This document shows positions 1-64,000 of a DNA stretch of 64,000 nucleotides, in pieces. Within the stretch, counting starts at the first letter, position 1, and every line of letters starts with the position of its first letter. This DNA comes from Rhodospirillaceae bacterium. GTDB lineage: Bacteria; Pseudomonadota; Alphaproteobacteria; Rhodospirillales; UBA2165. The stretch lies in the NCBI GenBank assembly GCA_018649725.1, contig JABIHH010000045.1, positions 1 to 64,000 on the forward strand, in the 5' to 3' direction. The notes beneath the pieces are model-generated. The model ran no database searches, had not been told where the DNA came from, and worked only from the letters and a program-made list of their open reading frames with translations. A program made the position numbers and the translations under genes.

Positions 1-147
1 ACATGCATAGCCGTTCTCCCGTCCAATGAGCACTATCCCATTCTGGCAGATCTATTTGATGCTATTGCGGAAAGGCAGGACCTGGACCTCAAGGTCGAAC
101 TCTTTCACCAACGGGAAGCTGCAGATGAATGGCTTGGTAGCCAATAA
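1..147 (+). CDS. C-terminal end of an unknown protein (5' truncated)
   Basis: An open frame runs from the first base of the window to a TAA at 145-147 and encodes the last 48 residues of a protein. The tail contains ILADLFDAIAERQDLDLKVE and ends in EAADEWLGSQ. A hydrophobic helix followed by a short strand and a final helix with a WL pair is seen at the ends of STAS/SpoIIAA-like proteins, but the fragment is too short for an assignment. The start lies outside the window. The next gene on this strand begins 215 bases later, so the two need not be co-transcribed. I do not assign a function. Confidence 0.5.
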   Translation, partial: TCIAVLPSNEHYPILADLFDAIAERQDLDLKVELFHQREAADEWLGSQ

Positions 148-208
148 GCAAGCCATGCATCTCGTGCCCCGCTACTAAGAATGTCTGTCCCTGGCTATAA
201 GCGGATTG

Positions 209-260
209 TTTGACCCTTTTTGAACGGGCTTTCCGTACACGTTCTAACAAATGTAATGGA
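209..260 (+). repeat. Copy 1 of a ~52 bp dispersed intergenic repeat
   Basis: This intergenic stretch closely matches 12153-12206 in the same orientation. The best-conserved part is CGTACACGTTCTAA followed by a TGTAATGGAT block, preceded in both copies by TTTGAMCC, a T-run and a CGGG. The two sites are 12 kb apart and neither lies in a gene. It could be a small mobile or regulatory element, or a remnant of one. Confidence 0.55.
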
Positions 261-333
261 TGGTATTTTTTTGCCTGAGATCAAATTGTGCTTTGTAGGT
301 CGTTGTATATTTTCTTCCTAGTTCTCTAGCTAT

Positions 334-347
334 CTAAACTAGTTTAG
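334..347. promoter_or_regulatory. Perfect 14 bp palindrome upstream of amrS
   Basis: CTAAACTAGTTTAG is a perfect palindrome ending 15 bases before the ATG of the radical SAM gene. Its position in the leader would suit an operator, or a short hairpin close to the ribosome binding site. No regulator can be named from the sequence. Confidence 0.3.
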
Positions 348-362
348 CTTATCTTTTCAGGT

Positions 363-1427
363 ATGAACCACGCGACGAAATACTGGCATGTCCTCGAAGA
401 CGACCGCATTCAATGCGATGTCTGCCCGCGGTTTTGTAAGCTGAAAGACGGTCAGCGCGGGCTTTGTTTTGTCCGCGCTAATGAAGGCGGTGAGATTGTC
501 TCAACGACTTATGGCCGCTCGTCGGGTTTTTGCGTCGATCCGATCGAGAAAAAACCGCTCAACCATTTCCTCCCTGGCACGCCGGTGCTGTCTTTCGGCA
601 CGGCTGGCTGTAATCTGACCTGCAAGTTTTGCCAAAACTACGATATATCCAAATCACGTGAGATGGATAAGCTCGCCGATCAGGCGAGCCCAGAGAAGAT
701 CGCGGCGGTGGCCGAACGGCTCGGTTGCAAAAGCGTTGCCTTTACCTACAATGATCCTGTCATCTTTATGGAATATGCGATTGATGTTGCCCAAGCGTGC
801 CATGAGAAGGGGATTAAGACGGTTGCGGTGACAGCGGGCTATATCTGTCCCGAACCGAGAGCTGAATTTTATCAGCATATTGATGCAGCCAATATTGATC
901 TCAAAGCCTTTACCGATAAGTTTTATATGGAGCTCTGCTCGGCGCATCTGGCGGGGGTGTTGGAGACGCTTAAATATCTTAAAAATGAGACCGATGTGTG
1001 GTTTGAAATTACCACATTGCTAATCCCGGGTGAAAACGATTCCGAGCGTGAGCTCAATGAGGAATGTGCCTGGATCGTTGAGCATCTCGGTCCAGATGTG
1101 CCGCTGCATTTCTCGGCTTTTCATCCTGATTGGAAAATGACCGATAAGCCGAACACGCCGACCGATACATTGCACCGGGGCCGCAAAATCGCCAAAGATC
1201 ACGGCCTGCATTACGTCTATCTTGGCAATATCCACGACTATGAGGGCTCCAGCACTTATTGTTCGGGCTGCGGGGAGATTCTTATCGGGCGCGACTGGTA
1301 TGAACTCTCAACCTGGAAGCTGACTGCCGACGGCCATTGCGAAAATTGCGGCACGGCCTGTGCCGGCGTATTCGATGGCCCGGCTGGAGACTGGGGCCGT
1401 AAACGCCAACCGGTTCGGATGGGCTGA
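363..1427 (+). CDS. amrS: AmmeMemoRadiSam-type radical SAM protein
   Basis: This 354-residue protein belongs to the radical SAM enzymes related to pyruvate formate-lyase activating enzyme, in the branch called AmmeMemoRadiSam system radical SAM enzyme. The cluster-binding motif CNLTCKFC (Cys83, Cys87, Cys90) is intact. The N-terminus carries a conserved Cys set (CDVCPRFC at 18-25, Cys35). The C-terminus has a zinc-ribbon-like pair (CSGC at 300-303 and CENC at 326-329). The length is normal for the family. Known members generate a 5'-deoxyadenosyl radical, but their physiological substrate is not established. The usual partners (Memo-like and AMMECR1-like proteins) are not visible here and could lie upstream of the window or be absent. 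Confidence 0.85.
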   Translation: MNHATKYWHVLEDDRIQCDVCPRFCKLKDGQRGLCFVRANEGGEIVSTTYGRSSGFCVDPIEKKPLNHFLPGTPVLSFGTAGCNLTCKFCQNYDISKSREMDKLADQASPEKIAAVAERLGCKSVAFTYNDPVIFMEYAIDVAQACHEKGIKTVAVTAGYICPEPRAEFYQHIDAANIDLKAFTDKFYMELCSAHLAGVLETLKYLKNETDVWFEITTLLIPGENDSERELNEECAWIVEHLGPDVPLHFSAFHPDWKMTDKPNTPTDTLHRGRKIAKDHGLHYVYLGNIHDYEGSSTYCSGCGEILIGRDWYELSTWKLTADGHCENCGTACAGVFDGPAGDWGRKRQPVRMG

Positions 1428-1438
1428 GTCTTATAGCT

Positions 1439-1585
1439 CCCCCCACCCCAACCCTCCCCCTCAAGGGGGGAGGGGGCTATTGTTGCAATGCATTCGATCT
1501 CATTTCGCCCATGGGGAGTTATTGTTGCACGGCATTCGTTCTATTTCCCCCTCCCCCCTTGAGGGGGAGGGTTGGGGTGGGGGGG
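1439..1585. repeat. Composite inverted-repeat element A (G/C-rich arms)
   Basis: Two C/G-rich arms, 1439-1472 and about 1552-1585, are inverted copies of one another. Each is itself palindromic around a CTCAAGG / CCTTGAG centre. The spacer holds an imperfect direct duplication: TATTGTTGCA...GGCATTCG-like blocks near 1478 and 1520. The element begins 12 bases after the amrS stop and ends 50 bases before the next start. Elements B (8510-8640) and C (40531-40634) share the arm sequence but have different spacers. The architecture resembles a non-autonomous MITE or a REP doublet. Confidence 0.75.
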
Positions 1586-1635
1586 TGGATTTAAATGGGA
1601 TTGTTGAAACCGTGTTCGTCGTGCTAAACGAAGGC

Positions 1636-2616
1636 ATGAATAAAAAGACCTTATTTTTTATCGTCAAGTTTGCAATTTCAGCTTTGCTAATTTGGTTTAT
1701 CGTCGCCAATTTTGAAATTGGCTCGGCGGCTGATCGGCTGGCGGATATAAACTATGTTTATATCTTGGGCGCGTTCGGCTTTTTCATCCTTTTGGTGCTC
1801 AATAACACGCTGCGCTGGCAGGTTGTCCTAAACGCTATTCATGCTCACCTGCCGTTCCAGGTGGCGGCAAAAATTCTCTATATTTCGATATTTTTTAATC
1901 AGACTTTACCGTCGGCGATTGGCGGGGATGCCTTTCGCATGTTTCTTTCCAGAAAAGCCGGGGTGGATTTAAAAAGTGCCATCAATGGTGTCATGCTGGA
2001 ACGCGTTGGGACATTAAGCGGGCTGATTTTGCTGGTCTTGGTGAGCCAACCTTTTTTGCTGGCGCGCATCGGCGACAACCCGGCCAAATACGTTTTTCCC
2101 CTTTTGGCAGGATTGGCGGTTTTGGGTATTATTTTTCTCATGCTGTTGGATCGCCTACCCGCGCGGTATCAGGCCTGGAGAATCGTGCGCGGATTGGGGC
2201 ATCTGGCCAGCGACACAAAAAAGCTTTTTCTGTCGCCGAGCTACGCGCTACGGGCAATTTTGCTGGGTGTCACTGGAAATATCCTGCTCGCGTTGGTGGC
2301 CTATATGACGGCGCGTTCTTTGGCAATTGACGTCACTGTCCTGGATTGCCTGGTACTCATCCCACCGGTAACTTTGGTTTTGACCTTACCGATTTCGATT
2401 GCCGGGTGGGGCGTTCGGGAAGGCGCTATGGTTGCAGCTTTTGCCTTTGTCGGTGTGGCTGAGGGCGACGCCTTTGTCATGTCGATTTTGTTAGGCCTGC
2501 TCAATATTGTGTTTGCGCTTCCGGGGGGGATTTTGTGGCTCAAGGGTGGTTATAGCCGCGACGAAGTGACAGAAGAAATACCAGAAGAAATTCATGACGA
2601 AATAACGGATGCTTGA
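1636..2616 (+). CDS. Flippase-like integral membrane protein (LPG synthase TM-region / UPF0104 family)
   Basis: The protein has 326 residues and about eight hydrophobic segments, starting with a helix at residues 5-24. It carries hallmarks of the lysylphosphatidylglycerol synthase TM-region / flippase-like family: LPSAIGGDAFR near residue 90 and PISIAGWGVREGAM near residue 255. Family members move or modify lipid-linked substrates in the inner membrane; the substrate here is unknown. The frame stays open back to 1360, but that part crosses repeat element A and overlaps amrS, so I chose the ATG at 1636, directly before the first membrane helix. The tail is acidic, rich in EE and DE. A hairpin terminator overlaps the stop codon. 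Confidence 0.8.
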   Translation: MNKKTLFFIVKFAISALLIWFIVANFEIGSAADRLADINYVYILGAFGFFILLVLNNTLRWQVVLNAIHAHLPFQVAAKILYISIFFNQTLPSAIGGDAFRMFLSRKAGVDLKSAINGVMLERVGTLSGLILLVLVSQPFLLARIGDNPAKYVFPLLAGLAVLGIIFLMLLDRLPARYQAWRIVRGLGHLASDTKKLFLSPSYALRAILLGVTGNILLALVAYMTARSLAIDVTVLDCLVLIPPVTLVLTLPISIAGWGVREGAMVAAFAFVGVAEGDAFVMSILLGLLNIVFALPGGILWLKGGYSRDEVTEEIPEEIHDEITDA

Positions 2617-2626
2617 TCCGTTATTT
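2601..2626 (+). terminator. Hairpin terminator overlapping the flippase-gene stop
   Basis: AATAACGGAT and ATCCGTTATT form a perfect 10 bp stem around a short loop that contains the stop codon, and the descending arm is followed by TTTT. It ends the plus-strand transcript before pepA. Confidence 0.7.
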
Positions 2627-2710
2627 TAAACTAGGGCTTTCCTTTATGGCGCGGCCCGCTAGAGTTAAAGCAATCATTTTTGGGAACATAAAAAACTTAA
2701 AGAGGATCAT

Positions 2711-4213
2711 ATGAAAATCTCCTTTGCGAAGCCAGGATTGCCTGCGACAGGCATAGTTATTGTCACTGCGAATAGTGGCAGTAAGCTTTCGGCATCAGCG
2801 ACTAAATTGGATAAAAAAGCCGGCGGCGCGCTCACCCGCGCTATTAAGGCGAGCAGTTTTGAAGGCAAAAAAGGCCAATCCTTGAATATCATGGCGCCAG
2901 CAGGCACCAAGCTCGATCGGGTCATGTTGGTCGGTCTCGGCAAGGCGGCGGAAGTCACCGATCTCGAGATGCAAAAGCTTGGCGGGCGTATTTATGCCGG
3001 CACCAAGCAAGCCAAAAAAGGCTCGGTCGCCATTGCCATTGATGCTGTAGCCGACGCGAAATTGAGTGCTGGAGACATAGCTGCCGAGATCGCCTTTGGC
3101 GCCAATTTGCGGTCCTATCGATTTGATAAATATAAGACCAAGCTAAAGCCTGCGGATAAACCCAGCCTAAAAGCTGTGAGCCTACATTGTGCGGGATTTG
3201 CCAATGCGCGGAAAAAATATGCGGGCCTCGGCAAAGTCGCCGATGGTGTTTTCTTCACCCGCGATTTGCTCTCAGAGCCACCAAATGTGCTTTATCCAGA
3301 TACACTGGCCAAACAGGCGAAGACCTTGGAAAAGCTCGGCGTCAAAGTACAAATCTTAAACGAAGCACAAATGCGGAAACTTGGTATGGGTGCGCTTTTG
3401 GGCGTCGGCCAAGGTAGTATTCGGGAATCTCGAATGGTTGTCATGCAGTGGAATGGTGGCCCGAAAGGCAAGGGCAAAGCAGCTCAGCCAATCGCTTTTA
3501 TCGGCAAGGGTGTGACCTTTGATACTGGCGGCATTTCGATCAAACCCTCTGCAGGTATGGAAGATATGAAATGGGATATGGGCGGCTCCGGTGTCGTCAT
3601 TGGCTTGATGAAAGCTTTGGCTGGACGGAAAGCCAAAGTCAATGTTGTTGGCGTCGTCGGCTTGGTCGAGAATATGCCGGGCGGCAATGCTCAGCGCCCA
3701 GGTGATATTGTCACCTCAATGTCGGGCCAGACCATCGAAGTCCTCAACACCGATGCCGAAGGGCGGCTGGTGTTGGCCGATGCGCTGCATTACACCAATG
3801 AGCGCTTTAAGCCGAAATTCATGGTCAATCTCGCGACCCTGACGGGTGCCATCATTGTCTCGCTTGGCAGTCATCATGCCGGCTTGTTCTCCAACAATGA
3901 TCAGCTGTCCGAGCGCCTAACCAAAGCCGGTCTCGATGTCGAAGAGAAGCTCTGGCGTCTGCCTCTGACTGATGCTTACGACAAAATGATCAACTCGCAA
4001 GCCGCTGACATGCAAAATATTGGTGGACGGGGCGCGGGTAGTATTACCGCCGCTCAGTTCCTCCAGCGCTTTGTTGGCAAAACACCTTGGGCACATCTGG
4101 ATATCGCCGGTGTGACTTGGTCCAAAGCTGATGCTCCGACCGTGCCCAAAGGCGGCACCGCCTTTGGTGTTCGGTTGCTTGATCGCTTGGTCGCCAATAA
4201 CTACGAGAGCTAA
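2711..4213 (+). CDS. pepA: Leucyl aminopeptidase (M17 family)
   Basis: This 500-residue protein is a cytosolic zinc/manganese aminopeptidase that removes N-terminal residues from peptides. The C-terminal catalytic domain has the metal-binding motif GKGVTFDTGG near 265-274 and the family signature NTDAEGRL at 346-353, followed by LADAL. The N-terminal macro-like domain covers roughly residues 1-160. The length is typical. The ATG at 2711 follows an AGAGGA ribosome binding site. The gene is convergent with the SIMPL gene, whose stop lies seven bases beyond the pepA stop. Some members also bind DNA; nothing here indicates that. Confidence 0.95.
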   Translation: MKISFAKPGLPATGIVIVTANSGSKLSASATKLDKKAGGALTRAIKASSFEGKKGQSLNIMAPAGTKLDRVMLVGLGKAAEVTDLEMQKLGGRIYAGTKQAKKGSVAIAIDAVADAKLSAGDIAAEIAFGANLRSYRFDKYKTKLKPADKPSLKAVSLHCAGFANARKKYAGLGKVADGVFFTRDLLSEPPNVLYPDTLAKQAKTLEKLGVKVQILNEAQMRKLGMGALLGVGQGSIRESRMVVMQWNGGPKGKGKAAQPIAFIGKGVTFDTGGISIKPSAGMEDMKWDMGGSGVVIGLMKALAGRKAKVNVVGVVGLVENMPGGNAQRPGDIVTSMSGQTIEVLNTDAEGRLVLADALHYTNERFKPKFMVNLATLTGAIIVSLGSHHAGLFSNNDQLSERLTKAGLDVEEKLWRLPLTDAYDKMINSQAADMQNIGGRGAGSITAAQFLQRFVGKTPWAHLDIAGVTWSKADAPTVPKGGTAFGVRLLDRLVANNYES

Positions 4214-4219
4214 TTTAAA

Positions 4220-4912
4220 CTAATCGATCTCAAAAACCACGCTGACCGAAGCGGAGATTTGTTGTTCGCCGGCGGCGACGGGGACAGCTTCGGCAGCCAT
4301 GCTACGCATTTGCAACATCGGCCGGGGAGATCTGATGCTGGTCTCTGAAATTTTGAGAACGTCGCCGACATCGACATCAGCTTCCTTGGCATAGAGCTCC
4401 GCTTTGCGTCTTGCGTCTTTAAGGGCGAGCTTGCGGGCTTGATCCATTTTTTCAGCTGTCTCGCTGACACCAAATGACAAACCGTTTAGCCGGTTCGCGC
4501 CATCTTTGACGAGCGCCTCCAAAAGCCCGCCCAGCTTATCGAGGTCGCGCAAGCGCAGGGTCACGATATTGGTGACATCATAGGCTTCAATCTGCGGCGG
4601 CGTGTTAGGTGGGCGACGTCTGGTATGGACGGGATTGACGTTAAACGAGCTGGTCTGGATATCACGTTTGTTCAGACCAAATTGCTCCAGGGTCTGAAAC
4701 AGCTTGGAGACACGGGCCGAATTGTCTTTAAGCGCTTTGGCGGGTGATGCATCGCGGGAGCTTACGCCGACCCGGAGCGTTACCATATCCGGCGTCACGG
4801 CAATCGAGCCCGTGCCGCTTACCGAGATGGTGCGAGGCTCTTCATGATTACGCGCCAGAGCGGGGTTGGCGAGGATAACAATGGTGAGGGCAAATAGAAT
4901 TACAAAGCGCAC
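4220..4912 (-). CDS. Periplasmic SIMPL domain protein (DUF541)
   Basis: A 230-residue secreted protein. The N-terminus is a clear signal peptide (a hydrophobic run to about residue 20, ending ALA). It is followed by the SIMPL/DUF541 fold, recognisable from ISVSGTGSIAVTPDMVTLRV near the start, a long helical segment with KALKDNSARVSKLFQTLEQF, and a terminal SVVFEID strand. Proteins of this family are periplasmic or outer-membrane associated, and their biochemical role is largely unknown. The gene is monocistronic, divergent from holC and convergent with pepA. Confidence 0.85.
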   Translation of the reverse strand: MRFVILFALTIVILANPALARNHEEPRTISVSGTGSIAVTPDMVTLRVGVSSRDASPAKALKDNSARVSKLFQTLEQFGLNKRDIQTSSFNVNPVHTRRRPPNTPPQIEAYDVTNIVTLRLRDLDKLGGLLEALVKDGANRLNGLSFGVSETAEKMDQARKLALKDARRKAELYAKEADVDVGDVLKISETSIRSPRPMLQMRSMAAEAVPVAAGEQQISASVSVVFEID

Positions 4913-5013
4913 GATTTTTTCCTTTGTGAAATGAAGGTCCTAATCATAAACCATCTAAACATTAAATGTGGCGCTATTTTGACAGCATTGAAATAGGAAC
5001 CTAAAGTTAGACC

Positions 5014-5463
5014 ATGACCGATATCTCCTTTTATCATCTTCAGCGTTCCAATTTGGAAGACGCCTTGCCCAAGCTTCTGGAATTAACCCTCAAAGCCGGC
5101 AAGCGTGCCTTGGTGCGGGCCGGTTCTGCCGAGCGCGTTGAGGCGCTCAACGCCATCCTTTGGACTCACGACAAAGACAGCTGGCTGCCCCATGGCACGA
5201 GCAAGGAAGGTCATGCCGAAGATCAGCCGATTTGGCTGACCACAGAGAGTGATAATCCAAATGAAGCGAGCTTCGTCTTTTTAACCGATGGGGTTGAAGC
5301 CCAGGATATGGCGACATTTGAGCGCTGCTTTGATCTGTTCGACGGCAATGACGATGCGAGCGTTACGGCGGCACGGGATCGTTGGAAAACCCTCAAAGAA
5401 GCTGGGCATGATCTGCATTACTGGCAGCAGGATGAAGGCGGAAAATGGGTCGAGAAGGCTTAA
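5014..5463 (+). CDS. holC: DNA polymerase III subunit chi
   Basis: A 149-residue protein of the HolC family, which in the clamp-loader assembly links the replisome to single-strand binding protein. The N-terminus (ISFYHLQRSNLEDALPKLLE) and the block WTHDKDSWLPHGT, followed by PIWLT, are the family signatures. The ATG at 5014 gives the normal N-terminus. In alphaproteobacteria holC often sits next to pepA, as it does here with the SIMPL gene between them. A Dabb-family gene follows after 43 bases and may be co-transcribed. Confidence 0.9.
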   Translation: MTDISFYHLQRSNLEDALPKLLELTLKAGKRALVRAGSAERVEALNAILWTHDKDSWLPHGTSKEGHAEDQPIWLTTESDNPNEASFVFLTDGVEAQDMATFERCFDLFDGNDDASVTAARDRWKTLKEAGHDLHYWQQDEGGKWVEKA

Positions 5464-5506
5464 GGAAAATTAATTTTAATATTATGCCTCTTAGGGAGAA
5501 GCAAAA

Positions 5507-5800
5507 ATGACGGTAGAACATATTGTAATGATTGAGCCAAATGACAACGTATCCGATGCGGAAATGAAGCAAGTGATTGAAGGTATCAAGGAATTGAAAG
5601 ATAAAATTCCCGGTGTCCTGGATATAAAAATTGGCGATAATTTTACCGACCGGGCGCCGCATATTTCTCATGCTGCCGTTATTACCTTGGCAGATAAGGA
5701 GGCTCTCGCCGCCTATGGACCCCATCCCGCTCACCAGGAATTATTGAAAATATTGTTGCCGGCGGCAAAAAGCCTGACTATTGCTGATATTGAAATATAA
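5507..5800 (+). CDS. Dabb (stress-responsive alpha/beta barrel) family protein
   Basis: A 97-residue single-domain protein matching the dimeric alpha-beta barrel (Dabb) pattern: an EHIVMI strand near the start, a central GVLDIKIGDNFTDRAP segment and a C-terminal PHPAHQELLKILLP helix. Such small proteins occur as stress-responsive or catabolic accessory proteins; no substrate can be proposed. The start has a good AGGGAG ribosome binding site seven bases upstream. It lies downstream of holC and converges on the MFS gene, with seven bases between the stops. Confidence 0.8.
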   Translation: MTVEHIVMIEPNDNVSDAEMKQVIEGIKELKDKIPGVLDIKIGDNFTDRAPHISHAAVITLADKEALAAYGPHPAHQELLKILLPAAKSLTIADIEI

Positions 5801-5807
5801 TCTTGGG

Positions 5808-7175
5808 CTAACGGCTGAACCATATTTCACGGCGGCTGAGCGAAATTATCAAAAAGACCGTCAATAGAATTCCAGCGCCTAAGAAAATGCTTTGAAAAGC
5901 CACAACGAAACTCGCACTCCGCTGTAAAACTTCAAAGCCACCGGTTACCACGGAGGCACAGATGACCATGCCGATCATCCGGGTGAGCGAGACCAGGCCA
6001 CCGGCGACGCCGCGCTCATTACGTGGCAAGGTGGCGGCAGTGAGTTCCAGGCAAGCCAGTTGAAAGAGGCCGAGGCCAAGGCCAATTGCAAAGAGAGCCG
6101 GGGCGAGGGCGAATAGTCCGGCGCTCGGCTCAAGCAGAGCCACGCCAAACAATCCGATAGCCGTGATCACAACGCCCGAAAATGAAATTTTGCCAGGCGC
6201 TATTTTGATGATCAGCCAATTGCCGGCTAATCCAGCCGCGCCGCCGCCGATGAGGGACAGTGCTAAAACCAAACCTGCTTCAATGACAGATAGACCAACT
6301 TCGCGCACCAGATAATGGGGGCCGATGACCATCAGCGTGAAGCCGCATAAATTGATAATGAGATTGGTCATTTGTAACATCGAGAAACCCCGATCTTGGA
6401 ACATCGCCAAACGCAGGACTGGTTCGGGGGCCCGGCCCTCTGCATGAATAAATCCAGCGAGGCAAAGCAGTGCGGTTACAAAAAGCAAACCCGATGGCAG
6501 CCAGGCAATCTCGGCCTGCTGCAATTGGTTTAACGCCAAGATGAAAGCGCTAAGCGTGGCGATCAATAAGGCCGCTCCAGCCAGATCAAGTCGAGGCTGG
6601 CGTTTTGGCTGATCTATTTTTGGCAGCATAATCATCAGCAGAAGGGCTGCCAGCGCAATCGGTACGCGAAACCAAAAAACGCCGGGCCAGCCCCACTGTT
6701 GTACCAGCAATCCGCCAAGCGCCGGGCCGATCGCCATGCCAAGCGCGAACATCATGGTATAGAGCGCGAGCACGCGCCCGCGCAGCTTTTCGGGAAATAA
6801 AAATGTCGCCAAGGCCGGACCACAACCAATCAGCATGGCGATGCCAATTCCTTGCAGTACACGGAAAACCAAAAACCAGCCAAAGCTGCTTGAGCTGGCA
6901 CAAAGTGCATGCGCGCCGACACTGATAATCAGGCCGAGGGTGAAAAATTTCTTGTGGCCGAACAGGTCACCCAGCTTGCCAAAAATCAGCACCGATCCGG
7001 CTTGGGTTAAAACAAAACAAATGATGACCCATTGGATGCCGTTGAGGCCGATTTCAAACGATCTAGTGATATCCGGAAAGGCAATATTGACCGAGGAATC
7101 CAGTGGTCCCAGGATGCTGCCCAAGCCGACGACACCCAGGCTAATTTTTGCCCTGATGCCCGCCCGTTCAGACAT
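5808..7175 (-). CDS. MFS transporter, drug:H+ antiporter type
   Basis: A 455-residue membrane protein with about 14 hydrophobic segments, the size and pattern of the DHA2 (EmrB/QacA-like) branch of the major facilitator superfamily. The start has LGPLDSSVNIAFPDI. A loop 2-3 motif GKLGDLFGHKKFF and the antiporter-type motif GPALGGLLVQQWGWPGVFWF are visible. It lies last in a minus-strand operon after a DapA-like lyase and a DUF1330 protein, with five bases between DUF1330 stop and its start. It may therefore export or import the substrate of that small pathway rather than drugs, which is inference. Confidence 0.85.
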   Translation of the reverse strand: MSERAGIRAKISLGVVGLGSILGPLDSSVNIAFPDITRSFEIGLNGIQWVIICFVLTQAGSVLIFGKLGDLFGHKKFFTLGLIISVGAHALCASSSSFGWFLVFRVLQGIGIAMLIGCGPALATFLFPEKLRGRVLALYTMMFALGMAIGPALGGLLVQQWGWPGVFWFRVPIALAALLLMIMLPKIDQPKRQPRLDLAGAALLIATLSAFILALNQLQQAEIAWLPSGLLFVTALLCLAGFIHAEGRAPEPVLRLAMFQDRGFSMLQMTNLIINLCGFTLMVIGPHYLVREVGLSVIEAGLVLALSLIGGGAAGLAGNWLIIKIAPGKISFSGVVITAIGLFGVALLEPSAGLFALAPALFAIGLGLGLFQLACLELTAATLPRNERGVAGGLVSLTRMIGMVICASVVTGGFEVLQRSASFVVAFQSIFLGAGILLTVFLIISLSRREIWFSR

Positions 7176-7180
7176 GCCGT

Positions 7181-7474
7181 TTAATCGACGCCTTCGATGA
7201 TGGCGAGGGTTGTGTCGGATGCTTTTTGGCGCATGGCAATCAGCGGTTTGTATGCCTCTGAATGATAGAAAGACTTGAGTGCCGTCATATCCGAAAATTC
7301 AAAGATAACCACCCGTCGGCTGTCCCAGCTGCCTTCTAGTACTTCAACCGGGGCCGAGGTGCCGATACGTTTAGCGCCGGCGGCTTCCATCATCGGAGCG
7401 ACAGCCATGGCATATTCATGCATCAAATCGCGATCATGGATCTTCTTAATATCGGCAATTAGATAGGCAGGCAT
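7181..7474 (-). CDS. DUF1330 domain protein
   Basis: A 97-residue protein with the DUF1330 ferredoxin-like fold: MPAYLIADIKKIHD at the N-terminus, a central RIGTSAPVEVLEGSWDSRRV and VIFEFSDMTALKSFYHSEAY toward the end. The family is common in catabolic clusters and has no agreed enzymatic role. It sits 21 bases after the DapA-like gene and five bases before the MFS gene on the same strand, so the three are most likely one transcript. Confidence 0.85.
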   Translation of the reverse strand: MPAYLIADIKKIHDRDLMHEYAMAVAPMMEAAGAKRIGTSAPVEVLEGSWDSRRVVIFEFSDMTALKSFYHSEAYKPLIAMRQKASDTTLAIIEGVD

Positions 7475-7495
7475 GGCTTGGGCTCCTTAATCTGA

Positions 7496-8425
7496 TTAGG
7501 CGGCTGCTTCCTTGAGACCTGGCATGGCGAAGTCGATGGCTTTAAGGTCTTCGGTCAGTCCCGCCAGTTGCGCGTCATCCAGAGCGACCAGAGGGGGGCG
7601 AACACGGCACCAATCCATATCATCGCCATAGATCGCCGCCGCCGCTTTAAGCGCTGGGATCATTGGATAGCTTTGGAAAATATCGCGGATGACATCGAGA
7701 CCCGCTTGCAGATCATCCGCCTTATCAGATTGCCATTCGGCATAGAGATTATGGATCGCAGCCGGGTTCACATTAGCCGTCGCAGAAATACAGCCCGCCC
7801 CGCCATTGCGCATGACATCCAGCAAAAAAGTCTCGGCGCCGGCAAAGACGCGGAAATCGTCCCAGCCGGCGTCCAGCATGGCTTTGGTATTGGACCAATC
7901 GCCGGAGCTATCTTTGATGCCGACCACGGTGTCGGGATATTCTTTGATCAGGCGCTCGATGAGGTCGAGGCTCAGCGGCACGTTTGAGATTGGTGGAATG
8001 TGATAGAGATAGATGCGAAGGTCCGCGCTACCGACTTTTTGAATAATTTCGGAATAACTGGCAAACAGCCCGTCATCGCTGACACCTTTGTAGTAAAATG
8101 GTGGCAACATCAACGCCCCACCACAGCCGAGCGTAACGGCATGGGAGGTCAGCTTGACGCTATCGCTAAGCGCGCAGCAACCAGTGCCCGGCATCATGCG
8201 GGCGGGATCAATACCGCCTGCCACGAGTGCGTCCATTAATTCGATTTTCTCATCTGTTGAAAGCGAATTGGCTTCACTATTGGTGCCAAAAACAGCCAGG
8301 CCAACATTCTGCGAGAGCATCCATTTGCACTGGCGGAGCAAACGATCCGCATCTGGTGAAAGATCATCTTTAAAAGGCGTGATGACTGGCGTCAAAACGC
8401 CCGAAAATTTCTCTGGTGCACTCAT
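7496..8425 (-). CDS. Dihydrodipicolinate synthase / N-acetylneuraminate lyase family protein
   Basis: A 309-residue class I aldolase of the DapA superfamily. The Schiff-base lysine lies in VVGIKDSSGDW (near residue 167) and the catalytic tyrosine in YLYHIPP (near 138). The substrate loop reads GTNSEANS where true DapA has GTTGE, and the gene is linked to an MFS transporter. Both points suggest a catabolic lyase or dehydratase acting on a 2-oxo acid rather than lysine biosynthesis. First gene of the DapA-like / DUF1330 / MFS operon. The exact reaction cannot be read from sequence. Confidence 0.85.
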   Translation of the reverse strand: MSAPEKFSGVLTPVITPFKDDLSPDADRLLRQCKWMLSQNVGLAVFGTNSEANSLSTDEKIELMDALVAGGIDPARMMPGTGCCALSDSVKLTSHAVTLGCGGALMLPPFYYKGVSDDGLFASYSEIIQKVGSADLRIYLYHIPPISNVPLSLDLIERLIKEYPDTVVGIKDSSGDWSNTKAMLDAGWDDFRVFAGAETFLLDVMRNGGAGCISATANVNPAAIHNLYAEWQSDKADDLQAGLDVIRDIFQSYPMIPALKAAAAIYGDDMDWCRVRPPLVALDDAQLAGLTEDLKAIDFAMPGLKEAAA

Positions 8426-8509
8426 GATGCGGTCCCCATTTTTTGATTAAATTCTGTGCCGTAGATAAGGAATTATTTGGGAACAATACAAGACAAATTT
8501 GTGTGTTTA

Positions 8510-8640
8510 TCACCCCCTCCTCGATCCTCCCCCATCAAGGGGGAGGAAGAAGAAAGATAGCCCTGCATTTCGTTGATAGTGTACATAATCCAGAACAATA
8601 AACCCTCCCCCTTGATGGGGGAGGATCGAGGAGGGGGTGA
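8510..8640. repeat. Composite inverted-repeat element B (37 bp perfect arms)
   Basis: The arms at 8510-8546 and 8604-8640 are perfect inverted repeats of 37 bases. Each contains an inner palindrome CCTCCCCC-ATCAA-GGGGGAGG. The 57-base spacer is unrelated to the spacers of elements A and C. The element lies between the promoter region of the DapA-like operon and the repeats near 8.7 kb. Perfect arm identity implies recent origin or gene conversion. Confidence 0.85.
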
Positions 8641-8708
8641 TTCCAGGTTATTCGCCGTCAGCTTCCAAAGCGCGGTAATATTTCGGTGACGGTTTATTGT
8701 TAAAAGAT

Positions 8709-8823
8709 GGATTGCCGGGTCAATCCCGGCAATGACGAAATTGTAGCAAGCCCGGTAATGACGAAATTATAGATTGTGCCGATTATACCACGCGTCATGC
8801 GCGGGCTTGACCCGCGTATCCAG
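8709..8823. repeat. REP-type palindromes, family 2 (GGAT...CGGGTCAA...ATGACG)
   Basis: Two copies of a short imperfect palindrome lie here in opposite orientation: 8709-8737 (GGATTGCCGGGTCAATCCCG core) and 8793-8823 (CGTCATGCGCGGGCTTGACC core). A truncated third copy at about 8747-8768 duplicates the end of the first. Another copy is at 28499-28529. Together with element B they fill the 420-base gap between the DapA-like gene and the ABC-F gene. Confidence 0.75.
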
Positions 8824-8845
8824 CTTTCTTGTTGCAGGGATAAGC

Positions 8846-10732
8846 CTACACCTCAACCCCATCCAAAGCTTCGGTTGCTTCCAGCCAAATCGCTTCGTTC
8901 TCCTCGAGATCTTTTTTGGCTTTGCCGAGCAGCTTTTGCCATTCTGCAATTTCGTCGGGAGAGTTTTCGTAGAATTTAGGGTCGGCCATTTTGGTTTCGA
9001 TCTCTTCGATCTTGGCGTTTAACTTTTCGATCTTCTTTTCGGATTCGGTGACAGCTTTTCGAAAATGTGCTGTCTCCTGGCGTTTTTCGGCGCGGAGGCG
9101 ACGGGCTTCTTTTTTGTTTTCTTTGGGCTTAGCCGTATCGCTCCCGTTTCCGTTGGATTTTTTTGTCGACCGTGTTTCCAGCAAGAGCTTTTCATATTCT
9201 GCAAGATCGCCATCAAATACCTCGCATTTACCGTCATCAACCAGCCACAGTTGATCCGCCACGAGACTGACCAGATGGACATCGTGGCTGACCAGAATAA
9301 CCGCGCCTTCATAGAAGTTGAGCGCTTCGACCAGGGCTTCACGGGAATCGATGTCGAGATGGTTGGTCGGCTCATCGAGCAGCATGATGTGGGGCTTATC
9401 GAGGCTCATCAAAGCAAACAGCAAGCGCGCCTTCTCGCCGCCGGAGAGATTGGCGACCTTGGTGTCAGCGCGTTCTTGCACAAAACCAAAGCGCCCGAGA
9501 TGACCGCGCAGCCGAGCGGGCGGCTCCATTGGGCGCTTTTCGCTGATATGATCAAAGGCCGAGCCATCTGGGTTGAGCTCTTCTGATTGATGCTGGGCGA
9601 AATAGCCGACTTCAAGTTTTTTAGACTTTACCAGCTTACCTTCTTCAGGACTGAGCCGCCCGGCGAGCAATTTCATCATGGTTGATTTGCCGTTGCCATT
9701 GGCGCCAATCAGCGCAATGCGGTCATCCATATCGATCCTAAGATCGACATCGCGCAAGATTGGTTTGCCGGGCTCATAGCCAACGGAAACGCGGTTAAGC
9801 GCGATCAAAGGCGGTGAGAGTAAGGGCGGATGGGGAAACTCAAAAGAGATGGTTTTCTCTTCGATCACCGAGGCAATCGGTTCCATACGCTCCAGCATTT
9901 TTACCCGGCTTTGGGCTTGGCGGGCTTTATTGGCTTTAGCCCGGAAGCGATCGACAAAGGACTGAATGCGCTGACGTTCCGCTATTTGGCGGGCCGCCAT
10001 CTTGCTTTGGAGCACTAGTCTTTCGCGCCGGGTTTTCTCAAAAAAATCATAGCCGCCGGTATAGCGGGTCAGCCGGCCATTTTCGAGATGGATAATATGA
10101 TCGACCGAACGGTTGAGCAGAGTGCGCTCATGGCTGATGACGACCAGGGTGCCGCGCCATTTTTTGAGAAAGTTTTCCAGCCATAAGACAGCTTCCAAAT
10201 CCAAATGGTTGGTCGGCTCATCAAGCAGCAGAAGATCCGGCTCAGCAAACAGCGTGGCGGCGAGCGCTACCCGCATCCGCCAACCGCCTGAGAAATCGCT
10301 GCACGGGCGGTGCTGGGTCTCTTCGGGGAAGCCCAGGCCAGAGAGGATCGTTGCCGCCCGGGCCGGCGCGCTTTCCGCCCGGATATCGGCCAAGCGAATG
10401 TGAATGTCTGAAATGCGGCCGGGATCGGTTGCTGTCTCCGCTTCGGTCAAAAGGGCTGATCGCTCAACATCGGCAGCCAAAACCGTATCAAGGAGACTTT
10501 CCGGGCCAGCCGGCGCTTCTTGGGCGACGGTGCCGATCTTGTGCTTCTCATTGATGCTGATGGCGCCCTCATCTGGGGTAAGCTCATCCATAATGAGGCG
10601 AAAGAGCGTGGTTTTCCCAGTGCCATTGCGCCCCACCAGTCCCACTTTCTGGCCATCAGGGATCGCAATTGTGGCGTTTTCATAGAGCGCACGGGCGCCA
10701 ATTCGGAAGGTCATGTCATTGATATGCAGCAT
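8846..10732 (-). CDS. ABC-F family ATPase (Uup/EttA-like)
   Basis: A 628-residue soluble protein with two ABC ATPase domains and no membrane segments, the layout of ABC-F translation factors that act at the ribosomal E site. First domain: Walker A GRNGTGKT near residue 34, signature FSGGWRMR, and LLLDEPTNHLD. Second domain: GANGNGKS near 340, LSGGEKARL, and again LLDEPTNHLD. The linker between the domains is basic and helical. The C-terminal ~90 residues form a charged coiled coil (EKKIEKLNAKIEEIETKM), as in Uup-type members. It is divergent from ndk. Confidence 0.92.
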   Translation of the reverse strand: MLHINDMTFRIGARALYENATIAIPDGQKVGLVGRNGTGKTTLFRLIMDELTPDEGAISINEKHKIGTVAQEAPAGPESLLDTVLAADVERSALLTEAETATDPGRISDIHIRLADIRAESAPARAATILSGLGFPEETQHRPCSDFSGGWRMRVALAATLFAEPDLLLLDEPTNHLDLEAVLWLENFLKKWRGTLVVISHERTLLNRSVDHIIHLENGRLTRYTGGYDFFEKTRRERLVLQSKMAARQIAERQRIQSFVDRFRAKANKARQAQSRVKMLERMEPIASVIEEKTISFEFPHPPLLSPPLIALNRVSVGYEPGKPILRDVDLRIDMDDRIALIGANGNGKSTMMKLLAGRLSPEEGKLVKSKKLEVGYFAQHQSEELNPDGSAFDHISEKRPMEPPARLRGHLGRFGFVQERADTKVANLSGGEKARLLFALMSLDKPHIMLLDEPTNHLDIDSREALVEALNFYEGAVILVSHDVHLVSLVADQLWLVDDGKCEVFDGDLAEYEKLLLETRSTKKSNGNGSDTAKPKENKKEARRLRAEKRQETAHFRKAVTESEKKIEKLNAKIEEIETKMADPKFYENSPDEIAEWQKLLGKAKKDLEENEAIWLEATEALDGVEV

Positions 10733-10901
10733 GCGCGGGGGTGTAGCACGCCTTTGGCTGGCAGAAAAGCACGAGTGTCGGTATTATGAAAAACTAAAAT
10801 AAGAAGTTGCCAGCCCCGCGTGATCCAGCTATAAGCGCCCGGTTTTCGGCAATTCGCCGATATTGAAATTATCCTTGAAATAACAGAAGAGGTTCGGGGC
10901 A

Positions 10902-11324
10902 ATGGCCATCGAACGTACATTATCCATAATCAAACCTGATGCGACCCGCCGCAATTTGACCGGCCAGATTAATGCCCGGTTTGAAGACGCTGGTCTCAGC
11001 ATCGTCGCTCAAAAACGCCTGCAATTAACTTTGGAGCAAGCTCAAGGCTTCTACGCCGTCCATAAAGAGCGGGCGTTCTTTGGCGAACTTTGTGACTTCA
11101 TGATTTCCGGCCCTGTTGTCGTCCAATGCCTCGAAGGCGAAGATGCGATTGCGAAGAACCGGGAAGTCATGGGCGCAACCAATCCAGCAAATGCCGACGA
11201 AGGCACCATCCGCAAAGACTTCGCCGAAAGCATTGAAGCCAACTCAGTTCATGGCTCAGACGCACCAGAAACAGCAGCCGAAGAAATAAACTACTTTTTC
11301 GCGCAAACCGAAATCGTCGGCTAA
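10902..11324 (+). CDS. ndk: Nucleoside-diphosphate kinase
   Basis: A 140-residue protein, the standard length, that transfers the gamma phosphate from ATP to nucleoside diphosphates. The signature [11 protein letters not shown] contains the phosphorylated histidine (His117), and the N-terminus [14 protein letters not shown] is canonical. The ATG at 10902 follows AGAGGTTCGGGGCA. It is transcribed alone and ends at a strong terminator. Confidence 0.97.
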
Positions 11325-11350
11325 CGCCTTTAGCCCAAGATTTTTAAAAG

Positions 11351-11381
11351 AGGCTGTCTCTTAGATGAGGCAGCCTTTTTT
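11351..11381 (+). terminator. Rho-independent terminator of ndk
   Basis: GGCTGTCTC and GAGGCAGCC pair (one T-G wobble) around a TTAGAT loop and are followed by TTTTTT. It lies 27 bases past the ndk stop. Confidence 0.85.
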
Positions 11382-11396
11382 ATGCGCACTCTCACT

Positions 11397-11424
11397 CGTC
11401 ATTCTGGCGCAGGCCAGAATCCAG
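11397..11424. repeat. REP-type palindrome, family 1, copy 1
   Basis: A 28-base copy of the palindrome whose core is ATTCTGGC-GCAG-GCCAGAAT, here in the orientation CGTCATT...CCAG. It is the first of seven copies that mark the 11.4-13.3 kb accessory region. The others are at 12355-12382, 12439-12466, 12528-12555, 12680-12707, 13142-13169 and 13265-13292. Confidence 0.85.
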
Positions 11425-11479
11425 TCTACAGCGCGGCATTTAAAGGTATACGGAAAATGAGTGATTTCGGTATGGAGAA

Positions 11480-12063
11480 CTACCGCATACTGTTTAAATT
11501 TGTAATCAAAGCGATGTATTTACTTTTGAGACCTTTTGCGAATTTTGCAGAGATTTCAGCATCGTTGTATTGGAATAATTTTTTGCGTCCAAAGAAAAGA
11601 ATACAGCAGATTAAAAATCCTAATAATGCACTAGTTATAAGGGCTAAATAATTGGGTTTTAGTGGAGCAACCTTACCTTTCAATCTAAAGAAACTGGGGG
11701 AGGTCTTTGAATAGATGATTTCGACTGGTTTCGAATGAGTAGCTAGATTAGAAAGGCTCCATCTTCCCAATTTGTCACCGGGTACTTGGTGTACTAATCC
11801 AAGATAATCAGTATATGAATACGTTATAGTCCCTCCACTAAGAATATTTTCTTTTCTTCGGTTGCCAAATTCATCTTTCCAAACCACGGGTTCAATTTTT
11901 TCCAATGTTGCGAAAGTTTTACTCCAAAAAAATTCAACTGCACGTAGGTAATGCCGTGTGGCAATCCGGTAATTAAGTTAATTACAAAAATTGGTATTAG
12001 TATCAGCAATGACAAACGAATAATGTCTGCGAAAAAGATATTAGTTCGTGTAAATATTTTCAT
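11480..12063 (-). pseudogene. Frameshifted small membrane protein, DUF3592-like
   Basis: Two overlapping minus-strand frames read as one protein if a frameshift is allowed at a run of seven A (11926-11932). The N-terminal part, from ATG at 12063, has a membrane helix (IRLSLLILIPIFVINLI). Past the run the product continues in the other frame as WSKTFATLEKIEPVVWKDEF. It then has a beta-rich segment with TYSYTDYLG and PVEIIYSKTSPSFFR, a second helix (YLALITSALLGFLICCILFF) and a basic tail. The strand-strand-helix plan resembles DUF3592 proteins. It is AT-rich compared with its neighbours and lies between REP copies. Real decay and a homopolymer sequencing error cannot be told apart here. Confidence 0.6.
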
Positions 12064-12152
12064 CAAACTCTCTAGTTTTGCCCCATACCGAAACCAACTC
12101 TTTTCCGTACCCCCTTTGAACCATCCTTCAAACCGCTGACTTCTGCGACTCG

Positions 12153-12206
12153 ATTTGAACCATTTTTACCGGGGTTTTTCGTACACGTTCTAAAAAGTGT
12201 AATGGA
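12153..12206 (+). repeat. Copy 2 of the ~52 bp dispersed intergenic repeat
   Basis: This is the partner of 209-260. CGTACACGTTCTAA and GTGTAATGGAT are conserved, and the preceding TTTGAACC, T-run and CGGGG align as well. In this copy ACAC and GTGT could pair as a small stem around TTCTAAAAA. Confidence 0.55.
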
Positions 12207-12845
12207 TTATAGTATTAAAGCCAAAGATTGTTTCGCATGATATTTTATTGATGTATCGCGAACAGTCAATTCTCGGCCCTGCATTTTTTGTGGGGAACCA
12301 CTCTGGACTTAGTTGGGTTCATGCTGATGACGGAAAGGCCCGATATGTTGCCTCCTGGATTCTGGCCTGCGCCAGAATGACAGGATGTTTGGTTCGGCCA
12401 GCGGGTTTGGTTTGGCCGGGATGACGGTTTGTTGCCTCCTGGATTCTGGCCTCCGCCAGAATGACGCGGGTGTTTGGTTCGGCCAGCGGGTTTGTTTGGT
12501 TTGGCCGGGATGACGGTTTGTTGCCTCCTGGATTCTGGCCTGCGCCAGAATAACGGGGGTGTTTGGTTCAGCCAGCGGGATTGTTTGGCTTAGCTGGGAT
12601 GACGGTTTGGAGTAGCGGGACGTTTTGATTTGGGTAGGCCATTCAAAAACTTTGTAATTACCCGATCACACACTCTCGGCGTCATTCTGGCGGAGGCCAG
12701 AATCCAGTTAATGTTAATGAATAGGGCGGTGGAATATGTATAGAATGATCGCTTTGTTTGGCTAAATTCAATTGTATTCACAAAAACCGTCTCTAGTCCC
12801 TGCATAGCAATAGTGAACCAATGTTGACATCATCTCGGGGTAAAA
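12207..12845. other. Gene-free repeat region
   Basis: I see no credible coding sequence in this stretch. It holds the three tandem ~85 bp repeats (12348-12609), a REP palindrome at 12680-12707 and AT-rich flanks. Short open frames here cross the palindromes and show no protein-like composition. Confidence 0.6.
12348..12609 (+). repeat. Three tandem 84-89 bp repeats, each carrying a REP palindrome
   Basis: Units start at 12348, 12432 and 12521 (84, 89 and 89 bases). Each begins TTGCCTCCTGGATTCTGGCC, contains the family-1 REP palindrome, then GTTTGGTTCGGCCAGCGGG-like and TTTGGCCGGGATGACGG-like blocks. Units 1 and 2 are nearly identical; unit 3 has drifted (TTCAGCCAGCGGGA, TTAGCTGGGATGACGG). 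This is a tandem amplification of a REP-bearing unit. Confidence 0.85.
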
Positions 12846-13169
12846 TTGAAACAAGGCTATGTATATATTCTGGCCAGTAGGCGGAACGGTACATTGTATA
12901 TTGGGGTGACCAGCAATTTGGTGGCGAGGATATATCAGCATAAGAATAATTTTGCTGAAGGTTTTACCCAAAAGCATCAGATTCACAATTTGGTTTATTT
13001 CGAAGTACATGATCGAATTGAAGATGCCATCGCCAGAGAAAAAGCTTTGAAATTTTGGAAGCGCGCTTGGAAAATTCGACTGATCGAAGAAAATAATTCT
13101 GAGTGGGATGATTTGTATGACGGTATTGCTTGATGGGTTCTCTGGATTCTGGCCTGCGCCAGAATGACG
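12680..13169. mobile_element. Putative REP-bracketed GIY-YIG unit
   Basis: A REP palindrome at 12680-12707 (CGTCATT... orientation) and its inverse at 13142-13169 (CTGGATT... orientation) flank the single gene 12846-13133. The arrangement resembles a small transposable unit with terminal inverted repeats. A further copy at 13265-13292 has the orientation of the left one. That the nuclease acts on these repeats is inference. No target-site duplication could be identified by eye. Confidence 0.4.
12846..13133 (+). CDS. GIY-YIG single-domain nuclease
   Basis: A 95-residue protein consisting of one GIY-YIG nuclease domain of the UPF0213 type. The two defining strands read GYVYIL and LYIGVT, followed by the catalytic arginine helix (NLVARIYQHK) and the metal-binding glutamate region (EDAIAREKALKFWKRAWKIR). 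The likely start is TTG at 12846, preceded by GGGG five bases upstream; the next in-frame residue order (KQGYVYIL) is normal for the family. It sits between REP palindromes that point at each other. Members of this group are often annotated near repeats, and their cellular role is poorly known. Confidence 0.85.
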   Translation: MKQGYVYILASRRNGTLYIGVTSNLVARIYQHKNNFAEGFTQKHQIHNLVYFEVHDRIEDAIAREKALKFWKRAWKIRLIEENNSEWDDLYDGIA

Positions 13170-13264
13170 ATGGGTGGTGAAAGGGCTATTTTATTTGAAT
13201 ATCTTACTATCGAATTTATTCATGAAAACTATCGGACATCATGAAAACCAATCGATAAAAACTC

Positions 13265-13292
13265 CGTCATTTTGGCGCAGGCCAGAATCCAG
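13265..13292. repeat. REP-type palindrome, family 1, copy 7
   Basis: Same 28-base element with one change in the left arm (CATTTTGGCG). It starts nine bases before the end of purN (13301), so it may also serve as the 3' structure of the purM-purN transcript. Confidence 0.8.
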
Positions 13293-13300
13293 GAAGCTTG

Positions 13301-13951
13301 CTAATTTGGATTGATCAGCGCTTGTTCGGAGTGGCTCGCGCCTTCAATTTTTACGCAGCTGTTTTCAATCGAAACACGGTTCTCCGCAATGAGACGAACT
13401 GCGAGAGGATAGATCTTGTGCTCTTCAACAAGCACGCGGGCGGCGAGGCTATCAGCGGTGTCGTCCTGGCGGATTGGCACGGCAGCTTGGGCGATGATCG
13501 GGCCGTCATCCATTTCGGGGCGGACGAAGTGGATGGTGCAGCCCGAAAAGCGCACCCCGGCCTTAATGGCGCGCTCATGGGTATGGAGGCCCTTGAAAGA
13601 GGGCAGGAGTGAGGGGTGGATGTTGATCATTCTATCCAGCCAGCGGTTGACGAAGCCATCGGTGAGCAGCCTCATAAAGCCCGCCAAACAGACCAGCTCG
13701 ACGCCAGCTTCTTGCAGGGCAGCGTGCAGCGCATCTTCAAACGGTGCGCGACCGTCGAAGTCTTTGTGATTGATCACCGTGGTCGGAATATTGGCTTTTG
13801 TCGCGCGGTCCAGCCCGGCGACATCCGGTACATTTGTGATCACCGTGACGATCTCTGCCGGGAAATTTGGATCTTGGGTGGCATCGATCAGAGATTGCAG
13901 ATTACTGCCACGCCCCGAGATCAGTACACCGAGCTTTAGTTTGTCGCTCAT
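13301..13951 (-). CDS. purN: Phosphoribosylglycinamide formyltransferase
   Basis: A 216-residue enzyme that formylates GAR using 10-formyltetrahydrofolate, step three of purine synthesis. The N-terminus [15 protein letters not shown] binds the phosphate. The catalytic residues are in [10 protein letters not shown] (Asn110, His112) and the downstream Asp in [10 protein letters not shown] (near 146). Length is normal. Its ATG overlaps the purM stop by four bases (ATGA), so translation is coupled. The REP palindrome just past its stop may stabilise the 3' end. Confidence 0.95.
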
Positions 13952-15036
13952 ACTTTCCAGGCTTCCGCAATATCGTGGACAACAACGCTCTCGCCCTCAG
14001 AGCGTTCGACAACTTCGCCAATGGGTGTTGCGGTCTCGCCGTGATCTTGGAGAATTTTCTGGATATCGGCGGCGTGGTCCGGCGAGGCAATAATCACCAT
14101 GCCGATGCCGCAATTGAACGTCCTGGCCATCTCATGCGGCGCAATGCCACCGGCTTTAGCGAGCCACGGAAAGACCGGGGGTAGGTCCCATGATTTGGCA
14201 TAAAGATCGACACCGAGGCCATCGGTGAGGATGCGCGGAATGTTCTCGATCAAGCCGCCGCCGGTGATGTGGGCCAGGGCTTTAACGTTGTCGGTCTTAA
14301 TTGCGGCGAGGCAGCTTTTGACATAAATGCGGGTTGGATCGAGGAGCGCCTCGCCAAGCGAGCGCTCCGCATCAAACGGGGCCGGATCATCAAATTTAAG
14401 GCCCTCGACTTCGACCACTTTGCGCACCAGCGAAAAGCCGTTCGAATGAAGCCCATTTGAAGCGAGGCCCAGTACAACATCGTGAACGTCAATATCATTG
14501 CTCGGCAAAAGCTTGCCGCGCTCAGCAGCACCGACACTAAAACCAGCGAGATCATAATCGCCAGGGGCATACATGCCCGGCATCTCCGCCGTCTCGCCGC
14601 CGATCAAAGCGGAGCCAGATTGCTTGCAGCCTTCAGCGATGCCCTCAACGACGCTGGCCGCTGCTTCGGTATCGAGCTTGCCGGTGGCAAAGTAATCGAG
14701 GAAAAACAGCGGCTCACCACCTTGGACGACAAGGTCATTGACGCACATCGCCACCAGATCAATGCCGACCGTGTGGTGAATACCAACATCATGGGCGATT
14801 TTGAGCTTGGTGCCGACACCATCGGTCGCCGCGATCAGGATTGGGTTCTCATAGCCAGCGGCTTTGAGGTCAAACAAGCCGCCAAATCCGCCTAGACTTC
14901 CGGCCACTCCTGGCCGGTCGGTGGATTTTGCAAGTGGCTTAATGGCGTCGACGAGGGCCTCGCCAGCATCAATATCGACCCCGGCATCTTTGTAAGAAAG
15001 GCCGTTTTTTTTGTTGTCTGAAGAAATTTTGATCAC
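13948..15036 (-). CDS. purM: Phosphoribosylformylglycinamidine cyclo-ligase
   Basis: A 362-residue AIR synthetase that closes the imidazole ring in an ATP-dependent step of purine synthesis. The N-terminus has the family motif [16 protein letters not shown]. The nucleotide-binding [20 protein letters not shown] stretch and the C-terminal [14 protein letters not shown] block are intact. It is the first gene of the purM-purN operon and diverges from the DUF2066 gene across 94 bases, an arrangement common in alphaproteobacteria. Confidence 0.96.
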
Positions 15037-15130
15037 CCCTTTTGCGCCAAAACACTTTTACCTATTGGCTAACGTGCTAAATTAGCTAAATAAGAACGGC
15101 AAGAACATACTTAATCCGGGGCGGTTTGCA

Positions 15131-16435
15131 ATGATCCTATGGTCTATTCTTCCACTTTCGACATTGTGGCGGAAAGCGATGATAAAAGTGAGTTGGGCGC
15201 GGGCGCTATTTACGCCTGTCTCAAAGGTGTTTTTGCGACGTAATGGATTGATTTTAACTGTTTTTTTGTTGCCCACGCTCGCCTTTGAGGCTCACGCCCA
15301 AAATGCCAGACAAGCGCAGGACGCTTTCACGCTGTCCAATATTCATGTTGATGTGACCGCCAAGACGGCAGCTGCCGCACGTAAACAGGCATTGGCTGAA
15401 GGTGAAAAACGCGCCTTTGATCTCCTGCTTAGGCGGCTGACTTTGCGAATCGACCACAAACGCCTCCCTGTTTTAGACGCAAAAGAGATATCGAGCTATG
15501 TGCAGGATTTTGGCGTTGCGAATGAAAAAAATTCCCAAGTCCGGTATCTCGCCGATTTGACCTATCGCTTTAAGCCGCGTGATACGCGCTTTTTGTTACG
15601 CGACAGCGATATCCCTTTTGCTGAAACGCGCAGCAAAACAATTTTGGTTCTACCAATTTATCAGGTCGCCGGTGCGGTATCGCTCTGGGATGATCCCAAT
15701 CCCTGGCGTCAGGCTTGGCTGCAAAAATCGCAAGCCTCAAAAGCTGCCGGACTGGTGCCGATGATCTATGGCAATGGTGACCTTAAAGATATTGCGATAA
15801 TTAGTGCCGAATTGGCCGTCAAAGGGGATGAGCAACGCCTGGCGGCGATCGCTAAGAGATACAATGTCGCAACCACGTTGGTGGTGCTCGGCACATTGGG
15901 CTCGACCAACAAAGGCAGGCCGGTGCTTAAAGTAAACATTTTACGCTATGGCAAAAACGAAAATCGGCAGGCCTTCTCTACTGAAATGGTGGCGGGAGAA
16001 GGTGAGGGGGTTGATGCTCTGCTTAGCCGCGCGGCCATTGAGATTAGCTCGCGGATTGAGGATCAATGGAAAGCCAATAATTTATTGGAGTTCGAGCGGC
16101 TTGGCGTGATTGCCGTCGCGCTGCCGATTAAGAGCCTCCCTGAATGGGTGGATGCCAAGCGACGCCTGTCACGGGTTGCCGTTATTGAAAATGCTGAACT
16201 GGTTTTATTGTCGCGCACCGAAGTTCGGCTTAATATTCACTTTTTGGGCGAAGCCGAGCAATTAAAATTAGCCTTGGCCCAGGCAGATATGGTACTGACG
16301 GAAGAAGAGGGGAGTTGGATCGTAAAACTGCAACCGCAAGAAAAGTCGAATGCGAGAAAGAATGTAACAACCCCTCAAAAAAGCCCCCCAGAAAGACCTT
16401 TGAACAGGCGTATTAACAGACCGGCAAAGAGATAA
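15131..16435 (+). CDS. DUF2066 family exported protein
   Basis: A 434-residue protein of the DUF2066 family. After an N-terminal signal or anchor segment (GLILTVFLLPTLAFEAHA) it has the family hallmark of a helix rich in K, A and R (KTAAAARKQALAEGEKRAF) followed by LLLRRL. The function is unknown; it is predicted to be periplasmic. The frame starts at ATG 15131; a second ATG at 15179 gives a more standard signal peptide and is a reasonable alternative. The stop overlaps the next start by one base (TAATG), so it is coupled to the CDP-alcohol phosphatidyltransferase. Confidence 0.8.
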   Translation: MILWSILPLSTLWRKAMIKVSWARALFTPVSKVFLRRNGLILTVFLLPTLAFEAHAQNARQAQDAFTLSNIHVDVTAKTAAAARKQALAEGEKRAFDLLLRRLTLRIDHKRLPVLDAKEISSYVQDFGVANEKNSQVRYLADLTYRFKPRDTRFLLRDSDIPFAETRSKTILVLPIYQVAGAVSLWDDPNPWRQAWLQKSQASKAAGLVPMIYGNGDLKDIAIISAELAVKGDEQRLAAIAKRYNVATTLVVLGTLGSTNKGRPVLKVNILRYGKNENRQAFSTEMVAGEGEGVDALLSRAAIEISSRIEDQWKANNLLEFERLGVIAVALPIKSLPEWVDAKRRLSRVAVIENAELVLLSRTEVRLNIHFLGEAEQLKLALAQADMVLTEEEGSWIVKLQPQEKSNARKNVTTPQKSPPERPLNRRINRPAKR

Positions 16436-17001
16436 TGAGCAAAGAAGATATTCGAATAAATATTCCCAATTTAATCAGCCTGCTGCGCTTACTTTGCGTG
16501 CCGCTGACGGTTTGGTTGATTATGAAAAATGAAGTGTTGGCGGCCTTTTGGGTCTTTGTCTTTGCCGGTGTGAGTGACGCTCTGGACGGCTTTATTGCCA
16601 AGAAATTTAATCTTCAAACCAAGCTCGGTGCCTATCTTGATCCAATTGCCGATAAGGCCTTGCTGATAAGCGTCTTTGTGACGCTTGGCCAGGCAGGCTA
16701 TCTCGATTCCTGGTTGATTCTACTGGTCGTATTCCGCGACGGTCTTATTTTGGTCGGCGCTTTCCTCTACCATGTCATTTACCAAAATCTCACCATGGAG
16801 CCACTTTTGATCAGCAAGGTAAATACGACGGCGCAGTTTGCTTTGGTGACGCTTGTCTTAGGTCTCCATGGTTTCGCGATTGCCGACGGTGCGGTTATCC
16901 AGACTATGGTCTATATTGTGGCTGCAACAACGGTCTTGTCCGGCGCTGCTTATGTTGGCATTTGGGGCATGCGCGCCGCGAGCATGGAGCCTGGTGAATA
17001 A
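16435..17001 (+). CDS. CDP-alcohol phosphatidyltransferase family protein
   Basis: A 188-residue inner-membrane enzyme of phospholipid synthesis. The diagnostic motif is complete: Asp48, Asp51-Gly52, Ala55, Gly65, Asp69 and Asp73, in the order DALDG...AKK...GAYLDPIAD. The usual arginine after Ala55 is lysine here. About five or six membrane helices are visible. Length and motif fit PgsA-like or cardiolipin-synthase-type (Crd) members; the genuine acceptor alcohol cannot be decided. Part of the DUF2066 / CDP-alcohol / AI-2E / hdaA operon. Confidence 0.85.
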   Translation: MSKEDIRINIPNLISLLRLLCVPLTVWLIMKNEVLAAFWVFVFAGVSDALDGFIAKKFNLQTKLGAYLDPIADKALLISVFVTLGQAGYLDSWLILLVVFRDGLILVGAFLYHVIYQNLTMEPLLISKVNTTAQFALVTLVLGLHGFAIADGAVIQTMVYIVAATTVLSGAAYVGIWGMRAASMEPGE

Positions 17002-17023
17002 AGCCAGGGATTAGAGGAAGAGT

Positions 17024-18145
17024 ATGACTGTATCAAGAGAACGACAATTCTGGATCTGGCTGGCGGTATTGGTCGTCGCGATTTCCTTCATCGTTTTTGT
17101 CAGCAGCATTCTATTGCCGTTCGTTGCTGGTATGGCCGTCGCCTACTTCCTCGACCCGCTGGCCGATAAATTGGAGAGTTGGGGGTTGTCCCGAACTCTG
17201 GCGACGGTGATTATTACTGTTTCGTTCTTTGTCGCCGTTGTTGCCGTGCTGTTTTTAATCTTTCCCCTGCTCCAAGGCCAAATCGTCGGCTTCTTCCAAA
17301 AGGTGCCGAGCCTGATCGAGAATTTTGAAGCCTGGTTGGCACCGCTCAAAGAGACCCTAGCTGAGCGCATTCCATCGGAGAAACTTGAAAAGCTGTCGGA
17401 AGCCTCAAAATCCTATGGCGGGGCCATTGTGAAGTGGCTGGGCGGTCTGCTCAAAGGCGTTTGGCAGGGTGGCGTGGCGCTCTTCAACGCACTGTCTCTC
17501 ATTCTGATTACGCCGGTCGTGAGTTTCTATCTGCTCAGAGACTGGGATAAAGTTGTTAGCAAGGTCGATAGCTGGTTGCCGCGTGAATTTGCACCTGCAA
17601 TTCGATCCGTCACCAAGGATATCGATGTGACGATTGCCGGATTTGTCCGCGGTCAGGGAACAGTCTGCATTTTTCTAGCCGTGTTTTATGGTATTGGCCT
17701 GACGAGTGTCGGTCTCGATTTTGGTCTGATGGTGGGCATTACAACCGGTCTGATCTCATTCATCCCTTATTTCGGTATGCTGGTCGGCATGGCGACAGCC
17801 TTGGCCATTGCCATTGCCCAGTTCGGTGAGATTGTGCCGGTGGTACTGGTGTTAGTTGTCTTTGGCGCCGGTCAGACGATCGAGTCGATGTTTCTCACCC
17901 CAAAACTTGTCGGTGAGAAAGTTGGCCTGCATGCCGTTTGGGTGATTTTTGCCCTTATGGTGGGCGGCGCGACGGTTGGTTTCACCGGCGTGTTACTGGC
18001 CGTACCGGTGGCGGCAACGATCGGCGTCTTGGTCCGCTTTTTCTTAGCGCAATATTTGGCAAGCCCGCTCTATTCCGGCTCAGGTGGAAACTCTATTGGC
18101 GGAAACCCAAATGGCAAAATCTCGAATAGTGACGACACGCCTTGA
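17024..18145 (+). CDS. AI-2E family (PerM-like) transporter
   Basis: A 373-residue inner-membrane protein of the AI-2E transporter / PerM family, with about eight hydrophobic segments. These are two N-terminal helices, a long polar segment at about 85-150 and a C-terminal block containing LISFIPYFGMLVGMATALA and TIESMFLTPKLVG, which are the best-conserved family motifs. The substrate is not known; some family members export signals or ions. The stop overlaps the hdaA start (TTGA). Its position immediately before hdaA is common in alphaproteobacteria. Confidence 0.88.
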   Translation: MTVSRERQFWIWLAVLVVAISFIVFVSSILLPFVAGMAVAYFLDPLADKLESWGLSRTLATVIITVSFFVAVVAVLFLIFPLLQGQIVGFFQKVPSLIENFEAWLAPLKETLAERIPSEKLEKLSEASKSYGGAIVKWLGGLLKGVWQGGVALFNALSLILITPVVSFYLLRDWDKVVSKVDSWLPREFAPAIRSVTKDIDVTIAGFVRGQGTVCIFLAVFYGIGLTSVGLDFGLMVGITTGLISFIPYFGMLVGMATALAIAIAQFGEIVPVVLVLVVFGAGQTIESMFLTPKLVGEKVGLHAVWVIFALMVGGATVGFTGVLLAVPVAATIGVLVRFFLAQYLASPLYSGSGGNSIGGNPNGKISNSDDTP

Positions 18146-18828
18146 GTTCTGGTGAGCAGCTTCCGTTTGAATTCGATCATCGGCCCTCATTGAGCGGCGA
18201 AGATTTTCTGGTCGCGCCGTGCAATCAAGAGGCGGTCGCCTGGCTCGACAAATGGCCCGATTGGCCAGCGCCCTTTCTGGTCATTTATGGTCCGGCGGGC
18301 TGTGGCAAAACCCATCTCAGTCATGTCTTTATGGCAAAAAGCGGGGCGCTCCAATTAACCTCAGCAATGATGAGCGATGCCGGTTTGCCGAGCTTGTTGT
18401 CGTCCTCAGATAATTTTGTCGCCGATGATGGCGATGTCATATTTGGCCGCGATTTTGATGAAGAGGCGTTGTTTCATATTTATAACGATCTGAGCTCAAG
18501 GGGCGGTCATATGCTGATCACAGCCTCCCGGCCACCCAATGACTGGCAGATTAAACTGGCTGATTTGGCGTCACGGATTAAGGCGGCGCCGGCAATTGGG
18601 ATTGGTATGCCGGAGGATGATTTGATCAAGGCCGTCTTGGTAAAGTTATTTTCTGATCGCCAGTTACGGGTCGAGATCGGCGTAATTGACTATGTCGCCA
18701 AACGGATGGAGCGTTCGCTGGATGCTGCTCGGCAATTTGTGAAATTTGCCGATAAAGCCGCCTTGGTGGAGAAAAAGGGCATCACGCTGCCTTTGGCCAG
18801 GGACGTTCTGACCGATATTGAAGGCTGA
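18142..18828 (+). CDS. hdaA: HdaA, regulator of DnaA inactivation
   Basis: A 228-residue DnaA-related AAA+ protein. The N-terminal QLPFEF is a beta-clamp binding motif, followed by Walker A GPAGCGKTH (50-58). Known Hda proteins bind the DNA-loaded clamp and stimulate hydrolysis of DnaA-ATP after initiation. There is no DNA-binding domain IV, which separates it from DnaA. The start codon is TTG at 18142, overlapping the stop of the upstream gene as TTGA. It is last in its operon and convergent with the GT39 gene, with twelve bases between the stops. Confidence 0.88.
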   Translation: MSSGEQLPFEFDHRPSLSGEDFLVAPCNQEAVAWLDKWPDWPAPFLVIYGPAGCGKTHLSHVFMAKSGALQLTSAMMSDAGLPSLLSSSDNFVADDGDVIFGRDFDEEALFHIYNDLSSRGGHMLITASRPPNDWQIKLADLASRIKAAPAIGIGMPEDDLIKAVLVKLFSDRQLRVEIGVIDYVAKRMERSLDAARQFVKFADKAALVEKKGITLPLARDVLTDIEG

Positions 18829-18840
18829 ATTCTATCTTGG

Positions 18841-20475
18841 TTATTTTCTTTGCGGAGCGCTTGGATGCTCCAGCACGGTTGAGCGATCCCAGACTGCGAT
18901 AAAGCGCTTGCGGTATTTCTGAACGAAATCAGGCTTGGGGCCGTTTTTGTTTATTCTTTCATGAACGGCGACAATTTTTGCTTTTGGCGTTTTTGCGAGC
19001 CAAGGCCAGATTTCACCATCGCCGGTGATCTTTATCGGCTTTTCAAGGCGGCCTAAAAAATGAAATTGACCGTGATATTTACCGTAATTCCCAATCACAT
19101 AGCCTTGGCGCTGGGCCTCAGATAAATAATTTGCGATCGGACGTAGGTCATAGCCCCGTTGAAGAATGGGTTGCAAGATGCCATGCAATGAAAAAACCCA
19201 AACGGCACTTAGAGCTGCAATAGCGAATAGGCGTTGGTAGCCACCGGTCGGCGGGCAGGCGACGATAAATAATGCCAGACCAATGGTCGGTATTGCCCAT
19301 AGCCGATTGATCTCGGCGGTCCATTCCGAGCGGTTGATTGCTGTACCGATTTCGGGAGCTGCGGCTGCGGCAACGCCTAAAATGAAAAGAAATAAAGCTG
19401 GTGGGAGCATATCCCAGCGACCTCGAAGGAAATCTGCCTTGCTCAAACGGGCAATCAAGACAGCACCACCAATGGCCAGAGCAGGAAACATTGGCAAGAG
19501 ATAATGCGGACGCTTACCGCTGATGGCGGAGAGGATCAAGACTGTCGCAACCGCCCAAACCAATAGCAGGCGTAAGCCTGAATTAGCGCCATTCGTGTTA
19601 TTTCGCTCGCGGATGGTAAGCCATAATTTACGCAACAAGCTCGGCCACAACAGCCATGGTAACAACAGTCCCGGCATTATAGCGAGATACCACCAAAACG
19701 GCTCGCGATGAGCAAATGACTTCACCATGCGGCCCGCCGACTGTCCCCAGAATATGGCATTGCGGTATTCTTCACCTCCGGCGAAGCCTGCCGGCAGGGC
19801 CCAAGCCAGCGCAATCGCAGCACCTGCTAGAACACTAGCGATGAGGCCTAAATACCAAAATGGCCAATGAGGCCTGTTCTCTCCAACCGCCCAATAGGGG
19901 GCTAACAAAGCGGTCGGTAGAAGATAAACCAAAATAACCGGGCCTTTGCTCAACACACCAAAACCAATGGCGATGGCAAAGAGCAGCCAGCCGCGTAATC
20001 TTCGATCCTGCCAGACATCGATTAAGCCATTGATACCAACCAAGGTCCAAAAGGCGATGATCAAATCAAACATCGTCAACGTGGTGTAGATCCCCCAGTA
20101 AAATGTGCCAATGAGCAGAACTGGAACAATCAAATAGGCTTGAGAATTTGGCCAAAGGCGGCGGCAAGTAATGGCGCTAAGGGTTAGGCAAGCGAGACCA
20201 AAAAGAGGGGCAACCATTCTCGGCCACCAATCATTCATGCCGAATATTCCCCACCCGGCATTGATAATCCAAAACAGCAATGGCGGCTTGTGGCTATAGG
20301 TTGCGCCGTTGAGATGCGGCACCAGAAAATCACCCCGCAACCACATTTCCCAGGCGACGGTGACATAGCGGGTCTCGTCGACCGGCAGAAGAGGACGGAA
20401 TGAGAGTGCCGCCGCTAGAAGGGCAGCCCACAAAATCCCTGTGGTCCAGAGTTTTAGGCGCGAATAATCAGGCAT
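18841..20475 (-). CDS. ArnT-like glycosyltransferase (GT39/PMT superfamily)
   Basis: A 544-residue polytopic membrane protein. It has the catalytic-loop signature of lipid-linked sugar transferases of the ArnT/PMT superfamily just after the first helix (VDETRYVTVAWEMWLRGDFL, then SHKPPLLFW). About 11-12 membrane helices cover the first 430 residues. A soluble C-terminal domain follows, with a FLGRLEKPIKITGD-like segment. Known relatives move a sugar from undecaprenyl or dolichol phosphate onto lipid A or proteins on the periplasmic face. The acceptor is unknown here. It lies between the hda block and a signalling gene on the minus strand. Confidence 0.85.
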   Translation of the reverse strand: MPDYSRLKLWTTGILWAALLAAALSFRPLLPVDETRYVTVAWEMWLRGDFLVPHLNGATYSHKPPLLFWIINAGWGIFGMNDWWPRMVAPLFGLACLTLSAITCRRLWPNSQAYLIVPVLLIGTFYWGIYTTLTMFDLIIAFWTLVGINGLIDVWQDRRLRGWLLFAIAIGFGVLSKGPVILVYLLPTALLAPYWAVGENRPHWPFWYLGLIASVLAGAAIALAWALPAGFAGGEEYRNAIFWGQSAGRMVKSFAHREPFWWYLAIMPGLLLPWLLWPSLLRKLWLTIRERNNTNGANSGLRLLLVWAVATVLILSAISGKRPHYLLPMFPALAIGGAVLIARLSKADFLRGRWDMLPPALFLFILGVAAAAAPEIGTAINRSEWTAEINRLWAIPTIGLALFIVACPPTGGYQRLFAIAALSAVWVFSLHGILQPILQRGYDLRPIANYLSEAQRQGYVIGNYGKYHGQFHFLGRLEKPIKITGDGEIWPWLAKTPKAKIVAVHERINKNGPKPDFVQKYRKRFIAVWDRSTVLEHPSAPQRK

Positions 20476-20495
20476 TGTGGAGCTTCATTGGTTTC

Positions 20496-23400
20496 TTAAG
20501 AGTTGGATTTTTTTCTGCTTTTCTTCTTAACCGGCTTCTCATGCTTGGCGATAAACTTTGTCGCATCTTTAACAAATAGAGGTCTAGAGAAATAATAGCC
20601 CTGCGCAAAATCACAATCGAGTTTTTTCAATTGTGTCTGATCTTCCTTAGATTCCACGCCTTCAGCGACCGTGCTGAGATTTAAATTATGCGCGAGGGCG
20701 ATGATCGTGCGGACGATCTCCATATTTTCCTGCGAATCACCCATCGAGATTACAAAGGAGCGATCAATTTTCAGAGCATCAATCGGGAAACGGTGGAGAT
20801 GACTTAAAGATGAATAGCCGGTGCCGAAATCATCGACGTGGAGTTGGATGCCCATTTCGCGAAGTTGCATTAACCGATTGGTCACTTCATGGGGGTTTTC
20901 CATAATGGCGCTTTCGGTGATCTCGACTTTCAAACGATCGCCCGGGAGTTTTGTCTCTTGGAGGATGGCACGAACGTCATTGATCAAATTGTTATCTTTA
21001 AACTGCTCCGGCGAAATGTTAACGCTGACCGTGATATCGAGTTTGGGAAATTTTGCCTGCCATTTCTTCATTTGACGACAGGCTTCTAAAATAACCCAGC
21101 GACCGATCGGAATAATCAATTTGGTTTCTTCGGCAATCGGTATGAAATCTCCTGGCGGGGTAAAACCTTGCTCGGGGTGGATCCATCTGATGAGGGCCTC
21201 AAAGCCGATAAGTTTCTCTGTGTTGATGTCGAGGACAGGCTGATAGGCGAGGGTAAACTCCGCCTTATCGATCGCCTGGCGTAGATTGGTTTCCATTTCC
21301 AGCTTGGTGACGGCCCTGACATGCATGCCGGGCTCGAAAATGACATGGCGGGCCCGGCCTTCGGTTTTGGCTTGATACATAGCAATATCGGCGTCTCGTA
21401 TCATTTCCTCTGGGTGATTATAGCCGAGTGAACTAAAGGCGATGCCAATACTGGCATTGGAAACTATTTCACGACCGGAAAGTACAAACGCCTGGCCGAG
21501 GGAATGGTTGATACGGCGGGCGACTTCTTCCGCCGTTTTCTCAGAATCGAGGTCGTTTAACAGGATGGCAAACTCATCACCTCCGAGGCGCGCGACGGTA
21601 TCAACTTCACGAACGCATTCTTTGAGCCGGTGGCCGATTTCAATGAGAATTTGATCGCCGAAGGAGTGGCCGAGGCTATCGTTGATTAGTTTAAAGCGGT
21701 CGAAGTCCAAAAACATCACTGCAAAAAGATGATCCGGTGAACGACTTGAGCGGGTTAGAGATTGAACCAGGCGGTCGGTGAACAGAGCGCGGTTCGGCAA
21801 TTGCGTTAAGGTGTCGTGCAGGGCGTCCTTTAACAGCTGTTGTTCCGCGCGTTTGGTTTCGGTGATGTCACTGAGTGACCCGGCAATACGGGTTGCGTGT
21901 CCGGTTTCATCACGGATAGCAAGTCCCCTTACCAGCATCCAGCGATAAGACCCATCATGGTGCAATAGGCGGTGCTCGCAGAAAAAATAAGGTGTTTCAT
22001 CTTTTAGATGAGCAATCAGGGCGGCGTTTACCTGATCTCTATCTTCTTCATGAGTTCGGTCGATCCATGCATCGATGGTGTTGTCCATGACTTCATCATT
22101 GAGGCCCAGCATTTCCTTCCAACGCGATGAATAAAAGATTTGCCTGGTAGTTAAATCACAATCCCAAATGCCGTCATTAGATCCTTTGACTGCAAGCTCA
22201 AACCGATACTCGCTTTCTTTAAGCGCATCATCGGCCTGGCTACGCTCAACCGCCACACCGATGACATAAGCGATGGTCTCTAAAAAATTAACATCATCAA
22301 GTGAAAATTCGCGTTCACTTTTACTGTGAACAGCGAGGATACCAAACGGGTGCTCGCGTCCGGCAATGCGGGTGCCGACGCTAGTGCGAATACCTTTTTC
22401 TCCCATAATCGGCGGCTCGCGTTTCATATCGGCACCAGTTCGGACGTATATCTCGGTTTTACCTGTGGTAAATATTCGGTCAATCAAGGAGCCCGTGGCA
22501 ATGTTAGAATTCGTCAGACCGATTGTGTTCTTCCGCCATCCTGTTGCGGCTCTGACAACCATTGTATCCGTGCCGGGTAGCCGTTCGCGAATATTGACAA
22601 GGCTGGCACCTAATATTTCACTCACTAGTTTTGTGGTCTCATCGAACAATTCGTATAGATCGGTTCCGGCCAATGCCTTGCCGCCAAGATCGGCAACGGC
22701 GGATTGTTGGTTCATTCTTTTTTCTAATTCAAGTTCGGCATTTTTTTGAGCCGTAATATCGTTCTGCAGACCGAGGAAATAGCTGATCTGGTTCGACTCA
22801 TTAAAAATTGGGCTTAGCCGGAATTCGAACCACCGATTTTGACCGACGTCATCAATGAGACGAATATTTGTGCTTACGGTCTCTCGCCGTTTCATGCCGC
22901 GGTTTAGAAGGTCGTAGGCTGATTTATTCTCGGGCGAGGAAAAGATAGTCTCCAAGGACTCTCCCAAGATTTCATTGCCGACAGAGTCAATTGGAGATTC
23001 AAATGAAGGGTTTACGAATACAATCGGATTACCCGGCATGTTGGGATTGGTGATTAAAACACCTGAATCCATGGCGGAGATTGCGACAGCCATTTGAGCA
23101 TTCCGCTGTGCATCGCGGGTCGCTTCGACTTCCCGATTTTTTATATTGGTAATATCGGTGATGGTGGTCGTGGAAATATCTTTTTCGATTTTCCGGGTTG
23201 AAATGACAACCCAACTGCCATCGGAAAATTGAACTTGTTTTTCCATCGCAGCATTTCTGCTTTGGCGCCGATCGACATCCAGGAGATCAGTAGACGTATT
23301 TGGTTCAATCGTTAAAGTGCGAGACTTAAGCAATCTGGAAAGAGCGGAGAGTTGGGCGCCTTGCCTCACTTTGCCGCCATCTTTGGCGAAAATTAATTTG

Positions 23401-23891
23401 AAGCGATTATTGAAAAGGAGGAGTTGTCCTTTCCGATCCCAAATTGCAAAACCGTCGCCCAATCCCTCGAGGACATCGGCGTATGGCAGATACGTCGCCG
23501 CGATGCCGGCATCTTTTTCAATCTCAAGCGTGGCATCAATACCGGAACCCAAATAGCCGAGAAATTTCTTGCGCTTGTCGAATTCAGGCTTGCCGGAGAT
23601 TCGAATGAGCCTGAGGCCATTTGACGGGGAATTTATCGGTAACTCAATGTTGCGAAAGCTTTGTTTACTTTTACATTTGGTCAAATACCGCTGGAGCTTT
23701 TTATCGCTTTGACCGGTCAGGTCTAAGACCGGTGAAGAAATATCGGCGAAGGTCTTGCCAATAATCACCGCGGGATCAATGCCCGTGGTTTTCAAAAATT
23801 CATCTGAAACGGACATAACCTGACCATTGGCATCTGTGTTCCAGAGCCATTTTTGGGCGGTGATAGAAGTCTTGGACTGGTTTGTCGTCAT
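20496..23891 (-). CDS. Multi-PAS / GAF / GGDEF / EAL cyclic-di-GMP signalling protein
   Basis: A 1131-residue cytosolic sensor. In order: an N-terminal PAS (ANGQVMSVSDEFLKTTG), a second PAS near 145-260 (LEGLGDGFAIWDRKGQ), a third near 270-390, a GAF domain at about 390-555, another PAS near 560-690 with a PAC motif, then GGDEF and EAL. The cyclase motif RLGGDEF (near 767) and the phosphodiesterase motifs FEALIRW (near 897) and DDFGTGYSS (near 1016) all look intact, so both making and breaking cyclic-di-GMP are possible. No membrane segment is visible. It ends 20 bases before the GT39 start, so the two are probably co-transcribed. Confidence 0.93.
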   Translation of the reverse strand: MTTNQSKTSITAQKWLWNTDANGQVMSVSDEFLKTTGIDPAVIIGKTFADISSPVLDLTGQSDKKLQRYLTKCKSKQSFRNIELPINSPSNGLRLIRISGKPEFDKRKKFLGYLGSGIDATLEIEKDAGIAATYLPYADVLEGLGDGFAIWDRKGQLLLFNNRFKLIFAKDGGKVRQGAQLSALSRLLKSRTLTIEPNTSTDLLDVDRRQSRNAAMEKQVQFSDGSWVVISTRKIEKDISTTTITDITNIKNREVEATRDAQRNAQMAVAISAMDSGVLITNPNMPGNPIVFVNPSFESPIDSVGNEILGESLETIFSSPENKSAYDLLNRGMKRRETVSTNIRLIDDVGQNRWFEFRLSPIFNESNQISYFLGLQNDITAQKNAELELEKRMNQQSAVADLGGKALAGTDLYELFDETTKLVSEILGASLVNIRERLPGTDTMVVRAATGWRKNTIGLTNSNIATGSLIDRIFTTGKTEIYVRTGADMKREPPIMGEKGIRTSVGTRIAGREHPFGILAVHSKSEREFSLDDVNFLETIAYVIGVAVERSQADDALKESEYRFELAVKGSNDGIWDCDLTTRQIFYSSRWKEMLGLNDEVMDNTIDAWIDRTHEEDRDQVNAALIAHLKDETPYFFCEHRLLHHDGSYRWMLVRGLAIRDETGHATRIAGSLSDITETKRAEQQLLKDALHDTLTQLPNRALFTDRLVQSLTRSSRSPDHLFAVMFLDFDRFKLINDSLGHSFGDQILIEIGHRLKECVREVDTVARLGGDEFAILLNDLDSEKTAEEVARRINHSLGQAFVLSGREIVSNASIGIAFSSLGYNHPEEMIRDADIAMYQAKTEGRARHVIFEPGMHVRAVTKLEMETNLRQAIDKAEFTLAYQPVLDINTEKLIGFEALIRWIHPEQGFTPPGDFIPIAEETKLIIPIGRWVILEACRQMKKWQAKFPKLDITVSVNISPEQFKDNNLINDVRAILQETKLPGDRLKVEITESAIMENPHEVTNRLMQLREMGIQLHVDDFGTGYSSLSHLHRFPIDALKIDRSFVISMGDSQENMEIVRTIIALAHNLNLSTVAEGVESKEDQTQLKKLDCDFAQGYYFSRPLFVKDATKFIAKHEKPVKKKSRKKSNS

Positions 23892-24028
23892 GGTTTGAAA
23901 GTATTGCCGATCTGGTTGAAAAAATAACGCGTCTTACAATAGTTATCCCGTTTTATTGAGTATATAGAGGAGTTTACTAAAAATGAAGCACTCTCGGATG
24001 TTTCATTTATCGGGTGATGGAGGTGGTT

Positions 24029-24565
24029 TCAATCTAATAAGGGTGGCAAATCGCTGGGGCAGACAAAATCGACCAAGGTTGATTCGCTTTGATTTAATTC
24101 ACGCCATAGCTCAGCCTGGTTTTGAACAGTCGTAAAGGCACCGCTTGGGAAACGTTGCATAATTCGATTGAGCAATAGAGAGGTGCCAATATTCTCACGC
24201 CCGGCGAGATGAATTGCCAATTCATGCAAACCGGGATTATGGGCAACAATCAAGACCGATTTGACCTCCTCATCAAGGTTGGTGAGATAGTGCAAAAGGG
24301 TTTCTGACGATGCGAGATAAAGTGATTCCAGAACTTGGATCGCCTGATTTTCCGGGAGAAATGGGCGGATAAAAGACAGCGTCTCTTGCGCACGTGTTGC
24401 ATTGGAGCAAAGAATGAGATCGGGGCTGATTTTGTTTTTCGACAGATGCTGGCCAATTTGCACGGCATTTTCCCGGCCCTGTTGATTGAGTGCGCGCGCA
24501 ATATCATCGGTGCTGGATTCAGACCAACCGGCTTTGGTGTGACGTAAAAGGTAAATTGTTTTCAT
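24029..24565 (-). CDS. SixA-like histidine phosphatase
   Basis: A 178-residue protein of the histidine phosphatase superfamily. The catalytic pieces are LLRHTKAG (Arg8, His9), the Arg in NATRAQET (Arg58) and the second His in IVAHNPGL (His109). Length and the RHTKAGW variant match the SixA group, which removes phosphate from phosphohistidine proteins. The substrate is not known. The gene is divergent from ppk1; it lies downstream of nothing on its own strand and upstream of the PAS/GGDEF/EAL gene by 137 bases. Confidence 0.88.
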   Translation of the reverse strand: MKTIYLLRHTKAGWSESSTDDIARALNQQGRENAVQIGQHLSKNKISPDLILCSNATRAQETLSFIRPFLPENQAIQVLESLYLASSETLLHYLTNLDEEVKSVLIVAHNPGLHELAIHLAGRENIGTSLLLNRIMQRFPSGAFTTVQNQAELWRELNQSESTLVDFVCPSDLPPLLD

Positions 24566-24690
24566 AGAATTAAAAAATATTTCTCAATTTGACGGGCTTC
24601 GTCGGTTAAAGTGGCATAGATTATGTCATTTGCAAGAATGAGCGTTCTTCGATACTGGTTATTGCCAACTCGTCTTGGAAGTATATTAGG

Positions 24691-24715
24691 ACGTATTTCA
24701 GAAATTGAAATACGT
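24691..24715 (+). promoter_or_regulatory. Inverted repeat in the ppk1 leader
   Basis: ACGTATTTC and GAAATACGT form a perfect 9 bp inverted repeat around AGAAATT, followed eight bases later by a run of seven T and then the GTG start. It could be an operator, or a hairpin with a T-run that attenuates transcription into ppk1. Confidence 0.35.
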
Positions 24716-24732
24716 GAATAGGTTTTTTTGAA

Positions 24733-26880
24733 GTGTCAAATTTAGCATCTGGCGAAATAGCGGGATTGAATTTTCAATCCAAAAATCGCTTCATCAATCG
24801 AGAACTGTCCTGGCTCGCCTTTAATGCGCGGGTTTTGGAAGAAGCCGAAAATGAAGCCGCGCCTGTGTTAGAGCGGGTCAATTATCTCTCGATTTCAGCT
24901 TCCAATCTGGATGAGTTTTATATGGTGCGTATTGCTGGTTTGAAAGGGCAGGTTGATGCGGATGTTACGAAATTGAGCGAAGATGGTTTGACGCCTGTTC
25001 AGCAAATGGAGTCCATCCGTGCCGAGGCCAAGGAATTAATGAAAATTCAGCAACGCTGCTGGCGCAATCTGCGCTCCGAAATGGCAAGTGCTGGAATTGC
25101 GATCTTAAAAGGGGGGGACCTTTCTGAAGAAGAAAACGCGTGGTTGACAACATATTTTGAAGAGCAGATTTTTCCCATTCTGACACCTTTGGCGATCGAT
25201 TCTGCGCATCCATTTCCGTTTATTCCGAATCTAGGATTTTCGATGGTGCTGAAACTGCGCCGGATTGATGACGGTCAGATTATGCGGGCATTAATCCCGT
25301 TTCCGCAAATGTTGGATCGTTTTGTCAAGCTACCCGGAAAAGAAGACAAGCTTATTTTGGTGGAAAACATTATCAGCCTTTTCCTTGATAAAATTTTCCC
25401 TGATTTTGAAGTCGAGCAGGGCGCTTGGTTCCGCATTATTCGTGATACCGAAGTTGAGATAGATGAGGAAGCTGAGGATCTAATGCGGACCTACCAGTCG
25501 GCTTTGAAACAGCGCATTCAAGGCTCGGTTATCAGACTCTCGGTCAATGCAGATGTGCCGGACGATCTTTGTAAAATGATTATTGATGAAGTTGGCGTTG
25601 ATAATCTTGATGTTGTGCGTCATGACGGCTTGCTTGGCTTGTCGGATACCGGTGAGATTTATGGTATCGAGCGCAATGATTTAAAATTCACCTCATATGA
25701 GCCCCGCTTTCCAGAGCGGGTGCGGGAACTTGAAGGCGATTGTTTCAAGGCGATCAGGGCAAAGGATTTTGTCGTTCATCACCCGTATGAAAGTTTTGAT
25801 GTCGTTGTTCAATTCATTCGCCAGGCCGCCCGCGACCCTGATGTCGTTGCGGTGAAACAAACGCTTTATCGGACAAGTAACGACTCACCCACTGTGGCGG
25901 CATTGATTGAGGCGGCTGAGGCCGGCAAGTCGGTGACGGCAATGGTTGAACTTAAAGCCCGCTTTGATGAAGAGGCGAACATTAAATGGGCACGTGATTT
26001 AGAGCGTGCCGGCGCCAATGTTGTGTTCGGCTTTTTAGATAAAAAAACCCATGCCAAAATCAGCCTCGTGGTTAGGCGAGAAGGGGATGGGCTGCGCTCA
26101 TATGCCCATTTCGGCACCGGAAATTATCACCCGCAAACGGCCAAGATTTACACTGATCTTTCCTTCTTTACTTGCGAGCCGGAATTGTGCCGTGATGCGG
26201 CTCAAGTGTTTAATTTCATGACCGGCTATACCGAGCCCAAAGGTCTTGCCAAATTATCGGTCTCACCGCTGAATTTACGCGATCGCCTCTTAGGCTTGAT
26301 CGAAAATGAGATCGAATTTGCCAAGGCCGGCAAGCCGGCAACGATTTGGGCGAAGATGAACTCGGTCGTTGATCCGATAATTATTGATGCGTTATATACT
26401 GCCTCGAATGCCGGCGTGGAAATTGATTTGATCGTGCGCGGTATTTGCTGCCTCCGTCCCGGCCTCCCAGGGTTGTCGGAAAACATTCGCGTAAAGAGTA
26501 TTATCGGGCGCTTTTTGGAACATTCTCGCATTGTCGTTTTTGGCAATGGTGCGGAACTACCGTCCTCAGAAGCTGCCGTCTTCATCTCCTCTGCTGACTG
26601 GATGCCGCGAAACTTGAACTGGCGTGTTGAAGTTTTAGTACCGGTTGAAAACCCGACCGTTCACCAACAAATTCTAGAGCAGGTTATGATCGCGAATTTG
26701 ATGGATGTCACTCAGAGCTGGGTCATGAAGCCGGACGGTAGTTATGGCCGCTTAACCAGCGACAAAGACAGTTTCAGCGCGCATACCTATTTTATGACCA
26801 ATCCGAGCTTGTCTGGTCGGGGCAGTGCATTGGAAGATCATAAACCGCAAATGCCACGCCTCGTGTCTGATCGATCTTAA
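24733..26880 (+). CDS. ppk1: Polyphosphate kinase 1
   Basis: A 715-residue enzyme that reversibly polymerises the gamma phosphate of ATP into polyphosphate. The N-terminal domain has NRELSWLAFNARVLEEA. The catalytic domain contains the autophosphorylated histidine in DKKTHAKISLV (His440) and the second conserved histidine in FLEHSRI (His597), with the GTGNYHPQTAKIYTD stretch between them. Start is GTG at 24733; the Shine-Dalgarno is weak. ppx follows within 26 bases, forming a synthesis/degradation pair as in many proteobacteria. Confidence 0.96.
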   Translation: MSNLASGEIAGLNFQSKNRFINRELSWLAFNARVLEEAENEAAPVLERVNYLSISASNLDEFYMVRIAGLKGQVDADVTKLSEDGLTPVQQMESIRAEAKELMKIQQRCWRNLRSEMASAGIAILKGGDLSEEENAWLTTYFEEQIFPILTPLAIDSAHPFPFIPNLGFSMVLKLRRIDDGQIMRALIPFPQMLDRFVKLPGKEDKLILVENIISLFLDKIFPDFEVEQGAWFRIIRDTEVEIDEEAEDLMRTYQSALKQRIQGSVIRLSVNADVPDDLCKMIIDEVGVDNLDVVRHDGLLGLSDTGEIYGIERNDLKFTSYEPRFPERVRELEGDCFKAIRAKDFVVHHPYESFDVVVQFIRQAARDPDVVAVKQTLYRTSNDSPTVAALIEAAEAGKSVTAMVELKARFDEEANIKWARDLERAGANVVFGFLDKKTHAKISLVVRREGDGLRSYAHFGTGNYHPQTAKIYTDLSFFTCEPELCRDAAQVFNFMTGYTEPKGLAKLSVSPLNLRDRLLGLIENEIEFAKAGKPATIWAKMNSVVDPIIIDALYTASNAGVEIDLIVRGICCLRPGLPGLSENIRVKSIIGRFLEHSRIVVFGNGAELPSSEAAVFISSADWMPRNLNWRVEVLVPVENPTVHQQILEQVMIANLMDVTQSWVMKPDGSYGRLTSDKDSFSAHTYFMTNPSLSGRGSALEDHKPQMPRLVSDRS

Positions 26881-26905
26881 AAGGCCAAAATTAGAAGAAT
26901 ATAAA

Positions 26906-28429
26906 ATGACCGGTAATTTATTTTCGACATCGCCCATTTCAAGTACCCATGACATCGGCAGGCCATCAGCTGATGGACGTATCGGCATCGTTGATATTGG
27001 CTCGAATACGGTTCGCCTGGTTGTCTTCGATGCACCGGCGCGTTTGCCTGTCCCAATTTTTAACGAGCGTGTGGCCTGCGGATTGGGACGCGGGCTGGGC
27101 CAGACCGGGCAATTGGACCCCGCCGGTGTCGAACTTGCCCTTAAGACACTTGGGCGTTTCACCAATCTGGCGCGTGAAATGAAAGTGGAAAACTTTATCT
27201 TAGTGGCGACGGCGGCGGTTAGAGAGGCCTCAGACGGCGACTCATTTGTCGAAGAAATCCATCGCAGTTTTGGCTTTCCGGTACGCGTATTGTCTGGCGA
27301 TGAAGAGGCGCGTTTAGGCGCTATGGGTATTCTGGGCGGCTCGCCAAAATCTGATGGCGTGTCGGGCGATCTCGGCGGCGGTAGTTTGGATTTAGTTTCG
27401 CTTGATATGGGTGAGTTTGGCGAAAGCGCTACCTTGCCGCTCGGCCATTTGCGGGTGGCGGAAGATTCCGGTCAAAGTGCCAAAAAAGCCAAGAAGATTA
27501 TCGCTGAGCAGTTCGATCGTTGTTATTGGCTAAGCGAAGCCCCGGGACGGATACTTTATGCTGTTGGCGGCGCATGGCGGGCCATTGCCCGGCTCTATAT
27601 TGATCAGACGAACTATCCCCTTCGCGTGTTGGATAATTTTACCATTGATGCGAACGATGCGCGTAGTTTTACCAAATTGATCGGCGAGCAAAGCTCGAAG
27701 TCTCTGGAGAAAATGTCCGGGGTTGCGCGTCGGCGGGCGGATACGTTGCCTTTTGCTGCCTTGGTGCTTAACAAGTTTTTGGAAGTGACCCAACCAAAGC
27801 AACTTGTTTTCTCAGGTTACGGTTTGCGGGAAGGTCAGTTCTTCGAAATGCTGCCGCCCGAGATGAAACAGGAAGACCCGTTGATCAGCGCCTGTGAAGG
27901 CTTCGCTGTTAGGAGCGGGCGTTTTTCTGTTCACGGCGAAGAAATTGCCTCATGGATGGCTCCGCTTTTCGTCACCGAATCCGATAACTACAATCGTCTT
28001 TGTCATGCGGCGGCTTTGCTCAGCGATATTGGCTGGACTGAGCATCCTGACTACCGGGCGTTGCATTCCTTCATCCGCGTGCTGCGTTTGCCGATTTCCG
28101 GCGTCACTCACCGCCAGCGTATCATGTTAGCGCTTGCCGTTTTTGTTCGCTACAACGGCAAGCGCAAGCAATATGAAGTTCAACAGGTCCGTGATTTGCT
28201 CGGCAAGAAAGATCAACATCGCGCCAGCGTCATGGGTGTCGCCTTGCGCATGGCGCATTCGCTCTCCGGCGGTGTGCCGGGCATTTTACCCCGCACCGCG
28301 TTAAATATGTCGAACTCGAAATTGATTTTAAAAGTCGATGAGTCGTCTCGCGTGCTGATCGGCAATTCCGTTGAGAAGATATTCCATGATTTGGCAGACA
28401 CGCTCGACGTCAAAGGCAAGATTGAGTAG
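26906..28429 (+). CDS. ppx: Exopolyphosphatase / guanosine pentaphosphate phosphohydrolase
   Basis: A 507-residue Ppx/GppA family enzyme. It has the actin-like ATPase-fold motifs GIVDIGSNTVRLVVFD, the EAR residues in SGDEEARLG and the second phosphate loop GDLGGGSLDL. A C-terminal helical HD-type region with HAAALLSDIGW follows. I chose the ATG at 26906, since the longer open frame overlaps ppk1 and lacks conserved residues. It acts on the product of the gene upstream and is almost surely in the same transcript. Confidence 0.93.
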   Translation: MTGNLFSTSPISSTHDIGRPSADGRIGIVDIGSNTVRLVVFDAPARLPVPIFNERVACGLGRGLGQTGQLDPAGVELALKTLGRFTNLAREMKVENFILVATAAVREASDGDSFVEEIHRSFGFPVRVLSGDEEARLGAMGILGGSPKSDGVSGDLGGGSLDLVSLDMGEFGESATLPLGHLRVAEDSGQSAKKAKKIIAEQFDRCYWLSEAPGRILYAVGGAWRAIARLYIDQTNYPLRVLDNFTIDANDARSFTKLIGEQSSKSLEKMSGVARRRADTLPFAALVLNKFLEVTQPKQLVFSGYGLREGQFFEMLPPEMKQEDPLISACEGFAVRSGRFSVHGEEIASWMAPLFVTESDNYNRLCHAAALLSDIGWTEHPDYRALHSFIRVLRLPISGVTHRQRIMLALAVFVRYNGKRKQYEVQQVRDLLGKKDQHRASVMGVALRMAHSLSGGVPGILPRTALNMSNSKLILKVDESSRVLIGNSVEKIFHDLADTLDVKGKIE

Positions 28430-28454
28430 AAAGCTTAATACGTCATAAAAGATT

Positions 28455-28476
28455 GAAAAACACCTTCGTGTTTTTC
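28455..28476 (+). terminator. Hairpin between ppx and rnd
   Basis: GAAAAACAC and GTGTTTTTC make a perfect 9 bp stem around CTTC, with T-runs on both strands. Its position between convergent genes fits a bidirectional terminator. The stem is AT-rich, so strength is uncertain. Confidence 0.5.
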
Positions 28477-28498
28477 GTGGTTCTAAGAGCCGATAAAG

Positions 28499-28529
28499 CT
28501 GGATAGGCGGATCAAGTCCGCGCATGACG
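28499..28529. repeat. REP-type palindrome, family 2, isolated copy
   Basis: GGATAGGCGGATCAAGTCCG followed by CGCATGACG matches the family-2 palindromes at 8.7 kb. It lies between the convergent genes ppx and rnd. Confidence 0.7.
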
Positions 28530-28545
28530 AGGAGAAAATTGGAAG

Positions 28546-29724
28546 CTACTCGTCTTCGAACTCAACCAACTCGAGCGTCTGGCCGTTGATGACCAAGGCG
28601 AGTTTACCGTCCCGCAGGTTCAGGGCTTCTTGGCCGAATAGGGGGCGGCGCCAGCCGGTGAGGGCGGGGACGTCGGCTTTATCTCCGAAAGCTGCAATTT
28701 TTTCAATATCGCCGCCGCTGGCAATCAGCTTTTGGGCAACGTCTTGTTGCTCGCATTTCATCTTTAATAGAACTTTGAGCAAATCCGTTATTGGACCAAT
28801 GCCGCGCGGCAGGTTTGGTCGCCGGGGGACTTCCGGGCATTCGTCATTGGGTAGAGCTTTGCCCGCTTCAACGGCTTTGAGAATACTTTCGCCGGCGCTG
28901 CCTTCGGCCATGCGTTGACCGAGACCGCGCGTTCGAGCGAGATCACTCACCGATTTTGGTGCGTGATGAGCGATTTCAACCAAAGCTTCATCGCGTAAAA
29001 TACGATTTCTCGGCAAATCTTTTCGCTGTGCTTCACTTTCCCGCCACGCCGTAACTTCACGCAAGATGGCTAAGAACCGTGGTTTGGGATTGCGCGCTTT
29101 TACGCGGCGCCAGGCTTCTCTAGGCGGAAACTTGTAGATGTTTTCATCCGTGAGCTTCGCCATTTCTTCGTCGAGCCATTCATGGCGCCCGCTCTCAACG
29201 AGCTTCGCCTCAAGCGCTTCATAAACTGTCCTGAGATGGGTGACGTCGCCAAGTGCATAGGTGACCTGCTTGTCCGTCAAAGGCCGTTGTGCCCAATCGG
29301 TAAAGCGTGATGATTTATCGACAGGTTCACCCACCAGCTTATTCACCAAAGTCTCATAGCCAACTGATTCACCAAAACCACAGACCATGGCGGCGACTTG
29401 GGTATCGAATAGAGGCTTCGGGAGTTGGTCGGCGAGCTTATAGAAAATTTCGAGATCCTGGCGGGCGGCGTGGAATACTTTGAGCACGCTTTCATCAGCC
29501 ATCAAATCTAATAGCGGTGTAAGGTCGAGACCATCGGCCAGCGCATCGACGGCCAGCGCTTCATCTTCATTGGCTAATTGCACTAAGCACAATTGCGGCC
29601 AATAGGTTTTCTCGCGCATAAATTCCGTATCGACCGTGATATAAGCCGATTTTGAAAGACGTTCACAGAACTCGCTCAAGGATTGGGTGTCGGTAATAAT
29701 AGGCATGGGCGCTGTCATACACAT
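28546..29724 (-). CDS. rnd: Ribonuclease D
   Basis: A 392-residue 3'-5' exoribonuclease of the DEDD superfamily, used in 3' maturation of tRNA and other RNAs. The exonuclease motifs are VDTEFMRE (Exo I), VFHAARQDLEIF (Exo II) and YALGDVTHLRTVYEAL (Exo III). They are followed by one HRDC domain (RDEALVEIAHHAPKS). The start at 29724 is supported by a GGA-A-rich Shine-Dalgarno; an internal ATG at 29706 gives MPIITDT. In related genomes rnd is typically adjacent to aspS; here a TRAP block separates them. Confidence 0.93.
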   Translation of the reverse strand: MCMTAPMPIITDTQSLSEFCERLSKSAYITVDTEFMREKTYWPQLCLVQLANEDEALAVDALADGLDLTPLLDLMADESVLKVFHAARQDLEIFYKLADQLPKPLFDTQVAAMVCGFGESVGYETLVNKLVGEPVDKSSRFTDWAQRPLTDKQVTYALGDVTHLRTVYEALEAKLVESGRHEWLDEEMAKLTDENIYKFPPREAWRRVKARNPKPRFLAILREVTAWRESEAQRKDLPRNRILRDEALVEIAHHAPKSVSDLARTRGLGQRMAEGSAGESILKAVEAGKALPNDECPEVPRRPNLPRGIGPITDLLKVLLKMKCEQQDVAQKLIASGGDIEKIAAFGDKADVPALTGWRRPLFGQEALNLRDGKLALVINGQTLELVEFEDE

Positions 29725-29904
29725 TTTTTTCCAGAAGCTAAAGCCTGAAAATACGAGTCCGATGACATCATTGAATCAGCAGTGACATATATGACGTGCC
29801 TTATTTTGAGCAAAGTTAGTACTATAATTTGATAATAACTTTCAATTCGACGTTGAAATCGGAATTTTATTCCGTTACACAAGTGCTGTACGGGGTAATT
29901 AAAT

Positions 29905-29929
29905 GATCAACAACACGAATTTGTTGATC
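29905..29929 (+). promoter_or_regulatory. 9 bp inverted repeat in the dctP leader
   Basis: GATCAACAA and TTGTTGATC pair perfectly around CACGAAT, ending 22 bases before the dctP ATG. It may be an operator, or a leader hairpin that protects the mRNA. Confidence 0.4.
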
Positions 29930-29951
29930 CAACAAATGGGAGACTACACAT

Positions 29952-30980
29952 ATGTCTAATCGTATTTTAAATGTTACGTTGGCTGCAGTCGTTGGCGGAG
30001 CAGCCGTTTTTGGTGGTGCACTTTCAGTGACACCGGCCAAAGCTGAAACAGAATTATTATTTAATCGCTTTTTGCCAGCAAAACATCCGTTTAATGTCGG
30101 TATGTTTATTCCTTGGGCCAAAGACGTTGCGCGCGTCACCAACGGTAGTGTCAAAGTTAAATTCACCGAGAAATCATTGGCACCGCCACCAAAGCAGTGG
30201 AACATGGTTTCCAAAGGTATTGCTGATGTCGCGATGCTGGCGAACAACTTTGAATCTGGTCGTTTGAAGCTACCAAATATCGCTCAAGTGCCGTTTGGCG
30301 CATCTTCGGCAGAAAAACGTGGTCTTGCGATGTGGCGGACTCACGTCAAATATCTGGCCAAAGCCAACGAATACAAAGGCATGAAAGTTTTGGGTCAATG
30401 GACGATTTCTGCTGCTAGCCTTCTGGCAGACAAGCCGATCTTAAAGATGGGTGATCTTAAGAACTATAAAATGTGGGCGATTAATGGCCTTCCCAATAAA
30501 ATGATGAAAAATATGGGTGCTGTTGTTGTTTCTGTGCCGGGTGTTCAAATGTTTAACGTCGTATCGAAAGGTATCGTTAAAGGCTCGGTTACCTCTCTTT
30601 ATACACTCATGGTGTTTAAATTGATGCCGTATATCAAGCACGTTACCGCCATTCCAGGTGGTTTCCAATCAAACAACTTTTCATTGCTCTTTAGTCAGAA
30701 AAAATGGAATGGCTTGTCGGCTGCGGAAAAGAAAGCCATCACCAGTATTTCTGGTGAAACGGTCGCAATCAACGCCGGAAAACGCGTTGATGTCTTAGAC
30801 AAGAAGGCTAAGGGATTGGCTGCCAAAAAAGGTATTAAGTTCCATACCGCCAGCCCAGAGTTTGTTAAAGAAATTCGCCAGAAATCTCAGTTCTTGGTTG
30901 ATGGTTGGCTGAAGGAAGCTGCTGCTAAAGGCGTCGACGGCAAAGCTGCTCTTGCTTACTTTAAGTCACAGTCTAAGTAG
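29952..30980 (+). CDS. TRAP transporter solute-binding protein (DctP family)
   Basis: A 342-residue periplasmic binding protein of a tripartite ATP-independent transporter. The signal peptide is clear (about 31 residues, ending TPAKA). The mature protein has the DctP features: LLFNRFLPAKHPFNVGM near its start, FPxG-like KLPNIAQVPFG, and the helix-strand segment with VVSVPGVQMFNVVSKGIVKG. The substrate-gripping arginine region cannot be confidently aligned by eye. It is first in the TRAP P-Q-M operon. The substrate is unknown. Confidence 0.9.
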   Translation: MSNRILNVTLAAVVGGAAVFGGALSVTPAKAETELLFNRFLPAKHPFNVGMFIPWAKDVARVTNGSVKVKFTEKSLAPPPKQWNMVSKGIADVAMLANNFESGRLKLPNIAQVPFGASSAEKRGLAMWRTHVKYLAKANEYKGMKVLGQWTISAASLLADKPILKMGDLKNYKMWAINGLPNKMMKNMGAVVVSVPGVQMFNVVSKGIVKGSVTSLYTLMVFKLMPYIKHVTAIPGGFQSNNFSLLFSQKKWNGLSAAEKKAITSISGETVAINAGKRVDVLDKKAKGLAAKKGIKFHTASPEFVKEIRQKSQFLVDGWLKEAAAKGVDGKAALAYFKSQSK

Positions 30981-30989
30981 TCATAATTC

Positions 30990-31556
30990 ATGTCTGAATT
31001 TGATATGCCGGGCACCGAAGGCGGTGCCCGGCAATCCAATTGGCTATTTACAGCGCTGAAACTCATTGCGGCTGTGATGATTTTTGCCATGGCGGCATTG
31101 ACCTTTGCTGATGTGGTGGGGCGTTACGTCTTCAGCTTACCCATCCAGGGGACATTCGAAATTGTTGGGTTGCTACTGGGCGTCGTTACTTTTTCGGCGC
31201 TCCCCTTAATCACCTATGAGCGGGCGCACATTACCGTTGATCTCTTTGATAGTTTTATTCGCGGTAAGTTTCGTTTCGTCCAACAATTTGCAACCTTACT
31301 TGGCAGTGCCTGTGTCATCGCTTTTATAGCGGAACGCTTTATCGCCGCAGGGATTGATGAAACAGAGGCTAAATTTGTAACGGAGGATTTGGGGCTATCA
31401 CGCGCACCGTTGCTCTATGGCTTGTCTGGGTTGTCGATGATTACTGTCGGCATCCTCATCGTTATGATGTGGCATATGTTGACCGGACGCCTCCCGGTTA
31501 AACAACCAGACATCGATCTATATAAAGTTGATATCGATGAGCATCCTGCCCACTGA
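30990..31556 (+). CDS. TRAP transporter small permease (DctQ family)
   Basis: A 188-residue membrane protein with four hydrophobic segments, the usual topology of the small TRAP permease that links the binding protein and the large permease. Conserved features include the helix-1 end FADVVGRYVF and PIQGTFEIVGLLLGVVTFSALPLITYERAHI, where the residues between the second and third helices are family-typical. It starts nine bases after the dctP stop and ends 23 bases before the large permease. Confidence 0.9.
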   Translation: MSEFDMPGTEGGARQSNWLFTALKLIAAVMIFAMAALTFADVVGRYVFSLPIQGTFEIVGLLLGVVTFSALPLITYERAHITVDLFDSFIRGKFRFVQQFATLLGSACVIAFIAERFIAAGIDETEAKFVTEDLGLSRAPLLYGLSGLSMITVGILIVMMWHMLTGRLPVKQPDIDLYKVDIDEHPAH

Positions 31557-31578
31557 TAAACTGACTGAAGTTTAAATT

Positions 31579-32880
31579 ATGACAATTTCCCTCATCGGCT
31601 TCGCTATTCTGTTTTTGATTGCCTTTCTCGGCTTTCCGCTCGGTTTTACCATGCTGGCGGTTGGTGGAATTGGCTTCGCCATTTTGCGGGGAACCGGTCC
31701 CGCCCTTGAAATGGTTATCCAACAGATTATGGACGTGGTGCTCAACACAAATTTCGCGGTTTTGCCGATGTTTTTGCTGATGGGTGCTTTTGTCTATCGG
31801 GCGGCCCTGTCGGATGATTTGTACGAGGCCGCGGATGCCTGGCTTGGGCATCATCGGGGCGGGCTTGCGATGGCGACTGTCGCCGCCTGCGGTGGCTTCG
31901 CTGCTGTGTCTGGATCTTCGTTGGCGACGGTTGCGACGATGGCTAAAGTCGCCATACCTGCGATGCGCAAATACAAATATGCCGATAGCTTGGCTGCGGG
32001 CACTGTGGCTGCGGGCGGCACACTTGGCATTTTAATCCCGCCCTCGGCCGCGCTGATTATCTATGGCATTTTGACGGAAGAAGGCATTGCAGAACTGTTT
32101 GTTGCCGGCATTATTCCAGGCCTGATATCTGTCGTTCTCTATATCGCCGTTATTATGATTGTGACACATTTCAAGCCGGAAATGGGTCCGCGCGGTAAGC
32201 GTTCCAGCTGGACGGTCCGGTTTCAGAAATTGTATCGCGTGTGGGGTATTCTCCTGCTGTTTTTCCTCATTCTAGGCGGTATTACCTTCGGTGTGTTTAC
32301 GCCAAATGAGGCTGGCGGTATCGGCGCTATTGGTGCGCTGCTCTTTGCTATGATGCGTAAAAAAATGTCCTGGCAGATATTATTCGAGTCTCTAGTCGAA
32401 GCTGCGCAGACAACCGCTATGGTGTTTATGATCGCCATCGGTGCGCTTATCCTCAACAATTTCATCGCGCTGGCCGGTATTTCTTCCGGCGCCATTAAAT
32501 GGATTGAATCCTATAACCTAGAGCCCATGGCCGTGTTACTGATCATCCTGGCTTTCTTAGTTCTCCTCGGCACGGTAGTTGAGGGGTTAGCGATGATCTT
32601 TCTGACCGTGCCAATTTTTGTGCCGGTGGTTGAAGGCCTGGGCTTTGATCTGATTTGGTTTGGTATTGTCTTAGTGATGATGGTTGAGATTAGCCTCATC
32701 ACACCACCGATAGGGCTCAACGTGTTTGTTATGAAGTCGATGATGCCGGACGTGCCGCTCGCAACGATTTTCAAAGGAATTGGACCGTTCTTTGCCGCTG
32801 ATATGATTCGAATTTCAGTTGTTGTCGCCTTCCCAGCCGTGGTGTTATGGCTGCCGAGATTGGTTTATGGCCCAGGGTAA
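31579..32880 (+). CDS. TRAP transporter large permease (DctM family)
   Basis: A 433-residue membrane protein with about 12 helices, the sodium-coupled channel subunit of the TRAP system. Features include LMGAFVYRAALSDDLY, the motif region AAVSGSSLATVATMAKVAIP that binds sodium in related structures, GTLGILIPPSAALIIYG and EISLITPPIGLNVFVM. Its final 16 bases overlap the 3' end of the convergent methyltransferase gene. Confidence 0.93.
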   Translation: MTISLIGFAILFLIAFLGFPLGFTMLAVGGIGFAILRGTGPALEMVIQQIMDVVLNTNFAVLPMFLLMGAFVYRAALSDDLYEAADAWLGHHRGGLAMATVAACGGFAAVSGSSLATVATMAKVAIPAMRKYKYADSLAAGTVAAGGTLGILIPPSAALIIYGILTEEGIAELFVAGIIPGLISVVLYIAVIMIVTHFKPEMGPRGKRSSWTVRFQKLYRVWGILLLFFLILGGITFGVFTPNEAGGIGAIGALLFAMMRKKMSWQILFESLVEAAQTTAMVFMIAIGALILNNFIALAGISSGAIKWIESYNLEPMAVLLIILAFLVLLGTVVEGLAMIFLTVPIFVPVVEGLGFDLIWFGIVLVMMVEISLITPPIGLNVFVMKSMMPDVPLATIFKGIGPFFAADMIRISVVVAFPAVVLWLPRLVYGPG

Positions 32881-33569
32881 GGCTTGCGCGCTTCGATCTT
32901 TACCGAAGTGACATAAGAAAAAGGCCGGTGGTCGGAGATGCTAACGTCTTTGAAACCGGCTTTTTCTATTTCGGCGCTTAAAGCTTCTTCTTCCAGCGCA
33001 CCGCCGAGCGATGTATTAAAAGAGAGCGGGTCGGTAAGGACTTCTGCCGGTAGCTCTTCGGTTTTGATGAGATCTCTGGCCACCAGTTTACCGCCCTCTT
33101 TGAGCACACGATAGGCTTCGCTAAAGGCGGCTGTCTTACTGATGGCGAGATTAAAAGAGGCATTGGCGATAACCACATCAGCGCAGCCACTCAAGACCGG
33201 TAAATACTCAATATCAGCGCATAAAAGGTTAATACTCAACTGTTGAGAATTGACCTTTTGCAGCATCTCATAGGTCATATCGACGGAGACAACGCGGCCA
33301 TTCGAGAGTTGTTTTGCGGCTATGAAGCTGTCGAGCCCGGCGCCCGCACCGAGATCAACAACGGTCTCGTCGCCTTCAAAGTTTAAGCCGTCGAACAGAT
33401 ATCCACAGCCTGAATAGCTTGCCGTGAGGGCAGGTGTCAGGCCGGCGATTAGCTCTGCCGGATAGCCAGCCTCAATAGCCTTTTCAGCGCCATTGCCCGC
33501 CGCCTCAGCCTGCACTGCATAGCGCCGCCTGATCTGTGCCTTAACTTGAGTTTCCCAACTAGAAGTCAT
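32865..33569 (-). CDS. SAM-dependent methyltransferase, ArsM-like but missing a key cysteine
   Basis: A 234-residue class I methyltransferase. SAM-binding motif I is VVDLGAGAGLDSFIAA (near 69-84), preceded by a SYSGCGY element that resembles the GCGxP start of arsenite methyltransferases. In ArsM proteins a second cysteine follows in an NCVINL-type motif; here that spot reads NASFNL, so the arsenic-binding set is incomplete. I therefore call it only a methyltransferase. It has its own start after a terminator and converges on dctM. Confidence 0.75.
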   Translation of the reverse strand: MTSSWETQVKAQIRRRYAVQAEAAGNGAEKAIEAGYPAELIAGLTPALTASYSGCGYLFDGLNFEGDETVVDLGAGAGLDSFIAAKQLSNGRVVSVDMTYEMLQKVNSQQLSINLLCADIEYLPVLSGCADVVIANASFNLAISKTAAFSEAYRVLKEGGKLVARDLIKTEELPAEVLTDPLSFNTSLGGALEEEALSAEIEKAGFKDVSISDHRPFSYVTSVKIEARKPYPGP

Positions 33570-33586
33570 GCGATAAGGATAAAGAA

Positions 33587-33617
33587 AAAGGGGCGTGCCA
33601 CAAGTGCACGCCCCTTT
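33587..33617 (-). terminator. Strong terminator of the metallophosphoesterase gene
   Basis: AAAGGGGCGTGC and GCACGCCCCTTT form a perfect 12 bp stem. On the minus strand it is followed by a T-rich run (TTTTTCTTT), 20 bases beyond the 33638 stop. Confidence 0.9.
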
Positions 33618-33637
33618 AAATTCATATGTGTCCGAGA

Positions 33638-34414
33638 TTAGTGCGGCATATGGTCCGGGTTCCAGAAGGTGCCAGAACGGATCATGCCGGCGATACGCTC
33701 GCCATGCTCAATCCAGCTGTTTTCATTGAAATCAGCTTGTTTTTCAATGTCGCACTCAACGCGCTCAGCGCGGCAATCCCATACGCCGTCGCCTTTGTAT
33801 TCAACAACTGCATAAGAGGGGCGCGGATCGCCGTCCCAGCTCATGCCAACAGCAGCAGCGCAAACCAGCTGGTTTACTTTGTCGCCGTTTTTGATGTTAC
33901 GAACGGAAGGTCCATGAATGTGACCATGTGCCATAACGTCATAATTATAATTTTTCAGTTTTTCTGAAATCTCATCATCGGTCAGACGGAAGGGGAACGC
34001 ATCAGCGTCACCAATGTCGTAAGGTGTGCCGTGGAAGACATGGAAGTCATGGCCCATCTCAGGTGTGTAGGTCATGGAGAACGGCTTTTTGTCGAGCCAC
34101 TCGAGTTGCTCTTCGCTCAGACGCTCGCGGGTCATTTCCATCATCCGGAACATCCACTCTTGGTGCGGGCTCTTAGGCGTTGCAGTTTCCCAAATTTTAC
34201 GGGTCACCCAAAGATCGACATTGCCGACAACGATGTCGATTTCAGGACGATCCATCATCCGTTGGACAATTTTTTCTGGCTCTGGGCCGAGACCAACAAG
34301 ATCACCAATGACAATAACTTTGTCGGGGTTTTCTGCAGCAACGGCAGCTTCAACAGCATCCAATTGTGGAATTTGGCCGTGAATGTCAGAATATAGGCAA
34401 TATTTAAAGTTCAT
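33638..34414 (-). CDS. Calcineurin-like metallophosphoesterase
   Basis: A 258-residue protein with the metal-binding blocks of the calcineurin superfamily: SDIHG at residues 9-13, GDLVGLGPEP near 40 and MAHGHIHG near 180. The usual GNHD block reads GNVD. The size and the DIHG/GDxVG pattern match the YfcE/MJ0936-type phosphodiesterases. Substrate unknown. The gene ends in the strong terminator downstream, so it is probably a single-gene transcript. Confidence 0.85.
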   Translation of the reverse strand: MNFKYCLYSDIHGQIPQLDAVEAAVAAENPDKVIVIGDLVGLGPEPEKIVQRMMDRPEIDIVVGNVDLWVTRKIWETATPKSPHQEWMFRMMEMTRERLSEEQLEWLDKKPFSMTYTPEMGHDFHVFHGTPYDIGDADAFPFRLTDDEISEKLKNYNYDVMAHGHIHGPSVRNIKNGDKVNQLVCAAAVGMSWDGDPRPSYAVVEYKGDGVWDCRAERVECDIEKQADFNENSWIEHGERIAGMIRSGTFWNPDHMPH

Positions 34415-34713
34415 GATTTTTCCTTTCTCTCGCTCCCAACCTCAAAAGCCAAGAGCGCCCATTTTAATTTTTCCCCCAGAAAGTATTAATGTAGAAATTA
34501 ATTCTTACTGATGTTTTCGATGCAACTTTATACCAAATCTTACTTGGGGGTCGCAAACTGAATTATCTCCCAGGAGAAAATAATTACGTAATTCCTACAA
34601 AATAATTGTGAGCATTTCGCGATTGTTTGACTTGCGATGGTGAGGCGGAAGTTGTACTTAGCGGGCATAAAAATCAGCACTCAGATGAACAAATTGAAAT
34701 GGGGTAACACAAG
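34415..34713. other. Divergent intergenic region with no gene
   Basis: About 300 bases between the divergent metallophosphoesterase and RutE-like genes. It is AT-rich, with a TTGACT-like hexamer near 34628, and should carry promoters for both genes. I see no open frame, repeat or RNA with a convincing structure. Confidence 0.5.
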
Positions 34714-35379
34714 ATGAACGCCGTACCAGAAAAAGACGAAATTGATCTCGCTGCACAAGAAACCGTACGCGAAGCCAGGACGCGCAGCAATCCGTTGGAT
34801 GCCAATGCGCTGGACATGATGTTCAACGCCAATCGCTCTTTCAATGGTTGGAAAGATGATCCTGTCAGCGATGATCAGCTTAAGCAAATTTACGAATTGA
34901 TGAAGCAATGCCCAACCAGCGCCAATTGCAACCCACTCAGGATCAAATTTGTGCGTTCAGACGCTGCTAAAGAAAAGCTCGGCCCGGTCGTGATGGAACG
35001 CAACCGCGGCAAAACTTTGCAGGCGCCCGTGACTGCAATTTTGGGTTTCGACCATGATTTCTATCAGCATTTCCCAACGCTGACACCGCATCGTCCGACC
35101 GAGATGAAAGAGCGGATGGAAAACAATCCGGAAATGGTGCCATGGTGGACCAATTTGAACGGTGGCCTGCAGGCCGCTTATTTCATGATGGCCGTGCGCG
35201 CGGTCGGGCTGGATGTTGGCCCGATGCAGGGTATCGATAAGCCGGGCATGGATGAGCTTTACTGGTCCGGCACCAAAGTTAAGACCGCCTTTATTGTCAG
35301 TATCGGCCGCGGGGATGAGAGCACGATTTTCAAAAAACTGCCGCGTTTCAGTTTTGATGAAGCATGTGAGCTGCTTTAA
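34714..35379 (+). CDS. Nitroreductase-family protein, malonic semialdehyde reductase (RutE) type
   Basis: A 221-residue flavoprotein of the nitroreductase fold. The N-terminal motif FNGWKDDPVSDDQLKQIYEL and PTSANCNPLRIKFVRS bind FMN. The C-terminal RAVGLDVGPMQGIDKPGMDE is characteristic of RutE-type malonic semialdehyde reductases, which reduce the last product of pyrimidine ring cleavage to 3-hydroxypropionate. No other rut gene is nearby, so the pathway role is only suggested. It precedes aspS by 119 bases. Confidence 0.82.
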   Translation: MNAVPEKDEIDLAAQETVREARTRSNPLDANALDMMFNANRSFNGWKDDPVSDDQLKQIYELMKQCPTSANCNPLRIKFVRSDAAKEKLGPVVMERNRGKTLQAPVTAILGFDHDFYQHFPTLTPHRPTEMKERMENNPEMVPWWTNLNGGLQAAYFMMAVRAVGLDVGPMQGIDKPGMDELYWSGTKVKTAFIVSIGRGDESTIFKKLPRFSFDEACELL

Positions 35380-35498
35380 AGCCTAAAACACTTGTAAAAG
35401 TGATGAATATCGTTAAAAACGCCTCAATGTAACTGGGGCGTAGGGAACAACCTGCGCCGCTTGCCATTTTATCCCTAATTTTTAAGAAAAATAACGCC

Positions 35499-37322
35499 AT
35501 GACAGATACAGAACTCCATCCTTTTCGCAGCCACACGTGTGGCGAGTTGCGCAGTGAAAATACTGGGGAGACTGTTCGTCTTTCCGGCTGGATCCATCGT
35601 AAGCGCGATCACGGTAATTTGCTGTTTGTCGATCTGAGAGATCACTATGGCGTCACGCAACTGGTGATCGAAAATACCGGGCCGATTTTTGAAGTGTTGG
35701 AGCATGCGCGCCCCGAAAGTGTAATTACCGCGACAGGTATCTTAGAGAAGCGTTCAGACGAGACCATCAACCCTGATTTGCCGACCGGTGAGGTTGAGCT
35801 TCGTATCGAAGAGCTCAATGTCGAAAGCCCTGCTGATGAGCTGCCGATGCAGGTTTTTGGTGATGCTGATTTCCCGGAAGACATTCGCTTGCGTTACCGC
35901 TATCTCGATCTCCGTCGAGAGGAGGTACATAAAAACATCGTGCTGCGCAGCAGTGTTATTTCTTCCGTTCGCCGCCGCATGACCGATAGCGGCTTCATGG
36001 AATTGCAGACGCCGATTTTGACGACGACATCGCCAGAAGGCGCGCGGGATTATTTGGTACCGAGCCGCATTCATCCCGGTAAGTTCTACGCGCTTCCCCA
36101 AGCACCACAAATCTTTAAGCAATTGCTGATGGTGTCCGGCTTCGACAAATATTTTCAGATTGCGCCGTGTTTCCGAGATGAAGATGCGCGGGCTGACCGT
36201 TCACCAGGTGAATTCTACCAGCTTGATTTCGAAATGGCCTATGCCACTCAAGACGATGTCTTTGAGGCGATTGAACCGGTCCTCCATGGGATATTCGAGG
36301 AGTTTGCCGATGGTCGTGCCGTATCTCCTTTGCCGTTTGAGCGGATTGCCTATGCCGATTCCATGCGCTGGTACGGTAACGACAAGCCCGATCTCAGAAA
36401 CCCAATTAAAATGGTCGATGCGACGGATACTTTCCGGGGCTCCGGCTTTAAAATATTTGCCGGCATGATCGAGAAAGATCCCAATGTTGAAGTTTGGGCA
36501 ATCCCAGCACCAACTGGCGGTAGTCGGGCCTTCTGTGACCGGATGAATTCCTGGGCCCAGGGCGAAGGTCAGCCCGGCCTTGGTTATATCTTCTTTAGGG
36601 ACGGTGAGGGCGCAGGCCCATTAGCAAAAAACATTGGCGAAGAACGCACCGCGCAATTGCGCGATGACCTCGGTCTTAAAGACGGTGATGCCGTCTTCTT
36701 TGTTGCCGGATTGCCAAAGACATTTGCTTCTTTTGCCGGTGCAGCACGCATGCGGGTTGGTGAGGAGCTCGATCTTTGTGAGAAAGATTGCTTCAAATTT
36801 TGTTGGGTAAATGATTATCCGATGTATGAGTTGGACAATGATACGGGTGATCTGCAATTCAGCCATAATCCTTTTTCGATGCCGCAAGGTGGTATGGAGG
36901 CGCTCGAAACTCAAGAGCCATTGGATGTCCTCGCCTATCAATATGACATCGTTTGTAATGGTGTGGAGCTTTCTTCCGGCGCAATTCGAAATCATCGCCT
37001 GGAAATTATGTATAAAGCTTTTGAAATTGCTGGCTATTCCAAATCGGATGTCGAAGAACAGTTTGGCGGCCTGTTAAATGCCTTTAAATTTGGCGCCCCA
37101 CCGCACGGTGGTTCTGCACCAGGCATCGATCGAATTGTTATGCTGTTGGCCGACGAGCCTAATATCCGCGAAGTGATCGCTTTCCCGATGAACCAGCAAG
37201 CCGAAGATCTTTTGATGAACGCGCCCCTGGAAATCACGCCGGAGCGCTATAAAGAACTTCATCTCAAAGCAGATTTGCCGAAGCTTAAAAAACAGGATAG
37301 TGACCCCGAAGAGGGAAGCTGA
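35499..37322 (+). CDS. aspS: Aspartate--tRNA ligase
   Basis: A 607-residue class II aminoacyl-tRNA synthetase that loads aspartate onto tRNA. An N-terminal OB-fold anticodon-binding domain ([20 protein letters not shown]) leads to the catalytic core with motif 1 ([10 protein letters not shown]), motif 2 ([20 protein letters not shown] and [13 protein letters not shown]) and motif 3 ([13 protein letters not shown]). It has the bacterial GAD insertion domain. Whether it is discriminating or not cannot be judged by eye. The length is typical. Confidence 0.97.
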
Positions 37323-37517
37323 TTAGGCTATTTAGTGTAGGATTCTCGAGCCACCTACTACCTACAGTATTAAAACTAAAAAAATGGGAAATTCCCAGGC
37401 CTTCTTGTTGCCAGCTTTAAATAAAGCCGTGCATACTCCCCCTATAAGTTCGCGGATTAATCGCGGTATTAAAAAGTGGAAAAGTAACATACTCCTATGT
37501 GAGGCTTAGAGGGAGTT

Positions 37518-38072
37518 ATGATGGGGCGGATATCGGGAGTAATCTCCGCAATAGTACTATCAGTGTTTGTCGGCGGCTGCGCTTTACCTGTCAGTGTGAC
37601 AGTGGCGTCCTGGGCGCTTGATGGCGTCAGCTATATAGCCACGAATAAATCCCTTACCGATCACGGCATTTCATTCCTTGCAGGCCAGGATTGCGCTATG
37701 CATCGGATTGTTACCGAGATGGATATCTACGCGCTTTGCTATAAATATCAGGACCCCCAGTCTAACAAGACGGCTGTTGCTGATGCTTCCGGCACGGTTA
37801 AGCAGCAAAAATCGAATAACACCTTGCAAGGCCTAGATCTAATGTTGCTGGCTGATCTGGGCGGGGCTTCCGAGCGCGCTTTGGTTCCGATCGTCAGACC
37901 AGCTGATGGGGAGAAGACTCCCACTGAACCCTCAATTGAGGAGATCGCCAATTTTGAGACGGCCTCAGGCGGGGAAGATCAAAGCGATTTTGAGAATTTG
38001 AAAGATCCTGATGACGGCAAAGGGTTCAACATCAAAGGTATCTGGAATTTCTTGAAAAATTTGACCAGTTAA
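37518..38072 (+). CDS. Putative lipoprotein of unknown function
   Basis: A 184-residue protein I do not recognise. The N-terminus is hydrophobic and ends in a lipobox-like VGGC (Cys24), so the mature protein is probably a lipid-anchored periplasmic protein. The middle contains AGQDCAMHRIV and a DIYALCYKYQDPQ segment with two cysteines. The C-terminal 70 residues are acidic and low in complexity. The first ATG is only two bases from a GAGGGAG ribosome binding site and a second ATG at 37521 has better spacing. It is convergent with the 38079-38585 gene. Confidence 0.6.
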   Translation: MMGRISGVISAIVLSVFVGGCALPVSVTVASWALDGVSYIATNKSLTDHGISFLAGQDCAMHRIVTEMDIYALCYKYQDPQSNKTAVADASGTVKQQKSNNTLQGLDLMLLADLGGASERALVPIVRPADGEKTPTEPSIEEIANFETASGGEDQSDFENLKDPDDGKGFNIKGIWNFLKNLTS

Positions 38073-38078
38073 TTTCCC

Positions 38079-38585
38079 TTAACGTAAACGCAACGGTGGT
38101 AACTCCAGGGTCAAACCTTTGGCGGTGGGTGCCTTCTTATTTTTTGCCAATTTATTCAAATCACTCAGACGATTTAACGTCGCCAGGGCCTGCGATTTGG
38201 CCGGCTGTTTCTCAATCGATTGAAGTAGGGTAAGAATTTCTTGCGTACGCCGAACCATCCGACCGCCATCTGCTGCATGATTTTCTTCAAATTCAAGGCG
38301 TTGGCGCCAGATTTCGACATAGTCGCGCGGCCGGTCGGGCTCCGGCTTTTCACCTGTCAGCGCGCCAATGGTAAATTCGAAATTTGGCATTAGTTCAGAT
38401 TGAAAAGATAAATCGTCATGCTGTTCTCTGGTGAGATGGCCAGAGGCGAGCAATTCACCACTTAATTTCACCATGGTCCGGGGCGAGATCGAACTTGGGC
38501 TATAGCGCCCGGCAAAATTGGCGAGATCGGTTTCAAAATAAGGCTCAATGCGAAGGCGTGAAGGTGTCTCAGATGATTTGTGCAT
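38079..38585 (-). CDS. Hypothetical protein coupled to a diguanylate cyclase
   Basis: A 168-residue protein that I cannot assign. It has no membrane segment. The middle is charged and helical (DYVEIWRQRLEFEENHAADG, then RRTQEILTLLQSIEKQPAKS), followed by LNRLSDLNKLAKNKKAPTA. The end is a short ELPPLRLR strand. Its start lies inside the 3' end of the upstream GGDEF gene (17-base overlap), so translation is probably coupled and it is a candidate partner or effector of cyclic-di-GMP signalling, which is inference. Confidence 0.55.
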   Translation of the reverse strand: MHKSSETPSRLRIEPYFETDLANFAGRYSPSSISPRTMVKLSGELLASGHLTREQHDDLSFQSELMPNFEFTIGALTGEKPEPDRPRDYVEIWRQRLEFEENHAADGGRMVRRTQEILTLLQSIEKQPAKSQALATLNRLSDLNKLAKNKKAPTAKGLTLELPPLRLR

Positions 38586-39396
38586 TGCCTGCCAATCGAG
38601 GTATTTCCCGCGGGGGGTGGCTTGGCCTTTTTAATGCCATTGACCTTAGGTGACGCTGGCCATCTTCTTCTTTGATCTGCTTGATTTTATACATGGCAGC
38701 ATCGGCACTATTCAGCAGGGCCTGTGCATTGTCACCGGATCGATAGGATTGCATGCCAAAACTTGCCTGGATGGTGAGTTCTTGGCCGTTCCAGGGCAGG
38801 CGGGTGGCGTTTAGCTGGGTGTTGAGAGTTTCAGCTCGCTTCAAACCGTTCTCTTGGTTGGTATTTACCAAGATAATGGCGAACTCATCACCGCCCAAGC
38901 GTCCGATAACATCCATATCACGGGTCATCTCATTTAAAATGGCAGCAACTTTTCGCAAAACTTCATCACCGGCGGCATGACCATGGGTATCATTAATCGG
39001 CTTGAACTCATCAAGATCTATATAGACGAGAATACCTTGCTCAATGTCACGCTTGGCACGGGCCAACACACGTTTCAATTCAGCTTCGAAGCCCCGGCGG
39101 TTTAGCACGCCGGTCAACTCGTCACTTGTCGCGAGTTCCTCGAGATAGGCGATGCGACAAGCCTGCTCATCCATTTTGTCGCGTAGCGAGGCGTTTTCAG
39201 CGAGCATGGTAGACATGGCCTCTAACAGTTCATGCTCATTGGTGATTTCAGCGATCTCAGAAGCGACTTTGTTGGAAGAAAGGGCACAGAAACGTCGCGC
39301 AATATCGGCGATTTGATTGAGATGCCCTTTTTTATCGTTATTTTTTCGCCCCTCTTTATTTCGAAGAGAGCGTTCAACTACTAAATTTGTTATCAC
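38569..39396 (-). CDS. Diguanylate cyclase (GGDEF domain protein)
   Basis: A 275-residue protein with one GGDEF domain. The motif is intact (RLGGDEFAIIL) as are the upstream LTGVLNRRGFEAEL and DHGHAAGD-type nucleotide loop (NDTHGHAAGDEVLRKVA). The N-terminal ~90 residues are predicted to be helical and may dimerise. The GTG at 39396 has a strong GAAAGGAA Shine-Dalgarno six bases upstream; the longer frame to 39459 lacks one. No sensor domain of a known family is visible. No inhibitory RxxD site was identified by eye. Confidence 0.9.
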   Translation of the reverse strand: MITNLVVERSLRNKEGRKNNDKKGHLNQIADIARRFCALSSNKVASEIAEITNEHELLEAMSTMLAENASLRDKMDEQACRIAYLEELATSDELTGVLNRRGFEAELKRVLARAKRDIEQGILVYIDLDEFKPINDTHGHAAGDEVLRKVAAILNEMTRDMDVIGRLGGDEFAIILVNTNQENGLKRAETLNTQLNATRLPWNGQELTIQASFGMQSYRSGDNAQALLNSADAAMYKIKQIKEEDGQRHLRSMALKRPSHPPREIPRLAGNAQII

Positions 39397-39686
39397 GAAT
39401 ATTCCTTTCGGATTGCCTGCCAGCGGGTATGAATTTAACCAAAAGATGTTACTTTCCAATTAACAACGCAAAGGTTGTGCCAATAATAAAAATCAATAAA
39501 ATCAATTACTTGGAATATTTTGTTAAAGAATTATGGGGTGTGCTCGGACTCTATTACCCATTGAGCTAAAGATTTTACCCGTGCTATGCCGAGGCTGTGA
39601 TCGGCAAGCGCGATCCTTTGTCTTGGCGCATTGGGTTTCCATGAACTAGAATGGTGGCCTTGGATCAAAATGGACAAGTTGGGTAG

Positions 39687-40505
39687 ATGCGTTTTTTAAT
39701 TGTTTTAGGCATGGGAATAACTTTGATCAGTGGGGCCCGGGTTGCCGCCGCTGATGCGGCAGGGCTCAGCCAAAACCTGGTGCCGCACCGGGCGGTCTAT
39801 GCCATGCATCTTTCCAAAGCTGGCAGCAATGGCGGCTTGACCAGCGCGCGCGGCGTTATGACTTACGAATTTAAAGATCAGTGTGATGCTTGGACGGTTG
39901 AAAGCAAAGTCTATCTGCGCCTCAGCTATGGCACGCATCCGGAGATCGAGAACATTCGCACTATGGTAACCTGGGAAGCTAAGGATGGATTGGGCTTTCG
40001 CTTCCGCATCAAAGAAATGACCAATGGTAAACAAACCGAAGCCATCAAAGGCGTTGCCGCGCTAGACGGTGTTGGCCAGGCTGGAATTGCGGAATACACC
40101 CAACCCAAGGCCCAAACGGTGGCCCTGCCGAAGGGCACGTTATTTCCGACAGCCCACCTAAAATCGCTGATAGCAGTATCCTTGGCGGGCCGTAAACATG
40201 TTACCAAAACGATTTTTGATGGCGCTACATTAGACAATCCCTATGAAGTCAGTGCCGTGGTCGGTGCTGGATCTGGCAATGCGAAGATGGCGCCAAAGCT
40301 CGTTGAACGATTGGGCGAGATCACAAACTGGAATATGCGCATGGCTTATTTCCCGGTCCGCGATGCCAAGCAAACGCCTGATATTGAACTCGGCGTAGAG
40401 TTGCGGGCGGACGGCATCGTCAAACGCATCCTCCAAGACTTCGGCAAATACGCCGTCGAAGCCCGCCTTGAACAAGTTGAATTCCTCAAAAGCAGCGGCT
40501 GTTAG
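39687..40505 (+). CDS. eipB: EipB family envelope protein (DUF1849)
   Basis: A 272-residue secreted protein of the DUF1849 family, which in Brucella is called EipB and is needed for envelope integrity. The signal peptide ends near residue 24 (ARVAAADA). Family features are LVPHRAVYAMHL, the conserved cysteine in DQCDAWTVESK (Cys70) and the C-terminal cysteine (SSGC at the last position), which form a disulfide in the characterised protein. The structure is a beta-spiral ring in the periplasm. It is transcribed alone and is followed by repeat element C. Confidence 0.85.
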   Translation: MRFLIVLGMGITLISGARVAAADAAGLSQNLVPHRAVYAMHLSKAGSNGGLTSARGVMTYEFKDQCDAWTVESKVYLRLSYGTHPEIENIRTMVTWEAKDGLGFRFRIKEMTNGKQTEAIKGVAALDGVGQAGIAEYTQPKAQTVALPKGTLFPTAHLKSLIAVSLAGRKHVTKTIFDGATLDNPYEVSAVVGAGSGNAKMAPKLVERLGEITNWNMRMAYFPVRDAKQTPDIELGVELRADGIVKRILQDFGKYAVEARLEQVEFLKSSGC

Positions 40506-40530
40506 CTGAATTCTAACACCCAACGAGTTG

Positions 40531-40634
40531 TCACCCCCACCCAACCCTCCCCCATCAAGGGGGAGGGCTTTTTGGTTGAAACATACGGAACTTACCTCCT
40601 CCCCCTTGATGGGGGAGGATTGAGGAGGGGGTGA
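40531..40634. repeat. Composite inverted-repeat element C
   Basis: The left arm (40531-40566) and right arm (40598-40634) are both built on CCTCCCCC-ATCAA-GGGGGAGG palindromes. The right arm equals that of element B except at a single base, whereas the left arm has the CCACCCAACCC type seen in element A. C therefore looks like a hybrid of A and B. It lies between the convergent eipB and dinB genes. Confidence 0.75.
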
Positions 40635-40657
40635 ACTTTGAACCGCGAAGTAATTGC

Positions 40658-41923
40658 CTAATCCTTCAATAATGTCCGGCCTTTTTGAATGGCGGGGCCA
40701 CCGAATTTTTTGCGCACCTCATCCATGGCATCTTCAATTTTGGCAAAAGACTCGACCGAGTTATCGAGCAGGTCTGCCAAATCAGCATCTTCGGGATCGG
40801 CGAATTGGCTGGTGCCGATGCCGATCAGTCGGTACGACGTGCCGTTTGCTTCCGGCTCCAATAACTCTTTCGCTTCACGGTAAATCACTTCTGCCAATTG
40901 GGTTGGGTTGGAAAGGGTGCGGGAGCGGGTGAGGCTTTTAAAACCACTGGTTTTGAGTTTCATGGTGATCGTGCGAGCGGCAAGATTTTTGTTTTTCAAC
41001 TGGTTAGACACGTTTTCGCAAAGCGGCCAGAGCCGGTGAAGCAAAGTCTCGAAGTCGCGAATATTCTTTGAAAATGTGGTTTCGGTCGAGATGCTTTTGG
41101 CCTTGCTGCCAGGCTCGACAATACGGCTGTCCTGGCCATGAGACAGGCGTGACAGGCGCTTGCCGATAACGCCGTAGCGTTTGATGAGATCGTCTTCGGG
41201 CATTTCTCTCAACTGACTGATGGTCGAAAGGCCATCGCGCATAAGTTTGGCCTGCATCGATTTTCCGACGCCCCAGATTGAGCCGACCGGGCGAGGGGCC
41301 AGAAAATCCAATGCCTCGGCCTCACCAATAATGGCAAAACCGCGGGGCTTATCGAGATCAGACGCCGTTTTGGCGAGAAATTTGTTATAGCTCAATCCCA
41401 CCGAAGCCGTGACCCCAACTTCGTCTTCAATGCGGCGGATCAGCTTGACCAGGGTCGTTGCCGGGCTGCCACCATGGAGCTTTTCGGTGCCGCTCAGATC
41501 GAGGAAGGCTTCGTCGATGGAAAGTGATTCAACCAAAGGCGTGGTGTCGCGCATCAGGTCCTTAATCTGGCGACCAACTTCGCTGTATTTACTGCGGCTC
41601 GATTTGACCACCACGGCATCGGGGCAAGCTTTAAGCGCTTTATACATCGGCATGGCGGAATGCACGCCCTTGATGCGCGCGATATAACAGCACGCCGCGA
41701 CAACGCCCCGTTTGCCGCCCCCGACAATGACCGGCTTGTCTTTGAGTTCGGGGTTATCGCGCTTCTCAACGCTGGCGTAAAACGCATCGCAATCAATATG
41801 CGCGATCGAGAGGCTGTCGAGTTCGGCGTGTGAGATCAACCTGGGAGAGCCACAGGCGATGCAGCGGCCATTCTTAGGCGATTGTTCAAAATGGGTCCCG
41901 CATTCACGGCAAAGCGTCGCCAT
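40658..41923 (-). CDS. dinB: DNA polymerase IV with N-terminal zinc finger
   Basis: A 421-residue Y-family translesion polymerase. The N-terminal 30 residues carry a zinc-ribbon (Cys5, Cys8, Cys21, Cys24), an addition found in many alphaproteobacterial DinB proteins. The catalytic residues are in HIDCDAFYASVEKR (Asp44) and SLSIDEAFLDLSG (Asp-Glu near 139-140). A C-terminal little-finger domain follows. Its stop abuts the start side of a ROK-family gene, with the ROK stop directly before the dinB ATG, so the two are one operon. A LexA-type box lies upstream of that operon. Confidence 0.94.
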   Translation of the reverse strand: MATLCRECGTHFEQSPKNGRCIACGSPRLISHAELDSLSIAHIDCDAFYASVEKRDNPELKDKPVIVGGGKRGVVAACCYIARIKGVHSAMPMYKALKACPDAVVVKSSRSKYSEVGRQIKDLMRDTTPLVESLSIDEAFLDLSGTEKLHGGSPATTLVKLIRRIEDEVGVTASVGLSYNKFLAKTASDLDKPRGFAIIGEAEALDFLAPRPVGSIWGVGKSMQAKLMRDGLSTISQLREMPEDDLIKRYGVIGKRLSRLSHGQDSRIVEPGSKAKSISTETTFSKNIRDFETLLHRLWPLCENVSNQLKNKNLAARTITMKLKTSGFKSLTRSRTLSNPTQLAEVIYREAKELLEPEANGTSYRLIGIGTSQFADPEDADLADLLDNSVESFAKIEDAMDEVRKKFGGPAIQKGRTLLKD

Positions 41924-42844
41924 CTAGCGAGCCTCATCAGGCGGCCATAGCCAGGCCGCCCCCCTGACACCACTAGAATCACCATATTGGTTTCTAACCA
42001 GCTGGGTCGAAATTTCATCTGAGAACGCCCATTTCTGCCACATCTTGGGCACGCGATCATAAAGCATATCGATGTTCGAGAGCCCCCCGCCCAGTACAAT
42101 GATTTCCGGATCGAGGATGTTGATAACGGAGGCCAGGGCGCGGGCCAGCCGTTCTGCGTAGATTTCGACGACGCCAATGGCGATAGCCTCATTCATCTCA
42201 ACCAAATCGGCGATCTCTTGGGCGTTTAATTTGCCGGCATGGTAGCTTTTGGCTGGATAAATTTTTGCTAGTCCAGCGCCGTTGAGGAAAGTTTCAATAC
42301 AGCCGACTTTACCGCAATAGCACCGATCTCCTGGGCCAGGCGCTTCTTTTTCCGTCATCCAGGGCAGGGGGTTGTGTCCCCACTCACCGGCAATTGAGTT
42401 GGGGCCGCTGACGATATCGCCATTGATAACAATACCGCCGCCAACTCCCGTGCCGAGGATAACGCCAAAGACACTGGTGGCCCGCTTAGCGGCACCGTCT
42501 GTCGCCTCCGATAGGGCAAAACAATTGGCGTCATTGGCGAGCCTAACCGGGCGGCCAAGGGCGTCAGACAAATCCTTGTCCATCGGCTTGCCGATCAGCC
42601 AGGTTGAGTTGGCGTTTTTCACTAAGCCCGATAGCGGCGAAACCGTGCCTGGAATCCCGATGCCAATTGAGCCAGATTGTCCGACCGTTTTTTCGATTTT
42701 CGCTATGAGATCGGTGATGGCCGAAATCGTTGCTGCGTAGTCGCCGTTGGGGGCACTAGCGCGTTGGCGTGCCACTTCTGTACCATCCGTTGCCAGACAA
42801 ATGGCTTCGATTTTCGTGCCGCCAAGGTCAACCCCAATCCGCAT
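41924..42844 (-). CDS. ROK family sugar kinase
   Basis: A 306-residue kinase of the ROK family. The N-terminus RIGVDLGGTKIEAICLA is the ATP-binding motif. The middle has FGVILGTGVGGGIVINGDI and EWGHNPLPW, and the zinc-binding CYCGKVGCIETFLNG completes the ROK signature. The family phosphorylates sugars such as fructose, glucose or N-acetylglucosamine; the substrate here is unknown. The ATG at 42844 gives the canonical start; the frame extends further upstream without support. It ends exactly where dinB starts. Confidence 0.88.
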   Translation of the reverse strand: MRIGVDLGGTKIEAICLATDGTEVARQRASAPNGDYAATISAITDLIAKIEKTVGQSGSIGIGIPGTVSPLSGLVKNANSTWLIGKPMDKDLSDALGRPVRLANDANCFALSEATDGAAKRATSVFGVILGTGVGGGIVINGDIVSGPNSIAGEWGHNPLPWMTEKEAPGPGDRCYCGKVGCIETFLNGAGLAKIYPAKSYHAGKLNAQEIADLVEMNEAIAIGVVEIYAERLARALASVINILDPEIIVLGGGLSNIDMLYDRVPKMWQKWAFSDEISTQLVRNQYGDSSGVRGAAWLWPPDEAR

Positions 42845-42849
42845 TATTT

Positions 42850-42864
42850 GTTCCCGTTGTGTTC
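42850..42864 (-). promoter_or_regulatory. Candidate LexA (SOS) box for the ROK-dinB operon
   Basis: GTTC-N7-GTTC on the plus strand (GTTCCCGTTGTGTTC), the alphaproteobacterial LexA consensus, lies five bases before the ROK start. A TTGTAT / 16 bp / TAACAAT promoter-like pair lies just upstream, so the box would cover the transcription start. dinB as an SOS gene makes the match credible. Confidence 0.55.
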
Positions 42865-43057
42865 GGTTGGCATTGTTACTTGAAAACATCTGAAATACAA
42901 GGAAAGCTGTGCCGGGCGACTGATAGCAAAAAAGAAGGCTGAAAAAGAAAGGATGCGATCCCCCAATGTTGGATCGCATCCCATTCCCCCGTTCCCTTCT
43001 CAAGCACGATCCGAAGATCAGCGAAAAGGGCCCCTATTACCAATAAGAAAACCGAAG

Positions 43058-43270
43058 TTAGCTTACTGGCCGAAACTCGCCATTAATGAAACGCGCGCCC
43101 GGAAACTCAGTTTCCGCTTCTGGTGGCGTCAATTCCATGACTTTGTGAATTCGACTATTGATAAACTGCATTTCCGCGATGCGGTGCGCAATTGTGCTGT
43201 TTGGAGCGGAGACCATCCCAATGCGGGTCTCATCCGGTGTATCTTCGTCTGTGTAATAGATCGTGTACAT
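43058..43270 (-). CDS. Small conserved-looking hypothetical protein
   Basis: A 70-residue protein starting at ATG 43270 with GGGGA eight bases upstream. The sequence begins MYTIYYTDEDTPDETRIGMV and continues with HRIAEMQFINSRIHKVMEL. The composition is balanced and protein-like, with a strand-helix-strand look and no membrane segment. I do not recognise it. The longer open frame to 43474 covers AT-rich leader sequence with no sign of coding. It lies 213 bases beyond the ROK gene start. Confidence 0.5.
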   Translation of the reverse strand: MYTIYYTDEDTPDETRIGMVSAPNSTIAHRIAEMQFINSRIHKVMELTPPEAETEFPGARFINGEFRPVS

Positions 43271-43978
43271 AGTGTACGTCCCCTTTGATCTAGTGGCCCG
43301 ATATTCCTTTCCGTTTGCCTTCCTGGGTTGATGCCTGATTTGCGACACCGAATAATCTTTGCTTTTACTTTCTTCAAATTCTCTAAGGTCTTGAGACTCT
43401 TGAGTGATTCGGAAGATGTTAAGCTTGGAATCATTGATATGCAAAATGCTGGTAGGTGTCAACGGGGGGGACACTGCATTTAGGGGGATATACCTTATAT
43501 TGTGGAATATCAGGCACCTGCGTAAAGGGGTGGTTGTGGTGGGCCGCAGTTTTGACGATTGGACTCATTTTATGAAGTAAGGCGAATAAGTGATTCATTT
43601 CAAAGGCTTATTTTTTACGAAAGAGTATCGAATCAATTCTTAGCGTGTTGATTTATCTTGAGAAATACGACTCATGCGAGTCATTGAGAAGCTGTAAATT
43701 TTTTTTATTTTTTTTAAATTTTGCCTAATTTGCGAATAATTTTACCCTCTAATCCAGTAAAAATTGCAGAAAACGTGATTTGGTTCGCGAACCAACAACG
43801 CGGCCCGATCACTTAGATTGGCCTAATATTCCGCTCAGCCATCAAATCTAAACACTTTCGAAATACTTTTAGGCCATTAAGGAAGGCAATAAGCAAAAGC
43901 CCAAAAGGGCATTGCAGTAAAAGTGGTATAGCGTTGATCCGGTCCCAAGAGCCGGGCAAACTCATAAGGGCGAACTTG
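43271..43978. other. AT-rich gene-poor region
   Basis: About 700 bases between the small minus-strand gene and the orphan gene at 43979. It contains long T-runs near 43700, a perfect 16 bp palindrome at 43780-43795 and a small GCCC-AAAA-GGGC hairpin near 43900. No credible coding frame is visible. It must hold promoters for the two flanking genes and is far longer than most gaps in the window. Confidence 0.5.
43780..43795. promoter_or_regulatory. Perfect 16 bp palindrome
   Basis: TTGGTTCGCGAACCAA is fully palindromic and lies in an otherwise AT-rich gap, 183 bases before the orphan gene start. It looks like an operator for a dimeric repressor. The matching regulator cannot be named. Confidence 0.4.
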
Positions 43979-44797
43979 ATGACTAATGAATTTATTTCCA
44001 AGCCAGCAGTAGATAGCCAGGAAAATCTAGAACATACTCAAGCAATAAATAAACCGAACAATTTAGGCTTTACTCATGATGGCTTAAAGCTCGCCCTTGA
44101 TCTCAAGGAAAAGTATCAAAGCCACCAACCGCTCATTGTGCCGGATGATGATCGCAAGCTGTTGATACCCGAGCATCTCCTCAATATCGATATCGATCTG
44201 CAATCCCTGGAAGATCCGCTGCCCTTGGCGATGGTCGCGACCCGCGACCCGGATTCGCCGATGTCGGTTGCTGCGGCGGTTCGCATGAGCACCATGCCAG
44301 AGCGCACGCCGCTGGTCTCAGAAGTTTTCGGCATGCTCGGCGAGACCTCCAAGCATCCCGTGGTGAAGCAGTGCGTCAATCTGGTCACCGAGAGTGCCTT
44401 TAATCCAAAAATTATTGGCAAGGTGCACCGCAATGCCAAGCAGTTTGTTGCGCTCAGCCGCAAACGCTACACCGAAGCGCTTAAAGAGAATTTGCGTCAA
44501 CTCATTGATGGCAGCCTCAATCCCCGCACCTTTGTTGCCGAGTTTTTTGAACTCTCAGAAGCCGGCAATCTCAGAGTTGATATCCGCAAGCGCCTGATCT
44601 TGGGCCTGCTGACATCCGACACCATTCGTCCGTCGATCAAGTTCCTGTTTCTCGAAAATCTCGAACGCCTGCCGGCCAGTATTCGGGTCGAGATTATCAA
44701 TGAGGCGATGAACACCCCCGATAAGCCCAGCCTGGAAGCCATCAAACAGGAACTTGCCTGGATCCGCCTCAGTTTACCGCCCGAGCAGGTGAATTAA
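43979..44797 (+). CDS. Hypothetical protein (272 residues)
   Basis: I do not recognise this protein. Start is ATG 43979 with AAGGG eight bases upstream. The N-terminal 70 residues are polar and likely disordered. From about residue 85 it is rich in helix (MSVAAAVRMSTMPERTPLVS, KQCVNLVTESAFNPKII, RKRYTEALKENLRQLIDGSL, RKRLILGLLTSDTIRPSIKF) with repeated short helical hairpins, which may indicate a HEAT-like solenoid. There is no signal peptide or membrane segment. It stands alone behind a long AT-rich leader. Confidence 0.6.
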   Translation: MTNEFISKPAVDSQENLEHTQAINKPNNLGFTHDGLKLALDLKEKYQSHQPLIVPDDDRKLLIPEHLLNIDIDLQSLEDPLPLAMVATRDPDSPMSVAAAVRMSTMPERTPLVSEVFGMLGETSKHPVVKQCVNLVTESAFNPKIIGKVHRNAKQFVALSRKRYTEALKENLRQLIDGSLNPRTFVAEFFELSEAGNLRVDIRKRLILGLLTSDTIRPSIKFLFLENLERLPASIRVEIINEAMNTPDKPSLEAIKQELAWIRLSLPPEQVN

Positions 44798-44898
44798 GCG
44801 CTCGGCGCTCCTTTGCTTATTGTCCGCCCCGCCTTGCTATTGCCCAGCCTGCCCTATAGATTACGCTATTGTTAGCCTGACGAACAATTTAGGCTTGA

Positions 44899-45945
44899 AT
44901 GAGTGAAAGGCGCGTCATTTCTGTGACACAAAACGTTGAATTTTTAACCGACCATATTCCAGAGCCGGGCGAAGTGTTTGAAATTGTGCCGGGCATTCAG
45001 TGGATTCGGATGCCGCTGCCGTTTCAGCTCAATCACATCAATCTTTGGCTCATTGAAGAAGAGGATGGTTGGGCTCTCATTGACTGCGGGATCAATGATG
45101 AACGGACGAAGGATCTGTGGCGCGGGATCTTGGGTCAAGTGCTTAACGGCAAGCCACTCACAAAAATAATTTGTACCCATGCCCATCCCGATCATATCGG
45201 CCTTGCCGGCTGGCTCCATGCTGAGTATGGCGCGGAGCTCGTCATTAGCCGGGAAGAATGGACGTTTGGGCGGATGGTTTCGACCGGCGGCCTCAAGGAT
45301 GTCGAGGCCTACAATAAATATTTCCTCCAAATTGGCTGTGCCGAGGAGGATTTAGAGGATTATTGCGCCCATATTATGACGGCTGACAAGTTGTATTGCG
45401 ACGTACCGCATCGCTATCGACGTCTGAGGGAAGATCGGACAGTCACAATTGGTGGGAAAAGCTGGCAGGTGATTGTTGGGCTCGGCCATGCGATGGAACA
45501 TGTCTGCCTATATTGTGCCGAAAGCAATATCTTGATCGCCGGCGATCAGGTGCTGCCTAAAATCACACCGACGATTTTGGTTCACGCCAACGAGCCGAAC
45601 GCCAATCCGCTCTTGGATTTTCTTGAAAGTAATGAAAAACTGCGTCATTTGCCGGAAGACGTCACGGTCTTACCGAGCCACAATCAGCCTTTCACCGGCC
45701 TCCACACGAGACTGGACTACTATATTACCCATCACGAGGAACGCCTTGAGACTGTTCTGGCTGCTTGTGATGAGGCGCTTAATGGATTGGAAGTCGCTGG
45801 GGCGCTTTTCCCCCAAGACCTGGATATTTACGGTAAGTTTTTTGCGACCGGCGAGGCGATGTCGCATATTCGGTATTTGGAGTATGAGGGTAAGCTCAAG
45901 CGCAGCAACGACGCGGACGGTATCGAGCGCTACCAGCGTATTTGA
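44899..45945 (+). CDS. MBL-fold metallo-hydrolase with C-terminal winged helix
   Basis: A 348-residue metallo-beta-lactamase-fold protein. The metal-binding motif is THAHPDHIGLAG (His-x-His-x-Asp-His), with a second metal ligand in GLGHAMEHVCLYC and Asp in IAGDQVLPKITP. The final ~80 residues (YITHHEERLETVLAACDEAL then LFPQDLDIYGKFF and SHIRYLEYEGKLKR) form a winged-helix extension as in the BLACT_WH group. Substrate unknown; relatives are thioesterases or lactonases. Its stop abuts the 3' end of the convergent MBL-rhodanese gene. Confidence 0.85.
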   Translation: MSERRVISVTQNVEFLTDHIPEPGEVFEIVPGIQWIRMPLPFQLNHINLWLIEEEDGWALIDCGINDERTKDLWRGILGQVLNGKPLTKIICTHAHPDHIGLAGWLHAEYGAELVISREEWTFGRMVSTGGLKDVEAYNKYFLQIGCAEEDLEDYCAHIMTADKLYCDVPHRYRRLREDRTVTIGGKSWQVIVGLGHAMEHVCLYCAESNILIAGDQVLPKITPTILVHANEPNANPLLDFLESNEKLRHLPEDVTVLPSHNQPFTGLHTRLDYYITHHEERLETVLAACDEALNGLEVAGALFPQDLDIYGKFFATGEAMSHIRYLEYEGKLKRSNDADGIERYQRI

Positions 45946-46995
45946 TTAGCTTTTCGGCGCCGGCTCAATCGGCCCGCCAGCATTAACCCAGGCGTCGATG
46001 CCACCGCCCAAATGGCGAATGTTCTTATAATTGGCTGCCCTCAATTCTTTTAGCGCCATCGCCGATCTCTCCCCATAGGCACAATACAGCATAAGCTGTT
46101 GGTCAGATTGCTGCGAAAGAGCTGCGAGCATACCGCCCGGCTTGATATAATCGGCGAGACTTTTATAGGGCACATGAACCGAGTTAGGAATGATGCCATT
46201 TTTTTCACGTTCGGTATCTTCGCGGAGATCGATAAATATCGACTCATTGGACTGCAAACGCTCAACGGCATCATTTGCCGGAATGGTGCGCTCGATAATT
46301 TCGGGCTCGGGCTGGGTCAGACCAATTTTTTGATTGGCCGGCACCGCGACATCCATCATTTTCGGATTAGGCAGGCCTAGGTTGTCCATAATTTCCGCAT
46401 AAGCCTCGGCTGAGCTCACCTGCAAACGGGGATTAAAAGCTTTCTCCTCACCGATAGTGCTGGTGCTGTCGCCTTTGTAGTCATGGCCGGGATAGACAAT
46501 CGTATCGTCCGGCAGTTTCAACAATTTATTAAACAGCGAATCATAGGCGTCTAGAGAACTGCCGGCCTGGAAATCAGTGCGACCCGTGCCCCGTATAAAC
46601 AAGGTGTCGCCGGTAAAAACCATACCCGGCATATAAAAGCTGTAAGAATCATCTGTGTGACCCGGCGTGTGCATGACGTCGAGGCTCAGTCCATCAATCT
46701 CAATTTTATCTCCATCTTCAACCCGCATTGAGACGACATCGACACTGCTTTCCTTGCCCATAACCGTGACGCAGTTCGTCTTGTCCCGTAGAGCACCGAG
46801 AGCGGTTACATGATCCGCATGGACATGGGTATCGATGGCTTTGGCTAATTTGAGATCCAGTTCTTCCAAGAGTTTCATATAGCGGCCGGTTTTTTCCAGC
46901 ACCGGATCGATCAGTAGTGCTTCACTTCCGGTCCCGGAAGCGAGCAAATAGGTAAACGTGCATGAAACACTATCGAACAATTGGCGAAATAACAT
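45946..46995 (-). CDS. Persulfide-dioxygenase-like MBL protein fused to rhodanese
   Basis: A 349-residue two-domain protein. The MBL domain (1-240) has DTHVHADHVTALG, MHTPGHTDDSYSF and TGDTLFIRGTGRTDFQ, matching ETHE1-type persulfide dioxygenases that oxidise glutathione persulfide to sulfite. The rhodanese domain (about 260-345) has the active-site loop YCAYGERSAMAL, where Cys accepts sulfane sulfur. It follows an ArsR/BigR-like regulator on the same strand after 103 bases. That pair is the known arrangement of the BigR-controlled hydrogen-sulfide detoxification operon. Confidence 0.88.
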   Translation of the reverse strand: MLFRQLFDSVSCTFTYLLASGTGSEALLIDPVLEKTGRYMKLLEELDLKLAKAIDTHVHADHVTALGALRDKTNCVTVMGKESSVDVVSMRVEDGDKIEIDGLSLDVMHTPGHTDDSYSFYMPGMVFTGDTLFIRGTGRTDFQAGSSLDAYDSLFNKLLKLPDDTIVYPGHDYKGDSTSTIGEEKAFNPRLQVSSAEAYAEIMDNLGLPNPKMMDVAVPANQKIGLTQPEPEIIERTIPANDAVERLQSNESIFIDLREDTEREKNGIIPNSVHVPYKSLADYIKPGGMLAALSQQSDQQLMLYCAYGERSAMALKELRAANYKNIRHLGGGIDAWVNAGGPIEPAPKS

Positions 46996-47033
46996 CGAGT
47001 AATCCCCAGCTTCTCTGATACTTTAGGTCGATA

Positions 47034-47050
47034 GATTATATATATTAATC
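47034..47050 (-). promoter_or_regulatory. AT-rich near-palindrome, candidate BigR/SqrR operator
   Basis: GATTA-N7-TAATC lies 38 bases upstream of the MBL-rhodanese start, in the spacer after the ArsR-family gene. BigR-type repressors bind AT-rich imperfect palindromes at this kind of position and control their own operon. The match is to the general form only. Confidence 0.4.
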
Positions 47051-47098
47051 AGAATTTTCACCTAAAATTTTCGTGAAACCAGACACTTAAGCCAATTG

Positions 47099-47446
47099 CT
47101 AGTATGAAGATTCGACGGAGGCTTCCTGAAACTCAGGTTCAGTGAGTATAGAACACATACTATCTAAAATTCGACGTGCCTGATTGTTCGGCAGCTTATA
47201 ATAAATCATCTGTGCAGCCCGTCTGGTTTCAACCAACTCATCTTTGCGTAATCTGGCAAGATGTTGCGAGAGAGCAGATTGGCTGAGGCCAACTATTTGT
47301 TCGAGCTCGCCGACCGAGTATTCGCGCTCTTTGAGACGGCATAAAATAAGGAGGCGATGGCGGTTTGCCATCGATTTTAAAATAACTGAGCCGGTTGCCG
47401 CGCATAACTCAGATGTTGTTGAAAAATCGCACCTTGAAGAATCCAT
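47099..47446 (-). CDS. ArsR/SmtB-family regulator, BigR/SqrR-like
   Basis: A 115-residue winged-helix repressor. The recognition helix is SQSALSQHLARLRKDELV. It lacks the metal-ligand ELCV(D/A)L motif of ArsR and has two cysteines, Cys36 in the LLILCRL helix and Cys98 in LDSMCSIL near the C-terminus. In BigR/SqrR two such cysteines form a tetrasulfide when reactive sulfur is present. Here the second seems to sit one helical turn earlier than in the characterised proteins. Start is ATG 47446, just 16 bases past the RND stop. It is followed by the persulfide-dioxygenase-like gene, supporting a sulfide-responsive role. Confidence 0.8.
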   Translation of the reverse strand: MDSSRCDFSTTSELCAATGSVILKSMANRHRLLILCRLKEREYSVGELEQIVGLSQSALSQHLARLRKDELVETRRAAQMIYYKLPNNQARRILDSMCSILTEPEFQEASVESSY

Positions 47447-47461
47447 TTTTGTTCCAATCAA

Positions 47462-50400
47462 TTATTCCGCCGGTGAATTTACGACTTCCGACGGGGCAAT
47501 AATGCTTTTTGGTTTTAAAGAGAATGAAAATAAACTGAGAAGGGGTGGAATAATAAGGAGTGTTAAAATAGCCGATAAAGAAAGTCCGCCGATAACCACA
47601 GAGCCCAAGCCACTATAAAGCTCGGAGCCGGCGCCGGGGAATATCGCCAAAGGCAACATACCAAACACACTGGTCAGGGTGGACATGAAAATTGGTCGAA
47701 TACGGTTACGTGTTGCTTCCATAATGGCGTCAGATGCAACCATGCCTTCTTCACGGACATGTACCAGAGTTTGGTGAACCAGCAAAATTGCGTTGTTCAC
47801 CACGATGCCGATCAAAATAACGAAGCCAAGCAAGGTCAGCATATCCAAAGCTTGGAAGCGGAAAGTGTTTAAAATCGTCAAGCCGGCAACACCGCCGGCC
47901 GTTGCCAGGGGCACTGAGAACATGATGATAAACGGATAGATAAAACTCTCGAACAAAATCGCCATCACCAGATAGACGATCACCAGTGCCAGGAATAAAT
48001 TCAGTACCATGCTGTCAAAAGTTTTGGTCAACGCGTCGGCTGTACCGCCCATGCTCATTGCGATGCCGGGCGGCAGGCCATCGGCTTTTAGTTTTGCCAT
48101 GACATCCTCGCGCACTTGTTCCATTGCAACTTCAAGCGGGACATCCCGCGACGGTCTAATTCGCAAGGTGACTGTGCGCACGCGTTCCAAATGACGGATT
48201 TGATCGGGACTTGAAGTGACGACGATTTTTGCCAAAGATCCCGCCGGTAGAACGAGGCCTGAGCGCGTTACGACCGGAAGATTGCTGATGCTTTCTGTCC
48301 GATTGATATGTTTGTCCGGTCCCATCAGCGTTAGATCCATACGGTTGCCACCAACGGTCACCTCGGCAACCCGCAGGCCATCATTGAACGCATCAATGGT
48401 TTGGCCGAGCTCTTTAGCGCTCATACCATTGTCCGATAGGGCGCGGGGGTCGGGGATGAGGCGAATTTCAGGCGAGGCATTTTGCAGCCCTGGATTGGCC
48501 CTGATCTGATTGCCCTCGGAGCGCGGGAACATCCTGGCCGCGATCTGGTTGGCACGTCCAGCAACTTCTAAAACATCATTTAAGTTCGAGCCGGAAATAT
48601 CAAGATTGATGTTTCGCCCGCCGCCAAAGCCACGGCCAAAAAGCGATGTCTGGAAGACGAAGCCTCGACTGCCGGGCTCGCGGAAGATGGCGCGCCGAAT
48701 AATCGGTATGAGTTCTTTGGCCCGCGAGGGGTCGGTCGCGGCACCGGCTGCAATGGTAAAGCCGCGGCGGATGACGAACCAAAAGCGGCTCATCTGAACC
48801 GGGCCATCGGCGGTCGTTGGTTTACTGCCAAGAGTTGCCAAATTCGGGCCCAAGCGTCTAAACGTATTCGCCGCAATTTCACGCACTGCATCCAGATTAT
48901 AGCCGGGCGGTGTGGCTATCCGGGCAATGATGAGATTACGATTACCTTCGGGCAGATATTCTAGCTTTGGCAAAAATACCCATGTCGCCAAACCTGTAAC
49001 GCCGCAAACGACAATGATCGTCGCGACGGCAAGTTTTTTGCTGTAAACCACGCGGCGTGCATAAGCGAGGATGAAACGATTAAAAAAGCTGGCAACGTGA
49101 TCAAAGCCCGGTATTTTCAGGCTGTCTGAAAATTCTCTCACCGGTCCGGCCAGCATCTTATTGGAAAGCGCGGGGATGACTGTGATGGAGACGATAAGGG
49201 ACAGTAAAACCGCAACAGAAATTGCTACCGCGATATCTCGGAAGAGTTGCCCAACTTCCAAATTCATAACCAAGATTGGCACAAACACCATAACGGTTGT
49301 TAGGGCCGAGACAAAGACCGCTCCCCAAACTTGTTTGGCACCTTCAAGGGCTGCGTCAAAGGGAGATTTGCCTTGTTGGCGGAGCCGGAAAATATTTTCC
49401 AGCACGACAATGGCTGCGTCGACCACCATGCCGACGGCAAAGGCGATGCCGGCTAAAGAGATCACGTTGATTGAACGTCCCAAGGCGGCCATGGCGACAA
49501 AGGAGCCAATGACAGATACCGGAATAGCTAGAGAAATGATGACCGTGGCGCGGACAGAGCGCAAAAAGAGGAGCAAGATGAGAGCGGCAAGCAAACCGCC
49601 GACAAGAATGTTCTGCTGTACCAATCCAATGGCCGAGTTGATGTAAACCGTATCATCATGGACTTGGCGTAAGACCAGTCCAGCCTGCTTCATGGCGCCC
49701 TCATTGAGCTCTTTGATGGCAGCGCGGACGTTTTCCATGACTTCGATCACGTTGACGCCGGTATCTCGGACAACGTTCGAGACAATCGATTTGCCGCCAT
49801 TACTCAAAATATAAGTCGATGCCTTTTTGAAATTAAAGCTCACTTCAGCAACATCTGAAACACGGACGCGTGCAATCCGCCCCGTGCCTTGGTCGACCTG
49901 GGTGCGGATGATTAGATTTTGTATGCGTTCTTCATTGACCAATTCGTTGTCAGTGCGAACGATATAGCGGCGCTTACCTTCTTCAACGACACCAGCCGAG
50001 ACCGAGGCATTGGCGCTGCGCATGGCATTAATAACATCTGGTACGGCCAAGCCGAAGCGCGCTAATTTTTGTGGGTCGACAATGACCTGAATTTCGCGGC
50101 GCTTACCACCATAAATATTAGCCAGCGCAATGCCCGGAATACGTTCCAGACGGTCGGCCAGGAAATCTTCCAGGAAGGCACCGTAGGTTTGAATGTCTCT
50201 GTCGTTTCCGGGAAGTTTATTGATGACAAACCAGGCAATCGGGTTGTCTTCTGAATCACGCGTTCGAATGCGAGGCTGTTTGGCTTCATCCGGGATGCCA
50301 GCAATATTGGTCAGCGCGTTGCCGATCAGCATCAACGCTTTATCCATATTGGTTTCAATTGAGAACTCAAGTCGAATGCGGGACAGGCCGTCACGGCTGG

Positions 50401-50647
50401 TGCTGGAGATTTCCTCTAAGCCATCGAGGCCAGTTAAAGCCTCTTCCTGGCGGGTGGTGATTTCGCGCTCAACTTCGGTGGGTGAGGCGCCTGGCCACGC
50501 TGTGAAAATCGCTACAACAGGTTTCCGCAAATCGGGTGTCAGCTGAATAGGGATAAGCTGCAACGCAACAAAGCCCATCAGGACGACCATCAGGACGATG
50601 GATAAAACCGCGACCGGCCGTCTGATTGCCATCTCAATCAAAGGCAT
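47462..50647 (-). CDS. RND efflux pump inner-membrane permease (HAE1-like)
   Basis: A 1061-residue permease with the 12-helix RND plan and two large periplasmic loops. The N-terminus (IEMAIRRPVAVLSIVLMVVL) and the GIAFAVGMVVDAAIVVLENI motif in helix 4 mark it as an RND protein. In AcrB-type pumps helix 4 has two aspartates; here Asp410 is kept and the next residue is Ala411. Helix 10 has VVNNAILLV where AcrB has lysine. The start overlaps the adaptor stop by one base (TAATG). The ArsR-like gene begins 16 bases past its stop, so efflux and sulfide genes may form one transcript. Confidence 0.92.
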   Translation of the reverse strand: MPLIEMAIRRPVAVLSIVLMVVLMGFVALQLIPIQLTPDLRKPVVAIFTAWPGASPTEVEREITTRQEEALTGLDGLEEISSTSRDGLSRIRLEFSIETNMDKALMLIGNALTNIAGIPDEAKQPRIRTRDSEDNPIAWFVINKLPGNDRDIQTYGAFLEDFLADRLERIPGIALANIYGGKRREIQVIVDPQKLARFGLAVPDVINAMRSANASVSAGVVEEGKRRYIVRTDNELVNEERIQNLIIRTQVDQGTGRIARVRVSDVAEVSFNFKKASTYILSNGGKSIVSNVVRDTGVNVIEVMENVRAAIKELNEGAMKQAGLVLRQVHDDTVYINSAIGLVQQNILVGGLLAALILLLFLRSVRATVIISLAIPVSVIGSFVAMAALGRSINVISLAGIAFAVGMVVDAAIVVLENIFRLRQQGKSPFDAALEGAKQVWGAVFVSALTTVMVFVPILVMNLEVGQLFRDIAVAISVAVLLSLIVSITVIPALSNKMLAGPVREFSDSLKIPGFDHVASFFNRFILAYARRVVYSKKLAVATIIVVCGVTGLATWVFLPKLEYLPEGNRNLIIARIATPPGYNLDAVREIAANTFRRLGPNLATLGSKPTTADGPVQMSRFWFVIRRGFTIAAGAATDPSRAKELIPIIRRAIFREPGSRGFVFQTSLFGRGFGGGRNINLDISGSNLNDVLEVAGRANQIAARMFPRSEGNQIRANPGLQNASPEIRLIPDPRALSDNGMSAKELGQTIDAFNDGLRVAEVTVGGNRMDLTLMGPDKHINRTESISNLPVVTRSGLVLPAGSLAKIVVTSSPDQIRHLERVRTVTLRIRPSRDVPLEVAMEQVREDVMAKLKADGLPPGIAMSMGGTADALTKTFDSMVLNLFLALVIVYLVMAILFESFIYPFIIMFSVPLATAGGVAGLTILNTFRFQALDMLTLLGFVILIGIVVNNAILLVHQTLVHVREEGMVASDAIMEATRNRIRPIFMSTLTSVFGMLPLAIFPGAGSELYSGLGSVVIGGLSLSAILTLLIIPPLLSLFSFSLKPKSIIAPSEVVNSPAE

Positions 50648-52398
50648 TAGGATGCTCCTCCAATTTTAGCGCGGAAGAATTTTTGTTTTTCCTCCTGGCT
50701 CATTGAAAAGAATTTTTGCCGTTCTTCCTGGCTGAGACTCTGAATGAGGGCGCGGCGTTTTTCACGTGGAATTCCGCCACCTGCGCCACCACCGGGACCG
50801 CGTTGAGGTGCCGGAGCAGCAGATTTCTTTTTAGCCCGAGCGGCAAAGAACTTTTGCTTTTCTTCCTGGCTCATGGCGAAGAATTTCTGTTTTTCTTCTT
50901 GGCTCAAACTTTGAATGATGGCGCGACGATCAGGATTGCCGCCCGGTCTTCCACCAGCATTTCCGCCGGGTTTTCCACCTGATCGATTGGCACTCGGACC
51001 ACCTTGTCTTCCGCCTGATCCTGCTCCTTGGCTGCCACCAGGCCGACCACCAGAACGGTTTACGCGAACTCGTTGACCGGGGCGGAGAAGCTCATTGCCT
51101 TTGACCACGATTTTTTGGCCGGGTTTTAGACCCGATAGAATTTCAAATTTACCGCTAAAAGATTGACCGATTTCAACGGCGGCAGGGCTAACTTTGCCTT
51201 GTTCAAAAACGAAAACAATCTTGCCCGATTGACGGTTCACAATGGCGTCTTTTGGAATGGCAATGACCGAGCGGGTGTGACCTTGCGGCACCAGCAAAAC
51301 AACACTTTGGTTGGCAACGAGTTTGGTTTTGGTCTTGGACAAATCAGGGGTCAGCCGGACAGCGCGGGTGCGGGCGAGGGGGTTTTCATCCGGAATGATG
51401 GCCCGAACAGCCGCTTTGACAATGGATTTATTGTCGAGCTGGATATCGATCACGCGGCCTTCAGGAACACCTGCGAGCCGAAGTGAGGGAACATCGGCTT
51501 CGATTTCCAAGGTTTCATCATTCAAGATCGTTACGATGGGAGCGCCCGCATTGATATAGGCACCAGCTGAAACATGCCGCACCAGAATAGCTCCCGGGAA
51601 GGGGGCACGAATGCTGGCATCTTTTAAGTCAATGCGTGCGAGATCACGTTGTGCCCGGGCGCGCTTTAGTGAAGCCGCAGATTCATCAACCGCTGAGCTG
51701 GCCTTGACGACTTCTTGCTTTTTGTCTTCAAACCGCGCCTGACTAAAGGCGGCTGATTTCCGTAAGCGTTGGATGCGTTTGAGTTCCTGGTTTAATAAAT
51801 CAACTTGGGCTTGGGAAGATTTCCACTTGGCGCGGGCTTGCAGAACATCAGCACTACGCAGGGTGGCTTCTAATTTTAAGCGATCAACATCGAGCTCGGC
51901 GACGATCTGGCCTTGCTTAACGCGGTCGCCAACTTCAACAAGCATTTTGCGAACGCTGCCTTTAATGCGCGCTGCTATGGCACTTTTTTGGCTGGCGATC
52001 AGGCGCCCAGTTATTGGGAATGTTTGGACAAGTGGTTCCTGGACAACGTCACCAAGTTCTACCAAGGTTGGCGGGCGGCCGCCGCGACGTCTGCCACCCG
52101 GTCCTCCTCTGCCGCCACCTGGACGACCGGCAGAAGCTTTTCCACCTGACTTACCACCGGTATTTTTGCCAGCGTTTGCTTTTTGCTGAAAGAATTTTTG
52201 CTTTTCTTCTTGGCTCATGCCGAAGAATTTTTGTCGCTCATCATCGGAGAGACTTTGGATAATGGCCCGACGTTGATCCTGGCTCATTCCTTGACCCTGA
52301 GAATGCGCGGTGTCAATTGTCGTCAGGCTAAAAGCAGCAAATGCGGCAAGGCCGATAAAGCCCACAATATGCTTAAATCTCGTATTCTTATTGATCAT
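50647..52398 (-). CDS. RND efflux periplasmic adaptor with QKFF repeats
   Basis: A 583-residue membrane-fusion protein. After a signal segment (IVGFIGLAAFAAFSLTTIDT) comes a QKFF repeat (43-70), then a Gly/Arg-rich linker. The usual adaptor core follows: lipoyl half-motifs SAIAARIKGSVRKMLVEVGD and GAYINAGAPIVTI, a coiled-coil hairpin (about 160-250) and a beta-barrel/MP domain. After a Gly-rich tail come two more QKFF repeats (491-518 and 548-575). Each repeat is 28 residues, contains RQKFFxMSQEEKQKFF and is itself a tandem 11-mer. ATG 52398 is the most likely start; the frame extends to 52461. The repeats have no counterpart in standard adaptors such as AcrA. Confidence 0.9.
   Translation of the reverse strand: MINKNTRFKHIVGFIGLAAFAAFSLTTIDTAHSQGQGMSQDQRRAIIQSLSDDERQKFFGMSQEEKQKFFQQKANAGKNTGGKSGGKASAGRPGGGRGGPGGRRRGGRPPTLVELGDVVQEPLVQTFPITGRLIASQKSAIAARIKGSVRKMLVEVGDRVKQGQIVAELDVDRLKLEATLRSADVLQARAKWKSSQAQVDLLNQELKRIQRLRKSAAFSQARFEDKKQEVVKASSAVDESAASLKRARAQRDLARIDLKDASIRAPFPGAILVRHVSAGAYINAGAPIVTILNDETLEIEADVPSLRLAGVPEGRVIDIQLDNKSIVKAAVRAIIPDENPLARTRAVRLTPDLSKTKTKLVANQSVVLLVPQGHTRSVIAIPKDAIVNRQSGKIVFVFEQGKVSPAAVEIGQSFSGKFEILSGLKPGQKIVVKGNELLRPGQRVRVNRSGGRPGGSQGAGSGGRQGGPSANRSGGKPGGNAGGRPGGNPDRRAIIQSLSQEEKQKFFAMSQEEKQKFFAARAKKKSAAPAPQRGPGGGAGGGIPREKRRALIQSLSQEERQKFFSMSQEEKQKFFRAKIGGAS
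50674..50757 (-). repeat. QKFF coding repeat, copy 3
   Basis: 84 bases encoding residues 548-575 of the adaptor, RRALIQSLSQEERQKFF followed by SMSQEEKQKFF. The copies at 50845-50928 and 52189-52272 encode the same 28-residue unit. The nucleotide match between copies is also high, which points to duplication within the gene. Confidence 0.9.
50845..50928 (-). repeat. QKFF coding repeat, copy 2
   Basis: Residues 491-518 of the adaptor. The unit reads RRAIIQSLSQEEKQKFF then AMSQEEKQKFF. A lysine-rich and Gly/Pro-rich linker of 29 residues separates it from copy 3. Confidence 0.9.
52189..52272 (-). repeat. QKFF coding repeat, copy 1 (N-terminal)
   Basis: Residues 43-70, directly after the signal peptide. 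The unit reads RRAIIQSLSDDERQKFF then GMSQEEKQKFF. It differs from the other copies at DD and at the G of GMS. Confidence 0.9.
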
Positions 52399-52703
52399 TT
52401 CGAAATAGTCTCCCACCCTCAGGTATAACCCCTTCGGGCGTTTCCCCATTAAAAAACTCATTTACTGGCAATTTTATACCCCAGTTATGGGGTATAACGG
52501 ACGACGTTCATTATTCCGTCGGTTTTTGTTATTATTTTCCAATAAAGAAATTTTTAAAAAATTCATGTTCCATTTTAGCCGATTCCCGGGCCAAAGCAGT
52601 TAAATTCTGCCATTTTTTAGTAATTATCTAGAACCTAAAATATAAATTCAAAATCGACAATCATTCTTCGCAAAATAAATGTAACTTTTACTTGAAGTCA
52701 TGG
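52399..52703. other. Intergenic region between the adaptor gene and the IclR gene
   Basis: Both flanking genes are on the minus strand, so this is the promoter region of the efflux operon and the 3' region of the iclR-type gene. It is AT-rich. It holds the 24 bp palindrome at 52474-52497 and no credible coding sequence. Confidence 0.5.
52474..52497 (-). promoter_or_regulatory. Palindromic operator candidate in the efflux promoter
   Basis: TTATACCCC-N6-GGGGTATAA is a perfect 9 bp inverted repeat 76 bases upstream of the adaptor start. On the minus strand its right half forms a TATAAA-type -10 box, so the palindrome spans the spacer between -35 and -10. Operators placed this way are bound by MerR-type activators or by repressors. 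The regulator is unknown. Confidence 0.45.
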
Positions 52704-53510
52704 CTACATTTCAGCCTCCGACAATTTGGCATCTTTTACTTTGAGTTCTATTTTATGCGCCGCTGACCGAAGCGCATCCAAGTGCCGTTCAGCAATTTCT
52801 TCTGCTGTCGCGGCAGAAGAGATAAAAGTTATAGCCAGTGTCGCCACGACGCGGGGGCCTTTCATAATCGGCACTGCGATACTTGAGGTTTTGCGCTTCC
52901 AATGAAAGCCGTCATCGCGCACGCCATAACCTCGTTTCAAGGTCGTTGCGATGATTTTTTGAACATACTCCTGGTTGTGGACGAGATTATCAAACTCATC
53001 ATCCGAGCGCCGCAAACTTTCCAGAATTTCCAGCCGTTCGCGCTCCGGGCAAAAGCTCAAATAAGCCCGCCCAACCGAGGTGACCAGCATCGGTAAGCGC
53101 TCACCCACCGAGACCCAATCGATGGTAAACGGGCTGTAAGCGCGGGTTGTCTCCCGAATATACATTGCATCATTCAAAAAGGTGATCAGATCGACCGGCC
53201 ACATGATCTCTTCGACGGCTACTTGCATGACCGGGGCGGCGATGCTTTGAACCCAGTCTTCTTCACTAAAACCATCGCTGAGGCGGCGCACGAGGTGGGT
53301 TAGATAAAAACAATCATCCGATTTTTGCTGACGCACATAACCAAATGATTCGAGGGCATTCAGCAGGCGGTAGATGGCTGGCCTGGAAAATCCCGTGGCT
53401 TCTGCAAGCTCTGAAACTTTGGCCCCTTTCAAATGATTGAGGGTCTCGATAAGCACAAGTAGTCGCTCAGCACTTTTAACGCCTTTGTATCTTTGTTGGA
53501 TTTCGGTCAC
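52704..53510 (-). CDS. IclR-family transcriptional regulator
   Basis: A 268-residue regulator. The N-terminal winged helix (KVSELAEATGFSRPAIYRLL and NALESFGYV) is followed by the IclR effector-binding domain (near 95-265), with the conserved GERLPMLVTSVGRAYLSFCP segment and the C-terminal SAAHKIEL helix. Members respond to small carbon-source metabolites. It is divergent from a histone-deacetylase-like gene across 78 bases, so it may control that gene, which is inference. Confidence 0.9.
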   Translation of the reverse strand: MTEIQQRYKGVKSAERLLVLIETLNHLKGAKVSELAEATGFSRPAIYRLLNALESFGYVRQQKSDDCFYLTHLVRRLSDGFSEEDWVQSIAAPVMQVAVEEIMWPVDLITFLNDAMYIRETTRAYSPFTIDWVSVGERLPMLVTSVGRAYLSFCPERERLEILESLRRSDDEFDNLVHNQEYVQKIIATTLKRGYGVRDDGFHWKRKTSSIAVPIMKGPRVVATLAITFISSAATAEEIAERHLDALRSAAHKIELKVKDAKLSEAEM

Positions 53511-53588
53511 ACTTACCGCCTATTAACATTTCAAAAGCCCAGTTTATCGCATGAACGCATTGCGTACAAATACAAAGGAACGACCCTT

Positions 53589-54515
53589 TTGACGACCCAT
53601 TATTACCAGCATCCGGTCTGCATAACCCATGAACCGGGCCCACATCACCCCGAATCGCCGGATCGATTGAGATCGGTTGAAGCCGCCTTGTCCGTGGCAG
53701 AGTTTGCAGACCTGGTGCGCTTTGAGGCGCCTGAGACCACACCCGGTGTGATCTCGCTCATGCATGATCCGAATTATGTCGATCACATATTACGCTCGGT
53801 GCCCAAAAGCGGCTATGCGCAGCTTGACCCCGACACGATTTTGTCACCGGGCTCGGGTGAGGCGGCTTTGCGCGCCGTCGGCGGCATTTGTGCGGCTGTC
53901 GATGACGTGGTCGCTGGACCGGCAAGCAATGCATTTTGTGCTTTAAGACCGCCCGGTCATCATGCCGAGCGTGCTCAAGCGATGGGATTTTGTCTGTTTA
54001 ACAACATTGCAATCGCCGCCCAATATGCTCGTAAAGCCCACGGGCTCGATAAAATTGCCGTCATTGATTTCGATGTCCACCACGGCAACGGCACACAACA
54101 TATGTTTGAGCCCGATGCTAGCTTGTTCTATGGCTCCAGTCATCAATTCCCCGCCTACCCCGGCACGGGCGCGGCATCTGAGACGGGGGTTGGCAATGTC
54201 GTCAATGTACCTCTCAGTCCCGGCAGCGGGTCCGAGCCGTTCCGCGCTGCTTATCGTGATGTCATTTTACCGGCACTGCGTGGATTTAGCCCGGAACTCC
54301 TGCTGATCTCCGCCGGCTTCGATGCCCATATCCAAGACCCGCTCTGCCAGCTTAATGTAACGACCGCTGATTTCGCCTGGATAACGGAAGAACTCCTGGC
54401 CGTTGCTGATGAGTGCTGCGCCGGGCGCGTGGTGTCTACTTTGGAAGGCGGCTACGATTTGGATGCCCTCGCCGAAAGTGTCGGTGTTCATGTTGAAGGC
54501 TTGCTGGGGGAATAA
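53589..54515 (+). CDS. Histone deacetylase family protein
   Basis: A 308-residue zinc-dependent deacetylase of the class II / acetoin-utilisation and polyamine-amidohydrolase type. Active-site motifs are HHPESPDRLRSV near the start, LRPPGHHAERAQAMGFCLFN, the metal ligands in VIDFDVHHGNGTQ and the ASETGVGN / LSPGSGS loop. The best start is TTG at 53589, eight bases after AAAGGAA; the longer frame to 53493 overlaps the divergent regulator. The substrate in bacteria is often acetylpolyamines or acetylated proteins. It precedes xseB by 102 bases. Confidence 0.9.
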   Translation: MTTHYYQHPVCITHEPGPHHPESPDRLRSVEAALSVAEFADLVRFEAPETTPGVISLMHDPNYVDHILRSVPKSGYAQLDPDTILSPGSGEAALRAVGGICAAVDDVVAGPASNAFCALRPPGHHAERAQAMGFCLFNNIAIAAQYARKAHGLDKIAVIDFDVHHGNGTQHMFEPDASLFYGSSHQFPAYPGTGAASETGVGNVVNVPLSPGSGSEPFRAAYRDVILPALRGFSPELLLISAGFDAHIQDPLCQLNVTTADFAWITEELLAVADECCAGRVVSTLEGGYDLDALAESVGVHVEGLLGE

Positions 54516-54617
54516 TTCTCTACCTAACGCCACCGTGCATTTCTGTTTGCCGGATGGGGAATCAGAAGCGTAAACTCCGCTGCAAATAAGTGCAGGTGTG
54601 AGTAGGGGTTAGAACAT

Positions 54618-54893
54618 ATGGCTGCAGAAAAATCAGGTGAGGACGCTGGTGGGAAAATTCCAGCAGATATCAAAAAGATGAACTTCGAAGATGCTCTGGT
54701 TGAGCTCGAAGAAATCGTCGGCGATCTCGAACAGGGCGCGAATAAGCTGGATGAGGCGATCGGCGCTTATGAGCGGGGCACGCTTTTGAAAAAACATTGT
54801 GAAGCTAAATTACGTGAAGCTAAATCCCGCATTGAAAAAATCTCAGTCGGGCCGGATGGCGAGGCATCAGCTGAGCCTACCGAAATATCATAA
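54618..54893 (+). CDS. xseB: Exodeoxyribonuclease VII small subunit
   Basis: A 91-residue protein. The core MNFEDALVELEEIVGDLEQG, with GANKLDEAIGAYERGTLLKKHCEAKLREA, is the canonical XseB helical pair. It partners with XseA, which is not in the window. In alphaproteobacteria xseB regularly sits directly before ispA and dxs, as here. ispA starts 25 bases after its stop. Confidence 0.95.
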   Translation: MAAEKSGEDAGGKIPADIKKMNFEDALVELEEIVGDLEQGANKLDEAIGAYERGTLLKKHCEAKLREAKSRIEKISVGPDGEASAEPTEIS

Positions 54894-54917
54894 GAATTTT
54901 CTGAAGGACTTCATTCT

Positions 54918-55805
54918 TTGTCTGAATTTACCGACGCTTTAGCCGATGTGGCAGCCGCCACCGAGACAGCTCTTTTGAAGCTGATCCCAGCGGGGGACGG
55001 TCCTGAATCTCAGGTCATTGACGCCATGCGGTATTCAGTCATGGCGGGCGGTAAGCGGCTCAGGCCTTTCTTGGTGTTGGCGACGGCCGATTTGTTTAAT
55101 GTGTCCAGGGCGTGCTCCGAGCGTGTCGCAGCTGCCCTTGAAATGATCCACACCTATTCGCTGATCCATGATGATTTGCCAGCGATGGATGATGATGATC
55201 TGCGTCGCGGCAAGCCAACCTGTCATGTCGAGTATGATGAAGCGACAGCGATCCTGGCGGGTGATGCCTTGCTCACCTTGGCCTTTGAAGTTATTGCCCA
55301 TCAAGATACACATGATTCTGCAAAAATTCGGAGCGATATTGTTTTGGAAGTTTCCAAGGCGATTGGGGCGCACGGTATGGTCGGCGGGCAAATGTTAGAT
55401 CTCGTCGCCGAAGATCATGTGCTGGGTGTTTCAGAAATTACCCGGCTGCAACGCATGAAGACCGGGGCTTTGATAAATTGCTCGTGTCAGGCCGGTGCGA
55501 TACTCGGCAAAGCTAGCGAAACGCAACGCCATTTGTTGAACGCTTATGCCCATGATATCGGCTTGGCTTTTCAGATTGCTGATGATCTTTTGGATATTGA
55601 AGGTGATCCGAAAGAGCTTGGCAAAGCGACCAAAAAGGATGAAGCAGCGGGTAAAGTGACCTTTGTATCCCTACTGGGCGTTGAGCGCGCCCGCGAACAA
55701 GCAGAGATTTTAACCGATCAAGCGATGAAACATCTTGAGATTTTTGGTGAAAAAGGCAATCTTCTGCGTGATTTAGCGCAATTTGTGATAGAACGTCGGA
55801 ATTAA
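54918..55805 (+). CDS. ispA: Geranyl/farnesyl diphosphate synthase
   Basis: A 295-residue trans-prenyltransferase that condenses isopentenyl and dimethylallyl diphosphate to farnesyl diphosphate. The first aspartate-rich motif is [15 protein letters not shown] (near 80-94) and the second [14 protein letters not shown] (near 223-236), both intact. The start is TTG at 54918. It is the second gene of the xseB-ispA-dxs-tlyA operon; dxs begins 53 bases after it and supplies the precursor pathway. Confidence 0.95.
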
Positions 55806-55858
55806 CGGCCTATAGTAGGCTTACCTATTTAGAAATTATACCTGGGAAGAGAGTTACC

Positions 55859-57793
55859 GTGGCGAAAGAGAGCAAAACGCCTCTATTAGATACAATCAAC
55901 GAGCCTTCGGACATCCGTGGCTTTTCGGCTGACCAATTGAAACAATTGTCAGATGAAGTGCGCACGGAAACAATCGATGCAGTCTCGATCACTGGCGGCC
56001 ATTTAGGGGCGAGCCTAGGTGTCGTCGAACTGAGCGTTGCGCTCCATCACGTCTTTGATACGCCGCATGATCGTTTGATCTGGGATGTCAGCCATCAAGC
56101 CTATCCCCATAAAATTCTAACCGGTCGGCGCGATCGTATTCGCACATTGCGACAGGGCGGTGGCTTGTCTGGATTTACCAAGCGCACCGAAAGTGAATAT
56201 GACCCGTTTGGTGCCGCTCATAGCTCGACCTCGATATCAGCCGGGCTCGGCATGGCGGTCGCGAGCGATCTTGATGGCGTGAAGAAAAATGTTATCGCCG
56301 TCATCGGTGATGGCTCTATGAGCGCCGGCATGGCCTATGAAGCAATGAACAATGCGGGCTTTACTGATTCACGGTTGATTGTTGTGCTGAACGACAATGA
56401 TATGTCGATCGCGCCACCGGTTGGCGCGATGAGCGCCTATCTGTCGCGTTTGATTTCATCAAAATCCTATCAGTCGATCCGCCACTTTGCCAAAGAGGTC
56501 GCTGAGAAATTACCAAGACGGGTTGAGGAGACGGCGCGCCGGGCTGAGGAATATGCCCGGGGCATTTTGACCGGCGGCACGTTGTTTGAGGAGCTCGGCT
56601 TTTTCTACATCGGCCCGGTTGATGGTCACAATATCGACCACCTTTTACCCTTGCTGAAAAATTTGCGCGATACCGATGAGAGCGGCCCAGTGTTGCTTCA
56701 CGTGGTGACCGAAAAAGGTCATGGCTATGAGCCGGCTGAACAATCGGCTGACAAATATCACGGTGTTTCTAAATTCGACGTGGTGACCGGCAAGCAAGAT
56801 AAGCCCCTATCCAACGCACCATCCTATACCAATGTCTTTGCCGACGCGCTTATTCAAGAGGCGGAAAAAGACGATAAGATTGTCGCGATTACAGCTGCGA
56901 TGCCGGGTGGCACGGGGCTCGATAAATTTGGTGATGCTTTCCCGGACCGCGTTTTTGATGTCGGAATTGCTGAGCAGCACGGTGTGACTTTTGCGGCCGG
57001 TATGGCGACCGAAGGCTATAAGCCTTTTGCGACGATTTATTCGACCTTCCTACAGCGCGCTTATGACCAAGTTGTGCATGATGTGGCGATCCAGAAATTG
57101 CCGGTTCGCTTTGCGATCGATCGGGCTGGGCTGGTCGGCGCCGATGGCGCGACCCATGCCGGCTCTTTCGATATTACTTATCTCGCCTGCCTGCCGGATA
57201 TAGTCGTGATGGCAGCCTCTGATGAGGCTGAGCTTAAACATATGGTGGCAACAGCTGCTGCCATTGATGATCGGCCCTCAGCTTTCCGCTATCCGCGGGG
57301 CGAAGGTTTGGGCGTCGATATGCCAGAGATTGGCGTGCCGCTCGAAATCGGCAAGGGTCGCATTTTGCGCGAAGGGACATCGGTTGCTATTTTAACGCTG
57401 GGTGGCCGTCTGCGTGAAGCTCTCGAGGCAGCTGATGAGTTGGCCTCCTTGGGGTGGTCGACAACCGTTGCCGATGCCCGGTTTGCCAAACCGCTCGATC
57501 AAGACATGATCCTCCGCCTCGCCAAAGAACATGAAGTGCTGATTACGATCGAAGAAGGCTCGATCGGCGGGTTTGCCGCTCATGTCATGCAGTTTCTTGC
57601 CAATGAAGGCGTCTTTGATAAGGGGCTTAAATTCCGCGCCATGACTTTGCCGGATATATTTATCGACCACGAGAAACCTGAGAAACAATACGAAATTGCC
57701 GGGTTAAAGCGACCGGATATTGTCTCAACGGCTTTGCTGGCACTCGATGAAGCCGGAGAAACACGCGAAGGCATCACGCCCGCAAGCGCTTAA
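55859..57793 (+). CDS. dxs: 1-deoxy-D-xylulose-5-phosphate synthase
   Basis: A 644-residue thiamine-diphosphate enzyme, the first step of the non-mevalonate isoprenoid pathway. The cofactor-binding stretch [18 protein letters not shown] (near 150-167), the transketolase pyrimidine domain with [16 protein letters not shown] and [19 protein letters not shown], and the C-terminal EEGSIGGF are all present. The GTG at 55859 gives the right length. tlyA starts six bases after its stop. Confidence 0.97.
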
Positions 57794-57798
57794 GCCAA

Positions 57799-58548
57799 AT
57801 GGCAGCCATTCCTAAACGTCGATTAGATCAAATACTTGTTGAGCGCGGGCTTGCCGAATCGCGTAGCCGTGCCCAAGCTTTAGTCATGGCGGGTTTGGTC
57901 TATAGTGAGACCAAGCGGCTCGATAAAGCGGGCACGCAAATCCCAGTAAATATGCCGCTTGAGCTCAAAGGTCAGGACCATCCTTGGGTGTCACGCGGTG
58001 GGCTCAAACTCGATCACGGGTTGGATCATTTCCAATTCGATGTAACGGGTGCGACCTGCCTCGATGTCGGTGCCTCAACCGGTGGCTTTACGGATGTTCT
58101 TCTTAGCCGGGGGGCTGCCAAGGTTTATGCGGTTGATGTCGGCCACGGTCAGCTCGCCTGGAAAATTAGAAATGATGAGCGCGTCATCGTCATGGAGCGA
58201 ACCAATGCCCGCCATATCAGTCAACAAGACGTGCCGGATGATATCAATTTCATCTGCTGCGATGCGAGTTTTATTGGATTGCAGACTGTGCTGCCGGCTG
58301 CCTTAGGTTTAGCCACCGATGGAGCGAAATTGATTGCGCTGATCAAGCCCCAATTTGAAGTCGGCAAAGACCAGGTTGGCAAAAAAGGCGTGGTTCGTGA
58401 TCCGGTGCTTCACCAGGAAGTCTGTGATCGTATTTCCACATGGCTGGAGGGTTTGCCGGGCTGGCATGTCGCCGGGATTGAAAAAAGTCCAATCACCGGG
58501 CCGGAAGGAAATATTGAATTCTTGATCGCCGCCCAATACAAAAAATAA
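57799..58548 (+). CDS. tlyA: TlyA family rRNA (cytidine-2'-O) methyltransferase
   Basis: A 249-residue protein. An N-terminal S4 RNA-binding domain (RRLDQILVERGLAESRSRAQ) is followed by a Rossmann-type methyltransferase domain with SAM motif DVGASTGGFTDVLLSRGA (near 92-109) and KPQFEVGKDQVGKKGVVRD. TlyA proteins methylate 16S and 23S rRNA in other bacteria. It is the last gene of the xseB-ispA-dxs operon and converges with the soluble chemoreceptor gene. Confidence 0.92.
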   Translation: MAAIPKRRLDQILVERGLAESRSRAQALVMAGLVYSETKRLDKAGTQIPVNMPLELKGQDHPWVSRGGLKLDHGLDHFQFDVTGATCLDVGASTGGFTDVLLSRGAAKVYAVDVGHGQLAWKIRNDERVIVMERTNARHISQQDVPDDINFICCDASFIGLQTVLPAALGLATDGAKLIALIKPQFEVGKDQVGKKGVVRDPVLHQEVCDRISTWLEGLPGWHVAGIEKSPITGPEGNIEFLIAAQYKK

Positions 58549-58614
58549 CTGGGTCGGAAGGAAAGTAAAAAATCCCAACACGAGCCCAGTCTTCGAAAGT
58601 AATTTTTTGTCGTA

Positions 58615-59772
58615 TTAAATCGCGATACCGAGATCTCTGGCGAGATTACCGGCTTGCTCAGACAATCCGATGGAGATCGAGGCAACTTCTTTTGAAGAGG
58701 CCTCGGTAGACTGCGCACCTTCGCTGACACTCGCGATGTTTCTCGTAACTTCACTCACGCCTTCAAATGCCTGTTCGACATTGCGGGCAATTTCTTTGGT
58801 TGCAGAGCTTTGCTCTTCAACAGCGGCTGCGACGGCCGTGGTGATTTCGTGAACATTGTCGATCGTGCCGCCAATACTTTCGATGGATTCGACTGTTTCC
58901 GTGGTGGCTTGTTGAATGGTTGAAATTTGACCGCCGATTTCTTCAGTTGCTTTCGCAGTCTGGGTTGCGAGATTTTTTACTTCTGAGGCAACAACCGCGA
59001 AACCCTTACCCGCATCACCGGCGCGTGCAGCCTCAATGGTTGCGTTTAGGGCAAGCAGATTGGTTTGGCTCGCGATATCGTTAATGAGCTTTACAACATC
59101 ACCGATTTTATCAGCCGATTGAGCCAAACCTTTGACCTGTTCATTGGTCTCGGCGGCCTTTGTTGTTGCCGCCGTCGTGATCTCCATTGACTCAATAATC
59201 TGGGTATTGATCTCGTTTACCGAAGCGGTCAATTGCTCTGCGGCAGCGGAAACGGTTTGCACATTCGTTGATGCTTCTTCGGCGGCGGCAGCGACGGCAG
59301 TTGATTTGGCACTGGTATCCTGCGCCGTATTTTCCAACTCTTCTGATTTGCCTTCGAGGGCGTTAGAAGATTCAGCCACAACACCAACAATGTCTTTGAA
59401 TTTGCTCATATTGCCTTCAATGACATCGGTCGCTTTATTAATGACGCCAGCAGATTGAGCGAAGGAGCCCTGCATACCGGTCTCAACAATACGCCGGAAG
59501 TATAAATTCTGACTTACATTTTCCATGCTGGTTGCTGATTCTCGGACATAAGCATCTGTCCGATCAACCATGTCATTAATCGCATTAAAAAGGGGGGCAA
59601 GATCACTTTCCGGATCAATGTTTAGAATTCGTTGTTCGAAATCTCCGCGCATAACGCATTTGCAAACCTCGGCCGCGTAGGCAAATTTTTCTTTGGTTTC
59701 TGCGCTGAATTCATTTTTGTTCAAAACCGGAATTTCGATTTCGATTTCTGCATTTGGGGCAATCGCATCCAT
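58615..59772 (-). CDS. Soluble methyl-accepting chemotaxis protein (no membrane segment)
   Basis: A 385-residue chemoreceptor without a transmembrane segment. The N-terminal ~100 residues (KFAYAAEVCKCVMRGDFEQR ... FNAINDMVDRTDAYVR) look like the linker found downstream of PAS domains in energy-taxis receptors. The signalling domain has the hairpin tip SQTNLLALNATIEAARAG and SEVKNLATQTAKATEE. There is no C-terminal CheR-docking pentapeptide. Directly upstream on the same strand are two stand-alone Aer-type PAS genes, so the sensor and signalling halves may be split between proteins. Confidence 0.9.
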   Translation of the reverse strand: MDAIAPNAEIEIEIPVLNKNEFSAETKEKFAYAAEVCKCVMRGDFEQRILNIDPESDLAPLFNAINDMVDRTDAYVRESATSMENVSQNLYFRRIVETGMQGSFAQSAGVINKATDVIEGNMSKFKDIVGVVAESSNALEGKSEELENTAQDTSAKSTAVAAAAEEASTNVQTVSAAAEQLTASVNEINTQIIESMEITTAATTKAAETNEQVKGLAQSADKIGDVVKLINDIASQTNLLALNATIEAARAGDAGKGFAVVASEVKNLATQTAKATEEIGGQISTIQQATTETVESIESIGGTIDNVHEITTAVAAAVEEQSSATKEIARNVEQAFEGVSEVTRNIASVSEGAQSTEASSKEVASISIGLSEQAGNLARDLGIAI

Positions 59773-59806
59773 GTTACTTCTCCAGTAAATCTAATTTAAA
59801 AAATTG

Positions 59807-60364
59807 TTAGGCCGCTTTTGACATTTGGTCCTTGGGATTTATGAGTGAGAAAATAAACTCATCATAGGTAAGATCAGCCTCAGCCAATTGATCGGTAATG
59901 ATTTTCAAAGAAGCGTTCATGCCTTCCTTGATATTTGTGTGTTTCGCTTCTTCTTCGAGAAGCTTGCGATAAAGTGGTTTGATATCTGTGTTGAGAACCG
60001 TAGGATCAGGAATCCGCCGATTGGAATGATAACCGCAAATCTGTCCGTTTGAATCCAAGCTTGGGGTGACGTGGGCCAGCACCCAATAATGGTCACCGGT
60101 TTTGGTCTGATTGATCACATAGGCAAAAACTTCGTTGCCGGTCTGAAGTGTCTGCCACAATAATTTGAAAATGCATCTCGGCATATCCGGATGACGGATG
60201 AAGTTATGCGGCTGGCCGAGGGTTTCTTCTTCGGTGTAGCCTGCTATGACCAAAAATGTACCGTTCACATAAGTAATTTTTCCCTTGAGGTCGGTTTTTG
60301 AAACGATGATGTCATCTTTTTCAAAGAAAACTTCATTGCCGGTAAGTTCTGTCTGATTGTCCAT
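59807..60364 (-). CDS. Stand-alone Aer-type PAS protein 1
   Basis: A 185-residue protein. Residues 15-135 are an Aer-like PAS domain with SKTDLKGKITYVNGTFLVIA and the hallmark GQPHNFIRHPDMP. GDHYWVLAHVTP and GYHSNRRIPDP follow. In Aer the same motifs bind FAD. Instead of a membrane anchor and HAMP domain there is a conserved tail (EEAKHTNIKEGMNASL ... YDEFIFSLINP). It starts 35 bases before the chemoreceptor gene, with which it probably forms an operon. Residue-level flavin contacts were not checked. Confidence 0.88.
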   Translation of the reverse strand: MDNQTELTGNEVFFEKDDIIVSKTDLKGKITYVNGTFLVIAGYTEEETLGQPHNFIRHPDMPRCIFKLLWQTLQTGNEVFAYVINQTKTGDHYWVLAHVTPSLDSNGQICGYHSNRRIPDPTVLNTDIKPLYRKLLEEEAKHTNIKEGMNASLKIITDQLAEADLTYDEFIFSLINPKDQMSKAA

Positions 60365-60694
60365 TTTGAAATCCCTTTTATTGTAATTATCGTTGCGCTT
60401 AACTCGTTGCGTGCAATTACAATATAGGGGGCTGTTGCAGAATTGAAGATTTGAATGGTTTCATTATATTGCCCTTTGTTTCAATGGCCGCGAATTTGCT
60501 GGAATCAGTATACAAAGTGCAACAATTCGACTTATTGAGGCTAATACTCTGGCAAATAAGACAAGTTGCCTTGGTGGATAGACTGAAGAACCCTTCTGGC
60601 CTGGAAGGGGTTTGAATGAATTTTTATATTGCAATAGCGATATACTGGGCGCGACATTTCATCGATTTTTCTCTCCTGAAAATTACTTTTTAAA
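60365..60694. other. Intergenic region between the two PAS genes
   Basis: Contains a 9 bp inverted repeat ATTGTAATT / AATTACAAT (60380-60388 and 60415-60423) enclosing two GTTGCG direct repeats, upstream of PAS 1. A TATATT hexamer overlaps the distal half on the minus strand. A weak hairpin (about 60589-60612, AACCC-type stem) follows PAS 2. I see no gene. Confidence 0.5.
60380..60423 (-). promoter_or_regulatory. Inverted repeat at the PAS 1 promoter
   Basis: ATTGTAATT and AATTACAAT are perfect inverted copies 26 bases apart, 16 to 59 bases upstream of the PAS 1 start. The distal half overlaps a TATATT -10-like hexamer. A dimeric regulator could bind here. Confidence 0.35.
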
Positions 60695-61243
60695 TTAGGC
60701 TGCGTTTGATTTAGGCCGTATCAAGGAAAATATAAATTCGTCATAGGTTGTGTTTTGCTCGGTCAATAGATCTATGACCATCTGCAAAGAAGCGTTCATA
60801 CCTTCCTTAATGTTGGTGTGTTTGGCTTCTTCGGCGCAAAGCGCTTTATAAAGGGGCATTATGTGTTCTTGAACGATGGCTGGATCCGGGACACGCCGGT
60901 TTGAATGATAGCCACATGCCTGCCCATTAGAATCATAGCTCGGCGTAACATGGGCCAAGACCCAGTAGTGGTCGCCATTTTTTGCTTTGTTAATAACATA
61001 GGCAAAAATTTCATTGCCACCGCCCAAGGTATCCCAAAGAAATTTGAAAATGCAGCGCGGCATATCCGGATGCCGGATCATATTATGAGGCTGATTGAGG
61101 ACTTCTTGTTCTGTATAGCCTGCAACCTTCAAAAACACTTCATTGGCATAGGTAATTTTGCCTTTTAAATCTGTCTTCGAAACAATGATTTCGTCTTCGA
61201 AAAAAATGCATTCATTTCCAGTTAATTCAACTTCTGCAATCAT
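60695..61243 (-). CDS. Stand-alone Aer-type PAS protein 2
   Basis: A 182-residue paralogue of PAS 1 with the same layout: PAS domain with SKTDLKGKITYANEVFLKVA, NQPHNMIRHPDMP, NGDHYWVLAHVTP and GYHSNRRVPDP, then MPLYKALCAEEAKHTNIKEG and the YDEFIFSLIRP tail. The two share most positions, so they arose by duplication. Three pieces, PAS 2, PAS 1 and a chemoreceptor lacking its own sensor, lie in a row on the minus strand. It has its own upstream region. Confidence 0.88.
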   Translation of the reverse strand: MIAEVELTGNECIFFEDEIIVSKTDLKGKITYANEVFLKVAGYTEQEVLNQPHNMIRHPDMPRCIFKFLWDTLGGGNEIFAYVINKAKNGDHYWVLAHVTPSYDSNGQACGYHSNRRVPDPAIVQEHIMPLYKALCAEEAKHTNIKEGMNASLQMVIDLLTEQNTTYDEFIFSLIRPKSNAA

Positions 61244-61445
61244 TTCACTTTCCTTGCATACTAAATTTCGGTGAGACAGTTATTACATTATGTCCAATAT
61301 ATGGTGAGCAAGGTCTGTTTTTAAAGAGTTAGAATATTTCAAAATGTTTCATTTTTTCCTTTATTTTCAATGTACAACTGATGCATACAGCTTTACTCCT
61401 TTGCTTCTGAAAATCATTCTAAATAGCCTGCGAAGTTACCAAGGC

Positions 61446-61690
61446 GAAAGAAAAAAGCCTCGCAAGTATAACTCGACGAGGCTTTCAGCTTTTCGCTGTC
61501 TATCCCAACAGTAGTGCCGGGACTATCATCGGACGCTTAACGTCCGGCATAATTATCTAAATTTTCTGAGGTCGGCCTCCTCAAAACAAGGAGGCCCTGG
61601 ATGACCAGGTGGCTCGTTCAGTGTTTCCATCGGGAACCTACCTTTCTTGCTCGGGTTGTGCCGAAATTGACAAGCGGCAGTATAGCAAAA
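61446..61690 (-). ncRNA. Candidate structured small RNA (class unknown)
   Basis: On the minus strand an extended -10 (TGCTATACT at 61687-61679) is followed by about 225 bases of hairpin-rich sequence. Visible stems: CCTGG-TCAT-CCAGG, GGCCTCCT-N7-AGGAGGCC (perfect 8 bp), GGACG-TTAAG-CGTCC inside an outer TGCCGG...CCGGCA, and CAGC-GAAAA-GCTG. The transcript would end at GCCTCG-N13-CGAGGC followed by TTTTTT (about 61480-61450), a good terminator. It does not match the SRP RNA, RNase P or tmRNA features I can recognise. It could also be a long leader of the PAS 2 gene. Start and end are approximate. Confidence 0.5.
61451..61483 (-). terminator. Rho-independent terminator of the RNA locus
   Basis: GCCTCG and CGAGGC pair around a 13-base loop and are followed on the minus strand by TTTTTTC. 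It separates the RNA locus from PAS 2. Confidence 0.75.
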
Positions 61691-61726
61691 ATAGTGCCGA
61701 AAATCTACCTACTGACGGTAGTGAAA

Positions 61727-62785
61727 TTAGGCTGCGGCGCGATTTTGTATGTGTGGCCCATCCGCAGCATAACGGTAGGCGCGAAATACCCAATTGAGTA
61801 TTGAGCCGTGACGATGCTCAATCTCATGCGGTGAAATATACTCCCACACGACCTCACCCGTCGGCGTGACTTCGAATATGCGGCCCCAGCCCCCTTCGCA
61901 TATCAGCGTGTTGCCGGAGCTAAGACGTTGCGCGCCGCTGATATGAGGGCTGAAAAACGACAGGGGCGGCGAGCCAGCATAGTGCCAGACGCTTTCTTTG
62001 CTTTTCATATCAAGCTCGATCACCCGAGAATGCGGAAAACTTGCCGTTACCATGCCATTGGCAAAAAACAGCAAGTTGCCATTTTCCAATATCTGGGCAT
62101 CGTGTTGCATGCCCCAACTTTGATCGCTCATTTCCCAGCTGAATTCTTTGGTTTTTCGATCGATAATTGCAATCATGCTGTTGCGCCGCATGCTGATCAT
62201 TACATCGCCATTGGGAAGCGGGAAACATGAATTAACATGGGCAAACTCTGCCCGTGGCACGTCGCGTAGCAGGGGATAGTTTTCAATATCCATATCCTGG
62301 AAATGCCATTCCCAAACGCTCTCGCCGGCAGGCGTTACTTCTTTGACATAGTCGCTGTAAATTATGCCGCCCGCATGTTCCGTGCCCGAAATTCCGCCTT
62401 GAACGCGGTCGGCTTTGTCCGGCTCCATCGCTTCCCAGCCGACATAGACAAGATTGCCATTATCCAGTTTGCGGACATCGTGATGTTGTGCCGGGTCGAG
62501 ATATTCGGAAACCAGATTACCATCCCAGTCATATTCCCGGAGATAGCCGCCTTTGCCGTTCATGCCTTCGGGGCCACCCGGACTAACCTCGGCGGTCAAA
62601 AGATTGCCATTTTCTAACAAATAGACAACACCCCCGACGGGCTCACCCAACTGCCATTCATGCACCGTCTCGCCTGCCATATTGAGCAAATAGGCCGTCT
62701 TGGCTTCAAGCGGGGAAAATAGTGTTAGGCCGGGTGTAGATTGGGATGAATCGTTTGCTAACAATCCTGTTTGTGAAATACGCAT
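61727..62785 (-). CDS. Arylsulfotransferase-family beta-propeller protein
   Basis: A 352-residue protein of the aryl-sulfate sulfotransferase (ASST) superfamily, with repeating beta-propeller blades recognisable from LLNMAGETVHEWQLGEPVGG, LLENGNLL, KLDNGNLVYVGW, HVNSCFPLPNGDVMISM and QILENGNLLFFANGM. No signal peptide is visible, unlike the periplasmic ASST enzymes. The catalytic histidine set was not verified. It is divergent from the flavin monooxygenase gene, so the two may act on related aromatic compounds, which is inference. Confidence 0.75.
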   Translation of the reverse strand: MRISQTGLLANDSSQSTPGLTLFSPLEAKTAYLLNMAGETVHEWQLGEPVGGVVYLLENGNLLTAEVSPGGPEGMNGKGGYLREYDWDGNLVSEYLDPAQHHDVRKLDNGNLVYVGWEAMEPDKADRVQGGISGTEHAGGIIYSDYVKEVTPAGESVWEWHFQDMDIENYPLLRDVPRAEFAHVNSCFPLPNGDVMISMRRNSMIAIIDRKTKEFSWEMSDQSWGMQHDAQILENGNLLFFANGMVTASFPHSRVIELDMKSKESVWHYAGSPPLSFFSPHISGAQRLSSGNTLICEGGWGRIFEVTPTGEVVWEYISPHEIEHRHGSILNWVFRAYRYAADGPHIQNRAAA

Positions 62786-62867
62786 AGTGTTTTCTCCCCC
62801 ATATTTTTGTGCGTATATTCTGTGTTATAAAGCGGCAAGGGTCTAACAAAATTATTGGGGAGGGCAT

Positions 62868-64000
62868 ATGCCCAAGGGAGAAGAAGATTTAGGAACGCAC
62901 TCGGAAATGATCGCTAAAGCCAAGCGGCTGGCTCCTCTCATGAGAGACCGTGCGGGCGAGGCTGAAAAGCTCAGGCGGGTGCCGGAAGAAACGATCTCGG
63001 ATATTTTGTCATCAAATCTACACCGCATGTGTCAGCCGAAACGCTTTGGTGGTGCCGAGTTGCCTTGGGATGCCTTGGTTGAGGTCGTCTTCGAGTTGGG
63101 TAAGGGGTGCGGCTCTCAGGCTTGGGTCGCCGATGTTTTTGTCGAGCACGCGTGTCACCTGGGCCATTTTCCGGATGAAGCCCAGCATGACGTGTGGGAT
63201 GAAAATCCAGACGCGTTGATCTCGACCTGCTACGCACCGATGGGCACAGCCGAAGCCGTCGAGGGTGGTTGGACGCTGTCCGGCCAGTGGGGTTTTTCAA
63301 GCGGCGTCGATCATTCAAGTTGGTCCATGCTGGGGGCGATGGTGGCCGATGACATTGGGCCAAGCCAAACGTTTTTTCTCGTACCCGCCACAGACCGCAA
63401 AATTATTGATACCTGGCATACGCTGGGTCTCGCCGGTACGGGCAGCAATGACATTCTCATTGAAGACGTATTTGTCCCAGCGCACCGGGTGTTGAACAGC
63501 CGCGATAGCGCTAATGGCACGCCGCCGGGTGCTGCGATGAACACGGCCCCGCTGTTCAAGATGCCGCATATCGGCTTTGCTCAACCAACATTAGCAGGCG
63601 TGACGACAGGTATCGCCGCCGGTGCGGTTCAGGACTTTGAGGAAATGCTAAGGACACGCAAAGTGCGGGGCAAACCGTTGGCTGATTTAAACAACATGCA
63701 ATTGCGCCTGGCCGAAGCCTCAGCAGAAGTGGAAGCAGCTCGCCTGCTCTGTATTTCCACGGCGGCGGATAACATGGCGATTGTTAATGCGGGTGAGGTT
63801 TTAGATGTTGCAGATTTAGGTCGCTCCCGGCGCAATGCCGCTTTCGCTGTGAAGCTCGCTAAATCTGCGGCGCAACATGTGTTTGAAGCCACCGGTGCGC
63901 ACGGTATCTACGAGGGCGCTCCCATTCAACGTGCCTTTAGGGATGTGCAGGCCGCCGCTTCCCATATCGCGCTTGGCTGGGATCTGAGTGCGATGATTTA
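62868..64000 (+). CDS. Group D flavin monooxygenase / acyl-CoA dehydrogenase fold protein (3' truncated)
   Basis: The open frame starts at ATG 62868 behind GGGGAGGG and runs past the end of the window (377 codons visible). It has the acyl-CoA dehydrogenase fold used by two-component flavin monooxygenases: an N-terminal helical domain (FGGAELPWDALVEVVFELGK), a central beta domain with LSGQWGFSSGVDHSSWSMLG, LAGTGSNDILIEDVFVP, and a helical C-terminal region with EATGAHGIYEG-like sequence. The SSG element matches HsaA/HpaB-type and related oxygenases rather than CoA dehydrogenases. Substrate unknown; a reductase partner, if any, lies beyond the window. Confidence 0.82.
   Translation, partial: MPKGEEDLGTHSEMIAKAKRLAPLMRDRAGEAEKLRRVPEETISDILSSNLHRMCQPKRFGGAELPWDALVEVVFELGKGCGSQAWVADVFVEHACHLGHFPDEAQHDVWDENPDALISTCYAPMGTAEAVEGGWTLSGQWGFSSGVDHSSWSMLGAMVADDIGPSQTFFLVPATDRKIIDTWHTLGLAGTGSNDILIEDVFVPAHRVLNSRDSANGTPPGAAMNTAPLFKMPHIGFAQPTLAGVTTGIAAGAVQDFEEMLRTRKVRGKPLADLNNMQLRLAEASAEVEAARLLCISTAADNMAIVNAGEVLDVADLGRSRRNAAFAVKLAKSAAQHVFEATGAHGIYEGAPIQRAFRDVQAAASHIALGWDLSAMI

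Follow-up and report, generated by a model that had tools for sequence, protein, structure and literature searches.

A GIY-YIG nuclease gene bracketed by inverted CGTC REPs as a candidate autonomous mobile element

Which enzyme, if any, spreads the CGTC-tagged REPs, and could it be a nuclease instead of a transposase? These repeats make up one of the two large REP superfamilies reported in 2013 and, in the portion of that paper available to us, "apparently lack a dedicated transposase" (Di Nocera 2013, PMC3733652). The same portion ties GTAG REPs to RAYTs. For CGTC REPs it records no case in which they flank a tyrosine transposase gene and only few, fortuitous links with other transposases, and it suggests that other transposases may move them (PMC3733652). 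The question is raised anew by a locus in a 64,000-nucleotide stretch of a Rhodospirillaceae bacterium (contig JABIHH010000045.1), the whole of which we refer to as the window. A sequence-only reading of this DNA had noticed a small GIY-YIG nuclease gene between REP palindromes and had proposed that the nuclease moves or maintains them, which remains an inference without cleavage or movement data. The features of the locus, an island of REPs between two neighbors named ndk and purN, are as follows.

10902-11324, plus strand: ndk, flanking the island
11397..11424, plus strand: REP1, left border of the island, 3' of ndk and a terminator-like stretch
11425..13264: the 1.84 kb by which the window exceeds the single-REP allele of G023 (a genome of its genus), with borders inferred by comparison
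12355..12382, minus strand: REP2, with a TGTC head in place of CGTC
12405..12582: 89-bp tandem duplication, 94% identical, containing REP3 and REP4
12439..12466, minus strand: REP3
12528..12555, minus strand: REP4, with a single altered head base
12680..12707, plus strand: left bracketing CGTC REP, head outward, 138 bp upstream of the start codon
12846..13133, plus strand: GIY-YIG nuclease gene, 95 aa, TTG start (Pfam PF01541, E 4.1e-15)
13142..13169, minus strand: right bracketing CGTC REP, head outward, 8 bp past the stop codon
13265..13292, plus strand: REP7, right border of the island, adjoining the purN 3' end
13301-13951, minus strand: purN, flanking the island

The names ndk and purN are those we presume from reading the encoded proteins. 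All seven palindrome copies that the sequence-only reading had counted within 1.9 kb were recovered (starts at 11397, 12355, 12439, 12528, 12680, 13142, and 13265). Its description of the gene as bracketed by a REP and the exact inverse of that REP held for the bracket and was slightly off for "exact," because the copies at 12680 and 13142, inverse to each other at 27 of 28 positions, differ at one loop position; the exact inverses, of 29 nt each, are 12680 with 12439 and 13142 with 11397. REP7 is a direct copy of REP1 with one stem difference. From the left to the right bracketing REP, the window unit measures 490 bp, and the TTG at 12846 aligns with the ATG start of a relative (L007). On comparison of the two sequences, the unit is located in a 1.84-kb island between direct REP copies at a site where the same-genus relative has one REP.

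The window REPs read CGTC ATTCTGGC GCAG GCCAGAAT CCA and fit the CGTC-tagged superfamily, with a CGTC head, a stem of 8 starting with AT, a loop of 4, and a CCA tail; the description in the part of the 2013 paper at hand is a CGTC head, a stem of 8 to 9 bp starting with AT, a loop of 4 to 5, and a CCA tail (PMC3733652). The superfamily criterion of many genomic copies is also met in the window's genome. We found 24 copies of the exact core TTCTGGCNNNNGCCAGAA in the 3.69-Mb assembly, 6 of them at the window locus, and 39 matches (17 + 22) to one degenerate REP pattern, with no match in the backwards control of either search. Nine REPs were detected in the window versus none in 10 mononucleotide shuffles, and a second, looser REP definition gave 0.05 per shuffle in 20 shuffles of the window. 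Among the matches listed in a literature search confined to open PMC articles, with preprints outside its scope, there was no paper tying GIY-YIG genes to REPs, which does not prove novelty. The accessible passages of PMC12306157, PMC6006769, and PMC5082802 treat CGTC REPs or REP elements without a nuclease link, and the main text of Dunin-Horkawicz 2006 (PMC1564403) contains no word starting with "palindrom"; as far as the available part of the latter goes, it describes the recent insertion of a GIY-YIG domain into one HsdR gene.

An AlphaFold2 model of the window protein (pLDDT 93) was nearest in fold to UPF0213 (Foldseek E 5e-4), with Slx1 also near (E about 0.02). A second aligner gave a middling Z of 6.9 for both UPF0213 and Slx1 and 5.7 for I-TevI, a GIY-YIG homing nuclease; all Z values in this comparison were below 8, and folds missing from the match list are not thereby excluded. 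The label UPF0213 used in the sequence-only reading found no curated-family support, as NCBIfam gave no match and the nearest UPF0213 structure is 25-27% identical; PDB UPF0213 chains match the nuclease profile at 1.1e-6 and 2.7e-4. The likeness of the predicted structure to Slx1, a branched-DNA nuclease, suits an enzyme acting on extruded hairpins and does not show such action. GIY-YIG enzymes are hydrolytic and are not known to carry out strand transfer. In 39 aligned proteins, Y7, Y18, G20, R28, and N84 are invariant and E65 is conserved in at least 90%. The features of the GIY-YIG superfamily are met, with GIY and YIG motifs, a central Arg, and a C-terminal Glu and Asn, a motif description taken in part from the accessible text of Dunin-Horkawicz 2006 (PMC1564403). 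Genomes contain up to 10-11 copies of the nuclease gene, and copies with stops or a frameshift exist. We rejected a role in anti-phage defense, for which there was one weak PADLOC match (E 0.0057, residues 3-37), and no nuclease relative was found among 50,697 phage records at E≤1e-5.

A lack of REP enrichment beside GIY-YIG genes in related genomes would have refuted the sequence-only reading; we observed strong enrichment beside this subfamily. We analyzed the best 80 named relatives, picked by protein alone from one genome per species (84,980 species; further relatives exist), with a REP finder requiring head, tail, and stem together. A CGTC REP was located within 500 bp of the nuclease gene on either side in 76 of the 80, upstream in 62, downstream in 68, and on both sides in 54. 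At 0-250 bp from the gene we counted 175 REPs in 39 kb (4.45 per kb), and at distances above 1 kb there were 81 in 867 kb (0.093 per kb), which gives a near-to-far ratio of 48. Within 100 bp, heads pointed mostly away from the gene (upstream, 49 plus and 14 minus; downstream, 50 minus and 11 plus; 80 loci), and REPs often occurred 10-20 bp upstream of the nuclease start codon. Besides Pseudomonadota, these relatives include Planctomycetota, Chloroflexota, Nitrospirota, Bacteroidota, and candidate phyla; most are metagenome bins, in which mis-binned contigs are possible.

Control open reading frames from the same 80 contigs (of 100 aa or longer and over 1 kb distant, called mechanically rather than annotated as genes) largely lacked this arrangement. 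A two-sided bracket with heads outward was present around 41 of 77 nuclease genes versus 3 of 567 controls (Fisher 1e-39), and any REP within 150 bp was present beside 73 of 77 versus 45 of 567; three loci with short flanks (L036, L038, and L058) were excluded. Small control frames of 60-99 aa had any REP in 4 of 137 cases and an outward bracket in 0 of 137, and a different GIY-YIG subfamily had no REP within 1.5 kb on either side at 14 of 14 loci. The association is thus with the subfamily studied here rather than with small genes or the GIY-YIG class in general. A further 70 alphaproteobacterial loci, a set enriched for genomes with many nuclease copies, had a REP within 500 bp in 53 cases and on both sides in 28. 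Pooling the loci, adding plasmids, and removing identical genes gave 155 loci, of which 24 lacked any REP within 250 bp when the results of two finders were combined: 5 of the 79 named contigs, 18 of the 67 alphaproteobacterial loci, and 1 of the 9 plasmid loci. Many of these 24 carry variant palindromes by eye, such as a perfect inverted repeat of 35 nt at L155 and one of 26 nt at L097. Inverted matches of at least 14 nt from flank to flank were detected at 64 of 146 loci with enough flank versus 2.7% of 300 mismatched flank pairs.

We do not claim coevolution of REP type and protein. Over all 106 loci, REP length class required 11 changes on the protein tree versus 28.75 when shuffled, a difference that taxonomy confounds, and within 40 alphaproteobacterial loci it required 10 versus 11.1 (78 of 300 shuffles as low). 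With REP length class not following the protein tree inside the alphaproteobacteria, we make no claim of nuclease-REP specificity either. Two plasmid loci differ in their surroundings. A Rhizobium sp. CIAT894 plasmid (L295) has an alternating REP array after the nuclease gene (+ gene - + - + -) with the look of an amplifying mosaic. At the locus on a Rhizobium tumorigenes plasmid (L162), the nearest REP-like hairpin is about 180 bp downstream of the nuclease relative and none is upstream; this nuclease may be a settled copy, as it occupies the same place in 8 related plasmids.

Gene units have matching ends. Where neither REP was farther than 60 bp from the gene (52 loci), unit length was 346-422 bp with a median of 370. 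Outward REPs stood on either side of the gene at up to 250 bp in 76 of 155 loci; there the left and right copies differed by a median of 1.5 edits and were identical in 22, versus a median of 9 edits between REPs of different loci. Few edits, too, separated left REPs from REPs located far away on their contig (median of 2.5 in 48 comparisons); of 17 comparable loci, 14 had left and right copies closer to each other than to the distant ones, 2 had equal distances, and 1 had them less close. Just inside the REP tails, the sequence matched better than in permuted pairs (5.3 versus 3.6 of 14), with a smaller excess outside the REPs (4.6 versus 3.8 of 14).

The same outward arrangement recurs without the gene. 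Among 52 REP pairs with members no more than 150 bp apart and located over 600 bp away from the gene, 25 were heads-outward, 10 heads-inward, and 17 tandem, and 19 of the 25 outward pairs have a gap of 20-39 bp. In one genus (g52), a heads-outward dimer of about 89 bp occurs at 17 distinct places in 7 genomes (19 alignment rows, two places twice), with flanks that look unrelated by eye. Besides the query and its ortholog, 15 of 15 such dimers end within 2 bases of GACG and 10 of 15 begin within 1 base of CGTC, the other 5 alignments extending 3-9 bases further. A Sphingobium dimer shares with the gene unit its right REP and its inner tails (CCCGCT and AGCGGGA) and has a different left stem. 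Insofar as sequence arrangement alone can indicate, gene unit and gene-less dimer have the anatomy of an autonomous element and its non-autonomous derivative, and they meet the REPtron feature of inverted REPs bracketing a gene with gene-less doublets elsewhere. Pairs near the gene and not spanning it were 55 outward, 52 inward, and 24 tandem, and in a minority layout the gene lies between two complete dimers (Azospirillum) or between inward heads that adjoin dimers (g52). Because of these inward pairs and layouts, one simple unit does not describe all loci.

Fixed positions of gene and repeats in all relatives would have refuted the sequence-only reading, and we did not observe them. Twenty-one family relatives of the window have purN; the nuclease gene is absent at the window site in all 13 that have ndk adjoining it, and the other 8 have no ndk in the stretch examined. 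Eleven of the 13 have no REP at the site. One (G002) has a heads-outward dimer there, and in G023 just one REP follows ndk, at the place occupied in the window by REP1 through REP7 with 1.84 kb between them.

Other sites likewise differ in unit content among related replicons. Seven Sphingobium replicons have the unit in the gap between fnrL and a response-regulator gene, and 5 replicons examined lack it; of the 4 unit-bearing replicons that were aligned, one has a frameshifted gene. The TYG64 gap (L166) instead holds one double-headed palindrome composed of the left half of the left REP and the right half of the right REP, the TYG74 gap (L167) holds a palindrome of this type with changes, the TYG72 and TYG65 gaps hold other palindromes, and the S. 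herbicidovorans gap holds none. In g52, the unit is present at one site in G363 and G415 and absent in G286, G417, G060, and G188; G060 (L236) has a double-headed palindrome at the unit-less site and G188 a degenerate outward pair. In another genus (g188), the site that holds the unit in G226 is occupied in G410 by an outward dimer of a different REP type. Azospirillum lipoferum 4B contains a dimer-gene-dimer insert between sufB and sufC, a site with neither gene nor REP in 4 of 4 Azospirillum records examined (of 11 others listed). In Shinella, 3 records contain the unit, and neither gene nor REP was present in 4 of 4 examined (of 12 further records listed with partial matches). At several sites, different species have different REP insertions. 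In Sphingobium TYG72, a different dyad repeat (TTCGACAAGCTCAGCC type) was observed at about 40850-41000 of L309, where sister replicons have a REP dimer.

The comparison of empty and filled sites proposed by the sequence-only reading showed presence and absence of the unit, with flanks in Sphingobium and Azospirillum too diverged to read a target-site duplication. About 50 kb of four Sphingobium replicons (three fully aligned, the fourth at two sites) contained no clean fresh dimer insertion with a target-site duplication. Double-headed palindromes (CGTCA...TGACG) at unit-less sites are possibly excision scars or target sites. We keep open, without adopting it, the reading of them as a general excision scar: they occur at two independent unit-less sites yet are rare, with 4 distinct examples versus 486 ordinary REP hits across loci that total 1.52 Mb and partly overlap, and 2 were present in three shuffled sets.

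At the genome level, the nuclease is present in at least 122 of 385 alphaproteobacterial genomes (E≤1e-20), a lower bound due to a loose first pass that limited the candidates scored. By one degenerate pattern, at least 5 REPs were found in 55 of 122 genomes with the nuclease versus 22 of 263 without it (odds ratio of 9, uncorrected for phylogeny and genome size), and 44 of the 122 had no REP by this single pattern. A full rescan of the 22 REP-rich genomes (at least 5 REPs) without a strong match detected no relative in 17 and a weak one in 5 (best, 1.4e-12), indicating that REPs can outlive the gene or arise without it. Two alphaproteobacterial genomes of one genus (G300 and G378 of g231) contain 132 and 78 CGTC REPs with no nuclease relative on full rescan, for which another mover and ancient loss of the nuclease are both possible. 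Among 15 genomes selected because REPs or nuclease copies are numerous in them, the Y1 transposase of RAYT/IS200 type (PF01797) was present in 4 and had no match in 11, which include the window's assembly (88% complete) and G286 with its 115 REPs.

We observed the unit, its orientation, its matching ends, its presence and absence at orthologous sites, and its occurrence without Y1/RAYT. The interpretation given by the sequence-only reading gains support far beyond one locus, and neither of its two refuting conditions was fulfilled. The explanation that we favor, and hold to be fairly probable, is an autonomous REP-bounded mobile element whose only enzyme is a Slx1-like GIY-YIG nuclease and whose non-autonomous form is the REP dimer; hairpin cleavage by the nuclease and mobilization in cis and in trans are inferred, with no cleavage or movement data. 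The sole gene of this putative element would be that for the endonuclease of about 95 aa, its ends would be the inverted CGTC REP hairpins with heads outward, and the same ends around a short spacer would constitute the dispersed gene-less dimers. The nuclease may recognize an extruded REP hairpin, as a cruciform or as a single strand at a fork, and cut at or near the CGTC head or the loop, the exact cut site being undecided. Host repair or replication would then copy the bracketed heads-outward segment into a new site. Loss may occur by joining of the outer halves of two REPs, as hinted by the double-headed palindromes at two independent unit-less sites. Weighing against this explanation are the 22 REP-rich genomes without a strong nuclease match, the nuclease-bearing genomes and loci in which no REP was detected, the REP length classes that do not follow the alphaproteobacterial protein tree, the many inward pairs near the gene, the likeness of left REPs to distant ones, the absence of a readable target-site duplication, and the hydrolytic chemistry of GIY-YIG enzymes. 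We lean only slightly toward the broader proposition that these are widespread autonomous elements of about 350-500 bp in which the GIY-YIG nuclease alone recognizes CGTC ends and spreads itself and, in trans, REPs, perhaps including Neisseria dRS3.

The chief rival is homing into existing REPs, which we consider unlikely without dismissing it: a selfish nuclease would use REPs only as targets, its gene would be copied in by break repair, and the REPs would spread by another route. The GIY-YIG fold is that of a homing nuclease (I-TevI, Z 5.7), of the two alleles at the window site the shorter consists of one REP and the longer is bordered by REPs at either end, and double-headed single palindromes occupy unit-less sites in Sphingobium TYG64 and TYG74 and in G060. 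This rival fits the single-REP allele of the window but not the many unit-less sites without any REP (11 of 13 window relatives and, among those examined, all 4 records from Azospirillum and all 4 from Shinella), nor does it account for dispersed dimers with the same kind of borders, among them the Sphingobium dimer that shares its right REP and inner tails with the gene unit. Less plausible still is a host-serving nuclease that processes REP hairpins or cruciforms, with nearby REPs regulating its gene and the nuclease not moving them. A Slx1-like, structure-specific nuclease fold and REPs often 10-20 bp before the start codon would agree with such a role; the patchy distribution (at least 122 of 385 alphaproteobacterial genomes), up to 10-11 copies per genome, absence of the gene at orthologous sites, and copies with stops or a frameshift would not.

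The nuclease could also be a passenger, with a Y1/RAYT or other transposase moving REPs and the bracketed gene in trans, a reading supported by the link of GTAG REPs to RAYTs, by the suggestion of other transposases for CGTC REPs (both in the accessible part of PMC3733652), and by a Y1 transposase in 4 of 15 genomes. Against it, the same part of the 2013 survey reports no tyrosine transposase gene flanked by CGTC REPs and few, fortuitous links to others (PMC3733652), and Y1 is absent in 11 of 15 genomes, including the window's assembly and G286. We therefore disfavor RAYT as the mover and regard the passenger reading as very improbable, although only Y1 and no other transposase family was covered by this search. 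That REPs and small foreign genes merely accumulate in the same permissive intergenic regions was already disfavored and is scarcely credible. Different REP insertions in different species at several sites would be expected of such hot spots, yet the effect is missing for control frames, small frames, and the other GIY-YIG subfamily, and hot spots do not explain the preferred orientation or the matching left and right REPs.

RAYT/REPIN systems have a bracketed gene, doublets, and an intergenic location. The REP-bounded nuclease unit resembles them in its inverted REP bracket, gene-less doublets, and intergenic position, the RAYT side of this likeness, in which GTAG REPs accompany TnpA_REP, an HUH-Y1 tyrosine transposase, resting in part on the available portion of PMC3733652. 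It differs in having a GIY-YIG nuclease in place of an HUH transposase and CGTC in place of GTAG tags on its REPs, and Y1 genes are missing in 11 of 15 genomes selected for many CGTC REPs or nuclease copies. The window repeats fit the superfamily that includes Neisseria dRS3 and Rickettsia RPE-4/RPE-6 (Di Nocera 2013), for which the accessible part of PMC3733652 reports no associated enzyme, whereas here a GIY-YIG subfamily is bracketed by them. As a minimal single-domain protein, the nuclease is like the Slx1-like and standalone prokaryotic GIY-YIG nucleases (PMC1564403, of which part was available), and like I-TevI it has a nuclease fold employed by selfish elements. Unlike I-TevI, the window protein is a single 95-aa domain without a C-terminal DNA-binding part, has no intron, and is REP bracketed; as for a homing endonuclease proper, alleles without the unit exist and there are no cleavage data. 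In comparison with a classical insertion sequence, the only gene of the unit is that for the GIY-YIG protein, and the flanks are too diverged to read a duplication.

The CGTC REPs, left without an enzyme in 2013, now have a specific candidate, and the nuclease is a good candidate spreader of a REP family whose mover was unknown. If the nuclease moves CGTC REPs, REP-type repeats would be served by two unrelated enzymes, an HUH transposase and a GIY-YIG nuclease. A hydrolytic nuclease could then power a mobile element with hairpin ends, so that a structure-specific nuclease and not a transposase would be the motor of a major bacterial repeat family, and a function would be at hand for the many small proteins whose sole annotation is "GIY-YIG nuclease family protein."

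Two further features of the window were observed. Within the REP island, a 34-nt imperfect inverted repeat (76%) at 11442-12116 encloses an open reading frame on the minus strand (11480-11905; 141 aa with a hydrophobic stretch and no Pfam family), and this segment is possibly a second small insert inside the island. Outside the island, REPs of another type (29 nt, loop of 5) form a second pair with heads inward at 8708-8822, just past the 3' end of an ABC-type open reading frame on the minus strand (8846-10732).
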